64,000 bases of DNA. It comes from Spongilla lacustris (taxonomy: Eukaryota; Porifera; Demospongiae; Spongillida; Spongillidae). The position numbers and the translations under genes were made by a program. How positions within the stretch are numbered: position 1 is the first letter of the stretch; the number at the start of each line of letters is the position of its first letter. Under the pieces are notes generated by a model, which was given only the letters and a program-made list of their open reading frames with translations, was not told where the DNA came from and did not search any database. Below are positions 1 through 64,000 of the stretch, piece by piece. The stretch covers positions 2,602,633-2,666,632 of the forward strand of contig OX442421.1 of the NCBI GenBank assembly GCA_949361645.1, read 5' to 3'.

Positions 1-380
1 GAGAGGAGAAGAGGGGAGAGGAGGGAGGGGAGAGGAGAGGAGAGGAGAGGAGAGGAGGGGAGGGGAGGGGAGGGGAGGGGAGGGGAGGGGAGGGGAGGGG
101 AGGGGAGGGGAGGGGAGGGGAGGGGAGGGGAGGGGAGGGGAGGGGAGGGGAGAGGAGAGGAGGGGAGAGGAGGGAGGGGAGGAGAGAGGAGGGAGGGGAG
201 AGGAGGGAGGGGAGGGGAGAGGAGGGAGGGGAGGGGAGAGGAGGGAGGGAAGGGGAGGGGAGGGAGGGGAGAGGAGGGAGGGAAGGGGAGGGGAGAGGAG
301 GGAGGGGAGAGGAGGGAGGGGAGGGGAGGGGAGAGGAGGGAGGGGAGGGGAGGGGAGAGGAGGGAGGGGAGAGGTGGGAG
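1..380. repeat. Purine-rich (GGGGA/GAGAGG) satellite
   Basis: Simple-sequence DNA built from GGGGA and GAGAGG units with no interruption by unique sequence. It lies just downstream of the last visible ALDH5A1-like exon on the minus strand, so on that strand it would be a pyrimidine-rich intron. No gene is seen in it. Confidence 0.95.
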
Positions 381-396
381 GGGAGGGAAGGCTTGC

Positions 397-2380
397 CTCA
401 GCCAATGCTAGGGTGGAGGATGGTGTCTCCTCTGAAGGCTTCACCACTGTGGTGCAGCCTGCAGCCAATGCAGGGGCAGCAGCCTTTCTGGTAACCATGG
501 CACTCGGAAAGTTCCAAGGAGCAATTAGTGCTGTCACGCCCACCGGTTGTTTAATAACCAGAAGTCGCCTGTCTTTGGCGGTAGTGGGAACATATGCACG
601 CTTTGCCTCTTCAGCAAACCACTCCACAAAGGACGCGCCATACATGATCTCTAGTACGGCTTCTGCCAAAGGCTGAAGGGGGGCGGGTACGCACTTGCGC
701 ACTCCAGCTACACGATTTTAGCCAGGTCGTCTGTGTTCTGCATAATAAAGTTGTACCATCTTCTAAGCACCCCTGAACGTTCCTGACTCGATGACGCAGC
801 CGTGAATGAGTACACATTGCGCAGTGCAAGAGTCACCTTGGCCATAGATTAATAACCTTAGGTTATTAATCTAGGGTAGCGTCAGGTATGTTCGCCAGGC
901 AGGAGTGTTCGCCACCCTTCACTTCAAACGCGGCGCCAAGGCTTACCTAATGTCTTTATCCCTCGGCACAAAATGGAAATAATACTACTTGGAGTCTGTG
1001 TTTACGGCACACTGTTAAAATTATATCTACTCTTTCAGTTGTTCCAAAATAATGACGTAAAGTTAGCTACCTCAATTATCGGTAGAAATGGCGCGGTAAA
1101 CACCGCACAATTGCTAGCGAGTCTATTTGGTGCAAGTCAGTGTCTGTAAGGTATGTAATGCAAATTCGCTTAAAATCTTGTTATTACAGAAGAGCAGTTC
1201 TTTCTGAACAATGTACATTGTTTCATGTTTGATGAAACGTACTGGCTTTGGAACCAGGGAGGGTGGCGAACACTCCAACCGTAATTTACGCTGGTAGGTA
1301 GTAGTCGCCAGGGGTGGCGACTACTCCTACCTCATCAAATGAAGTGATAGTGCTTAAATTAGCAACCATTAGGCTCCAAAATGTATCTAATTGATTATGT
1401 GTAAGTATTATAAGTTGTGCATGTTTCGGAGGAGTGTTCGCCAGGGGGGGGGGGGGGGGGGGGGGGGGATGTTACCTTTCATTCGAATGCGGTCTTTTCA
1501 ATAGAAGGCCTAATCATATGAGTGCATTTGTTTTTCTGATCTGCTGTTTTTATTCAGTCAGAGGTTGTACTATTTCGGCTAATGCAGAGATAATTACTAT
1601 GGGCCTAGGCCTGCTACTTAATAGCTTACATAGGATATGTATGCATGAATGGATTTTTTTTTTGTTCTTTTTAAAATGTGCAAATCATGAAAGAATACAA
1701 TTTATCATATTGTAGTGTTCAGTAATGGAGTGACAGTATTTGAAGTATTTAACTGAGAGCATGGACTCAGCTTTCAAGGAAGCTTAAGTTATAGGGAGGG
1801 TCGTTTGACTTGCAATGCAGTGTCAAAGACATATATCACATAGTGTACCCCGTGCATGTGGGTACAAATCACAAACTGCAAATGTACTTCACATGCTGAA
1901 TGCATTGACCAGCCTCACCAGGATTTATTTTCCTTTGAATCAGACAATGACGAGGTTTATTTCTGCCCAGAATGTTATTACAAGGAGCCAGATGATAACT
2001 ATAAGACACCATGCCATTGCTGATGATTCTGCTAATATGATTTCCATTTATCTTTATATATATTTTACATAGTGAATGAGAAATTGACCTAGTTGAAATT
2101 TCCTAGAACAATAAATATACATGTATATACATGTATATACAGCTATCAATTTAGTGTGCAGTTTGACCTTAACTATATCAAACGTTGTATGTTACGTAAT
2201 AATTCATTCACACCTCATCCTGAGACTGCTTACTTGAGAATTTTTGTTGTTGTTGTTGCTCTAGTCTACCCAAGCTCAAATCACATGCTTCATCCTTCCG
2301 TGCACCAGTTCCCTCTTAACTACAACGATAATGGTCTTTCGCCTCGTCAATTTGGAGTGTTCGCCACCACCCTGTATACT

Positions 2381-2417
<37 letters not shown>

Positions 2418-3250
2418 CGAACACTCCAACCTCGACGTGGCGAAAGACCACTTGCAAAGGCAATTAATATTGGTACGTGGCACTATCTGATAACGAAAAA
2501 CAGGTACATATATGCTTCAATCCTTATGTACATACAATTTTGGTGGTAAACGAAGCGTTTATGTATGAATGAATGGTCGCCTTCCTATAACAAATGCTAC
2601 AATCACATAGTGAAGCTTTCCAGGGGTGGTTAAAAAGGCTGCTCCATACCTGATAACTTGGTTAAGCAATGTTCTGTTAAAATCCACCTTCCTTACGCTA
2701 CGTAACAACGAAATACAGGGGGGTGGCGAACACTCCAACCAGACGTGGCGAAAATACCAACCGCACTGGCGACTATACCAGAAATTCGCGTAATTGGATA
2801 AAACAGTTGTTTTCCTTCGCACGGAGCACGTTTTTGAATAAACGAAGAGGTAGTAGTATAGAGTGAAGGCTGACGATCTCTTGGAATCAGGTATGTTTAT
2901 ATAATCATCCCTCCTGTTTGCTGTATATTCAAGACAACCAACATCGGTACTCGCGGGTGGCGAACACTACCTACGCTACCCTATGCCTTGGCGGTGTGGG
3001 CGGCCCATCCCTTCTGCGCTGTGTACGCTTCTTGAACGGCCATCGTCACATCCTCCTCGCCCATATCTGGTACCTTTGGGGCGGATAGTGTAGCGATTAG
3101 CGACACGGACATACCAGACACTACACACTTCGGCAATGAGTTGCTGATTGGATGGATTGTATACAGGGTAGAATTTTCATGAAACTGCATCGCTATCCAC
3201 GTCTTGTTCTTCAGAAGCTGGGTGCGGGCAATAGCAGGAACACCGCGTCC
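397..3250 (-). CDS. Succinate-semialdehyde dehydrogenase (ALDH5A1-like), partial and interrupted
   Basis: SSADH oxidises succinate semialdehyde to succinate with NAD, normally in mitochondria, as the last step of GABA breakdown. Three minus-strand exons are readable. Exon 672-397 (92 codons, acceptor CAG) carries [35 protein letters not shown] and [15 protein letters not shown], the conserved NAD-binding region of the ALDH5 family. Exon 782-694 carries [16 protein letters not shown], which joins directly upstream in the family. Exon about 3100-2987 carries [17 protein letters not shown], further upstream; coding-like sequence continues to about 3250 ([11 protein letters not shown]). A 2.1-kb element sits between the last two. 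The catalytic Cys exon is off the left edge. Oddities: exon 782-694 has an in-frame TAG at 708-710 and seems to lack two G residues at its 3' end; exon 672-397 ends at a GC donor (GAG|GCAAGC). Pseudogene or consensus error cannot be separated here. The plus-strand reading of 374-676 is only the antisense shadow. Confidence 0.8.
845..873. repeat. Short perfect inverted repeat at element edge
   Basis: Thirteen-base arms (TAGATTAATAACC and its reverse complement) separated by TTA. The right arm ends on the TA that flanks the 874-2981 element, so it may be part of the target site or a remnant of another insertion. Confidence 0.6.
874..2981. mobile_element. TA-flanked transposon with reiterated GGTGGCGAACACTCC motifs
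   Basis: The ends are inverted copies of GGGTAGCGT-AGGTA followed by a TGTTCGCC stretch, and each end is flanked by TA, as expected for Tc1/mariner-type insertion. Inside, the word GGTGGCGAACACTCC or its complement recurs near 905, 1265, 1433, 2355, 2417, 2715 and 2957 in both orientations, several times next to long poly-G runs (1444-1468 and 2384-2417). No convincing transposase is visible, so it is probably non-autonomous or a nest of several copies. It separates two exons of the ALDH5A1-like gene. Confidence 0.65.
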
Positions 3251-3370
3251 TAGGAAGTTAAGCGCTTATTTTGCATTGTAATGGTTCACAATATGGTCAC
3301 GTGATGATTGGCGGCAAATTAATTTTAAACAGCGCGACAGAATGGAAGGTATTACATGTAACTGTCTAGT

Positions 3371-4277
3371 CAGGGGCGGATGCAGGATTTTGGTGAGGGG
3401 GGGGGTTCTACATGAATTATTGATGAAGGGGAGGGGCGCGCGCTTCGCGCGCGAAAATTTTTGTGGTGCGCATTCTAATCTTTCCACAGATTTTATTGGA
3501 CACTAAGGCAATCAACACCAACAAATGTGTGCCACTCGGTTACGTTCTGGTTTTACGGATTTAAATGGCTGTGTTGGAACATGTATGCGCGCTTTTCTTT
3601 GCTATTCAGTTGAGCCACTTAAAATTTACCATCACACTGATTCCGGCAGATGACCTACTTCAAGCAGTGAACAGTGTGACATTGGCGCGCGAAAACATTT
3701 TTTGTACACATTCCACAGATTGTACATGTATAGGGGGATTAGAAACGGAAAACGGAGGCAATATGTCATAACCAATAAATGCGTGCCACTCCGTTACGTT
3801 CTGGCTTCCAGGCTATTGTGGTTTTAAAGGGCTGCATGTGCTTCATCATATCGCAGATTTGCATTCGCCATTGTACGTTTACAAAATTACATGCGCCGGC
3901 TTAGTTTCTTTGCTATGTTAAAATTTACCATCATCTCTAAAAGCATGCAGCAAGGTGCATTCAACTTTGATGGGTACTAATACTAGCGCACCAATCAAAA
4001 TAACTGCGGAAAGAATCGCTCTATTACGTCCGCGGGTTAGCATTTTGGAATACATTTAGATTTACGTATAAATACCAGCCTACTACATATCTCGCAGTTT
4101 ACAGAATATAGTACTAACCAAGGAATAAGCAATAAGAATAAGCTGCTTAGCAACTTCACGGAGTGCACGCTGAACTCTCCGTAGAAATGTATAGCTCACG
4201 TGCGCCGATTATACATTAATTATTTCATATTTAGTTTCGAGGGGGGGGTTCCAACCCCCCCCCTGTATCCGCCACTG
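3371..4277. mobile_element. Non-autonomous hAT-like element with 5-bp target duplication
   Basis: The left end reads CAGGGGCGGATGCAGG and the right end reads CCTGTATCCGCCACTG, which are inverted. CTAGT precedes the left end (3366-3370) and follows the right end (4278-4282). The termini match those of the 11154-12409 element, which carries hAT transposase coding sequence, so this is taken as a deleted relative. No transposase remains. Confidence 0.7.
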
Positions 4278-4775
4278 CTAGTTATGTACAACTTTAAACA
4301 TCTTTATCTCTTTAGACGACGCTATGCATGGGTTTTCCAGCGACGACGAAGGGGTGGACCTACTGGCGTCCATCCTAGATGGAGAGAAACAAAGTCTCAG
4401 TGGCCAGGAAGTGAAAAAACCACTCGAACGTTATACGGGAGAAGAGCCATGTTGGTCCTTCTAGTGTGACGATGAGATGGCATTGATGGAAGGTGAGGAT
4501 AGCTATACTGTTCTTCTCCTATGCCAGCTGTACGTGCATGTCACGTGCAGCCAAGCTTAAGACCATGGAAAACGAACTCCTGCAATTGAGGCAGATGGTA
4601 GCGAATGAGCGGCCGCCTCCAGTGAGCCCGAGAGCGGCTACGAAGGAGCACCAAGATAGGATAGGCGAGTGATGTGATCACGTGGTGCAACTAGTTATCG
4701 CTCGTGCCTGTAGCTGTAAGACCAGCAAGTACCCCGGTGTGTGCACCAACTGGTGGACCACCTCAGGAGCGGGAG

Positions 4776-6916
4776 GTGAGCCTGGCAATAGCTAGGTAGA
4801 GGATGGAAGATGCAGAGGAAGGTATCGTCACTGAGAAACTTCAAATAAAGTTAGTAATGTGATGATGTGTGGTGAAGAGCTAGAGGATTATTGGGTCAGG
4901 ATCACATTCCCACTAACATCCTGGTAGCTTGTTTTAATAAGCTGTTAATTTAGAGAGGAGTATATTACATGTATTTCACATTAATCAAAGAACACATTCA
5001 CGCACAAGATCCCACTACACCCTGTAAGGTACAACATCATTACATTGAATTTGAACCTTGCAGAGAATGAGCTAAAACATATGCCCATAAGACCGCCTAT
5101 AGATTACAAGCCATAGCAAGCACCACTTTACATGTACTTTTACATGTCCTTTCTGGGTATGAGAGGGGGAGGAGTGTGGGTATGGGAGGGGGATTTGTTA
5201 ATTTTCTGGGTCAGAGTCATCGAATTCCTGCATATATAGACTCATCTTCAGTTTAGCCATCTCTGCTGCATTCCTCCTTGACCTCCACCTTCTCAGCATT
5301 TTCAGTTTCCATGGTGCCAAGATCATTCAGTTCTAAAGGGTACAGCAACTGCACAGGTGTTGTGGTCCCTGAAACAACACGCACAACCTTCTTGAGACAC
5401 CTCTTGACAGGCCCAACTAACCTTTTGTAGAAGCAACTCTAAGCTTGGTCGTCAATTTATCCTCCCTGGCAACACCAAGGTGGTGTTAACAGTGTATTTG
5501 GTTGGACTCTCCACAAAGCTTAGGCTTATCTGATCTTGAATGAGGTGGTCATCTCTGATAAAAATAAATTGACATGGCTCTAAAGCCCTAACATTGAATC
5601 ATTGATGGACGTCAACTCTTTGATGTTAGTACAGAGTCCCAGTTAGTCTCGGCCCCAGACCCAACGGACGCAGCTGCGGATAGATTACATCACCGCTACG
5701 CGTCAGTAGGGTCTGGGGCCGAGACTAAGTCCCATTCTGTCTGGATGAACATGGTAGTTAGCACACACACACACACTCCTTCATGGATACTAGATGCTAG
5801 CCCTTTGCCTTTCTTTGGTTGGCTGCCCACACACATTGCAATCAACACTCTCATCTTTTGGTCATATTTCTTTATTAGTTCGATCTTTTTCCAGTTCCAA
5901 GGTCCATATAGCAGCCTTTAATGCCCCCTCATCACGTTTGGCCACATGACCCTTGGCTTCTGTTTATGCACTTCTATGGCAAATACATGATGATGTAATA
6001 CTAGAGCTTTAGCAAGGGATGTATCTAACACTGCAATTGTACAGTTAGGTCAATTCTAGTTAAAGGTCTAGTAAACCGTAATAATATGATGCAACAACAT
6101 GCTTCCTTCTTCTCTGATGGACATGGGAAGGTTACTCCACTTCCTATTGAGCTCACCACCATGGTATATAACACTCACCATTCTCTTCATCTCCATCAGG
6201 TGGAACTGCCATTGGTGATGCTGGCACTAGTGGTTACATTGAAAGAAAATAGTTTCTATCTCAGCGATTAATTCATTCTCGTCCGCTATTAAATCCAGAA
6301 TTTTGAGCCCAGGTTCCATAGAATCTCTAGTTTCTTCTGACACTGTTGTTGTAGCTTGAAAGCATCGCAGTTCAGATAGGCCTGACCAATGACCTTCGAT
6401 ACGGGTGCCTTATGACCTGCGCGTATTCTTTTCTTTCATGCATTTCAAAAGACACACTTTTTAAATCCCTGGATCAATTCTCAGGCTCGATAGGACCATG
6501 TAGAAACTCTCAATCGCTCGGATATGAACACGTTGGTGGTATTCACACGAAGTCGTGATATATATTTATAATAATTCACATTAATAGTAAGGGTTCAACA
6601 TGGTATGGGAGGGGAGGGAGAGGAGTGTAAATATTGTAACAGTACCTCTAAGTTCATTGTTCAGTGAAACTTTTATCTATATGAGGTATGTGTGAAGGTT
6701 ATGTAATTACACCACTTACATTGGGACTCCTTTGTATTCAAACTGCTCTGAATGGTATGATGTAATCTGATGATGTACCAATAGACATTGGATTACGTGA
6801 TGTCACATCTGTACCTCACCCTCAAGGTTGTCTATTGTGTAGATCTCTAAAATGCATTGTAATGATGCAGACATTTCCTTGCCCCGTGTTATGGGATTCC
6901 ACTCCCTTCCCTTCCA
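4776..6916. other. Intron/insertion DNA within the MCM10-like gene
   Basis: No exon could be supported here. It contains a (CA)n at 5761-5776, a hairpin element at 5642-5728 and AT-rich unique sequence. The long gap is unusual next to the short introns of neighbouring genes and suggests inserted DNA. Confidence 0.5.
5642..5728. mobile_element. 86-bp hairpin mini-element
   Basis: Twenty-base perfect inverted arms (TTAGTCTCGGCCCCAGACCC at 5643-5662 and its complement at 5709-5728) enclose a 46-bp centre. The heptamer AGTCCCA occurs on both flanks (5635-5641 and 5728-5734), which could be a target duplication. It looks like a minimal MITE with no coding capacity. Confidence 0.6.
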
Positions 6917-7160
6917 GGAACCCTCTCATCTCCAGTGACCAGATGAAACAGTGTATGGATGTGCGCAGGATGATTCGTCTACCAAACATTGGATCCCACC
7001 TCAAAGGCTCAGATATAGGTGTGGTAGTGGACAAATTGCCTCCCCAAAGACTCCGCTAAGGGAGATAAATTCAGTGTGTGGAAACTTTCAGACCTTAGCA
7101 GCCAGGAAATCGCTTGTCTCTGTTTGGCAAGGCCTTCCAGGAGCATTGGAAGACTCCTGC

Positions 7161-7393
7161 TGGCTATGTGGTGGCACTACTGAACCAACCATCATGCCTC
7201 ATAAGGAGGTGGGCGGTGCTCCAGCCCCTGGCCTCCCTTAATGCGGTACCTCCTCAGTCAGGGGAGGTGGACAGGTCCAATGTGGACCTTAGCAGCCATG
7301 GCTATGTGGTGGCACTACTGAACCAACCATCATGCCTCATAAGGAGGTGGGCGGTACTTCCTCAGTCAGGGGAGGTGGACAGGTCCAATGTGG
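7161..7393 (+). repeat. Tandem duplication inside MCM10-like exon
   Basis: The block encoding GYVVALLNQPSCLIRRWAVL through SGEVDRSN occurs twice in the same frame (about 7161-7283 and 7291-7393). The first copy carries about 30 extra bases after GTGGGCGGT. Only one copy is expected in MCM10, where this stretch leads into LSLDHPQK. Confidence 0.8.
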
Positions 7394-8162
7394 CCCTCTC
7401 CCTGGACCACCCACAGAAGCTGATGCAGGTGGGCGTGTCCCAAGACTTCACTCTTCTGCAAGGCCACCACTATGAGAAGAAGTGTTTTAACTTTGCCAAT
7501 AAATCGGACGGGGGTTTGGCGTATAACAAGATGAGGTCACAGAGAATGGAGTGCCATAGAGGGTGGGTTGTGTCCCTCCCCCTCACCTCCTCACACCTTC
7601 CTCCCTCCCCTCCTACCCTTCACCTCCCTCCTCCCCCTCCTCACACCTCCCTCCTCCCCAGATATGATAAAAAATTTTCAGAAGTCCAAGACAGAAGTGT
7701 TCTTCTATGGAGGACAGTCCTTTAGTGCAGGAGGAGGAGGGGGTACCAGGGAATGGCACTCAACAGATAAGTGTCAAGCTATTTGCCCCAGGGGCCAGGG
7801 AGTCCGTAGCCAAGGTTACCGCAGAGATAGTAAACACAAGACTCTCAAGTGGTGTCCATCGTGGCAAGATGGGTGTGGTCACACACGAGTCCTCAGACCT
7901 TATGTGAGCTGCATGGTGTGTGCATGTGACTGTCATGAGTGTGCTCTATTTAGGAAGCAGGTGGCCAGAGGCCATAGCATTGGAGCACAGTACCTCAACG
8001 TGCAGCAGATGAAAGAAGAGGCATCCAAAGATGGTTAGTTAACTAATGTAGGTAGATTTGAGGTTAACATTTTTCTAAGTAGTTTTGGTCACGTGTCATT
8101 GCCCTCCTACATGTAGGTGTGACTAAGACCACCTCCCAGCTGCTACAGGAACATTCACTCAA

Positions 8163-8290
8163 GTCCCCAGATCGCACAATTAGGTTTTGCTTCTACACAC
8201 ACACGCACACACACCACACACGCACGCACACACCACACATGCACACACACCACACGCACACACACCACACGCACACACACCACACGCACA

Positions 8291-8332
<42 letters not shown>
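8163..8332. repeat. Dispersed repeat head plus (CA)n tail, copy 1
   Basis: Starts AAGTCCCCAGATCGCACAAT and runs into a long (CA)n with CACG variants. A closely similar head followed by (CA)n is at 14489-14655, so this is a dispersed element, not a chance microsatellite. Confidence 0.7.
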
Positions 8333-8336
<4 letters not shown>

Positions 8337-8377
8337 CACCTGTGATGAGCTGTGATTGGCTGCCCAATGCACAGTAG

Positions 8378-9303
8378 CTGGTCACAGCCTCCTGGGATCG
8401 CTCTGCACGTCTGTGGGACTCTGAGAAGGGACAGATGATCCACTCCCTGGAGGGTAAGCTGAGACCACACCCACCTGTGTAGTGACTATCCCTCTTCCCC
8501 AGGCCATGACCAGGAGCTCACTCACGTTTGTGCACACCCCTCCCAGCAGCTACTGATGACATCATCGCTGGATACCACCTTCAGGCTATGGGTCTTCAGG
8601 ACTCTGCCCATCCACTCAGTGAATGTGTTTCAAGGTCACTCCAAGGCTGTCAATGCAGCTGTGTTCAGTCAGAAGGACAATGTCATCAGTGGATCAGATG
8701 ACCATACTGTGAAGGTGGGTGTGGTCATGGTGTGTTTTGTGTGGGGCTGGTCACCTACATGTACATGTAATTAAAAGCATAAATTTATAGGCATCCAGAA
8801 TGAAAACAACCTCGATCACTAATAAATAAATAAAAACCCAATTGATATTATTTATACCCACACAGTTCATTATTAAATAATTTAAAAAGCAGCAAACATT
8901 CATTTAGGAGTTGTTCAAAATTGAAATCTTGATTTTTAATAAAGGAATGATAATCATTTAATCATTTCATTTCATTGTGCTAGTGGTTAAAATTTCCTTT
9001 TTTGCAAGTGCAGTATGCTGAACTTGGATTAGGAGGAGGAGTTAATCAAAATTCATTAAAAGCAAATTACAGTTAATTACCTCCCTTACCTTAGTCCAAC
9101 TGTCCCCTTGGTCATGCAGATATGGAACCTCAGAAAGATGAGGTCACCTACAGACTCCATATGTCTGGACTGCGGGGTTAACAGGTGGGTACATCCTGGG
9201 AGAGGGTGGGGCATGTGTGTGATTGCCATAGACGACAATGGCCACATTAGATTGTTCGATCTCGCTGGGAACAGGCTGGCTCAGTTACCAAGACGAGTCA
9301 GAC

Positions 9304-9305
<2 letters not shown>
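8378..9305 (+). CDS. WDR37-like WD40 protein, C-terminal part
   Basis: WDR37 is a WD40 beta-propeller protein. Exon 8378-8453 reads [20 protein letters not shown], exon 8503-8713 reads [34 protein letters not shown] and [13 protein letters not shown], and exon 9120-9305 starts [10 protein letters not shown] and continues [16 protein letters not shown]. These match the last WD repeats of WDR37 in order. In the first listed complete repeat the usual RLWDF reads RLWVF. N-terminal coding sequence is not recognisable except a possible TKTTSQLLQEH at 8119-8157, and the region before it is MCM10-like and repeat DNA. The terminal part (after RRVRQ) runs into (GT)n; a short possible continuation lies at 9361-9391. 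Either the gene is truncated or earlier exons lie elsewhere. Confidence 0.75.
8714..9119. other. AT-rich intron of WDR37-like gene
   Basis: Bounded by GAAG|gtgggt and catgcag|ATATGG. No coding potential was seen. Confidence 0.6.

Positions 9306-9345
<40 letters not shown>
9306..9345. repeat. (GT)n microsatellite
   Basis: Uninterrupted GT dinucleotides immediately after a plausible donor site of the WDR37-like exon. Confidence 0.9.
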
Positions 9346-9346
<1 letters not shown>

Positions 9347-9689
9347 CAATCGGCTACAGGTAACAGCTACAAGCGGACATGTGTTTGGAAGGTATGTGAT
9401 GGTTTGCATGTGATTGCTGGGTCCACCACTTAGGAGCGTCAAGGGCCAAAGTTGCCTACTGAGAATTTACTTTTGCGTGGAGAGGAAATTAAATTTTTGA
9501 ACAGTCTATCGTGATTCTATGTTATCAATTTCTTTGCATTTGTAATCGATAAGATATTGTGCTGAAGGCAGGCCCTCGTGTTGTGTGGTCACTCAGACTG
9601 GTTGCCATGCACTACATAATGTCTAGTATTGAAGGCTTGTTCTTATAGCGATACGCCAATTGTTAGCTCAATTAAAATTGCATTTTTGG

Positions 9690-9939
9690 AACCCCAAGTG
9701 TTCAGAGCTGGGTTGGCTGTGTATCCCTCTTGCGGTGGAGACCTATGGAAACTGGGGAAGAGAAGCCCAAACCACCTTCTCCCGCCTGGTCTCTCACTTG
9801 GCCATCACCACTTTCTCCCACAAAGGTAAGGTGCTCACGGAAATGTACAGCAGGCTGAACTTCACCCTGGTCAGGCCGGTGGCTAGGGCATTACTGGCAA
9901 GGTGTTCACCCTCCCTTGGCCCCATGGACATCCTTTGAA
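9690..9939 (+). mobile_element. Retrotransposon polyprotein C-terminal fragment
   Basis: One frame reads IPLAVETYGNWGREAQTTF and YSRLNFTLVRPVARALLAR to a stop. This tail is familiar from the C terminus of animal retrotransposon proteins (usual form PLAVETYGxWGxEA then LYxRLxxxLVRxxARA). A related but different scrap is at 53175-53370. No reverse transcriptase domain precedes it, so it is a 3' fragment. Family assignment is from memory. Confidence 0.5.
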
Positions 9940-10089
9940 CATTCCTATGTATTGTATATGTTTAATTACAAAATGGAACACTAAAGATTAATAATTTATT
10001 AGCGCGCTATGCCTTTAAACTGCTCCGCCGCTGCGCGTTACAAAAAGAGAGGTACAGACGTAGAGCGACAGTTCTTGTGTGAGGAGGTC

Positions 10090-13000
10090 ATGGTGGTGGC
10101 GCGACCTGCTACATTACTGCTGCTGTGTGGTGCGGTCATCTTGAGTGCGCAGGTGAAAGCTGACACCACTGTGGTATGTACTAGAGTAGCTCTCCTGGTA
10201 GGTGGTACGTGTGTGCCACCTAAGTGTCCTCTCATCACTCGATACGTGCAGTGCAATAGCTACCGTGTACACGTTCAGTGCGCGCAAGCAGTTGAGCTAC
10301 TAGCGCGACGTAATGACGTTATGGTACCTACACGTGCACGTATCCCGAGGACTATTGGTTAAAAATCTGCCGCTGTATACGTATTACGCAGCAAATGTGC
10401 GTGCGCGTGCGAACACCACACCTGCACACCTGCGATTGGATAATCGCTGAACTCATTGCCGATAAGATCTGTCTGGTCATGTTATTAATACCCCCATGTC
10501 CCCATGTGCCCATGCTATTAATACCCCCATGTGCCCATGTTATTAATACCCATGTGCCCATGCTATTAATACCCATGTGCCCATGCTATTAATACCCCCA
10601 TGTCCCCATGTGCCCATGCTATTAATACCCCCATGTCCCCATGTGCCCATGTTATTAATACCCATGTGCCCATGCTATTAATACCCATGTGCCCATGCTA
10701 TTAATACCCCCATGTTCCCATGTGCCCATGCTATTAATACCCCCATGTCCCCATGTGCCCATGCTATTAATACCCATGTGCCCATGCTATTAATACCCAT
10801 GTGCCCATGCTATTAATACCCCCATGTCCCCATGTGCCCATGCTATTAATACCCCCATGTTCCCATGTGCCCATGCTATTAATACCCCCATGTCCCCATG
10901 TGCCCATGCTATTAATACCCCCATGTCCCCATGTGCCCATGCTATTAATACTCCCATGTCCCCATGTGCCCATGCTATTAATACCCCCATGTTGCCATGT
11001 GTTCCCATGCAGTGGGCACCAATTCGCATCACGCCAGTGTACAATTCGTCAGTATCAAGGTACTGTGTGTATACATGTGTGTGTGTTACCAACTGACCTG
11101 CATGGCTTATTTACAGATACCCTTCAGACATTCAGAAGTTAATAAAGGTATGTCCGAGGCGGATTCAGGGGGGGACCCCCCCTTGGCTCCAATCATGAAT
11201 AATTAATTAGATTGAGACGCACGCGTGGTTAATTGAGATTACCGCGAAATGAAGCGATCGAAAGGTGCGAGCTGTGCTACAGGATGTAAGCGTGTCAATG
11301 CAATGGATCTCAGGTCCTTTTTCTCAGGAAACAGGTAGATATAAGCAAACTAAAGTACTGTCTGACAAGTATATAATATTAAACACTCGACTTATATACA
11401 TGTGCATGTGTATTTCATTTCTATTGATGTTGTTCATGCCTACCGCGATATATCAATGGTTAAGGCTGCACTTACGGAAGCTCGATGTGGTAGTGAAAAG
11501 TTTCACGAAATTGTTTATTCAAATGCAGTTGCACTGGCTCACAGTGTTGGAATTGAAGAGTCTTATCCTCGAATTGCAAGCTTCCAACTCCATCGGTCAA
11601 ATACACCTGCGGCTAATGCTAGCCAGTATTACCAACGAACATTAACTATTCCAATGCTGGACCATTTAATTACTGGACTGGACAATCGTTTTGAAGAAGG
11701 AACAGCAGGCATTATTGTAGAATTAGTACAAATTCTGCCTTCTGAATTGGTCAGCTCCTCTGTTCAGCTTAAGGCAAGTCATTTCAAAGATGTTTTACAG
11801 CTATATAAAGATGACCTTCCATCAGCTAAGGCATTACATACTGAGCTGGATTTATGGCGAATGAAATGGAAAAGTGAATCCATCAAAGCAAAAGAGCTAG
11901 ATACGACTACAAAGACTCTTATTTTTGTTGACAAGGATTACATTTACGTACTCCTTGTCATATCGGCTACTCTGCCAGTAACTAGTTGTGAGTGTGAGAG
12001 GTCAATCAGCATGCTAAAACTTCTGAAGACGTCACTTCGAAGCACGATGGGTAATGAAAGATTAAACGGTTTGGCATTGATGCTTATTCATAGATATATA
12101 GAGCTGAATCCAGATGCGGTGGTTGAAGAGTTTTCTCGTCGTCATCCACGCAGGCTTTCCTTTTTCAGAATAGCGTATTGTGTGCTTTTAAATTAGGTTG
12201 CACTTGATGCTATCAAATTAAGTTGTTTTGGTACCGTATCATTATGAAAAGTGCTTTAATTTTCATGCTAAATAAATGGAAAATTAAAAAAGCGGCTGGG
12301 GCTCTGCCCCAGACCCCGCCACCGGAGGGGGCGCGCCCCCTTCTGTACCCTCCCCCTTCATGAATTTCATCTTAGACCCCCCCTTCCGGAATTCCTGGAT
12401 CCGCCCCTGTATGTATATGTGTGTGTGTGTGTGTGCCTGTCCTTTCCTAATCTCATATACATCACTTCAGAATGTTCTTCTTCCGGCTGTGATCTCATGG
12501 TTCTCTGCGGTTGTGAGGGTGAGGAAGTGGGCGGAGTCCAACATGCTGCTCGTGAGGTGAGTGGGGTGTGTGGTGACCCTGGTTGCTATGGATTATGTTA
12601 CATGGTTGCTATGGAGTATGTTATATATATGTATGGCTACTTGTGGCTGGGGGGGGCATTTTAGGTAAATTTGAAGGACCACCTCAGGTTAAACAGAACC
12701 CATCCCCTAAATACCTTATTCCAAATGGCTACATTCCAGCTATGTGCTTATATGCCAGCTATATGCTTAGATACCACCATTGCCATGGTGACCACCATTG
12801 CCACAGGGACTGCTCCTCTGGTGTACAGTTCATTAAAGAGCAGCGGACGTACTGCCAGGGGTCTTGTGCCCAGGCCACTATGTGTGGTCCGGTTCTCATT
12901 CCAGACAGTCACCTTCAGGTAAGCAGGCCATGCCACGCCCCCTTACTACTAACAACTTTCCCGCCACCAGCCCTGCAGTAGCTGTGATTGGTCAGGTTTG

Positions 13001-14602
13001 AATTGTGTAACAGACAGAACCCAACGTCCTGGGGTCAACAATACAGATTTTATCCTGTATGTGAGTGCATTGGACGACCAGTGCAATGACCTATATGCAG
13101 GTTAGTGATAACTGCTGACTGGTGATGGGCGTGGCTAACAGATGCCCCGCCCCCTTTAGTTCAAGTTGCCTATGGAGGTCACTGCCAGCAGGAGTCAGTA
13201 TACAACAGGTATGGCCTGGGCACCCCCAGATCAATCCTTCCACATTCTCACTCCTCCCCAGGCCCATTGCTGGATACCTTAACTTTTGCCCCGCCCTCTT
13301 GGTCGATGGTTCCTCATTTGACCAAAAGATTGGCTTAACTTTACATGAGCTCGTACACACTTTGGTAGCTGCATGACATGTTGTCGGTGGCAACCATTTT
13401 ACCTCACGAATTAATAGGTCTTTTCAAAACTACTCTTGTCATATTATCGTGATGAGCAGGGACTTCCCCGTACACAGCGTTCTTGGACTGGGGACCCGTT
13501 GACTGTAAATGGGTAAGCTATAAGTACAGCCTCCTGCCCTGTAGCCATTACCCTCCTCCTCCTCCCCCTCCCCCCAGTAATTACATCACTGGCACCTCCA
13601 CCCTCACCTACATCAAAGGTCCCTTTTGGTCACCTTTGAACTCTGATTTTGTAGGGGTTATTGTAACCCCCAAAGTTGTGGTATGTAACATGATATTATG
13701 TAATGTTATGTAACATGATATTATGTAATGTTATGTAACATGATATTATGTAATGTCATGTAACATGATATTATGTAATGTAAATGTAATGGGATGTTAT
13801 AGTTTATCAAATCTGAACTGGTGCATTTCTATTTAGAGAGCAGCTATTGAGCACTTCAACTGCTCCACTCTAATTGGAGCACAGCTGCAGGACGTGCAGG
13901 GCGAAGACCTCCATTGGGACAAGAGGCTGTTTGGTGTATAGGTCATTTGTTGCCATAGCAACATCACCTACATTGTTTACATCCATACACAGGATGAGGT
14001 GATGACAGGATCTCTGTATGATTACTACATTGTGTCAAAGATCACACTAGCTCTGTTTGAGGACTCAGGGTATGAGCTACTGCACTGTGTGTGACATCAC
14101 ATTACATCACATGACATCACAGCTGGTATCAGGTGGACTACCGATATGCCCAGCCACTGGACTGGGGGAGGAGCAGGGGGTGTGGCTTTGTGAACAGCAG
14201 CTGCGCTGGTTGGCTTAGTTATGCACCGTAGGTACTCTGAGGACAAGGGTATGGCCTGGGGATTAGTCCACCCCTCCTACCCCCAGAGACCCATACCCAT
14301 TCTGCACGGTCAGTGACTGGTCTGGAGGCCATCACAGGTGTGTTAACTCTCTGAAGGCTGTGGGGGACTGTGCCATACTGAACTACAGTGTGCCTCTAAA
14401 CCAGTACCAGGTGAGGTGACACACCCCCTCCCCCTCCTCCCCATCCCTAGCTAACACACTACCAATATAATGTACTAACATTAAAGGGCAAGTCCCCAGA
14501 CCACACAATTAAGTTTTGCCTCTACACACACACTTCACACATACCACACACACACACACTTCACACACACTCCACACACGCATACCACACACACTGACAC
14601 AC

Positions 14603-14635
<33 letters not shown>

Positions 14636-17600
14636 ACACACACTTCACACTTCACACACACCCCACAGGTCCTACCTCCAAACCTAGGGGGAACTGACAG
14701 CCTTGCTGATTTCTGTCCAATGTACCAAGTAAGCTTATCTGGGAGTATACTGGAGTATACTGGAGTACTGGAGTATACTGGAGTATACTGGAGTATCTCA
14801 TCTCGTGTACCATAATCATGCATGCTAGCTAATCAACACGTAGACATGAGCTATTGGTAGTGCCCAGTCCTAGATGAGATGACATGCAAGGGGCGGGGCT
14901 TGGTGCTCTTTGTTTAGACATGTCACAGTCACATGACAGTCATGTGATGTCTTTAAAACAGGCTTATGACAAAGCTGGGAAAAAATGCAACATATTGTTT
15001 TCGAAAACTCAAGGTAAGCAGTTTGATGATATGGTTGTAAAAGAATCCCTCCCTTCCCTCTCACTAGCTTCCAATCCAGGCCTGGAGGCTTATGGTCCCA
15101 GCTCAATGTGCTTGACCCTCTCCAAGCCATGGACCACTGTGAACAGCCGAGGAGCCATGGCAACGCAAGCAGACTGGGGCGCAGGCTGCTACCAGGTGGG
15201 GATGGGGAGGAGGGTACAGGTGGGGGTGGGGAGGAGGGTAACTATAGACTGCCACATTTAGCACCCTTCTAATCCCTCCTCCCATACTGGGGGGACTAGG
15301 GCAACATTTGGTAGTCTGGGGACTAGGACGGTTGTAGAATGGGGACTAGGGCAGTGGTGGTCTGGGGACTAGGGCAGTGGTGGTCTGGAGACTAGGACGA
15401 TGATCTCTTTATCACACAGATCACCTGCACCCCCTCACAAGTGATGGTACTTATTGGAAGCCAAACACTGCAGTGTGAGCCTGGAGTGACCGTAAGTGAC
15501 CACGCCCCTGCCCCGCCCATCAGCATACACATCACACCTTCCCTGTAGAAAGAAGTGAGTGTGATGGTAGCAGGTGTTCGACACATAGGAGGCGTGGTCT
15601 GCCCCGCCTACAATGATGTCTGTGGGGTAAGATCACATGTGTGTATATGAGTCACCATGATAACCACTTCCCTCTTCCAAGGGATACAACTGCTACAAGA
15701 AGTGCTCTGGTGCAGGTGAGTGCTCTAATGGCTACTGTCTCAGTCACCCGGGGTACTTTGGTTATGACTGCAGGTGAACACTGAGCATGTGTACAAATGG
15801 TATCCAATAAACCCCTCCCCATCCCCCTCCCCCTCCCTTAGCCGCAGATATCTTGAAGGACTCTCGTCATGTTCTGTTCTCACCTGTCGCCATGGCGCTC
15901 AGTGCCAGGACACGCCCCTAGGGGGCAGGTGTGCATGTCCACCTGGCTTCACTGGTGCCTTGTGTGAGGATGTGATGGTGGACCCATGTGCTGTACAGCC
16001 ATGTGGTGGGCGTGGCCTCTGCTACCGTAGCAACGGGGGGCTGGCCGCTGTGTGCCACTGCTACCTTGGGTACTCTGGGGCACAGTGCCAAGACCTTGTG
16101 GACTTCTGCAAAGGCCGGTGTGTGCATGGTCAGTGTACCAACGACTCCATCTCCCCTAGCTGCTCATGTCTCCCTGGATACTCCGGGCCTAACTGCAGCC
16201 AGCTGACCAATCCATGCGCTCTGAAGCCATGCAAAAATGGCGGCCTTTGTACAAACATCAACTCCTCACAGTACCTGTGCCGCTGTCCAATAGGATTCAA
16301 AGGAAAGATATGTGGATACTCCCTGCCCCCCTATTGCCTGCCCCCATGGTAGCAGCTGCCACATTGCAGGCACCAACCACTCTGTGTGCTCCTGTATGGA
16401 GGGATCATGTGACCAGATGTGGGCGGGGCTGTGTCCCTCCTCCCTGTGCCAAAATGGAAGGAGGTGTGTGTGGAACGGTGTGTCCACTCAGTGCCTGTGT
16501 CCCCCTGGTGCCAGCGGGGACTGTACGAACAACACTACTGCCATCCCTTCGTTTCTGGGGAATGGTCACATGATAGTCTCCATGGCGATGGACAATACCA
16601 CAAATGGCTACTTCACCATCACCATATCCCTGAGGCCTGCTGGTACTGGTGGTCTTGTGTTCTACTGGGAGGGGCTTACCACAGTCGTGTCGCTAGGGTT
16701 ACAGGGGCTTTCCCTAGTGTACCGTATTGGAAGCAAAGATGGAGGTGGTCAGGTGGAGGTGAGGGACACCTTCTCCCTGCTCCCAGGCAGCTGGCACTCT
16801 GTTACCATGGAGTGGACAGCTGCCTCATGTGCCCTGTATGTAACTGGGGAGGAGGCACGAACACGAACCATCCCGTGTCCTGGGAGTAGGGCAGCCACGC
16901 CCCTCACATTAGGGTACCACGCCTTCCTTGGTGGCTATGGCAACATCAGTGCCCTGTCCATGGTGGAGGGATATGGTGCAGGGTTCGTTGGGTGCATCTC
17001 CCACATGGAGGTCAATGGGTCCCCTGTGGACATGGCTGGTGGAGGGGTGTGGCATGTGTTCCAATGCGAGGCAGCTGGTCCATGTGCGAGGTGTGGAGGT
17101 GTGTGCAGGAGCTCCCCTGTGGAGGGGTACTGGTGTGAGTGTGGACCTTCTCGTGGAGGTGTGCTGTGTGACCGAGGTAGGTGATAGTGCAATGAAACAC
17201 ACACCTCACACACACACACACGTATACACATGCATGTACACACCTCTCACACATGTACGCATCTCTCACACACAGCTCTTCCTTCAACCACTCCTACCTC
17301 CTAGTCCCCATGGCCACACAGCCTCTCACCAACATCTCCATCACCTTCACTCCACACACCTCATCCGGACTCCTCCTCCTCTTCACGACCACACCCACAG
17401 CAGCAGACAGCTACATGGCCATCAGCCTTAACACCACCAATATCGTCGTGGAAACACACCTGGTGTCAGGTGTGGGTTGGCAGGTGGCTGTCCCCTACAC
17501 CCTGGGGGCACCTCAGGGCGTGGTCATGGTGTTCAAGAAAGGTGCTCTCAGGAGTATCAACAGCTATACTGTGGGAGGGGTCCCACTTCTGCAGGGGAGT

Positions 17601-17753
17601 TCCCTTCTGGTGTATGTGGGCGGAATACCTCCATGGCAACAGACCCAGTGGGGTTGGTGGAGTGGGTGTGTCCAGAATGTGGCAGTGAATGGACAACAGC
17701 TCAGCCTCACCTCAACCATCACAAGTTCCAATGTACTACCATGCTCCCCATAG
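10090..17753 (+). CDS. Secreted leishmanolysin-like (M8) metalloprotease with EGF and two LamG domains
   Basis: Zinc endopeptidase of the M8 family, predicted secreted. The start at 10090 gives a signal peptide (ATLLLLCGAVILSA); an upstream in-frame ATG at 10009 would bury it. Twenty-three exons were traced in frame: 10090-10173, 11013-11059, 11117-11147, 12471-12556, 12807-12918, 12971-12995, 13014-13100, 13160-13208, 13262-13364, 13418-13512, 13578-13680, 13837-13935, 13993-14069, 14123-14227, 14287-14410, 14669-14728, 14962-15013, 15068-15195, 15420-15491, 15549-15626, 15682-15773, 15842-17180, 17276-17753. M8 hallmarks: GVNNTDFILYVSA, VAYGGHCQQE, HELVHTL (zinc site), a later His in LHWDKRL, and VMTGSLYDYY then ITLALFEDSGW. 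The Cys-rich M8 tail is followed by several EGF repeats (CPPGFTGALC, CLPGYSGPNC), a LamG domain, an EGF-like unit and a second LamG. No membrane anchor is seen. Exon 15842-17180 needs a 2-base correction near 16311 to stay in frame. Confidence 0.85.
10480..10995. repeat. Minisatellite in intron 1 of the M8 gene
   Basis: Tandem copies of a 33-bp unit (ATGCTATTAATACCC followed by CCATGTCCCCATGTGCCC) mixed with a shorter 23-bp form. Both strands read as long repetitive frames, which are not genes. Confidence 0.95.
11154..12409 (+). mobile_element. hAT transposon, internally deleted
   Basis: Ends are inverted: GAGGCGGATTCAGG on the left and CCTGGATCCGCCCCTG on the right, each with a short G- or C-run. 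TATGT is found on both sides (11149-11153 and 12410-12414), a 5-bp target duplication. It is inserted six bases into an intron of the M8 protease gene, right behind the GTATGT donor. Confidence 0.8.
11402..12196 (+). CDS. hAT transposase C-terminal region
   Basis: Open frame of 264 codons ending with the hAT C-terminal dimerisation domain: SCECERSISMLKLLKTSLRS and NERLNGLALMLIHR. This form resembles the THAP/ZMYM-type hAT proteins of animals. Intact hAT transposases are usually about 600 residues and start with a BED or THAP zinc finger; here the N-terminal part and probably the first catalytic acid are gone, so the element cannot move by itself. The displayed start is arbitrary. Confidence 0.8.
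   Translation: MHVYFISIDVVHAYRDISMVKAALTEARCGSEKFHEIVYSNAVALAHSVGIEESYPRIASFQLHRSNTPAANASQYYQRTLTIPMLDHLITGLDNRFEEGTAGIIVELVQILPSELVSSSVQLKASHFKDVLQLYKDDLPSAKALHTELDLWRMKWKSESIKAKELDTTTKTLIFVDKDYIYVLLVISATLPVTSCECERSISMLKLLKTSLRSTMGNERLNGLALMLIHRYIELNPDAVVEEFSRRHPRRLSFFRIAYCVLLN
13681..13790. repeat. 25-bp tandem repeat in M8 gene intron
   Basis: Four or so copies of a TGATATTATGTAATG / TTATGTAACA unit directly after the donor of exon 13578-13680. Confidence 0.85.
14489..14655. repeat. Dispersed repeat head plus (CA)n tail, copy 2
   Basis: CAAGTCCCCAGACCACACAA followed by a (CA)n tract with TTCACAC interruptions, the same arrangement as at 8163-8332. It lies in an intron of the M8 protease gene. 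Confidence 0.7.
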
Positions 17754-17833
17754 AGGAACATGATGACCTCATAATGACCTCATTATTGATGACCTCATTA
17801 TAGCAACATTTGATGGTCTCATTATAATATGTA

Positions 17834-19783
17834 CTACACATTGTGCCCTATGACATGTGATGGCAATTGTTCACCCAGTTCCCATAGTGACGGACCAGTA
17901 GTTCTAATAAATGCACCCCCAAGGCACTCAGCACCTACATAAAATGCTGCACACTGCAACATAACACATGTATATCACACATGTTGCTTTTATCAATTGA
18001 TATTGAATGTATCATGTGACGCTCACCTGACCCGGGCTAACAGCTCTAAGTGGCCCCTCTGACCTCACCACTAGCTCTCTACAAGAGGGTGTGGTCATTA
18101 ACGCCCACGTGCAGGCATGGCCCCTCCCCCTCCTTACCCTGACTGTTGCTGGGAAATGGCACACTCCACTGCAATAGATGATGTCATTGGATGATGGCAT
18201 CACTATTATGTCATTTGATGATGACATCATCACAAGGCCACTGTTGGTGCCTGTACCTCATGGTACACACAAGGGTATTCCCCCTGGCAAGTGCCTCAGG
18301 GGTGACCCCACTGATCCAGTGTGGCCTCTCTGTTGTAAAGGAGTGGCAGTACAGGGCTGGGTGGGAGGTGCCCTCAGCCTACGCCCACACGCTTGACGTC
18401 ATAACCGGTCACATTCCCTCCCACCCCAACATACCACCAGCACAGCATTTTTACTTGTGTCCTTGCCCACCACGAACCATGCCACAGGCTGTCCTCCTAT
18501 CCTGGCCCTCTGACCAATAGTGAAGAAATGGTGACCTGCATCATGTGACATCATGTGACATCATGTGATGCGCCATAGCTGACTTGCCATCATGTTCTCC
18601 TAGCACCCTGCCTTTCAAATCCACGAAGGTCCCACCAGGTAGTGTGTCAAGGTACTGCAATGTGACCATCAGACTACCATATTATAAGGAACATGGCTAG
18701 CAGTCTTTACCTGTGATATGAACTTGGAGAAAGATCTCTTCCCAACAAAACACAGTCCCATGCTCTAATTATACGTACTAATGCCTGCAAGGGGTTAAAG
18801 ATTGCCGATGTTCCACTTTACCTCCTTCTTATGTGCCAGGAAGCCAAGCCCCGCCTCCCGAGCCAGCGCACGTACTTGTGCCTTTGTGAGGTGGCCGATG
18901 GGAAACTGTGTGTTCTGAAAGGCTGCCTGAAAAACGATATGAATGACAATGTAAGGTTACCATGGTAACAATGAGCATCACCTGAGGCACTTGACAGAGG
19001 AAATACGATTGGTCTTTGAATGTGTCAGCGCTCTGAAGTAACTTCACCACTTAGAACCATATGGTAGCCATGGTAACAATATGGATCAGGTGACATACCT
19101 CCTGTGTCACTTCTAGTTAGTTGGGTGTAGTGGCCCGTTGCTATGGCAGTGGCCTTCAGTGATGTAATTATAGAATGATGCATACTTAATCTTCAGATTG
19201 CATAAGATGTCAGGGTTGGGGGTGTGGCCACTTTGGTACTGATGAAGAAATGAACTATGGAGAGGAACATACATGTCATGAGGTGCTCACATGAGGTCAT
19301 GGTGCTCACATGAGGTCATGAGGTGCTCACATGAGGTCATGGTGCTCACATGAGGTGCTCACATGAGGCATGAGGTTTACATACACATGTATGCTCAATG
19401 GCTCAATACTACAGGCTTATGTAAACCTCATGCATCCGCTGAACTGATTAATAAAATAACATCACTATACACGTATAACCATATATAACCATACCTAAAA
19501 ACTTCGTTCCAATATTCCTTAAAAAACTCTACTTGCTGACACGGAAGGGCGAGGCGCTCACACACCCTCTGTACGTCCATGAAGTCTTGCGTGGCACCAC
19601 ACGCTCCTGTTTCATCTCGTTCGTCCCAGTTTCTCATGAACACTTCCGTGACTTGAAGTCCTGGGCAGGCAGGAGCTGGTAATCACCTCACCAAAGCTTC
19701 TCCTTCGCACCTTTCCTCTTCAGCAAGTAGGCAGTCACGCTGGAGTCGATGCCGCCAGACATAGCTACGACCACTTTCTGCAT
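17834..19783 (-). CDS. Mitochondrial tRNA-specific 2-thiouridylase
   Basis: TRMU/MTU1 adds sulfur to the wobble uridine of mitochondrial tRNAs for Lys, Glu and Gln, using ATP. Start ATG is at 19783; twelve exons run downwards: 19783-19711, 19660-19495, 19254-19099, 19049-18982, 18926-18822, 18764-18711, 18654-18588, 18535-18435, 18378-18234, 18168-18138, 18078-18027, 17953-17834. The PP-loop SGGIDSSV opens the protein. VFMRNWDERDETGACGA, FFKEYWNEVF, GHTPNPDILCNLKIK, AIATGHY, FKDQSYFLCQVPQ, MGLCFVGKRSF, FFTIGQRARIGG and AFYVGAECLGG follow the family order to the C terminus. Intron 18587-18536 has a GC donor (GATG|GCAAGT) that the frame requires. Exon 19254-19099 has a one-base frame break near 19150 between the NYITE and ATAIATGHY segments; removing one G from a GG pair would repair it. 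Confidence 0.88.
17906..17911 (+). terminator. AATAAA polyadenylation signal of the M8 gene
   Basis: AATAAA 150 bases after the stop codon of the protease. It lies inside the last coding exon of TRMU on the other strand, so the two 3' ends overlap. Confidence 0.6.
19255..19390. repeat. Tandem GAGGTGCTCACAT repeats in TRMU intron
   Basis: Repeated AGGTGCTCACATGAGGTCAT units of two lengths fill most of the intron between the second and third exons of TRMU. Confidence 0.85.
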
Positions 19784-19860
19784 AATTGGAATTCGTAAAC
19801 GAATTATTAAAGGTGTTTTATAAATAAGGCGGATAAACGCTGCTTTCCCATCGTTGCATA
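19784..19860. promoter_or_regulatory. Putative bidirectional promoter TRMU / GST-like exon
   Basis: Only 77 bp separate the TRMU start (minus, 19783) from the ATG of a GST-like exon (plus, 19861). The spacer contains the inverted 7-mers AATTCGT/ACGAATT and a TTTATAAATAAG TATA-like stretch. Promoter activity is inferred from the head-to-head layout only. Confidence 0.4.
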
Positions 19861-19952
19861 ATGGCAGATCAAGGAAACGAGTCGCCTTACAGACAAGGTA
19901 CCTGGAATCTGTACTACTGGCCAGGCTTCCGAGGCAGAGGTGACTTTGCGAG
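19861..19952 (+). CDS. Glutathione S-transferase-like first exon (orphan)
   Basis: ATG in good position followed by NLYYWPGFRGRGDFAR and a clean GTGAGC donor. This is the N-terminal beta strand and loop of GST proteins of the YxxGRGE type, where glutathione binds. No later GST exon was found before the CA repeats and transposons further right, so the gene is either broken or its rest is too distant or diverged to see. Confidence 0.5.
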
Positions 19953-20269
19953 GTGAGCGGAGCGATTCGGATAGGCCTACCATAACCATAGCTACCCTGT
20001 TGATTAACCCATAGGCCTACATGTAACTTGCTAGTACAGCGAAGAAAGCAATCGTAGCAATAGTAGGCCCTTGAATTAGTCTCAAATTATGCGCTGCAGA
20101 TATTACAATCATACTGAGTAGATATACTATGAAATTCAAATGAGGTAAACAGGACTGTGGGAGCCGTCGAAGTTCGATCGCTGACCATGGCAAGTGTTGC
20201 AAACGCTCGGGCACTTTTGTAAAATGTGTGTAACGGTACGCCGTACCACCTTTTGAGGCTTTTTTTTTG

Positions 20270-20327
<58 letters not shown>

Positions 20328-20356
20328 ACACACACATACACACACACACATACACA

Positions 20357-20387
<31 letters not shown>

Positions 20388-20388
20388 C
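20270..20388. repeat. (CA)n microsatellite
   Basis: Long CA tract with a few TACA interruptions. The long Cys-Val and Thr-His frames over it are artefacts. Confidence 0.95.
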
Positions 20389-20713
20389 AGCCACAAGGTC
20401 CGCTTATTTGGTCCAATGAATATAATTACACTAGACTTGTACATACATGTAGTTATTGATTTTGATTTTCTTGTGTTCTGCTAATCTAAATACTTTTTTT
20501 AATGCCACAATGAAAATATAATACAACTGTGTTTGTTAAACACATAATAACACACTGTCTGCCCTTGTATGGGCATGCACTAAAGTAAACAACATTGTAT
20601 ATTCAAGTTGTCAATTGAAGTTAACCCTGTATGTAACTTTTCAGACCCCATCAGGATCTGTCACCAAAAGCAAAGCTACTGATTCCACTAGATCTGTCCC
20701 CAAAAACGACATA

Positions 20714-22860
20714 ACGGTTTACCGGCTAATTTAATTATCAATTATAGCTACGTAACCGCGGAATTTAATTATTGATATTTGCTATTTTTAGATACAGTGT
20801 CATTAGCACCAAATAACTTTTGAACCGAACGAGTCTTCTTAGTGCAACTTTTGAAATTCAGTTAGAGAAGTGATTTCTCTACACGCTGGTATGAGCTGAT
20901 TGTTGGTAGCACACTGGTAAAGTATCCGTAACCTACCATGAGCAAATGAGTCGGTTACCTACAGAGACGCTGCCGTTGCCATAGACGCTATGAACTTGAA
21001 ATCCGACTACTATCGTCGCTAGACTGTTAGGCAAGTATTTAAGGATGAAGGGATGTATTTTATATACGATTTGTGCGTGAAAACAAGCAGAACAGTGCAA
21101 GCGTACGTACGAGCGCCATACATTGAATTGTCCCAACATTATTTATGATGGAGCGTACTTTGAACTCCTGCCGTTTTCTTTCTTTAGTAAAGCTGAACAC
21201 TACTAACTCAGAACATGTTTTCTTGACCCTGAGTCATCTTTATAACATTTCAAGACACCAATAAAATACCTCTCGATACGACCGTACCAGCTGTCCTCAC
21301 ATGATGCTCGGACACACCCAAATATTCTACCGTATGGGCGTTATAGAAATGTATATTTGTGAGCGTAACGTTGCTCAAACTATGTTGATTCTTGTTCGCA
21401 TACCTGTCTACTAGCTATGTCTAAGGTTTGGTGTTTATGTGTACGATGGGCGAAAAGTTACACTTGTGTAACTATCAACATGTTTTTTTGTCGCTTATAA
21501 GCGACGTCCGCGGTGACCGTACAGTGCATAACATGCTAGTTGATGATAAATTTTTTTGCATCACTTTTACATTTGAGTGGACTTTTTAACAACATGGTTT
21601 GGGATATCCAAAATCTAATTACAGAATATTGTTTATGCATCATCTGGCATTAAAAGTACAAAACCACAACTGCTCACGTGACTTCCTCATTGCATAGCGT
21701 TTCATTTTCAGTAACTACCCTAAATAAGTAGTTTTTAAGGGATTTCTCCACCGTTACATGCTGGATTGCGCTGAAATTTGGTGTGTAAGTGTAGCATGGT
21801 CCCTTATAAAAAACTGCCGTGTTCGATTTCGAATGCGGGAAACAGTTTCGGTATTGGCATCCTTTAAGGACAGATTTTAGAGGGAATTGTGCTTAGTATG
21901 GAGTTTCGTTGCGTGCGCGATCTGAGGTCCCAGGATCAGCTAGTAGATAGTAAAATGATGGTTGAATCCAAGGCAGTTGCATTCGTGACTTTACTGATGG
22001 TTTGGCAGCGAATAGAAAGCCTCTAAGTCGGAGGATGAAAAAAAGTCGGCCATATACAATGAATAACATTATAAAGATGACGTCATTGTATGTTGTGGGA
22101 GTGGTGATCAAGTCGACAACGGTTCTTTTGCACTTCAGAGGTGCCTAAATAGGTGATGATGCATTCCTACATCTGATTTATCGTTCGCTTGTGGTCTCCA
22201 GCAGGGTTTGGTTCTGAAAAGAACGCTACCACTCCCACTTTTCAGCCAATGACGTCAACTCTATAATGTTATTCATTGTATATGGCCGACTTTTTTTTAT
22301 CCTCTGACTTAGAGGCTTTCTATTCGCTGCCAAACCATCAGTAAAGTCACGAGTGCAACTGCCTTGGATTCAACCATCATTTTACTATCTACTAGCTGAT
22401 CCTGGGACCTCAGATCGCGCACGCAACGAAACTCCATACTAAGCACAATTCTCTCTAAAATCTGTCCTTAAAGGATGCCAATACCGAAACTGTTTCCCGC
22501 ATTCAAAATCGGACACGGCAGTTTTCGATAAGGGGCCATGCTACACTTACACACCGAATTTCAGCGCAATCCAGCATGTAACGGTGGAGAAATCCCTTAA
22601 AAACTACTTATTTAAGGTAGTTACTGAAAATGAAACGCTATGCAATGAGGAAGTTACATGAGCAGTTGTGGTTTTGTACTTTTAATGCCAGATGATGCAT
22701 AAACAATATTCTGTAATTAGATTTTGGATATCCCAAACCATGTTGTTAAAAAGTCCACTCAAATGTAAAAGTGATGCAAAAAATTTTATCATCAACTAGC
22801 ATGTTATGCACTGTACGTAATAATTGTGTCGCTTATAAGCGACGTTCGCGGGTAAACCGT
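20714..22860. mobile_element. Foldback transposon with 600-bp inverted arms, TA flanks
   Basis: Outer inverted ends ACGGTTTACC / GGTAAACCGT, each flanked by TA (20712-20713 and 22861-22862). Inside, 21491-22092 and 22248-22850 are near-perfect inverted copies, each bordered by TCGCTTATAAGCGACGT; about 155 bp lie between them. No transposase frame was found. Mariner-type target preference is inferred from TA. Confidence 0.8.
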
Positions 22861-23019
22861 TAACTGCTGATACCACTGGATCAATCATCAAAGGCCCAGC
22901 TTCTGATTCAACTGTGCATGCATCTGCTCCAACAGGCTCAGTTTCTGATTCAACTGTGCATGCATCTGTTCCAACAGGCCCAGCTTCCGATTCCACTACC
23001 CTCATAGATTCTGGTACCA

Positions 23020-26000
23020 CACTGTTAAAAAAACTGGCCCGAGGGGTGTTAGGTTTGAGGGGTGTTACAGCCCGAGGAGTGTTATGGCAACACACTAGAG
23101 TGTTCAGCTGACATTTATGGGTGTTAGCAGGCTATGCTGGGGTGTTAGCAGCATACCCCACCAACAGTGGGGTGTTGGGTGATTTTAGAGGTGTGTTGTC
23201 ACAACACTGGTTTACCGCATCTACACCCCAATGTTCAGCCTTGTGTGTAATTACTTTCTGACTGTTGAGGGCGTGGTTTGCGAGATATAGTATGGCAGCA
23301 TATGAACGATGGCAGCTGTGACTTCATATTTGAGGTGATGTAGATACAGTTACAAATTTACAATACTGGACTTTAAGTGACAGAGTTATATCTTAAAGGT
23401 ATATGCATGCATGAACGCACACAACATACATGTACCAGTTAAAAATGTCTAACATGGCCCGTGCATTGGTGTGGATTTCTAGACTAGGGCAGCTAGTGCG
23501 TATACACGTTGCCTTTTCAACATGCACAGCAATTACCGTATTCATGCGTGCAATCTCGCTGTGCTTATGAAGGCTAGTGTGCAGTGTTCGTCAATGTGCA
23601 CCGCTGTGCTCATGCTAGCGCTTCGCTATCAGTAGTGTGTTGTAGTACGCATGCATAGGCCCTATACTAAGTTTCATATTTGATGCAAGCTTGTTCATGC
23701 CACTTTGTGTTGAGAGTGAAGTCAAGGTTAATAAGTATATATAGCATGGCATAGCCTACTTGGATTCTATTTAGATCACACCCTAGTAAAATGACATGTG
23801 AGCATATTTACATCACTACTCACACTGAAGTATTTTGTTACGTGCATATAGCAAGGAAATAGTAATTTCAAAAAATATATATTTCACAGCTTGAATATTG
23901 GGTTTATGTTAAAAGTGTTCATGCAGTCATGTGGCTACATGTCTATATCATTATACCACATGCAGGTCCTGATAGCAAGTAGACAATAATGAAATATGCT
24001 GGATGAATGCTGCTGAACACTGTTGTGTGGCCTTAATGGCAGGAGTTTGGACACTCTTTGTATTCATCAGTACTGAGGTGTGTTCCATACACACATATAG
24101 TGATACACACACATGCACACATACACACATGCACACACATACACACACATGCACACATACACACACATGCGCACATACACACCTACACACATGCACACAC
24201 ACATGCACACATACACACATGCACACATGCACACATACACACATGCACACATACACACATGAACACATACATATACACACATGCATACATACACACACGC
24301 ACACATACACACATATGACACACACACATGTACACACATATACACAACACACACACAGACATGCATATACATACACATACATGCACACACATACACAACA
24401 CACACACACATGCACACATACATGTGCTGCTAATGCACACACATACACATATAAACACATACACTTAATTATCAACCTAATAATTCCTACCTGGGTACAC
24501 CCCCAAATGCAATGCAAGCGTGATGTTCATTGGTTGACTGATTGGCAGCAAATGGGGGCAAGGGGCAGGAGTACCCCACGAGCCTGTGTCCCTGTACCCA
24601 AACTCCCCGGCAGTGGTGGCACCAGCTAGTGCCGCTGACCACAACCGGGTGAGCTGTGTACCAAAGCCAGGACGCTGGTCCAGGCTTGGCTATCCAGGAT
24701 CGTTGGGGAAGTCTGCAGGCACCAGGGTGACACTGGTCACCAACTGGGTGACCTGTTTACCAAGCCAAGACGCTGGTCCAGGCTTGGCTAGCCGGCTTTG
24801 TAGGGACAAGCCCGCAGGGCTCCGCCCCCTGCCTTACTGTAATTGAATATGACCAGGAAATGCATCATACAGCAAAGTACAAATACATGTGGAGGGGAGG
24901 GTGGGAAAGGTGAAGCTCTCCAGCGCCTGTTGACCAGCAGCATGCGCTGGAGTTGCGCATCATCTTTATATACATGCATACCCAGAGGCTGGCCGTCCAA
25001 TTATACAACAATAAGCGAACAAAGGGGCCATCGCCCAGCGCCATCTGACAATAGTAAGGCTACTCCATATCACAGAAATAAGGCTTGAGTGTGATGTGGT
25101 TATGCGTGTAAACAGGAATTACTAGTGCCCATCAAAACCTGTTTCGCTCCCTAAACAGTACCATGTACACACACACACACAATGCATACATGCACACACA
25201 TGCACACACACACAATGCATACATGCACATGCACACACATGCACACACATAATGCATACATGCACACGCAGGGTGGAGCGTCGATTAATAGGACTGCAGG
25301 ACTGTTGGGGAAGGGGGAGGGGGGCCTCACATTTAGCCAAATAAAATACGAAAGCGGGGGGGGGGGGGGGGGGGGGTCCCTCACAATCAGGCATCAAACA
25401 AGGAGGATTGACCAGCCCCCCTGGCTACAGGCCTGCATACACACACACATACACACACATGCATATTCACACATACACACACATTCACACACACAATGCA
25501 CACATTAACAGGCATGCACATGTGTGTATGTGTATAGCTTCATGTGCATACACATACACAGAAATACTGTTGGACAGCAAATACACTCTGAGAGAAGTGC
25601 GCTTTTTTTGCAATTGGAACTACTCAAAAGTCCTGTATAGCTTTCCTCAACCTGTATAGCTTTCCTCAACGTGTATTCACAATTGTAATATATAAATATG
25701 AAGGTCATGCTAAAAATATATTTTATTGCGCATGCGTGACCTTTAGAAACACGTTCTGTTATTCAGGAACAGGTAAGTTCCGACTTTTGGTAAGCTATTT
25801 GTTTTGTTCCAGCGTTGAGCGATGCATCAATTTTGAGTAAGACGAGTTGAGCGCTTTGAAGAGAGTTCATCGAGAACAGCAGTTCGCGATCGGACCGGAA
25901 TGCCTGTTTTAACGGTCTAGCTAAGGAAAATTCTGCTACTACCGCTCGCTGCGCTGCCTCACTATAATGAGCCACTTCATAAGGCAGGTAAGTACCTTGT

Positions 26001-26586
26001 AGCGCTAAATAACGCCCTACCTTACCTTACAAAGGTCATATGACACGCTGGCTCTAGCAAGCCTTCCAGGTAAGCTTAACAATCGGTACGATTGACGCTG
26101 TTATTGTCACCGATCCGCTTAGCGAACATGACCATCGTCGGACTGAGGGCTGCACCCAAGTTTCAATTAAAAAGGTTAGACATGTCTCATATTGGAACCT
26201 GACCATTATATATTGTGTTTTCTCCGTTTGTTTAGTGTCCGAAGGATGCAGAGAAACACTCCAGGACTACTCGATCGTCGCATAGGCCCTAAAGACATGT
26301 TTATAGTTTTGTTGTATGATTGTATTTATTGTCAACTTTTTATTAAAATCATCAACTGTTGTTGTATAGTTTATTAAGATCAATTTATGTTGTATCATAA
26401 GATTACGGTGCATGCACGAGCTATTGATACCTGTGTCAACACCCATTAGAGTGTACTGGCTACACTTCAGGGGTGTTGGCTCTAACACCCTTGAGCGGTT
26501 ACCACAACACTCCATAGGGTGTTATTCCTAAACAGGCGTACGAACACCCCTAAGGGTGTTGTGGCAACACCCTTTTTTTAACAGTG
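23020..26586. mobile_element. CACTG-ended transposon with subterminal GGGTGTT repeats
   Basis: Inverted ends CACTGTTAAAAAAA and TTTTTTTAACAGTG, flanked by CA on each side. Both subterminal regions (23050-23210 and 26440-26570) contain many copies of GGGTGTT or AACACCC, a layout typical of CACTA/EnSpm-like elements (known for that superfamily). The interior is dominated by CA/ACATGC arrays, a roughly 90-bp direct duplication near 24650-24800 and a 21-base poly-G; no transposase is readable. Confidence 0.7.
24090..24470. repeat. ACACATGCAC / ACACATAC microsatellite array
   Basis: Imperfect array of CA with T substitutions, inside the CACTG-ended element. Related short arrays lie at 25155-25270 and 25435-25560. 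Confidence 0.9.
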
Positions 26587-27566
26587 CACAGGCACAAAAT
26601 CTGTCACCAAAGATCTACCTGCTAAAGAGATTCGATCTGTCACAATGAACCAAGCTACTGATTTCACTGATCGTGAATCTGTCACCACTGGATCAATCAT
26701 ACATGTAACTTCAAATTCAACTGAATCTGTTCCGAAAGACATAGCTTCTGATGCCATAGCCACCAAGTGCAACAAAGACCAAACTGGCACAGGACCTGTC
26801 ACCAAAGAGCTAGTTGCTGACACTGCTGGTATATTATTAAGATCTTAATAGTTTTAGTGACGGAACTGATTAATGTTTTGTTTTTTAGCTCTGGAGATTC
26901 TGTCTGTAACATCCCCTGAGGACTTAGATCAGCAGTAGGAAGATGATATAATTGGTAATCATGTACACATGTTATAATTACTGTCAAGTAATACTACTAA
27001 ACAAACAAGCATGCATGCATGGCTAGAAGTATAATATAGCTTATTTTTGATATTGTATTTTGCAGTGGGTTCCTTCACTCAAGGTATATGTATGGAAGGT
27101 ATGACATTCATTTTTCAAGATATGCACTAAAATGAATATTTTCTGTCTAGATTTGTCTCAAAAGAGTGCTGAAGTTATCATTTCAGTAGCATTTGGTGTC
27201 ATGATGATGAAGCAATTGACCAGACAACGACTATTAACAACTTTGAACAACTATATGGCTCAAGGAGATGAAAGACGATCACTTCAGTCTGCACCAAAGG
27301 CATCCCTTTTAAGACCCCTGGCTAAACTTCTTCTAGCAAAAAAAGATAGTGGTTCTTTCGGAGGGTGCCACACTCCAAAATGTTAAAAGGCAGGATGTTA
27401 AAGTTAATGGAACATTGTAAGTCATTTAGTACTGCACTGTCATTTTGCACTGTCGATACAAACGTTCAGTGTACATGTGATTTTGATTCGTATTACATTT
27501 TGATGTGATTGAGGTGGGATTTATGGAGTAATGTAAGTTTTAGATGCATTGTAAAATAATAAGAAT

Positions 27567-28015
27567 GGAATGCATTCCAGGAAGGAATGCAGGGTGGAAT
27601 GCATTGGAAACCAGGATGGAATGCAGGGTGGAATGCATTGGATTGGAAACCAGGATGGAACGCATTGGAAACCAGGATGGAATGCATTGGAAACCAGGAT
27701 GGAATGCATTGGAAACCAGGAAGGAATGCATTGGAAACCAGGATGGGATGCATTGGAAACCAGGATGGAATGCATTGGAAACCAGGAAGGAATGCATTGG
27801 AAACCAGGATGGAATGCATTGGAAACCAGGATGGAATGCATTGGAAACCAGGATGGAATGCATTGGAAACCAGGATGGAATGCAATGGAAACCAGGAAGG
27901 AATGCATTGGAAACCAGGATGGAATGCATTGGAAACCAGGATGAAATGCATTGGAAACCATCGGAAACTAGGATGGAATGTATTCCAAACCGGGGTGGGA
28001 ATGCATTGAAACCAG
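27567..28015. repeat. 22-bp minisatellite
   Basis: About 19 copies of GGAATGCATTGGAAACCAGG-AT with point variants. All three frames stay open on both strands, which produces long false proteins. Confidence 0.95.
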
Positions 28016-28425
28016 GATCCAGATGGTTTTTGAACAGGGGAATGCGTTATTTCCGTATAAAAACCACACCCGTTTTTTTTTTGTTCGGCAGAACCATACG
28101 TGCCTGGGAATTAACGGATTCCAGCACTAAAAACGGGTTAAAAACCAAGCGGAATTTGTTCGGGAAACCCATGGATGGATTCTTTGCTGGGAATCCTCTT
28201 CACTTTCCATGGTAAGACCCAGTACGGATATCGCATTATCCCAAGATCGAAAGCGATGCAATACCCAGTCCGGAAAAATGACCTTTCCCAGGGTGGGAAA
28301 AAAATGAAGAAATATTTGTTCGGCAAACCCATCGTCGGGTTTTTAGCATGGGAATCGATCGATTCCCATATTATTTCCCAAGGTTGGGTCGGCGAAAGTT
28401 TTCCCTGTGCTTTGTGGCATCCATA
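28016..28425. repeat. Degenerate repeat of TTGTTCGG-AAACCCAT blocks
   Basis: A block of roughly 165 bp beginning near 28155 (TTTGTTCGGGAAACCCATGG) recurs diverged near 28317. It borders the 22-bp array and may be its ancestral flank. No homology was recognised. Confidence 0.5.
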
Positions 28426-29038
28426 AATGGAGATGGAGCTGAACAGCACTACCATATATGGTCAGTTGTATATACTAAGTCTAGTTTCAGCATCAATTTG
28501 TTACTTCCATTCTGTGATTGTGTGCATTTACAACATCCTTTTCTTTATTATAGTCAGACCTCACCCACGGTTGTTTGCGGCTGGAAACTAGGTTTATAAT
28601 TAGAATATTACGGTACCTGTCCAAATAATTGTGAAGAAACACCTCATTACAGACACCTTATGTTTCAGAGCTCATAACACCTCAGATCAGCAGTAAAAAT
28701 ATATACTTATGTGTAGCATACAACACAACGTTTCAACCACTTTTATTTATAATGAACACGCATTTTTTAAATCGCACATGAAATTTATGCGCAAGCAGTG
28801 TTTACATCGCCACGCGGCACTTATTTTGGAAGGGCGTGTACAAGATCGGATATTGTGGACTTCCTGCACAACGGTTGGAGGTAAGACTAGGCTTTTCGTA
28901 AGTCAAAGGCATGCCAAAAAAAGAAGTGATGAACCACTTCTGTCGACGAATTTTCTGTCGCCCGAAAAGACCCATGTGTATTTTATGAATAATCGATGCG
29001 TGTTGTGGTCATTGCGTACATGAACATAGGTTAAAAGA
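28426..29038. other. Region upstream of RAG1-like gene
   Basis: AT-rich with no gene that can be supported. It should contain the promoter or the 5' end of the RAG1-like element, but no terminal inverted repeat starting with CAC could be identified. Confidence 0.4.
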
Positions 29039-32000
29039 ATGGACTACCACATTAAACAACTGCCGCTGCACTGCAGAGTATGTGGACAAAGGCTGATGAC
29101 AAGGAAGCATAAAAAGGAGATCCACGAATGACAATACTAATAATGCTCAAGTGTACCCTGAACACTTCTGCCATTGCTGTTACCATACAATGCAGAGGAT
29201 CATCAGTGCCCTGACACCATTTGTATGGGAAGCACATACCAATGAAGGGTGTAAGGTACATACTACATGTATATGCTTTTATGCAACATCATCAGTATAA
29301 ATCATACCACAGGTGTGTGAGCATTTCAGTTTCAATGCAAAAGGTCCAGTTAGGAAGCATACAGTTGGCAGAGGTCATCAACCTGGCCTCACACCAAACA
29401 TGTTAATTGCCCATCTTTGGAAGATTGCCCCTCCTCCAATCTTCTCAAGTGAGCCATACCCACCACTGGCAGGCCAAAACAGTGCCACTGTCCTGAAGGA
29501 GTTGAAGTGTGTGGTGTGTTCAAACATTCTCAAACAGCCCCTTGAACTGCCATGCCGTCAGCTGGCCTGTACCAGCTGTGTTGTGGAGCGAGTAGCAGCA
29601 TCAACCCCAGTGTGTCCTTGCTGCTTGGAGGATAGCTCCTTGGTACCCACAGAGATAAGACCAGCACCAAATGCTGTATTGCTCTTGTTGAAGGATGTAC
29701 TGGTACAATGTGTGGAGTGCCACAGGGATATGAAGGCTGGCTGTTACAATGGGCACGAGTGCACACCATATCTCACTGCTGGTGAAGAGAGAGAAGCAGC
29801 CGCACTGCTGAAGAGGGCCATCTCCACCAGCCCCGATCAAGCACGCATAATACAACTGCCTACAGGAGGAACAGTTAAGTGTAATCAATCTCACTTACAT
29901 TGTTATGACACACTAAACCATACCTTGTAGCCAATGACATTCATGCATGTAACCAAAGCCTGCCACCTGACTTCAGCTGCTTGTTCCAAGAGGCGTGCAG
30001 AGATGCACACAGCCAGAAGCATCGTCAGTGGAGGAGAGCCATCTGCCCTGATGGAGGGGGTACTCACTCTGAGTGATGAAGAGAGGATGTCTCTATTGCA
30101 GAAGGCAGGCATCACAAACATTGCAATCGACTCTGTCCAAGTATTGGCCATAAAAGTCGGCATGGCTATTCCCTGGAACGGTTTGAGACAACTTAGACGG
30201 TAAAGCATTACACAAAAACTATAAAAATAACCTACATATGCATTACTTGTCTAGGTGGCCGAAAGCGTCAGGAGTATCTCTAGCTGGGGAGCAGCGGATG
30301 CGCAACATTTGCAGGCAAATTGTGGGCGACAACTTAAAAGGAGAGATGGCTCTATTTTCATTTCCTCATCCTTCTGGTGGTGAAGAGCTTAGGGGAGCTC
30401 CTCTGGTTTATATTCCAGATCTGGTTCAGAAGGTTGTTGACCTCTTGGAAGAGAATGAAAGGTTAATTAGGAGGTCAAGGCATGAACCTTGCAAAATAAT
30501 TTTAACCCTATGTAGGACAGGACAGCTTACCTGGCATGATGGGGGTCATCCCTGCCAGTGAGGTGTGGTTAAAAATAGGAGGGGACAAAGGAGGCGGTTC
30601 GTTCAAGATGAACTTTCAGATTGTAAATGTTCCAGCGCCTAACTCAGTCCACAACACCTGCGTGTTTTGCTGCTTTGAAGCGGGCGACACTGTTACCAAC
30701 CTCCACATAGCACTTGACCGCTATAAGGATCAAGTTGCACATCTGCAAGGAATGAAATGGAGGTAAGAACAGTTAAAATCAAATGATTTATTAAACCTAC
30801 AGGCAATACACACTCAGGCTGTTCATGTGTGGAGACTACGAGTTCATTACTAGAATGTATGGGCTGTTAGGAGCAAGTGGTATGTGACTATTTGCATAGG
30901 TGCTAAACAAAGTGTACAAACATTGCACCTTTCTTATAGGATGCTACCCATGTTTGTATTGCTTGGCCCACCATCAGCACTTAGTAACACCTCTCTCAGT
31001 CAGAGGACCAGCTCCACCCAAAACATTTGAAACTATCACCATCAGCACTACATTGCTTCAGGGGTTGGCAAGAAACAAGCACAACACTTCTATAACTGCA
31101 TTTCAGAGCCTATTTTCAACATCCCCATTTCACAAGTATGTATAAATGAATTTGCCAAGAACTGTTTTGTATGATCATGCACATGCACACACACACGCTA
31201 GGTATGCCCACCTGGTCTTCACATCACTTTGGGCATCTTTACCAAGATTTATGGGTTGCTTGAAGACGAGTGTCATACCCTTGACCTTGAGCTGGCTCTG
31301 CACTCAAGAGACGATGCCCACTTCAGCTTCTCCAATTACAGCCATGAGCTGCAAAGGCTTCAGAAGCTACAAGCAGAGTTGGAGCAAGCTCAGGAGTCAT
31401 ATGATTTGTCGCAGCAAATGGCAACATATGTATCACTAGCTGTTGGGGAGAATGATCCAGTCACTGTGGATTTCTTCAAGCAATGTGAAGACAAGATGAA
31501 ATCTCTCAAACAACTTGTAAGCCATGCATGCAGTATAAAATGTGTATTGACACACCAATCACACTAGGAAACAGATGTAGCCAACTGCACAGCCACAGTG
31601 AAGAAGGGATTTTCGATCAAAGACGGCCCCTTTGTTAAGGAGCTGGACTCTGCATTGCAGTCCATAGGAGTACATCGCCAGCAATATTTTGGAGGTGCCT
31701 TTGTGGGCAATCATTTACACAAGACTCTAAAGGTACTAAAAATCTAAGTTTAGAAGTAGTGATCATGCAACTTCTTCACTTTACAGCTATCTAATATCCA
31801 GACACTGTGTAAGTCACTGGTTCAAACTGCACAAAACAGATTGCCCTATCGCGTTGTAGAGCTACAACAGCGTACCGACATTCTGGTCAATACATTTTGC
31901 ATGTTTGCTAGCTGCCACAACATATATGACCAGAATTTCATTGATGAAGCACAAACCTTTGCTCTAGGTGAGTATCATTTTTATGATTTCATTTGAACTC

Positions 32001-32336
32001 AAGACTATACAATTGATTTCTTCAGAACAAGCCATTGAACAGTTCATGGCGTACTTCCGGAAGTCCTTCCCAGAGGCAACAGTCCCCATTAAGATGCATA
32101 TCCTGGAGGATCATGCTACTACATGGGCTAATTCTACGCACATTGGATTTGGCCTCCTAGGCAAACAGGGGGCTGAGTCCAACCATGCCAAGTTTACACG
32201 ACTTGGCTTAGCCTACACAGCAGTTACTGACAAAGTAAAGCATTTGCTGTGCATTGTCAAAGAACACTTAATAAGCATTTCCCCACAAGTTTTAGCTGCC
32301 GTCCCCCCTCCACAAAAGAAGGAAAAAAATATTTAA
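29039..32336 (+). CDS. RAG1-like transposase (N-terminal zinc region, RING, catalytic core)
   Basis: Exons (approximate): 29039-29255, 29313-about 29900, about 29978-30199, 30255-about 30461, about 30515-30762, 30803-30879, 30940-about 31135, 31203-31516, 31568-31732, 31787-31968, 32026-32336. Exon 1: CRVCGQRL and YPEHFCHCCYHTM, like the RAG1 N terminus. Exon 2: a RING (CVVCSNILKQPLELPCRQ, then CTSC and CPCC) followed by VQCVECHRDM, as after the RAG1 RING. Core: GGDKGGGSFKMNFQI (first Asp, 30584-30586), APNSVHNTCVFCCFEAGD, LRLFMCGDYEFITRMYGLLG (second Asp, 30834-30836), CYPCLYC zinc pair, HITLGIFTKIYGLLEDE, YFGGAFVGNHLHKTL, and KMHILEDHATTW then KQGAESNHAKF (Glu, 32175-32177). These align in order with the RAG1 core, giving a DDE triad. 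Exon 1 has a frame break in an A5 run, and the exon joins near 30500 and 31135 do not keep frame as read. No RAG2-like kelch gene is nearby. Confidence 0.75.
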
Positions 32337-32399
32337 TCCTCACTCACATACGTCTTCAAACGGTGCACATCATTTATTGAGGTGTCTTCGTCATCATCC

Positions 32400-32560
32400 G
32401 TTAGCCTGTGTGCAGGTTATGTGCCATGACTTACATGTGTGTAGGCTATGTGCCATGACTTACATGTGTAGGCTATGTGTCATGACTTACATGTGTAGGC
32501 TATGTGTCATGACTTACATGTGTGTATGCATAGTCATGGCTTACATGTGTGTAGAAAAAG
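32400..32560. repeat. 27-bp tandem repeat downstream of RAG1-like gene
   Basis: About five copies of ATGTG-CATGACTTACATG-TGTAGGCT units. Confidence 0.85.
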
Positions 32561-32623
32561 GTTGGGAAAAATTATCTGTTTGGTGATGTGTTTTTATTTA
32601 TTTATTTTATTTATCTTTTAGTT

Positions 32624-32755
32624 TTATAGCAAGCTGGCGCCGATCAATATCTCTGAAAACTTTGAGGAGGAGTTATGGCGGTTGGTTGGTCGTGAGCCTA
32701 TTCGCTGTGACCTTGATCAGCCCCCACAGGCATGCATTTTGAAAAAGATCTTTTG
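32624..32755 (+). CDS. Unrecognised coding-like exon
   Basis: After a pyrimidine-rich acceptor (atcttttag) the frame FYSKLAPINISENFEEELW then RLVGREPIRCDLDQPP stays open with protein-like composition. It may be a fragment of another transposon gene. No family was recognised and no partner exon is certain. Confidence 0.3.
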
Positions 32756-33088
32756 TCAAGGATGCCAGAGACATATTATTTGGATGTGTGTTTGTGTGTA
32801 CTACTTTGCTTGAATATTTGGTATTGTGATAATACGAATGTTTCTGGTATGCAAAAACCACAAAAACTGTTATATGTCAATGCCAGAGCTGTAGCTAGGG
32901 AGTAGGTATTGTAGTGTGGCGTGCGAAGCGCGCAGTATAGCGCCGTGAAGCGGACTCGGGACAAGGCTGTGTTTTTTCAATGAAGAGTGTCTGGACAGCA
33001 CTGCAGGTGCAATTTGACCCCAGATTCAGAGTTGGCATCATAGGCGCTTCGCGCCTTGTAGCCCTAAACCCAAAAGCCCTCCTGATGT

Positions 33089-33300
33089 TTACATGCTTCG
33101 GCATGTAACTCTAACATGTTCTACTGTCCAAATCCCACCATTTTTATCCCAATTGCAAAAGACCTCAGGTGCCCTTGGCCATTCGCTCTCAGTTTGCTCA
33201 CAGATATCAGCAGGCGTCAGCAGAGCATCAAACATGATCACCAGTCCCTCCCATTCCTTCTCCAAAGGGTGTCCATTGCACAACAGCACGGCAATGCTGC
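33089..33300 (-). CDS. Unrecognised coding-like exon
   Basis: Minus-strand frame with NGHPLEKEWEGLVIMFDALL, ICEQTESEWPRAPEVFCNW and a Trp-rich end. Composition is protein-like and clearly better than the plus-strand frames over it. Function unknown; it may be transposon-derived. Confidence 0.3.
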
Positions 33301-33828
33301 CTCTGTATTGGGCACCTCAAGTTGCATGTAGTTTATATAGTTCGTATTGCAGAACAAAACTTCTAACTTGTCTAATGATGAACCGCTCTCCCTTACTAAT
33401 ATTACTTTGAGAGAGACATTCTCTGTACCTTGATTTGTATAGTGATTCACTACCATATGTCACTTCTATATATGGCATGTAGACATGTGTCAAATGCCAT
33501 CCAGAAATGTTCTCAAGCAATATGGAGATTGTGTTGCACCAAACACACAAATGCATAGACCCACACACACACCATGCACACACACCATGCACAAATCATA
33601 CGTTCATATTGCAGAACAAAATGAATTTATAAAAATATTTATAATTTACCAAGAAAAATTCTATTTTTCATAGCACCTTATTAACTTGTATGTGGTCAAA
33701 TCCATCCCACAAGCCATATTTGATGGAAAGTGTAAAGCCAGGCGCTATTACTGTTAACCCACACTAAATATTCATAGCTACCCTAAATCATCAGTCAGGT
33801 CCCCAGACTAAGTGTGATCATGTGGTAG

Positions 33829-34077
33829 AAATGGACTTAGAAAGAGGGAAATTCACTTGCTCAATTTGCCATGGATTTTCTGATCTAAGATCATCTACCG
33901 TCGCAAGACACATTGCTGCAGTCCATCAAAATGATCAGTCTGGAACGTTTACTTGCATGCGGCATTGATGGATGTCATGCTGTGTACACCACTGACCAAT
34001 GTCAGTCGTATCTGACCCACGTCTATAGAAGACACATGCAAGCAGTACACATATTGACAACACATGTACACATGCTG
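33829..34077 (+). CDS. C2H2 zinc-finger exon, frame-broken
   Basis: MDLERGKFTCSICHGF then RSSTVARHIAAVH gives a C2H2 finger, and a second Cys/His unit (CGIDGCHAVY then HVYRRHMQAVH) follows in another frame. The break falls on TGCATGC at about 33955, which looks like a four-base duplication. Paired fingers of this kind are common as first exons of animal DNA-transposon proteins (general knowledge); no transposase follows here. Confidence 0.5.
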
Positions 34078-34295
34078 TGATGTGTTGTAGTGCATGTGTG
34101 AGCAACGCACAGGGCACTTTTTGCGACTAAGGTGATTAACCCTTTACACTTTATATAGACCACACCCTTTGTTTATCTTCACGCGAATAGACTACTGTAG
34201 TGTATGGGTGAGAGTCATCAATGGCAGATATTATAGTACCTTTTATAGCATATTCATACTAGTATATTATCAATTGAAATTACGGTGTTGTCAAA

Positions 34296-35202
34296 ATGGG
34301 TTGCTGTGTATCCAAGCAAGGTGATATAGCCGTTATACAATTTGCATATCATTTGTCTTCGTTACTTGTATAAGTATTATTGCATGGTATATCGATATTC
34401 GCCTTAAATGTTGTATGCGCCAGCGATACAGTAGGTAGCGTTAGAATGTACGTTGCTATGAACTCTCAAGTCACACTATCAGCCCCGCATTCAGCAATTT
34501 GGTATGGAGGGTGGGTTGGCAGTCTGCGTAGAGCCGTATTCGAATAATGAAAAGGTCCTCATGCCATTTAAAAGTTGACCTACTTAATTCATGTGTGACG
34601 TCAGTGGCAAAAGTGGTAATTGCTGCCAGGCCATGGGGGGGGGGGGGGGAGGGGGGGGACCGCCCCGCCCCCCTCCCATTGCTCCAAACAGTACCTCCAT
34701 CAGTTTTTGAATCTGGGGCTGACAACTATATGGTGCATTCAGAGTTTTTGGTAGGATTTTTGTACTGAGTCAAATATTGTTGTGTTCTGACCCTTATGAT
34801 GTTATTATTAGATAAAACACCTTCTCCTCCTAAAAAGGTAAGCATTAGGTGCCATAAACAGTTTGTTTGATGAGTTGTGTTCACGTCAAGAGGGTACATT
34901 TTGCGGATGAAGATGACAATTATGGCTATATCGTGAGTACACTCCATATATACCTATAGTATATGATCAAACAAACTGTTAGTCTTATACTCACGATATC
35001 TACTTACTTTAGCTATTTTATTCAATATAGATGCTCATTGAAATATTCCATATCTCCACAGATAAACAAGATCAGTATCTATTCATGAATGTGATTACTT
35101 ATTTATTCATCATATCAGTTATTTATTTCCATGAAAAGAACATGAGGATGTTGGGCCTCTTTCTCTCTGAGACTCTCATCTCTCTCTCTCTAATAAAGTC
35201 CT
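34296..35202 (+). CDS. Small protein with MGCC lipidation start and PP1-docking motif
   Basis: Exons 34296-34320, 34812-34837, 34891-34932 and probably 35033-35202, all joining in frame. The N terminus MGCCVSKQ fits N-myristoylation at Gly2 with palmitoylation at the two Cys. It is followed by PPKKRVHFADEDD, which contains a canonical RVxF protein-phosphatase-1 docking motif in a basic-then-acidic context. The last exon encodes a hydrophobic stretch (ITYLFIISVIYF) and ends beside an AATAAA at about 35191. Together this suggests a short membrane-associated PP1 regulator of about 88 residues. No named family was recognised, and the last exon is the least certain part. Confidence 0.5.
34635..34649. 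repeat. Poly-G run
   Basis: Fifteen G followed by AGGGGGGGG, inside the first intron of the small RVxF gene. Confidence 0.9.
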
Positions 35203-35473
35203 AAATACCTCCCCCCACTCCCCTCGCAATGTTTTATGAAAGTAATATAATCAGGCTGAATAAATATAATGATTGTGCCCCATGATAACCCAATATAAGA
35301 CTGATAGTCAAATAACATTGGGGCAATGTGGTCATCAAAAAAAAAGAAAAAGCAGCAAACGTCAAGAGAATGCATTCTTCATCGCATAGGCATAGGCTGC
35401 CATAACAGCAGCTCCAATGATCCCTCAGTGCTGCAGTCAGTGGAAAAACAGAGGATGTCCCCATACCAGTCAC

Positions 35474-37013
35474 CTGCCGTACCAACAGGCTCTCTTGGGG
35501 GTAGACATGTTTCTTTAAGCGTGTTACTAGGCGATCAGCATACTCATTAAAGCCACCCTAACAGGGAAACAAAATTGAGTTTGAGTTCACACTACACACA
35601 TCTCACTGACACCTACACCCTGTATCAGCACCCTGGCACTATCACTGCAAGTAGACTATGGTTATAATGTGTAGCCCACTTCAAACATTTCAAATGCTAA
35701 TTTTTCTCCATCATAGGTTACACTTTCCATCCCTACTACTTTCACTGGACAAGCTGGAAACATTGTGAATGTTTAGCTGCTGCTATATGAAAATTCATTA
35801 TTTGTGTATGCCCCTGATTTATTGCGGTAATTGTCACCTTTTTTGTGGGAATTTTTCAACGCAACCTTTCAAACAGAACCTTGGAAACTGAAGCCCTAGG
35901 TGTGGCGAAGCTTCGTAGCTATCTTAAAAGCTAACCGTTGCGTAAGTCACTTGAGTCCAAAATTCAACATACCTTTATAAGCTTCATCTACTCGTTCTAC
36001 ATCTCTCTTCCTCTTCCTGAAAGCTGGAAATTAAAAGTTGCAAGTAAATAATCACAATCTAAACACAAGACTCATTATGTACCAGAACAGGAGAAGACAG
36101 TTACGAATTATTATTTTGCTGTAGTGAGTTATGTTCTTCCATAAAACTGCAACTTATGAACTTACATGGACATACTTCTGAAGCAGCTTCTTCTAGCAAC
36201 TTCTGAGTAGTGGTTACATGTTGTTCGCATTTGTCTACATACGCTCTGCATTGCTTTATTTCCCATTTGCATTCCTTTATATAGCCTTCGTCCCTTTCCT
36301 CTTGAGCTTGAGCAACTGCTAAATCACTTCTAGCATCTGCTAATCTCTTATTAGCAGCTGCTAAAACACTTCTAGCATCTGCTTCAGCAGCCTTTACTAT
36401 AGTATCATCATCATCCACTATATCCTGCTAAAGAAATACAAATAACAAATACAAAGGGACAAGTGTGTAATCCCTAAATTTACCCCAGTCACCTGTTTCT
36501 TAAAAGAAACAATGTCCAGTCCCTTACCATTTTATTTTTTATGAGTACACATCTACACACACATGTACATATACAGACCAATATGTTAGCACAGATGTAT
36601 ATACACAAAGCACTATCTAACCTTGTGGGTATTTGACGATTATGGGCATGACCACTTGTGTTACAGGTAAGGCCTAAGCTTACTACTAGTTAAGATGTCA
36701 GGACCCATGTCAAGCATAAAAATGACATCTATCTATGCATTTCCACAGGCCCCAAACATAGTATGTTGCCTTCATGTAGTCAGGCCCCTCCCTTAGATAA
36801 CGGGACCCATACCAAGCATAAATGTCATCCATGCAACGGTACAGCTTAAGCTCTCAACATAGTTAGCTGCCCTCCCCAAGCCCAACCCAACCTCCTATAT
36901 GATATGTAGTCTGACACACACATGGACATGGATGGATAAAGCATTACCTGGACATCTTCCTGGTCTTCATCATCCACCACTTCCTGGACATCTTCCTGGT
37001 CTTCATCCATCAT
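35474..37013 (-). CDS. Acidic coiled-coil protein, unrecognised
   Basis: Start at 37013. Exon 37013-36948 encodes the near-duplicated MMDEDQEDVQ / VVDDEDQEDVQ. Exon 36424-36166 encodes DDDDTIVKAAEADARSVLAA and a long Ala/Glu/Lys/Gln-rich helix (LADARSDLAVAQAQEERDE) with regular Cys residues, a likely coiled coil. Exon 36023-35973 adds FRKRKRDVERVDEAYK, and exon 35557-35474 adds GFNEYADRLVTRLKKHVYP. The phase of the last joint does not fit, so a small exon may be missing between 35973 and 35557 or the frame is broken. No enzyme motif is visible; a scaffold role is only a guess. Confidence 0.5.
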
Positions 37014-37082
37014 TTTCAACCACCTACAACTGAGCAGGACGCAATTTGACCAAAGAAATTGGCACAAATCAAGCTGTCCCAA

Positions 37083-38730
37083 ATGCTCCTTACCATGATT
37101 CTGATTATAGTTGTATTATACTTAAAAATAACTAAATAAGATTAAAAATTAATTCCCCTGGAAACAGGGGGGGTTGGTTCCAGGAGGCAAAATAGTTCCT
37201 GAACCAGATATAGATATGCAAATCATGAAGCTATATACAGTAATGGACAACAATGTCCTATATAAAACGATATATGTAGTAATTTACACCTATTTGTCAT
37301 ATTGTCATGGGTGCTAATGGAGATTTGTTATTAAAGGAAATTCATGCATGTTTGTGTGCAATAAGGTGTGGTCACCTGACGTTCATGTATATGTATATTT
37401 GGGTCTGGGAACAAGACTATGGTGGTCACTTGACCAGACATACCCTGGTTCCAATCCAATTCCAAGCAAGTTTTCAAAGAAGAAACAAGATCAAGAAAGA
37501 TGATAACTGTTATTTAATAACATGTTGAGAACCATCATGCCAGCCCCCTTACCATGGGACTATACCCTCATCATGCCAGTCCCTGCTATAAATAGCTGAA
37601 ATTCAAATCTTATTTTAACTACCCAGCTTCCAACCTGTCCCTCCAAACACCATCACCTATTTTATGTGGTTCTAAAAAAATAAAATAAAAAGCCTCACCT
37701 TTGAAAATGTAGTTATAAATGTTCAATAATAAGCGATCAATCCAAAACTAAGTCTCCAAACAGGAACACAGGATCTAGCAACCTCCAGACTTAACAGACC
37801 AGTAGTCACCAAACAGGAACAAATGAACCAGCAACCTCCAAACTGAACGAATCACCAAACAGAGACACAGGAACCGCTGAACTGAACAAATAGTCATCAT
37901 ACGCTGAGCAGGATGCAATTTGCCCACACGAATCAAGCTGTCCCAAATCCTTACCGCAATTCAAAAAAGGTACTCAACAAACTTTAAATGTCCTATGACA
38001 ATACAAACCCCCCCCCACGCCCACGCCCCCTTTGGGCGCTAGTGAAAATGAGGCACACCCATGCAATTTAAATAGCAACCCCACACACATTTAAAAAAGA
38101 CCATGAGTGCTCTGCTACAATGGTCACTGAACAGAGTAACCAGGCAGAACAGAGGAAGCAGCTGTCAGTTAGTACAGGCTTTATAAAAACACGCACACAC
38201 TCCACTGTTATATAGCCTAGCTAGCTGGCGTGGCACACATGCATGTACCCACAAAACAAGCTTCCCGTCCCCAGACATACACAAACCCACACCCCAACAT
38301 CCTAACCATGATGCAATAATAGCAAATAGCAATAAAGCCTCATCCGAGCTAGCCTCACCAAGCTCTCAATCCACGACCAATTCTTCAAACAGGAACAGAG
38401 TAACCAGACAGGCAGTAGTCACTAACATAGTAGCTTTTAAATATTGCACACATCACTTGACCACCCCCCAAACACCCCCACACCCTATCATCACCTATTT
38501 TATGGTGGTTCTAAATAAAGCCTCATGGGAGCCTTACCTTAGGTATCACAAGCTGAATGTTCCAAAACCAGGGACAGAATATACCAGTGGCACTAGTGGG
38601 AAAAGCACAGCAACCTCTAGAGCTAGAGTGAAAAAGAGAAAGTAGATTAAAAAGTAAAAATTCTTTCCGACATAGAACGAAGATAGCCTAAAGTACGCTC
38701 GCTAGGGCAATATAAAATAATACACACACA
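37083..38730. other. Gene-poor stretch with a local duplication
   Basis: No gene could be supported. A segment around 37030-37100 (GCAATTTGACC, ATCAAGCTGTCCCAAATG) recurs diverged at 37912-37970, and phrases like CAAACAGGAACA recur between 37750 and 38400, suggesting old tandem duplication. Confidence 0.45.
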
Positions 38731-38737
38731 AGTCAGG

Positions 38738-39320
38738 GGTGATAAGCAGTGATGTGTGGGGGTGATAAGCATTGATGTGTGGGGGTGATAAGCAGTGATG
38801 TGTGGGGGTGATAAGCAGTGATGTGTGGGGGTGATAAGCAGTGATGTGAGGGTGATAGGCAGTGATGTGTGAGGGTGATAAGCAGTGATGTGAGGGTGAT
38901 AAGCAGTGATGTGAGGGTGATAAGCAGTGATGTGTGGGGGTGATAAGCAGTGAGGGTGATAAGCAGTAATGTGTGGGGGTGATAAGCAGTGATGTGTGGG
39001 GGTGATAAGCAGTGATGTGAGGGTGATAGGCAGTGATGTGTGAGGGTGATAAGCAGTGATGTGAGGGTGATAAGCAGTGATGTGTGGGGGTGATAAGCAG
39101 TGATGTGTGGGGGTGATAAGCAGTGATGTGAGGGTGATAGGCAGTGATGTGTGAGGGTGATAAGCAGTGATGTGAGGGTGATAAGCAGTGATGTGAGGGT
39201 GATAAGCAGTGATATGTGGGGGTGATAAGCAGTGATGTGAGGGTGATAAGCAGTATGTGAGGGTGATAGGCAGTGATGTGTGAGGGTGATAGGCAGTGAT
39301 ATGTGAGGGTGATACATGTA
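38738..39320. repeat. 21-23-bp minisatellite
   Basis: About 26 copies of AGTGATGTG(TGGG)GGTGATAAGC in two length classes (23 and 21 bp). The 194-codon minus-strand frame over it is an artefact. Confidence 0.95.
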
Positions 39321-39768
39321 GATGTACAGTTTTACAAGTGAGCAGTGATGTGAGGGTGAAAGTTCAGTACGGCGTTATATGGTTCCACCCCTAATGTATA
39401 AAAGGATGGCCCTTATGTAGTAGTACACCCATACAAGGTTGTACTCGTTATACGTGTACATGTACTCGTGTGTGTGCAACTCGGTCGGTGTGATTCTCTT
39501 GTTAATTTGAAACATGCGTTCAATTGGTTTAAAATTCATGCAGTAGCTAGTGATGGTCAAGTGAACGACGCTCGTTAGATATTATAGTGTGGGTGGGATG
39601 GGTGATACTGTACTCACATCCTCCACATGTGTGTACATGGAGGACGTTCTCTTAACAATCACACGAATGCGTGTCTCTCTCCTCCATCAGGTACCAACCT
39701 TAGCCTCTGTAAGCAGGTCATGTGGGGACATGTGGGGAGCTAGGTCACCTTCACTCCTGGCCGCCACC

Positions 39769-39983
39769 TGCTCCTTTCCCTCCTTGTACCGGGCCCAGTG
39801 ACCAATCAGACGACGGATCCTCTCGAGGGCTGATGAGACGGCAAAGTTGGTTGCCGTGAGGCCCTCGACAGGAGGAACACCACAGGGTAGGGGACAGTCC
39901 CCCAGGAGGGAGCCATATCGCTCCGTGATGCTATCCAAATCCACAACCTCTTGTTCAAGTGTTGAGAAGAGATCTTGAGCTGA
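39769..39983 (-). CDS. Coding-like exon, coiled-coil type, unrecognised
   Basis: Bounded on the minus strand by a good acceptor (ttctctcag) and a GTGGCG donor. It encodes AQDLFSTLEQEVVDLDSITE, then a Pro/Cys stretch and LERIRRLIGHWARYKEGKEQ. Strong codon-like composition, but no family was recognised and neighbouring exons were not found. Confidence 0.35.
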
Positions 39984-40074
39984 GAGAAGGAAGAGCTGGT
40001 CAAACCTTACACCAATGCACCCCACCATAACACACCCAGTTCACTTGACTAACACATGCACCCACATCATCACC

Positions 40075-40170
40075 TCCACACCCAGGTCGTGATCACATGA
40101 CAGCTCCACCTACCCTTGAACAGATCACATGACAGCTCCACCTACCCTTGAACAGATCACATGACAGCTC
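40075..40170. repeat. 32-bp triplicate repeat
   Basis: GATCACATGACAGCTCCACC occurs three times in direct orientation. Confidence 0.85.
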
Positions 40171-40251
40171 CACTTAACCATTTACTCTCTATTCCATCTT
40201 ACTGGCCCTATTCCATCTTACTGGCCCCATTCCATCTTACTGTACCATCAT

Positions 40252-40480
40252 GGAGAGGCTGGAGGGGTTGAAGACCGGGCAGGAGAAGTGGGTGAAGGGG
40301 AAGATGGATGCCATGAAGGAGCTGGCTGGGGAAGAGGATAGGATGTTGTCCAGGGTGACTGCCTTTATTGAGGGGTTTCCCCTCGATGCATGACCTGCTA
40401 AGCGAGGTGGAGGAGCTGATGAAGTATGAGGTCAGCTTCCTCTCCTCCCCAGACCTCTCCCTCTTCTGCACTCCTGCACC
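40252..40480 (+). CDS. Coiled-coil-like exon with C-run frame break
   Basis: MERLEGLKTGQEKWVKGKMD then ELAGEEDRMLSRVTAFIEG reads openly and continues in the next frame as SMHDLLSEVEELMKYEVSF. The shift falls on a CCCC run at about 40379-40383; one C fewer would join the two. Function unknown. Confidence 0.35.
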
Positions 40481-41349
40481 CCTCCTTCCAATGCTATTTC
40501 TCTCCTACCATGCCCACTCCCCATTCTCTCCTCCCCATCCCATCCCATTCTCTCCTCCCCATGCTCTTTTGAGAACTCGCCACATAGATGTGTGGCATTT
40601 TAAATTTACAAAGCAGGCGCTTTGTAATCTGCTTTTTTCTCAAGTTACCAAACACACTTAATGTAATATCAATTTTGTTGTTGTGATACTGTGCCTGGGT
40701 TTTCTATTGATTGAAGTAACCAAGTTCCCTTCTCATGTCATTGTCATATAGGCCACACATCCATGCTTAATATCTCAGAATATTAGGGTATTGCTGCCAA
40801 GGAGATGGAGCAAGTGGCTGCTCGGGGGAAGGAGTGACTGTGCCATACACACTAGTGTGTTGTAGACTTTGTGCACAGGAGAAGTGTCTTGTTTGTGCAC
40901 AGAGGTGTATGTTGTGTGTGTGCAGGAGTTGTCTTCCAGTTTGAGCTGTGCATGAAATGTGCTTTTGATATCCTACTCAGTACTCCAAACTATGTGCAAT
41001 ACCACAAAAATATGTGATGTCATGTGTTTTTGTTTAGACCTGAGAAATGTGTATGGTTGTATGTATTCACAAAACGGCTGGACAGTATCAGCAAAGCCAT
41101 TTATGGTAGTCGGATTTAAATAAATGTTAGCTTGAACATGTACATGTACCTTTCAGCAGCTATCATTCTGTCTTATTTGTGCATACCAAGATGCTTACTG
41201 ACATCACTCTCCCTCTCATCTCACATCTTCACTCTCCCTCCTCCCATCTCATCACAATTTGATCTCAGCAGATTTTAAAAACACCCACACACATGCACAC
41301 TCACACGTACACTCATAGCACACACTCACATCTACACAAATACACACAC

Positions 41350-41620
41350 CTCACACCAACATCCTCAAAGTGCACACAGTTGTGCTGCCCCCACCCTCGG
41401 AAGTAGCACTGTCCAATGTTGCTCTCTGTACCAACGCACGCCACATTGTCCATCCATATTGGCTGGCTGTTGTTACCTGACCCAAAGTATCCGTTGGAAA
41501 TAGCCTCAGTGGCACCGTCGAACCCCAGATTATGTCATTGTGTTGCAGGAGTTTGTATTCTCTGTTACAGACGTGGAAAAATGGCTCCTCTCTGCCGATC
41601 AGAGAGAGGCTGTCGCATGC
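41350..41620 (-). CDS. SRCR domain exon, partial
   Basis: Minus-strand frame [15 protein letters not shown], then [20 protein letters not shown] and [17 protein letters not shown] is the second half of a scavenger receptor cysteine-rich domain, a secreted or cell-surface module of innate recognition proteins. The part that should hold VVCRQLGF is shortened and out of frame with an upstream VCNREYKLL piece. It may be a damaged or isolated exon. No adjoining SRCR exon was seen. Confidence 0.55.
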
Positions 41621-41734
41621 CAGGCATTGGTCAGTTGTGCTACTCAACTCAAATAACTAGTATAATAATGTGAGTCTACTGTTATTACACCTTGCTCATA
41701 CACTCACACACTTATTTAATTGCTATCATCAGCT

Positions 41735-41929
41735 GAACAGGTTATACTGAGCAGTGAAAAACTCCTTGAAGTATCCCACCATGTCTCAGACTGCACCCTT
41801 ATTAAGAAGAGGCTGCACATTGATGACCCTGAGGTGGACTGCTATAAGGTGCTGGAGAAGTGGTCTGCTAAGGATGATAGTGGGGACAGAGGAAGGCTGG
41901 TGGCTGCTCTGTTTGACTGTGGATGTTAG
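41735..41929 (+). CDS. Death-like domain exon
   Basis: Frame with EKLLEVSHHVSDCTLIKKRL, HIDDPEVDCYKVLEKWSA and RGRLVAALFDCGC ending in a stop. The pattern (Val-x-x-His-Val, Leu-x-Ile near a turn, Val-Leu-x-x-Trp, Leu-Val-x-Ala-Leu) is that of the death-like domains common in sponge and cnidarian signalling proteins. It would be the C terminus of a larger protein. A decayed inverted copy lies at 42275-42462. Confidence 0.5.
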   Translation, partial: EQVILSSEKLLEVSHHVSDCTLIKKRLHIDDPEVDCYKVLEKWSAKDDSGDRGRLVAALFDCGC

Positions 41930-42462
41930 GGTGGCTGAATTCTTACAGATGATGTAATGATTATGATGTCATTGTGTTGTGATTCCATTACATGCCCACC
42001 CTTTCAATCTATGCAGGGGGTGTATAATTGAAGTAGCCACACCCACAATATATCTGTCTACATTCATGTGTATACAAATAGATTTATAACAGAATGTTAT
42101 ATAATGTTTTGAACTGTATCTTGCAGCATTTGATATTAGATCAAAATAATCAAAAAGAGCAAATTGAATTACAAGTCAATCAATTCGTCAAGTAATGAGG
42201 TGCAGCAGTATAGTCAGATTTTGTACATCTGCTTGATATTTATACACATCCCGTATATGCAAGATCCTACAGGGAATTGAAGGGGTGGGCATGTAATGGA
42301 GTCACAACACAATGACATCATTATATTACATCATTTGTAAGAATTCAGCCATCCTAAAAATTCCACACTCCACAGTCAAACAGTGCAGCCACCAAGACTA
42401 CTTCTCCAGCACTTTATAGCAGTCTGTCCACTTCAGGGTCATCAATGTGCAGCCTATCGCAG
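41810..42462. repeat. Inverted duplication of the death-like exon
   Basis: The segment 41810-42010 reappears in reverse orientation at 42275-42462, including the stop codon, 3' flank and a shared GTAATGGAATC-type stretch. The second copy has lost about 37 bases in the middle of the domain. About 260 bp separate the arms. Confidence 0.75.
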
Positions 42463-43169
42463 GTGAAGGAGACATTGGTGCCAACAGAATTGTCCAAACT
42501 GTCCCCAGGACTTGATGTCACCACCAGGTTGGCCCTTGCTGGTCAGAGGAAGCAATACACTTAAAAATAATACCTGCATATTCTCTATCTTACCTAGAAT
42601 TGTGTGGCGTGGTACACATATGTGTGGCGTGGTACACATGTGTGGCTCGAGCACAATAGCCCACAGCTTACCACTGTGCTACTGATATTCTGTGCACCGG
42701 ACCAGGTATTTTTAATCCAGTGCTGCTGATGATGGTCGGTAATATTTTATTCAGTGCCCATATTGCAGTACATTGCGTAGTACTGTATTTGGCAATTGTC
42801 AAGCAAGTCATTAAATTATTCAGCTAGTTTTGGGTTTGATTTTGTGGGACATATAATTCATGTCATATTCATACAGATGAATGTTGCCCTTTACTGTAGT
42901 GTGTCATGGTCCAACCCTCCACCTTCAATAATCTGAGTAAATGACCTCAATCAGACTGTACCCAATGATGGGACCAAATACCTCTACCTCCAGTGTGGAC
43001 GGTACCTTGCCATCATTGGGGTCGACCTGTGACTGCACAGAGTGTTCCATTGTAGAGTGACCAATTGTCTTTGGAAAGCTAGATTGAACAGAAGACATAC
43101 ATGTTCACCTCAACAACATGTAAGGTATCACTAAACAATCAGCTACTTTAACCTCAGGTAACCCACCTA
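42463..43169. other. No gene seen
   Basis: Unique AT-rich DNA with a short direct repeat (TGTGTGGCGTGGTACACAT near 42600 and 42620). Nothing coding could be supported. Confidence 0.4.
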
Positions 43170-43492
43170 CAGTGCCGTCCACCCACAAGTTCACACTCGC
43201 GCGCGCTCGACTCGCACTTGACACGCACTCGACACGCGCTCGACTCGCGCGTGACTCTATCAAGTGCAATAATGACTCGCGCGCCTTAACTCAAAGCAAA
43301 ACAGCTGGAACAAAAATGTATACTATTAATAGCTTGAAACTAACGTCATCATCTGTAGGTATGTCGTAAATAGGTATTTGAGTGATGCTCGGAACAGCGC
43401 GCGTATCGAGTGCTAATTGCACTCGCTAATTGACTCGCGCTCGACTCGCATACACACGCGCGCGAGTGTGAACTTGTGGGTTAACGGCACTG
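43170..43492. mobile_element. 323-bp MITE with 36-bp inverted ends
   Basis: Starts CAGTGCCGTCCACCCACAAG and ends with the inverted form; the two 36-base ends differ at only about three positions. Both sides are flanked by TA (43168-43169 and 43493-43494). The inside is rich in CTCGCGCGCG words. Non-coding; mariner-type target preference is inferred. Confidence 0.85.
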
Positions 43493-46375
43493 TAAGACTG
43501 CCAACAGAAGGACCACATCATCAGCTGTCTCTTATTGTGTATGGTAAACTCACATGCATAGTACTTACATGGCTTCTGATGGTCCCAAATTGATCACTGG
43601 TAGCCCTACAGTGGTAGGACCTCCTCTACCACAATGGGTATAAGCAGTGAGCCATTGAGCGCATAGCCGGTTTCAAATATACAGGCTGCTTTTTTCAGCA
43701 CGCAGGTAGCCCAATACTTATACCTGCACTTAGTGCAGGTGAACATTCTAGCGGTTAATATGCATGCAGCATAAACAATATGCATATGCGGAAGTAATAA
43801 GTTACATGGCTTGGTTAAAAAGTACTGATATGCATGTACGCAAGCACAAGTGAGTACCCACAAGAGTGCTGTCTTTTAAAGTTACTCGCAAGTGCTGTCT
43901 CGTTCACGTTTAGCAACTTTCGTCCACACACGTAATAACTCAAAGGTGGACCACATGCCCTACACATCAAATTAATTTCAATACTCTTGAGGGAGAATAT
44001 CACACAATTGCACAAATGATGATACCTCACACATGCATCATATACAATATATCACATAGCTTCCCCACACAGAACACTTACCATCCTCATATCCACAACA
44101 GTCCCACACACACAATCACTCAGTGGGCATCAACTTGTGTTGTGTAGCCTGACTTTGATGCACTCTGAAAGTTCACAATGCTGTAGGTGGATCCCATGCC
44201 CTACACTGACACAGCATCAAATTCATCTCCTAAGAGGGGGGGGGGGGGGGGGGGGGGGAAGAGATTAGGATGACATCAGACCAGAGATAGCACACAATGA
44301 TAGTTGCATGTGCTTCTACCATGCAACCCACATTGCTCATCAATGTCATACAGCCTCCCCAAACTGAAATAGAACACCTAACTTCCAAACAACACAGAAA
44401 TGATGTAATCAACTATGTTGTTGCATTGCATGGGTAATGATCAGCAGAAGCTAAGCTCAGAAACCCTACTGCTACGTGCAGTACACTAATAGTGCAGCAC
44501 CTTACATAGTGAAATTAATGAAGGGCCAGGGAAATAATGCACGTAAATCAAGGTGATACCACGTGTCTTCCCTCCCGCTCTCTCTAGCTCTCCCCATTTT
44601 ATCTTTCAGAACAACCACTGTCTCTTACATGCGCTTGACTTACGTCATAGCAAAGCCACATTGATGTTGCATGTGATCAGATCCACAAACAAATCTGAGC
44701 CCCTTTCCTCGTCATCTGTTAGTAATATTAAACACGTTAATACCAATTACGTCGCTGTGAGCTCGGGTTTCATCATGTACCGTCTTATTGATGACTCCAA
44801 ATTTCCACAACGGAGTATTTCTGCAGTGTTCAAGTGCTTTTCGCACCCTGGTCTGCCAGGTCGGACTGCGAGCGTTTGTTGTTGTCGTGACGCCATTTTA
44901 ATACGCGCACGTGGCTTTGTGGTCTAATTTGATACTGGTAAGTAGTTTCGGATAAAACGTTGAACAGTTCATGTCATGACTGATGTCAAACGTTAAAAAC
45001 TATGGAGAAAACTTGCTATTTAAAGTTTAGGCAAGTTTCGAAGCAATATAAGAAGATGATTTTTAAAAAGGCCTTGAATGAGCTGGTATCATAGATTCAT
45101 AGTCAGTACTAGTAGCTAAACGCTGGCCAATAATTCGCGCCAAGATAAATAATATCACAATCTACTTGCTACTTACACAGATTGATAATTAGTGCACATC
45201 CATGATGGAGGAACACTTTTTTGCTGAATGCACCTGAAATGGTACTGACCACTGTTGGAATTTGTATTACATTGTATTCTGGTAACCTACTTGTGCATAT
45301 TAATATATTACATTTATTTCAAAGCTGGGAAACCTTTTATGCAACCCCAATATGATATGGGTATGAAGTGGTGGACTGGTGGTATTTTCGTATCACACAC
45401 TGTACTCAGCAAGTGGAGCCGGCTCTTGTTCTTTAAATTCTCACCAGTTGAAAGCATTACTTAGCACATACACGAGCATTTCATCAGTTAAAAATATATA
45501 TAATGCATGGATGAAATCTGATATGAGAGTCTGAAATATATTGAGATAAATAGGATCCATATAGTCTGAGTGTATATAGTAATGTCACATAAACACAAAT
45601 TCACATTGTTTGTTTTGCCTGGCATACTTCAGGAATAAGGTTATATAATGCAAAGGTTATTCCCAAACTTGGATGTCCTTTTACTACCCAAGCCTGTTCA
45701 GTGATACGAAGATAGAAATATTGCAACCTGTACCGCCTAAATCCCCCATGTTGCATGGAGTGTTAATTGGACAAGTTGCGAAGATGAACCTTAAGCTTAC
45801 ATGTAATTACTGATCAGTTACGGAAAGTACACACACGCATTGGAAGTAATTGCCCCTTACTGTTACATCCTCTGACAGTGTTGATTGGTATATAGGTAAT
45901 TCCCTGATCCATTAATCAGTTTGTTATTTAGCATAATCCATATGATTTATAAATTTAATAATCTATATTGCTTGTAAGCATCAGCTTTCCTTGACCAAAA
46001 ATGTTGCCAGTATGTCCCATTCAAACGGTACTGAATAATATTATAAGAAACATTCGGATGCAGACATTTCACCGCCTGCCTTTACTTAGCATGATATGTG
46101 TCCCAATAATAGATTAATATGCCTTCTGCACTTCACCTTATCGGCTAAAGATTAGCAAATTATAAAAAAGATTGTGAGCTGATTAACTAATAAAGATTTT
46201 GTCTGATAGTGCTTTTTTATTATTGAGACACGTACTTCAGTAATGCGCTATCATTATCATCACTGTTCAGCTGTGCAGATGTTATTAGTTTGGAAGACAT
46301 AATGAGAACGCTGTAGGCAGGAAGAACAGTATAGGAAAACAATCGGGCGAGTCATGAATGTAGTTACATTCTATA

Positions 46376-46409
<34 letters not shown>

Positions 46410-47686
46410 GGCAATTTACCCTCATGACCTATACAAGTTTCGTAACGTATAGAAGTCAGTTAAATTCTGAACTAACTCGTAGGCCAAGGAATTAAATGTG
46501 TCCCAGGACAGTTTGCTCTTCGCCACGAATTGATGTGCCCTATGATTTCAATATGAACTGCCATAACATAAATTAATACATCAAGGACAGGAATGAGCAG
46601 TATCACAATCAATGTTTATGAGCTATATAGGTCAGTATTCATATTCAGTTTCATCACTTACATGAAGTACAAGACCACACACAATCAATCCAACTCATTT
46701 GAGGCTCTTTCTAGAATATCCGTCACACAGTCCACAGTGGTACCACTCCTTGCATCCTGAACAGTCAATCATTTTCCTTTTGTCAATAGGCATTCAGAAA
46801 ATTTCTATACTCAGTTGTTAATTCAGCTAGTTACTGAACACTAACTCTTCTCTTCATTTTTCTCCACTGGAAACTTGCATGGAGAGAACCTGTTCTTCAA
46901 GGCCTCTTGATAAATTCTGACTAATTTCACTCTGCTGAAACGTACAATGACCATGTTGCATATATTAGCCGGGTGAGCTATAGCTGTTGCAAAATAAGCC
47001 AGGTCATTTCCCCGTCTTGCTGTTAAACTTTTATCATTTTGATGCTAATCACTTTCCCTGGACATGCCAAAACAGCTGCCACCTGTCATGCATGCGAGCA
47101 CCAGCTAGGCCAGTAAAAACGTTAATTCTGACACCTTATTTATAAGCTAGGTTACCAGCAGTATGATCACTGTGGCAGGACTCCATGATTTGCTTCCTCT
47201 GGTGTTTGCTGAATCAGTATCACTTCCACCCACATGCCTTTCTTTGCATGTCTTGTACTGCTTTTTAAAAACTTCCACTCTGACTCTGTAGTATTAAACA
47301 CAATTATTTCGTAGTAGTCTACTTCACTAAGCATGCATGCATTCAAATATTGCTCAGTTGTAACTCGTGCTACTGAACACTGACGTAAGCGAGTGTATTA
47401 ACAAGTGGACGATCTATACCTATTTGCTTTTCTTCGAGGGAAGGATTCTCTTTTCATTAGCGGCGCAGGGTACCTGTGGAGTGTGGACATCAGAAAACTC
47501 TCGTTCCTCGTTGTCATATGCATCTGTCCTCTCATCCATTTAAGCAGCTGTAGTATAAGTCACATGCAATATCTGAAAAGCCAGCTACGCTCCTTAATCC
47601 TTATCGCCTTTATCGGTGTAGTGATTCAAAACTTACACCACCTGGCTGCGGACTATGTATAGTTTGAAATCAAAATTTACGGCACA
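43493..47686. other. Gene-poor AT-rich region
   Basis: Frames of up to 124 codons exist (44553-44927, 47405-47662) but show no recognisable domain, splice structure or composition that would support a gene. Poly-G runs at 44236-44258 (23 G) and 46377-46408 (32 G) are the main landmarks. Confidence 0.45.
46377..46408. repeat. Poly-G run (32 G)
   Basis: Uninterrupted G homopolymer. Similar runs occur at 1444-1468, 2384-2417, 25356-25376, 44236-44258, and as poly-C at 48083-48104. Confidence 0.95.
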
Positions 47687-47727
47687 ATGTTGGACCACTT
47701 ACTCCGTTGGGGGACAATTTACTCTAG

Positions 47728-47862
47728 AGTAAAATGTCCGGTTAGGACAGTTTACTCCGGAGTAAAACGTCCGGTTAGGACAAGTTACTCCGGAGTAAAA
47801 CGTCCGGTTAGGACAATTTACTCCGGAGTAAAATGTCCGGTTAGGACAAGTTACTCCGACGG
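47728..47862. repeat. 30-bp tandem repeat with internal palindrome
   Basis: Five copies of ACTCCGGAGTAAAA-GTCCGGTTAGGACA. Each unit contains the palindrome ACTCCGGAGT. Confidence 0.9.
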
Positions 47863-48615
47863 ACACTTTCCTCCGTGACAGCACTATATGTCAAAGCATG
47901 TGTACATAAAAGAGGTGTATCGAGCCTACATTTCAGCGATTTCAGAATGGAACAATACAAAAATTGAGATTTCTTTGTGAATGAGGAATAATTATTAAAC
48001 TTGTCACCATGTTTTTGGTCTTATAATGATCGTCCTGGACCAAAAATTTTGGTGCAATTAAATAATTCATTTTAGATACTATCCCCCCCCCCCCCCCCCC
48101 CCCCGTCATAGCTATATCCCATGGGCATCACATTTGACTCGACTGGTAGGGATGAGTCTCAATTCATTAAAAAAAACCTTTAGCAAGCATGGAGGTACTT
48201 CTATATAGAGTACTAACTTGAGATGTCAAGCATGCACTTCTAGCTGCTAGATTTACTGCACTTCAAGCTGCTATAGGATGGAGTATAAAAGATTGTGAAA
48301 CAAGGGTCTAACAATAATAAAGCCCTATATTTAGCAAGTTGTAGTTTATCATAAGCTACGTATAGGATAATTTTGAAAACACCAACTTTTTAAAGAATGC
48401 TTTTGTACTTACTTGTATATGTTATCAGTTGGGAACAATTCCATGCAAAAAGATCCATCAACAATAAAAATGTAGAATTGATTCTTCTCAATTGAGCTGG
48501 GTCCATGCATAGATCCTGTTCAGTTATAATTATGCCAACATGATCTCGAGCCATTGTCCGTTTCTCTTTGTCATGTGCATTGTTTCTAGACGTGTAGTTT
48601 ACTTATTGCTAAGAT

Positions 48616-48673
48616 TGTGTGTTCAATTTATGTGTGCATTTCCATGGAAATGCACACATAAATTGAACACACA
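48616..48673. repeat. Perfect 58-bp palindrome
   Basis: Centre CCATGG at 48642-48647; 29-base arms match without a mismatch. It is followed two bases later by a second palindrome. Confidence 0.95.
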
Positions 48674-48674
48674 T

Positions 48675-48744
48675 AAAAGGCCTCACAATGACACCATTAG
48701 GATACAATGCATTGTATCTTAATGGTGTCATTGTGAGGCCTTTT
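48675..48744. repeat. 70-bp palindrome, one mismatch
   Basis: Centre ATGCAT; 35-base arms with a single mismatch (48700 against 48719). The arms are unrelated in sequence to the neighbouring 58-bp palindrome. Confidence 0.95.
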
Positions 48745-48865
48745 CATAATCACCCCCAATTATACAATGTATTCACTTGTTTTTTCACCCGGCACAATTG
48801 TCTAGTAACAGTTTGCAAAGCTGACATTAATATTTAATCACTGGTTCACTTATCTGTCAACAAAT

Positions 48866-49045
48866 CACTGCAAAGCTGACAAATGCAATGCTATGGTTGT
48901 CAAGAGGATGAACGTAAGTCGTGCTGTACACCATCTGCTATGGAAGGTACTGCATGTGTCGAACTGAGTCATAATCATCATTTTATTGTTTGGAAACAGA
49001 AAGTGGACCACTTCATATACATATTCAAATCCTCCTGCAATGTAT
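48866..49045 (-). pseudogene. Decayed copy of integrase C-terminal exon
   Basis: The segment matches the complement of the exon at 50895-51120 at many positions (TCAAGAGGATGAACG versus TCAAGAAGATGAACAG; CAAATCCTCCTGCAA in both) but the frame is broken. It is an old second copy of the same transposon gene end. Confidence 0.6.
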
Positions 49046-49137
49046 ACATGTATAAGATAATACATTATGCACGTATACGATGCAAAGTAATCATACGCAT
49101 GTAACACGGGATGTAAGATATCTATTTTATTATGCAT

Positions 49138-50890
49138 AATTTAACTTAAACAATGATACTGCATGTTAATATTGCATGCGAAACACGGTCACTGAATATT
49201 ATATATAGGACTGTATGTTTTTCAGTGTATCATGGCCCTTGCTTTCGCACTGACCAGTGTCAAATTCATCATATACATATGGGAGTCGGACAAAAAAGAC
49301 CTCACAGCAAATCTGGTGCATGGCCTAAGTTCTAGTCACATTTCAAAAGTTTTACTTTGGTGTTTATTCCACATACAATTAAATATTATGCTGCATGCAT
49401 TATCAGCTAGCAGCTAGAAGTACAGTTCATCCTAGCAGCTTGAAGTGCAGTGCATCCTAGTAGCTAGACTGAAGTGCATCTCAGAAGTATACCTCCATGC
49501 ATGCTGCAAGGGACTGATGAAGGTTTTTTGAATTTGAATTTATGAATGAGACTCATACCTCAGAGTATACCAGTCAAGAGAATTAGTCACAATGGGATCT
49601 ATAGCTATGACATTAAAAGTGCTATTTGGGGGTAGTAACTAAAATGGATCATTTAATTAGAGACCAACAAATTGGCGATTGTGGTCTAGGGTTTGATGAT
49701 GGAGCAGCAATCAATCCCTGTACACGGACAACAAAGTGACATTTTAATCATGTTTTCAGTAATGATTATTTATTATGATGTATATTGAACTTTGTATACT
49801 ATTACATGTATTGTGGATTCTAAAAAAAATTTTTTACAAACCAAGAGACCAAAAAATTAGTGACAAGTTAAGAATAAATCATCATTCACATGCAGAGAAA
49901 TCTCAGTTTTTGAATTATTCCATTCGACAATCGCTGAAATGTAGGCATGCATGCATGTATTGCCTTGATTACTCCTTCCCATATTTAGCCTCCTCATTCA
50001 TCAGTGTTTTCAATAGTCCAACCACTGGCACTATAGTGGAGGAAGCTTCAGATATCTTACTGTATTTGTATTCTACAAGAAGCCATTATTTCATACAAGG
50101 TAGATAGATTTGGTGTCTCCATTTAATGTTAATATGTTCTTTTACAAGGCCAAGACACAATAAAATGTTTTGTATCCATATATATAATTTCTGGTGATGT
50201 TTCGGAAATATTGAGCGATCACTCAAGGGAATTGTATTGTAGCTAGTGCTGCCGCGATATGGTTCTTTGCCGATATCGTCTATATCGCGATATTTCATTG
50301 TCGAATTATTTGTCAATAATCACAGTTTTCAAGTTGAAGCTGCGTTGTTGGTGACACAAGAACCAACACATAAACCGTCCTCAGTATCATGCTGTGGGGC
50401 TGCATGCAGGGGAGAGGGAGGGAGATACCGTATAGAGTAGTGAATTCTATTTCCCTTATGTTACCAAACTGCATGGTATAGTATCTAGCTATCTTAGCCT
50501 TGACTGCATGTGCCTTCAGAACGGGCTTGCTCAACGGCATGGTTATATACACCAGAAAAGAAATAATGGAGCCACTTAATTTTAAAATCCTCTGTAAAAT
50601 TACTGTGTAATTGCATGAACATGATTCCCAAAATGAATTTACAGTGAATGTAAAGTGGTTTGTATTGTAATTTTGCCCCTATACACATGATGTACAACAC
50701 CCAGGCCCCCTCCCATGAAAAAAAAGAAAAAGAAAGGCAGTGTTTAACGATAGTATCTCCACAACCATGAACTTTTACGAGACAATATTTCATGCAGGAA
50801 ATAATACGGTGAAAAAAAAAGGTTTCATTCATGCACATGCATTTTCTTTCTCCACAATCTACTAGTAACAAATTGCACATTTCAACATTC
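49138..50890. other. No gene seen
   Basis: AT-rich unique DNA; frames of up to 132 codons show no recognisable motif. Nothing further can be supported. Confidence 0.4.
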
Positions 50891-50892
50891 AC

Positions 50893-52204
50893 TTACAATC
50901 TACTACTAACAAATTGCAAAGCTGTCATGTACAAGTCAATTCGATTGTTACAACTGTGGTCAAGAAGATGAACAGTTTCCTGCAAGTCATGTAATACACC
51001 ATCTGGTAAAGGAGCTATAGATTGAATATAAGGTACTGTGACTTCATAATCATCATCGTTTCTCGAAACAGCAAGTGGACCATTCCAGTCGATACCATAA
51101 GTATTCAAATCCTCCTGCAAAATAATTCATATAATCATGTGTGTAAGTATATGTACCAAATTTATTTCCCTTCAAGTCATATCTGTATACAGTATAGCTG
51201 GGGTAAGCATATTATTGTGCGGGCAAGTCTTAGTAACCAGCTATTAGGCATACAATATATTACCTGTATGGTGTTGTATATGGTGTTGATAGCAACACCA
51301 TACAGTAAAGTCATATAGTTTCGGCATGCAGCTTCAGAGCTCTGCAGCTGCATGCCGAAACTATATGACTTTAGAGTGTACATTCAAATAAAATTCTACA
51401 TTCATCAATCAAGGCCATGCTACATGCTGATGAGGGACAGTAGAGAGGACTTCACAGCAAGTCAGGTAGCCTAACGTTGAAATGAAGTATTTCAGTCAAG
51501 TCTTGACCACAGGCATTGCCTGCAAGTTATAAGATTGCTGCACATATGCTGAGTTCTGCTAACAAACACACAATTATTAGGTAGGTGTGAAACATCAGAC
51601 ACCTATAAGCTATCTGGTTTATACAGTGTTGTGTGCTTGTGTCTTGTTTTTAGTGATTTAAAAATGTATGCAAATTTTTTCCAATATCAAAAATGCCATA
51701 CCTCAGGTATGTTTTCTGTATTGGATTCCCCCTGATCCATAACTGGCATGGTGAAAGGTTGCCTTCAGAACTTAGAAGATGCTGATTCCATGCCTCCTTA
51801 AATACTTGTAAGCTATTATCGATACGACTTAAAAATACATAATGGAGACAACAGACATGTACTTCATTTTCACAATCTAGCAGCCCCTCCTCTTCCATGG
51901 TATAGAACAGATTGTGTGCAAAGTGTAAACACATCTCTCCATAACCTCTCAATACACTGATTGTGGACACTCTGACCAGTAATAAAGTTACCTGGTCCAT
52001 GTAATGGATGTTGTAGCATTAGTTGAACAACTTCTGTATTTTCTCCACCTCTGTCTGCACGGATTCTGGTTGGTAGCCCAAATTCTCTTACAGATGCAAG
52101 AAACAACTGTAGAACTGTGTCTGCTCGATTGTTATTGGAGCAATGTAGGTATATGATTCGACGACTATAGCCATCAATGCCTCCATGAATAACAAACCAC
52201 CAGC
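50893..52204 (-). mobile_element. rve-integrase-type transposon gene, family A, damaged
   Basis: Minus-strand exon from 52204 reads [48 protein letters not shown] and [11 protein letters not shown], the DDE integrase core; the second Asp and the Glu are present. After a frame break near 51915 it continues [13 protein letters not shown] and FKEAWNQHLLSSEGNLSP. A further exon at about 51120-50895 gives the acidic tail (TYGIDWNGPL then RIDLYMTALQF). The first exon with the first catalytic Asp is not readable; the sequence just upstream is degenerate. The family is common in sponge, cnidarian and fish genomes (from memory). Confidence 0.7.
51264..51373. repeat. Two adjacent hairpins
   Basis: CTGTATGGTGTTG (51264-51276) pairs with its complement at 51293-51305. 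Immediately next, 28-base arms 51306-51333 and 51346-51373 are perfect complements around a 12-base loop. Together they form a double stem-loop. Confidence 0.9.
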
Positions 52205-52214
52205 TGAAAATCAA

Positions 52215-53174
52215 TGATATCTACATTATAAATATATAAAACATTTGGACATTCTACTAAATTGTGGCATTACATGTAGGATCACAATAATATATCAATT
52301 TTTTATTTTGATGTCCACCAAGTTTAGTTAAACTACCTAAACAATACAGATTGCAATATTGGAAACTTGGACGACCTGGCAAAACTCCAAGTTATAGAAT
52401 TTTTTAAGAAAGGCGAGAAAGAGAAATGGTACTTTTAAAGATATTTTATTTCAAAAGTGCCACTTTTGCATGTGTGTATAATATTTATATATCACTGCAT
52501 TTTACCAGGCAAGTGCCATCATAAATCTAATGAGAGCTCTGCTAAGGATGCAATCAAGGTGTTTGTACATGTACAATATGTGTAACTCAGTTAACACCAC
52601 ATGCTATTGTGCAGTTACATGTACATATGTTACTGCACAGTTGTGTACACATGAACATGTAAGGATGGGTGTGACGTCCTAGTCAAAATGTTCCTCCTCC
52701 CTCCATGCTAGCAGGCTGACCTCTCCATCCCCCCTGCGCCTCAAGTACAGCAGTGTGCACCAGAACATCACTTATGACTGTGGCAGTGGTGTTGATGGCT
52801 TCAGCAAGATGACTCCAGGCAGCTGATAGTACCACCTTCCAGTTTGGAACAGAGGTACATGTACATCCAGTCACGTACATACATGAAGATTAAAACTCCA
52901 AATTTTATTATTGTCCTGTTTTCATCCCTCCCCCTCATGACCCCTCCCTCTTGTGGTCCCTTCCCTCCCTCTCTACCATTCTTGACCCCTCCCTACATCT
53001 CTCAACCACTCCCTCTGCCAATTTCCCTCCCTCATACTCCCCACCTACCATCAGACGTCTGTAGAGGATTGCTGGCTAGCTCCAGGAAGATGGTTAGATG
53101 CCATCAGACGTATTGCTGTGATGGAACTCATTTTGCAGTTGCTTGCATATATACATGCAACTAAAAAAAAATTA
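52215..53174. other. No gene firmly supported
   Basis: AT-rich DNA to about 52680, then pyrimidine-rich simple sequence near 52920-53040. A Ser/Ala-rich minus-strand frame at 52683-52880 is too short to call. Confidence 0.4.
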
Positions 53175-53370
53175 ATGACACACAAAAATGTTAAGTCACG
53201 TAATTGGGGGAAGGAGGCAGTCAACACATTTGCGCTACTGGCCTGCCGAATAGCCATGCATTCAGGGTATGCGAGGAGCAAGGTCACCCATGACCTATAC
53301 AGCAAGATGAACCTCACCTTGACAAGGTCCATTGCTCGAGCCATCCTAGTTAGGGGTCTTGGTATGTGAA
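53175..53370 (+). mobile_element. Retrotransposon polyprotein C-terminal fragment, second copy
   Basis: RNWGKEAVNTFALLACRIAM then LYSKMNLTLTRSIARAILV follows the same pattern as the scrap at 9690-9939 but is diverged. It ends at a stop shortly after the conserved tail. Confidence 0.5.
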
Positions 53371-54814
53371 CTTTAGCTTGAACATATATCAGTGTATATA
53401 ATTTAACAGTTAAAGTCACGTAAGTGTTCACAAACCCCTAACATATGTACTGTCACACAAACACATCTGTATCGTCGTCAGGCATTCACCGGGTATAACA
53501 GAGAAGTATACTAGAACACGAGAGTACTAGGCCTAGTATTATTGTAGGTGGGGTGTGTCTGGTTATATACATGATCTGCATGGTACCGGTCTTATTGTTA
53601 AATTAGAAGATCGATGCAAAGTGAGCAGAGGTCCAAAGGACACGTCACTCTCGGGTTCTCATTGGTGAGCTTAACGACAGTACCCTACGCATGTGTCAGT
53701 ATGTACTATGGTCAGAACGTACCGTTCTTACGTACTGTCGAATGCACGGAGAGGAGAGGAAGCTGAGCGTACAGCCGGCGCTCATAAGCATGGCTGATTA
53801 TATACAATTAAGTAAAACAAATTCCCTGGATCCAAACCATAGCCTGGTACGGAACGATGGCAATGGTATTATGCAATCACAAATAAACGGCTAAGAGGTA
53901 TCATGTCTGTAACGGAGCTGTAACAGAACGTTCTTACCTATTGTACTGTTACGGAGCTGAAACGAGATGGCACCGCCCAAATATGAAATGGCACCACCCA
54001 AATACGAGACGGCACGACCCGAATACGAGATGGCACGACCCGAATACGAGACGGCACGACCCGAATACGAGATGGCGCGACCCGAATACGAGAAGCGAGC
54101 GCGTGTCGAATTATGGCAGTGATCACCCCCCATAGAATGCTTGCTTACATAGTGCCACTTTGCGGTGGTGCGATGTGCAAAGTCCACATTTGCGGTCGTG
54201 CAAAGTCCAATTTTGCGTTCGTGCAAAGTCCAACTTTGAGATTTGCGTTCGTGCAACAATTTGGGTCTGGGTACACGCTGCAAATTTGGGTCTGGGTACG
54301 GACTTGTAATTTGAGTCTGGGTACGGACTTTTAATTTGAGTCGAATTGGCTGAATGGCAGGGCGTATGCTGCGTCGTGGTGATCCTGAAGTGGACAGTAC
54401 GTCGCGTCGCTAACCTGTGTTCTCCTCTTCCTACCTCCTTCCAAATCAGCGGAGGGAGGGAGGGAGGGTCTTAACGTTCATTGCGTTTATGTTCCGAACC
54501 AAACTGCAGGGCTGATTGCTGTAGTACTTGCCTACCTGAGGCTGGTCCACCACGTTGCGGTCGGGTACGTATAAAATGAAGCCCGCTGAGGTTTGTGCCG
54601 TATCTTTATTCTCAAAGCCGCACACGTGCACACGCGGACAGGCAAACGTGGCTTAAGAGAAGAATGGCTTTACTCGGACTGAGAAGGCGCTCGAATCTTA
54701 ATGCCCCCCTCGCATTAGTTCATGCAGCTATTCAGATACGGTTTGCTAGCTAGCTGCCATTGAATTTATATCTCCCTGTGGCCTATAGTATGAAGTAAGG
54801 ACATCTAATGGAAA
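53371..54814. other. No gene seen outside repeats
   Basis: Unique DNA with the repeats at 53985-54330; a 67-codon frame at 53691 is not supported by any motif. Confidence 0.4.
53985..54100. repeat. 21-bp tandem repeat
   Basis: Copies of GAATACGAGATGGCACGACCC (with ATGG/ACGG alternating) repeated about five times; the block next to it (54160-54330) has separate short repeats of GTGCAAAGTCCA and TTTGGGTCTGGGTACG. Confidence 0.85.
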
Positions 54815-56459
54815 TCTGGGCTATCGTTCTATGTGGCGGCTGATTCAGGACAAGTACGGTTTGCAGGTCAAAAGGTATGGAGTTGTGTAAAGATCGTTGT
54901 ATTGATGACCAGTGTACCCTTCTTTCATGAAATTAGATCCACTGTTATGATGCTCCTAGCTCTTATTGACCCTGAGGGCACTAGGCGGAGAAAAATGAAC
55001 AAGCTTATAAGGCGCAACTATCGCAGTAAGGTATACTCAGTAAGGGATTATATTGAAACAACATCGTGCTTTTAGGGTCCTAATTGGTGTTGGCACCTAG
55101 ATGGGTACGACAAATTGAAACAGTTTGGCTTTCCAATTCATGCCTGCATTGATGGGTTAGGCCGGCTTGATGTTGGACAGCGGTGAGCCGTTTGACTTAT
55201 TCCTAGGTTCTCAAGAAAGGTTATATGGGTTGAAGTGTGCTCAACCAATAATGACCCTCGTGTCGTTGCTACATTTTTTCTCAAAGCAGTTCTGAAACTG
55301 GAAGGTAAGTTTGGGTTCATTTAGACATGCACATACCATACTTTTGTGTTGCCATTGAACATCCACCGTTGCACTTTCATGCAATACTTGTGGGATGTGC
55401 ATGGCCGAAAGACCCTAGCTTTCAAGAATTGTGTGGGGTATGTCATTGCTGCTGTGGGTGGAAAACCTTACCTCACAAACTGGACCGATCTGTTACCATG
55501 GCACTTTGTTTCCTACTGCTCTAATCTCTATGGGTAATACCAGTGTACATGTACCATGTATTGGGAGGTGTGTGTGTGTGTGTCGGCACACACGACTCTT
55601 AGTATATGTTATCTTGATCTAGGGTGCCCAACACTGGTCAGAAGTGATCTTGGCAGCGAAAATGTTATTATTGCTGCATGCCAGGCAGCCTTACGTCATA
55701 GGCACACCGACCGCTATGCTGGGCTGAATAGTGTCAAGTATGGAAGATCTGTGCACAATTCTGTGGGTTAAGTGTCCAGTTATAACATTTCATTCAAATC
55801 GACATATCAACTCCTGGTCTCAGAGGATTGAAAGCTGGTGGGCACAACTGCGCAAGTCAAAGACCGAATGGTGGATACAGCTCTTCAAGGTACACACATT
55901 CATTTATAAAGCGATATACCTTTATGTGCCCAAATTTCAAGGCTATGGTTGATGATGGCTTGTACAATCCTGATGATCTACTTCAGCAGTATGAATTGCA
56001 CAATAAATATAATTGTTACATAACGTGCACATGTTCTAGCCGTGTAGCAGGCTTTGTGTTTGCACCATTGATACAACATGATATAAGCGAGTTCATGATG
56101 CGTTGGAACACTCACAGGATCAGATATAATAGACATTCCTTCTGCCCCTGTGATGTTCCTGATGATCTGTATAATCTTGGAGGATGCATAGGTAAGTGCA
56201 ATGCATGTTACATTCTGTTGCTATACGGTGCATTGGTTTAGGTGGGCCTTTCATGGATTGCTGTGGATGCTCAGGAGCTAGTGCACTGCTTAGTTACACA
56301 GACGCGCAGAGATTTACCATTATGCCTCCCTCAACTAGAAAGCTTGTGTTTTTGTCAGATGTGTTGAGGTTATCCAAGGAAGATGTTACACATGTTAACT
56401 GTAGGGAAGTGTATTGTTGCTTGTTACGTGCATTGGAAATTATTGTTGATGATCTTTGA
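54815..56459 (+). mobile_element. rve-integrase-type transposon gene, family B
   Basis: Exons read in order: MWRLIQDKYGLQVK; STVMMLLALIDPEG; GPNWCWHLDGYDKLKQFGF (first Asp, 55100-55102) to IHACIDG; FSRKVIWVEVCSTNNDPRVV; CPTLVRSDLGSENVIIAA (second Asp); RIESWWAQLRKSKTEWW (Glu); then MVDDGLYNPDDLL, FMMRWNTHRIRYNRHSF and a terminal exon to the stop at 56457-56459. This is a complete DDE triad. The family differs from family A by its WHLDGYDK signature. A segment at about 55320-55620 between two exons has an unrelated frame (VGGKPYLTNWTDLLPWHF) and may be another insertion. TIRs were not identified. Confidence 0.7.
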
Positions 56460-56506
56460 CCAGTGTTGTATTACTTTATTTGTTTCCCAATCATATCAAA
56501 TGAAGG

Positions 56507-56512
<6 letters not shown>

Positions 56513-56595
<83 letters not shown>
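56513..56595. repeat. (CA)n microsatellite
   Basis: CA tract with a CCCC interruption, downstream of the integrase gene. Confidence 0.95.
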
Positions 56596-56597
<2 letters not shown>

Positions 56598-57247
56598 CAT
56601 ACACACACATCACGTTTTGTTGCATGAAATGAACTAAGTGCTAAAACCATGTGTGTGTGTGTGGTGTGCCCCATGCCCCTAGCTTGCCCTTTGCTGTGGT
56701 GTGTAAAAAAATTCATTTCATGTATTAAGATCTGCCCTGATATCGATCGATATCTATGATGAAAGCCGTGCTATGAACACCAACAGTTTTCCCAACCCCA
56801 CCATGAATGTTTTCCACAACTCTTTTTCCGGGAGGCGCGTTGAACTTTGTTGCGTTTTTTATACATGTACATGTAGAGATCTAGCTGATTCTCCTCGTCG
56901 TATGTCAGCTGACGCACGTTTCAAGATGACGTTGGGAGTGCTTGGGATGATTTCCTAGGAGTGGAGAGTCGAACGCGATTAACGTGAGGACATGGATCAA
57001 TTGCTACAGAAGTATAACAGAAAGTACTGGCAAGGCTTGCTCCTAAAGAAGTACAAGTCATGTTTGGTGTAACTAAGCTTTACTGAGGTTGCATATAAAT
57101 TGATGATGCTACCAGCATAGTCTATGCTACCAAAAACTTAAAGGTTGACATCTGTGTTATGATACAGCGTAAAATTGGGTGGCTGCAAGCTATGTGATGT
57201 TTTAACAATCTCTTGTTTTGATCATTGTACTCATAAAATTTCAAGCA

Positions 57248-58110
57248 CAGCAGATGAGAACATTGGATGCAAGTGATAAATAAGAACATTGGATGCAAGT
57301 GATAAATAAGAACATTGGATGCAAGTGATAAATAAGAACATTGAATGCAAAGGATAAATAAGAACATTGGATGCAAGTGATAAATAAGAACATTGGATGC
57401 AAGTGATAAATAAGAACATTGGATGCAAGTGATAAATAAGAACATTGGATGCAAGTGATAAATAAGAACATTGGATGCAAGTGATAAATAAGAACATTGA
57501 ATGCAAGTGATAAATAAGAACATTGGATGCAAGTGATAAATAAGAACATTGGATGCAAGTGATAAATAAGAACATTGAATGCAAGTGATAAATAAGAACA
57601 TTGGATGCAAGTGATAAATAAGAACATTGGATGCAAGTGATAAATAAGAACATTGAATGCAAGTGATAAATAAGAACATTGGATGCAAGTGATAAATAAG
57701 AACATTGAATTGGATGCAAGTGATAAATAAGAACATTGAATGCAAAGGATAAATAAGAACATTGGATGCAAGTGATAAAGAAGAACATTGGATGCAAGTG
57801 ATAAATAAGAACATTGAATTGGATGCAAGTGATAAATAAGAACATTGAATGCAAAGGATAAATAAGAACATTGAATGCAAGTGATAAATAAGAACATTGG
57901 ATGCAAGTGATAAAGAAGAACATTGGATGCAAGTGATAAATAAGAACATTGGATGCAAGTGATAAATAAGAACATTGGATGCAAGTGATAAATAAGAACA
58001 TTGAATGCAAAGGATAAATAAGAACATTGGATGCAAGTGATAAATAAGAACATTGGATGCAAGTGATAAATAAGAACATTGGATGCAAGTGATAAATAAG
58101 AACGTGATAA
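57248..58110. repeat. 26-bp minisatellite
   Basis: About 33 copies of GAACATTGGATGCAAGTGAT-AAATAA with few variants (GAATGCAAAGG, AAGAAG forms, two copies with an added ATTGG). Three minus-strand frames of about 300 codons result and are artefacts. Confidence 0.97.
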
Positions 58111-58181
58111 ATGCACAGCAGACATTGGATGCATATGGAGCATATTGAGCTTGTGTTATGTTATGATATGCTTAAGTTCTT

Positions 58182-59305
58182 TCACCACCATAGTGGCTGC
58201 TGGTCTGTCTTTAAGGTTGTACCTTGTGCACTTTGCACATATGGAGTTGTATGCATTTGGGGGTTAGGTCCACACATAACTGCCAGAATTTCAGACATTG
58301 ACATTCCCTCTCTCACTCTTTTTCTACTGTACAGCTCAATTAGTAGACATCCATATGAGAATATGTCTACTGGAGTAGATCGTTTTGTGGCAATGAACAT
58401 TTCTGGTGCCTTGTATGACAATGTTCCTGCCCTTGACCCCTAGATGTAGCAACAGTGGCCAGTTGCTCTTGAAGCTTTGCTACACCCATGTCACATATGT
58501 ATACTTCATCTGTTTCTAATATCACCTATACAAAAACGTTATGCAGTGAACTGCAATAAATGTATTTTTACCATAACATTTGCAGGCTTAATGTCTTGGT
58601 GCAGTGCTATGGGATTTTGGGTATGCAAATACGCTATAGCCTCTGCTGTCTTCATTGCAATAGTGAATTTGGTTTTGTCACAGAGCTAGGAATGTACATA
58701 TATATCAATGTAAATCAGTATAGGAGAAAATAAATCTTACCAACTCATCACTTCTGAATAGTAGTTTGTCTAAGTTTGATCCTGCAATGTGCTTCATGAT
58801 TAACAATATCTTACCTAATTCAATTGAAGCCCCTAGCAGTGGAACAATGTTGGGGTGATGCACAGTTTCCTGGAGTTTGAATAAGTAATTATAATTAGGA
58901 CATACAAAAAGGGACCTAAAACAATTATTCCAAAAAATTGATGTGTGCAATGCAAAATATTTAAGCACAAGCTCACCGGCATGTCTGATGGCTAGACCTA
59001 GGGCATTGTCAAGCCATCTTATTATAAGATACAGGCTGGGTGCTATTGTTTGAGGTTTCTATATTTATTGTAACAAACAGTACTAGCTAGTTAAATATGC
59101 TCACTTATTGTTCATGTTAAATATGTGACTCACCTGTGTATGCACACCTCTCGCAATGTTGCCTCTTTGATGCTGTCATCTGGTATGGCAACTACCTTTA
59201 CAGCTACCACCTTTCCTGCCCAGTTGGCCTTGTATACCACACCAAATGTTCCTGTTCCTATGTTATCCCCCATTGCTATATCATGTCTCGGTACAACAAA
59301 TTTGT
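58182..59305 (-). CDS. RIP/TKL-type protein kinase domain, with frame break
   Basis: Exon 59305-59134: KFVVPRHDIAMGDN then GTGTFGVVYKANWAG (Gly-rich loop) and VVAVKVV (ATP-binding Lys). Exon 58869-58741: HHPNIVPLLGASIE and ILLIMKHIAGSNLDKLL. Exon 58685-58572: AIAYLHTQNPIALHQDIKPA (catalytic loop). Exon from 58525: VYICDMGVAKL (activation-loop start) and SYKAPEMFIATKRSTPVDIF (APE motif). The usual HRD reads HQD and DFG reads DMG. The frame breaks near 58420, between TSRGQG and LSYKAPEMF. The C-terminal lobe seems to end early where minisatellite begins. It probably belongs to one gene with the short exons upstream to 61350. Substrate unknown. Confidence 0.7.
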
Positions 59306-59419
59306 CTGTATACAAGATACTTTTGAGTGGAGTACACCATACACGTACTAAGTGACATACCAAATTCACCTGATAAATGATATCATACTATAAAAGAATA
59401 GCCGGATATTTATGGTTGC

Positions 59420-60960
59420 TTACTTGAAGTGATATCATTGTGCACATCTTCATTGGTGGTCTTCGTGCCTAGAAATGTTGATATTGTGTTGATATGTATA
59501 TGGTAACTGAAATACTCATAGCCATGCTTACATGATAAATCACGCACAGTAATATCATGTGCATTGCTCTTGGCTTCATGATCATGTACATGTAGGTAAT
59601 GTTTCACATGCTATACCCAATTTAATGGCATTGTTACTTGATAAAGTTGAACTTCTTTGTGATGTACCTGGAATATTGTTATATATCCATAACCATGCAC
59701 TTATAATGATTGCACAAATACAACCTTACCTTCAAATTCTGTACCAAGAACATTTTTTTGTGTGGCATGGTATGTGTATTATTATTATTATTTTTCGTAT
59801 CAGTCCTTTTCACATATACATGTGGCTCACCTTGTCTTCCAGCACTCACTGAAACCTCATCTAAAAAAGATAGTAGAATAATAACCAGATATACATGTTA
59901 GCTTACTTGCTGTGAGATCAATGTGTACATTTTCATTGGTGGCCTTCTTGCCTAAAAGTTGATATTGTGTTGATGTGTATATATGTTAAAATACCCATTG
60001 CCATGCTTACATGATGGGGTAGCTAAAGCATGCACAGTAGCCTTGCCCTTGGCTTCATGATCATGTAACTGAGTAATTTTTCACATGCACCACACTTATA
60101 TCGGCATCATTACTTGACACAGTACCTAATGCACCAAGACAAATTTATTTTTCATGTGGCATGGTTTTTTATATATTTAGAATGTCCATATACATGCACC
60201 TGTATGCTCACCTTGTGTTCCAGCACGCACTGTAATTCCATCCGCTAAATAAGTAAAGAAGCAACATTAACATGTTTTCACAATGCTCAACTTGTTAAAT
60301 GCATCATATGTGTAATTTTTTCCTTTTCACATATACATGTGGCTCACCTTGTGTTCCAGCACTCACTGAAACCTCATCTAAAAAAGATAGTAGAATAATA
60401 ACCAGATATACATGTTCGCTTACTTGCTGTGAGATCAATGTGTACATCTTCATTGGTGGCCTTCTTGCCTAAAAATGTTGATATTGTGTTGATGTGTATA
60501 TATGTTAAAATACCCATTGCCATGCTTACATGATGGGGTAGCTAAAGCATGCACAGTAGCCTTGCCCTTGGCTTCATGATCATGTAAGTATTTTTGACAT
60601 GCACCACACTTATATTGGCATCATTACTTGATACAGTTGTCAATGGACTTCTTTGTGTTGTACGTAATGCACCAAGACTAATTTATTTTTTGTGTGGCAT
60701 GGTTTTTTTAATATATTTAGAATGTCCATATACATGTACCTGTATGCTCACCTTGTGTTCTAGCACCGGCGCACTGTAATTCCATCCGTTAAATAAGTAA
60801 AGAAGCAACATTATCATGTTTTCACAATGCTCAACTTGTTAAATGCATCATAATTTAGCTAGAAGACTTCACAAAACCATACCTTTTCTACTAGGCTGTG
60901 TCTGCTGTCCACTGCAAGGGGACTTGCCAACAGCAGTGCGACAGACATCATCTGCAAATA
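59420..60960 (-). repeat. Tandem duplication of short-exon cassettes upstream of the kinase
   Basis: The segment about 59892-60415 is repeated at about 60412-60855, with a more diverged third partial copy at 59420-59590. Each contains small potential exons with splice sites, including (A)TNE(D/N)VH-DIT or DLTAS pieces, EAKGKATVHALATPS and DGITVRAGTQG or DEVSVSAGTQG pieces. The unit is about 520 bp. If spliced, they would give a repetitive linker before the kinase domain. Confidence 0.6.
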
Positions 60961-61169
60961 GGTCTTGAAATAGATTTTTCTATCACCTTGGAAATTTATC
61001 ATACTGTCTGCACTTTGATGTTGGTCACTTGCAGTACCTTAAAGCATAATAAGTATAATTATTGCAATAATTTTTGCATCCACATACAGTTCTCTTCATT
61101 GCCTCAGTAGATGATTCCTATAAATTACATAAAATTATTAAAATATAGCAAGGACCTAGTTTTACTTAC

Positions 61170-61350
61170 AGTGCTTTCAGGAACATATATTCCAAGAACA
61201 GTTCTCATCATCTTGTTCCCCCCTCCCATTCCTTTAAAAAACCGTCCAAGTGTCCATGGTTTACCATCAATAGGTTTGTCCAGTACTCGGCCGTTCCCAA
61301 GCACAACGGTAGCTATATACGACGAGTATGACTCTTCAACGGGTCACAAC
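61170..61350 (-). CDS. Coding-like exon upstream of kinase
   Basis: Frame EESYSSYIATVVLGNGRVLD, KPIDGKPWTLGRFFKGMGGG and a GTAAGT donor. It may be an early exon of the kinase gene; the TGA just upstream leaves the true start unclear. No family was recognised. Confidence 0.35.
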
Positions 61351-61439
61351 AGAAATCTCGGACGTATGTTGACATACATTGCTTTACAAAACGCAACACT
61401 ACCGTTAAAAACGTAAGGGGGAGTGTCCTGATATGTGCT

Positions 61440-63221
61440 GAGTCATGCCAACCACAGTTTTACATATGTTCACCAAATATTACATAATACCACTTGTGAC
61501 TTCTGTAAACAACACTCACTTCTAAAAAGCAAATAAAAATAACGTCCTGACATTTAACTGAATGTGGTTCTCAGAGGTATCTGATACTCAGACTTTTTAT
61601 TTCGAAAAAACATCAAGTCAAAGAGTGGCTTTGAAAAAATGGTAGTTTCAATCTGCAAGTAACCTGAATTCTGTAATGCGTGTTATAAATGCATTTTGTT
61701 TTTAACCCTTTAATCTCTATGACAAATAAACACTATACTTTGATTGTGCATAGAAAGAGCATCGATGTGATACCAAATATAACCCTGCAACTTCTGACAG
61801 CTGTACTAAACCCCTTGAATATGGCATTTTCCAAGATGGTGGTTACAGTTTTAAATAAACGGCCGAGTGTAAAAGTCGCTTTGACGTGGCTTCCAGTGTA
61901 GGACAAACGCATTGTTGCATTATGCCTTTCAGCCATTGAACTTTGTCCTTGCATTTCATGTACATCATGTACCAAATATGTACTGAGTGGTGGACACTTT
62001 GTAATTTCAAATTATGGTCAACATGGACACTGCTTGGCCGACATGTATAGAAATCCACTGTGCACCATAGCATGCACTGCATTCTTGACTACAGACCCAT
62101 GACCTCACCAACTGCTTTACTATACATGTACATGGTCACATATGGAAAGTCACTTTGAGCTTGACCATTGTACAGTAGTACTCTCAGTATTACTTTATAA
62201 TTGGGATTGGCATGTCCAAGTGAAGCATGTGGCACCATCTACAAAGACCACACCTTAAAGATGCATGATCTACAGACTCAAAATTCATCACTGAGGTATA
62301 CACTGACTGGTACTGTACATTTTAGCAAATACACTCTCAGCAAGCTAATAAGAAATTAAGACCTATGCTGAAGCCATTTCACCATGAAAATTTATTTGAC
62401 CATTTTAATTGAAGGGAGAGCCAAAATTCTCATACAGCCATGGCTACTGCAAAGGAGGTACCGTACAAGTGTCAGTACATATACATGTACATGTACACTG
62501 GGTGCAAATACAGGTTTTAATTGCACCCTACATGATCAGTGCTTATGGTTGCAAAGCGAAATAGAACATGTTTTTATAACACAAGTTATAGACTGTCAAT
62601 AGACAGTTCCAAAATCGTCAAAGCCTATATATTGCCATGCACGTAGTACTCGCTCGGATGTTTTATTGATGTCAACAGTTTTGCAAAGGTAACAACTTCT
62701 CACAGAAAAAGCGTCCAGAGAGACACTTGTGGTAAAAATTGGGGCTCTAGAATGTGGCAGTTGTGGCGGAGTGAATCGAACATAGTTTGTAAATAAAATA
62801 CGATCCAAATAAAGTGCAATCAATCTACACGTCGATCCATAGGGGTAATAAAATGCGTTGGATTTTTTTTAAGGAGATACCCTGCATGGGAAACCTTGTG
62901 TTATAGTTTTTGGATTTTTAGTCGCCGTCTGGATGGGAATAAAAAATCGGCAAACAAATGGCAACTTTTGTGCATGTTTTGATACCGTAATGTTGACGAT
63001 CATTCTCAAATTACAAACCTAATGTCCATTACGGAACGGCCGTGGAGGTACAAAGGTGTAGTGTTTTTACAAGTGGTGTGAGGGAGTGTGTGTGACAGTT
63101 GGAGATTAAATAACAAAAAAGGTTGCACACAATCCACATACAGAAGACATTGCACTTACACAGCAGAATTATACATATACATTATTATTACAACTGTAAT
63201 ACTACATCCCTAACTGTTCTG
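61440..63221. other. No gene seen
   Basis: AT-rich DNA with short frames only; no motif or splice structure that would support a gene. Confidence 0.4.
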
Positions 63222-63983
63222 TTATTCATACAATCCTTTGAGACGTCTTGCTGGTGTGTCAGTAGCATTACTCTTATGTTTTATGTGGCTCAGTATTTTG
63301 TCCAATTGAGCATTCATATCAAGCAATGCATCCTCTTTTTTACACTTGACAACAGATCCCAAATCCAAAAACGATATCTGCACTCCACGTCTATTTTCGT
63401 AGTAGCCCATGTTATCTAATTTTATATCATTATGACATAAGCCTAGGTTGGCCAATCTTATAATTGCAGTTTTGGCCATATCTTCAAAGTTCCGTAAAAT
63501 TTCCACATCGCATGGCACCAAATATTGCATGACAAGAGCTGACTTTGATGCCAATTTGACATGACGTGATCTTTTGAATCCCAATTGCTTCCACATATTT
63601 GCCTCATATAATGCTTTATCAGGGGCATCTTCTACATGGGAATGATAAAATTTTATTGCACATACCTTCAGTGATTTAGAACATGCTAGCCACACCTTGC
63701 TATGTACCCCCTTTCCTACTGCTTTCAAAAGGTAAAAGTTTCTAGTATGGCATTGAGGCATCTCCGTATAATTGAGTTTAGCATTTTCTCTCCATGGACA
63801 AGGAACCCACAAAAAGGTTTCAGGGGTATGGAGAAAATATTGCTTCGCAGGTGAAATCAAAGTAGTATACAAAGGCATTACTGTGGTACACATTTTTAAT
63901 AAGGTGGTTACAAGTAGTTGTAGTACATCGTTTGGTGATGTGTCGTTGTAAACTACATTTGTTCCACTACATATTCTTGCCAA
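63222..63983 (-). CDS. Kinase-like protein, running off the right edge
   Basis: A single 253-codon frame, intron-free here. It has LLKAVGKGVHSKVWLA (Gly-rich loop), KVCAIKFYHS (Lys), LVMQYLVPCD, then LGLCHNDIKLDNMGYY (catalytic loop, HND for HRD) and ISFLDLGSVV (DLG for DFG), and ends LKGLYE. The layout is that of divergent small kinase-like proteins found in families in sponges and some protists. The N-terminal part may continue beyond 64000; the visible start codon is not certain. Confidence 0.6.
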   Translation of the reverse strand: MARICSGTNVVYNDTSPNDVLQLLVTTLLKMCTTVMPLYTTLISPAKQYFLHTPETFLWVPCPWRENAKLNYTEMPQCHTRNFYLLKAVGKGVHSKVWLACSKSLKVCAIKFYHSHVEDAPDKALYEANMWKQLGFKRSRHVKLASKSALVMQYLVPCDVEILRNFEDMAKTAIIRLANLGLCHNDIKLDNMGYYENRRGVQISFLDLGSVVKCKKEDALLDMNAQLDKILSHIKHKSNATDTPARRLKGLYE

Positions 63984-64000
63984 TTCAACATCTGCAGCGT

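Follow-up and report, generated by a model that had tools for sequence, protein, structure and literature searches.

A probable Chapaev-group DNA transposon with RAG1-like domain order in the freshwater sponge Spongilla lacustris

Results

A dead transposon copy in the window

The window analysed here, a stretch of 64,000 nucleotides from Spongilla lacustris, contains on its forward strand a copy, now dead, of what is very probably an autonomous cut-and-paste DNA transposon of the Chapaev group (CMC / Transib superfamily) in a freshwater sponge. A preliminary description had presented the locus as a full-length RAG1-like gene in a sponge-like genome. The sponge host is correct, but the gene is one of many copies of a transposon, with its frame broken and its 3' end truncated. 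Comparison with sister copies places the left edge at 28566 and the end of the matching sequence at 32405 (forward strand). Between the start codon at 29039 and the stop at 32336 lie 11 exons, with splice sites checked against the sister copies, and relative to these copies the reading frame is interrupted by three frame-breaking indels, in exons 1, 5 and 7. The window copy also lacks about 0.6 kb at its 3' end, and with it the 3' terminal repeat. The frame breaks and the truncation are visible because near-identical copies were available for comparison; the window alone hides both. The features of the copy are as follows.

28566..28590, forward strand: 5' terminal repeat CACGGTTGTTTGCGGCTGGAAACTA, the left boundary, which is shared by sister copies with differing flanks
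28566..32405, forward strand: probable Chapaev-type transposon, window copy with its 3' end missing, delimited by comparison of genome copies
29039..29255, forward strand: exon 1, with start codon and Chapa zinc region (CRVC at 29072-29083, YPEHFCHCC); frame broken
29313..29873, forward strand: exon 2, with RING (from 29508), post-RING zinc region (ZDD-like, about 29706-29763) and linker
29931..30199, forward strand: exon 3, at the position of the RAG1 NBD and the start of the DDBD, from the eight-block comparison (NBD block ambiguous)
30255..30461, forward strand: exon 4, DDBD / pre-RNase H region
30516..30762, forward strand: exon 5, with RNase H strands, putative first catalytic Asp (GGDKGGG, codon 30584-30586), PNS and FEAGD; also the DUF1280 match; frame broken in the window copy
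30803..30879, forward strand: exon 6, putative second catalytic Asp (MCGDYEF, codon 30834-30836)
30940..31135, forward strand: exon 7, C(2)C pair CLYC (30951-30962); frame broken in the window copy
31202..31516, forward strand: exon 8, LH motif GLHITLG (31217-31222) and start of a coiled-coil-like insertion
31568..31732, forward strand: exon 9, GNHxHK block, weakly aligned to RAG1 GNxxRK
31787..31967, forward strand: exon 10, helical portion of the core
32026..32336, forward strand: exon 11, H(4)H motif HILEDH (32097-32114), putative catalytic Glu (KQGAESNHAKF, codon 32175-32177), C-terminus and stop

The encoded protein begins with a Chapa-like zinc region (CRVC...YPEHFCHCC...WEAH..GC..C), followed by the RING and a post-RING Cys/His region, after which the motifs GGDKGGG, PNS, FEAGD, GDYEF, CLYC, LH, GNHxHK, HILEDH and GAES occur in that order. 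All the motifs named in the preliminary description (CRVC, YPEHFCHCC, RING, post-RING Cys, GGDKGGG, PNS, FEAGD, MCGDYEF, CxxC and KQGAESNHAKF) lie where it had placed them; the frame breaks, HILEDH, the LH motif and the transposon limits at 28566 and 32405 are additions to it. An inverted-repeat search around the window gene saw no terminal repeats, in a copy that is without its 3' end.

Two minisatellites lie close to the element, one with a 27-bp unit in about five copies (32407-32554), which begins two bases past the last transposon-matching base, and one with a 22-bp unit in about 17 copies at window 27577-28014. On the same contig, locus L002 (G000:C7:708104-714792) duplicates window 27187-32293 and 36134-37615 at 97-98% identity; it lacks window 32294-36133 and carries the same dead transposon copy with most of its indels, which implies that the indels are probably older than the duplication of the locus.

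Sister copies, ends and target duplications

When window 28600-33000 was used as a DNA query against the genome, at least 55 matches were obtained; 40 of 603 candidates were scored, so that all copy counts are lower bounds. Among these matches are 17 long copies besides that in the window (L002-L018), 93-99% identical to the query. The element accounts for 3,806 bases of the query, and each of the long copies covers 3,694 or more of these. In most of the long copies the left boundary corresponds to window 28566, each time with different flanks, and the right boundary of the sister copies lies about 0.6 kb beyond the position equivalent to window 32405. Full-length copies are about 4.55 kb long, starting with CACGGTTGT and finishing with ACAGCCGTG (CACGG...CCGTG ends). 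Of 18 copies examined, 16 have both ends and 13 lie between exact 4-bp target duplications; among the three remaining two-ended copies, one shows a 5-bp match, one agrees at three of four bases and one has no match. The CAC-type ends anticipated for a RAG1-like transposon are found in the sister copies, but the expected duplications of 5 bp are replaced by duplications of 4 bp.

At aligned bases, identity among fifteen of the sister copies (L003-L017) ranges from 98.5 to 99.98%, and nine of these copies have an open frame of 946 residues. The near-identity of the copies, their open frames and their target duplications indicate, from genomic sequence, a family that is recently mobile, the intact copies of which would encode an active transposase. 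The two ends of L003 (first 250 bases) share an inward-facing 12-mer, AAGAAACACCTC, which is a candidate transposase-binding site; any shared 12-mer occurred in six of 2000 shuffles.

These copies bear directly on whether the window gene might be a domesticated host gene, kept for a function in the sponge. Domesticated RAG-like genes are reported from sea urchins (PMC9885083), but the three frame-broken exons and lost 3' end of the window gene, the many near-identical copies with target duplications, and the presence of most of the same indels in the duplicated locus L002 make such a role highly improbable for this locus. Another locus could still be domesticated.

Likeness to RAG1

The likeness to RAG1 is clearest in the N-terminal half. 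A phmmer search with the joined window protein matched the RING-ZDD region of RAG1 (E 9e-7), and a profile of the family, built from 45 of 70 homologues, matched RAG1 at E 7.3e-16, with the core appearing only as a sub-threshold second stretch. In profile-profile comparison with 12 of 78 RAG1 homologues the N-terminal half scored 99.4% (E 9e-22), the match running from the Chapa region through the RING and ZDD up to where the core begins. When the family and RAG1 were each split into eight blocks, the collinear block scored highest in seven of the eight rows, as the RAG1-like domain order proposed at the outset would have it. The Chapa block scored 71.9 and the RING-ZDD block 86.2, compared with off-diagonal values of about 8-19 in their rows; the exception was the NBD row, in which the collinear block scored 15.1 and another block 17.8. 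To judge from these sequence comparisons, the likeness of the protein to RAG1 is beyond chance. Six of the 70 homologues carry a precomputed match to PF12560, the importin-binding family of RAG1.

For the core, the evidence is structural. Predicted models of two homologues, P0001 (from Ephydatia muelleri) and P0051, have a RAG1-type core fold, as had been suggested, and RAG1 is the best structural match, ahead of Transib, although the difference in Z is small (about 2) and the RAG1 chain is longer. On structural alignment, the core of P0001 is 14-15% identical to that of RAG1; within the family, core identity is 33-38% (P0001 against four echinoderm homologues and one other). By sequence, a core-only profile scored a non-significant 0.8% against RAG1 in profile-profile comparison, and a core-only profile search returned four matches up to E 10, none of them RAG1 or Transib. 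Profile search against RAG1, the check suggested at the outset, thus gives a match for the N-terminal half but not for the core alone.

The three putative catalytic acids, D, D and E, lie in register with those of RAG1 in profile alignments, as had been claimed, but the Glu does so only in a weak alignment. The C-terminal block aligns weakly with RAG1 at the GN block, and a global alignment of the first-Asp block with RAG1 was unsuccessful. A Pfam scan of the two protein halves gave DUF1280 as the sole match above cut-off, and the genome contains at least 116 DUF1280 matches. PF12940 gave nothing in the sponge genome and likewise nothing in 14 control genomes, so that this result is no proof of absence.

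Related sequences in this and other genomes

The left-end pattern, allowing up to two mismatches, has 443 occurrences genome-wide, and a reversed control has none. Twelve copies of the commoner variant of this end (L031-L042) were sampled; they belong to a diverged and mostly shorter sister subfamily, with 66-80% identity to L003 in most aligned stretches, and in none of the 12 was there a blastn match to L003 positions 1469-3790, which comprise most of the core. In nine of the 12, the left end and a candidate right end are 2.6 to 4.6 kb apart, and seven of these nine have 4-bp duplications. Sharing their left end with the intact elements, these shortened relatives are candidates for mobilisation in trans.

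Beyond S. lacustris, 61 of the 70 protein homologues bear Ephydatia muelleri or 'Em' names, and an alignment-based protein search added seven further proteins. The best homologue, P0001, aligns with 89% of the window protein at 92% identity, and with the intact L003 protein at 97.3% identity over 820 residues, a figure that may reflect either horizontal transfer or constraint. A 1237-residue protein (P0155) of the chytrid fungus Phlyctochytrium arcticum gave a weak match to the family profile (E 5.9e-7, 3% of the query covered).

Discussion

Probable assignment to the Chapaev group

Chapaev elements are described as having 3-4-bp target duplications, CAC/GTG ends, and C(2)C, LH and H(4)H motifs (PMC4079192), and the sponge element has every one of these, in its ends, its 4-bp duplications and the motifs CLYC, GLHITLG and HILEDH. 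The CAC...GTG pair is seen in the full-length sister copies, the window copy retaining the left end only. Several of these features are widely shared, however: C(2)C, H(3-4)H and mostly CA..TG ends are reported to be common to EnSpm, Mirage, Chapaev and Transib and, for the motifs, RAG1 (PMC12730594), so that they do not by themselves decide for Chapaev. What does so is the length of the duplications, together with the combination of Chapa, RING and core. In the account of PMC4411706, 5-bp duplications are typical of Transibs, and a Chapa region with a RING occurs in two Chapaev subgroups described in 2015. The assignment is thus one by hallmarks rather than by a tree with reference elements, the Chapa-then-RING order having been recognised through homology to the RAG1 N-terminus and set beside the published Chapaevs by description.

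With those Chapaevs (PMC4411706) the sponge element shares CAC...GTG ends, 4-bp duplications, the C(2)C, LH and H(4)H motifs and a DDE core preceded by Chapa and then RING; it differs in its sponge host and its 11 exons, the likeness being one of description and not of direct sequence comparison. The family is a further member of this already known kind of element. Judged by titles and the starts of abstracts, none of the papers listed describes such an element in a sponge, subscription journals and Repbase Reports lying outside the scope of the survey.

Could the element instead belong to the RAG1/RAG-like (TransibSU) lineage, as the preliminary description held, and be a direct cousin of vertebrate RAG1 that has lost RAG2 or never had it? 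The collinearity of seven of the eight blocks, the rank of RAG1 ahead of Transib as structural match and the 99.4% score of the N-terminal half would all agree with this. Against it, the duplications are of 4 bp in 13 copies, with a 5-bp match in a single copy, whereas those of Transibs are typically 5 bp (PMC4411706). The core by itself is unrecognisable as RAG1 by sequence and yet 33-38% identical to family homologues, and the structural preference for RAG1 is the small one noted above, with the longer chain on the RAG1 side. We therefore regard membership of this lineage as improbable, the 4-bp duplications and the core sequence pointing to Chapaev.

Other differences can be set beside these. 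The RAG-like, ProtoRAG and TransibSU elements are described as having 5-bp duplications and a RAG2-like gene (PMC4411706, PMC7204232). In the intact sponge element the longest open stretches of L003 outside the transposase gene are 139 residues in the 5' part and 88 in the 3' part, leaving no room for a RAG2-like gene, so that the reported lack of a RAG2 neighbour holds for the element as a whole. Invertebrate RAG1-like proteins carry a Cys-rich CCGHC C-terminal tail (PMC7204232); no such tail is present in the sponge transposase, the L003 protein ending in PPPQKKKKNI. TransibSU is without a RING in the account of PMC4411706, whereas the sponge element has one, and in the canonical Transib, HzTransib, the core is the sole identified domain and the duplications are again of 5 bp (PMC4411706). 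Compared with vertebrate RAG1, from which its core is so divergent in sequence, the sponge gene lies in a transposon with 4-bp duplications, is without RAG2 and has a coiled-coil-like insertion. N-RAG-TP of Aplysia, to which the preliminary description had likened the gene, resembles the sponge element in carrying a RAG1 N-terminal-like region within a mobile element, but comprises RAG1 N-terminal-like sequence only (PMC8355894); the sponge element, compared here by description, adds a DDE core.

Proposed mechanism

Taking the observed ends, 4-bp duplications, gene structure, open frames of the sister copies and domain order, together with the predicted fold, we propose that an intact copy would express one 946-residue transposase from its 11 exons. 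The C-terminal RAG1-like DDE core would bind the CACGG...CCGTG ends, probably as a dimer, and a D-D-E two-metal active site on the RNase H fold would cut them, by chemistry that may include a hairpin step; the ends would then be joined to target DNA with a 4-bp stagger. By analogy with RAG1, the N-terminal Chapa and RING-ZDD regions probably serve in dimerisation, protein contacts or ubiquitin transfer. The RING may have ligase activity, and the same transposase may act in trans on the shortened relatives that share its left end.

Possible implications for the origin of RAG1

A Chapaev-group assignment is compatible with a more far-reaching suggestion, namely that RAG1 is a chimera, in which a Chapa-RING-ZDD half from a Chapaev-type transposon like the sponge element was joined to a Transib-type core. 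Over the 172 columns that remain once those of zinc ligands are taken out, identity of the sponge N-terminus is 17.9% to six other family members and 16.6% to six RAG1 sequences, with a 95% bootstrap interval for the difference of -3.0 to 4.9 and a random level of 5.5%; one of seven RAG1 rows, P0080, in which no RING was found, was dropped, and the within-family mean omits two close pairs. The N-terminus is thus equally near to RAG1 and to its own family, whereas the cores differ sharply (33-38% within the family, 14-15% to RAG1). Within RAG1 itself conservation is lower in the N-terminus (36-48%) than in the core (72-77%), so that a single shared history would predict the opposite contrast. 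On the other hand, saturation may affect the N-terminal comparison even among family members, and would bring the two figures together; the N-terminal tree is a trifurcation of the sponge sequence, the other members and RAG1 (66/72 support); and the fusion of Chapa, RING and core has been argued to date back to the common ancestor (PMC4411706). We put the chimera forward as a tentative idea, and on balance a rather unlikely one. If it were true, the sponge family would be living kin of the donor of the regulatory half of RAG1.

The finding places a recently mobile transposon with the domain order of RAG1 in a sponge, an early-branching animal. The near-identical copies with open frames are candidates for biochemical study of a Chapaev transposase, on which a survey at title level found no work. 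Two accounts of the origin of RAG1 can now be tested one against the other, one in which the full architecture was present in a common ancestor (PMC4411706) and one in which an N-terminal element was fused to a Transib (PMC8355894).
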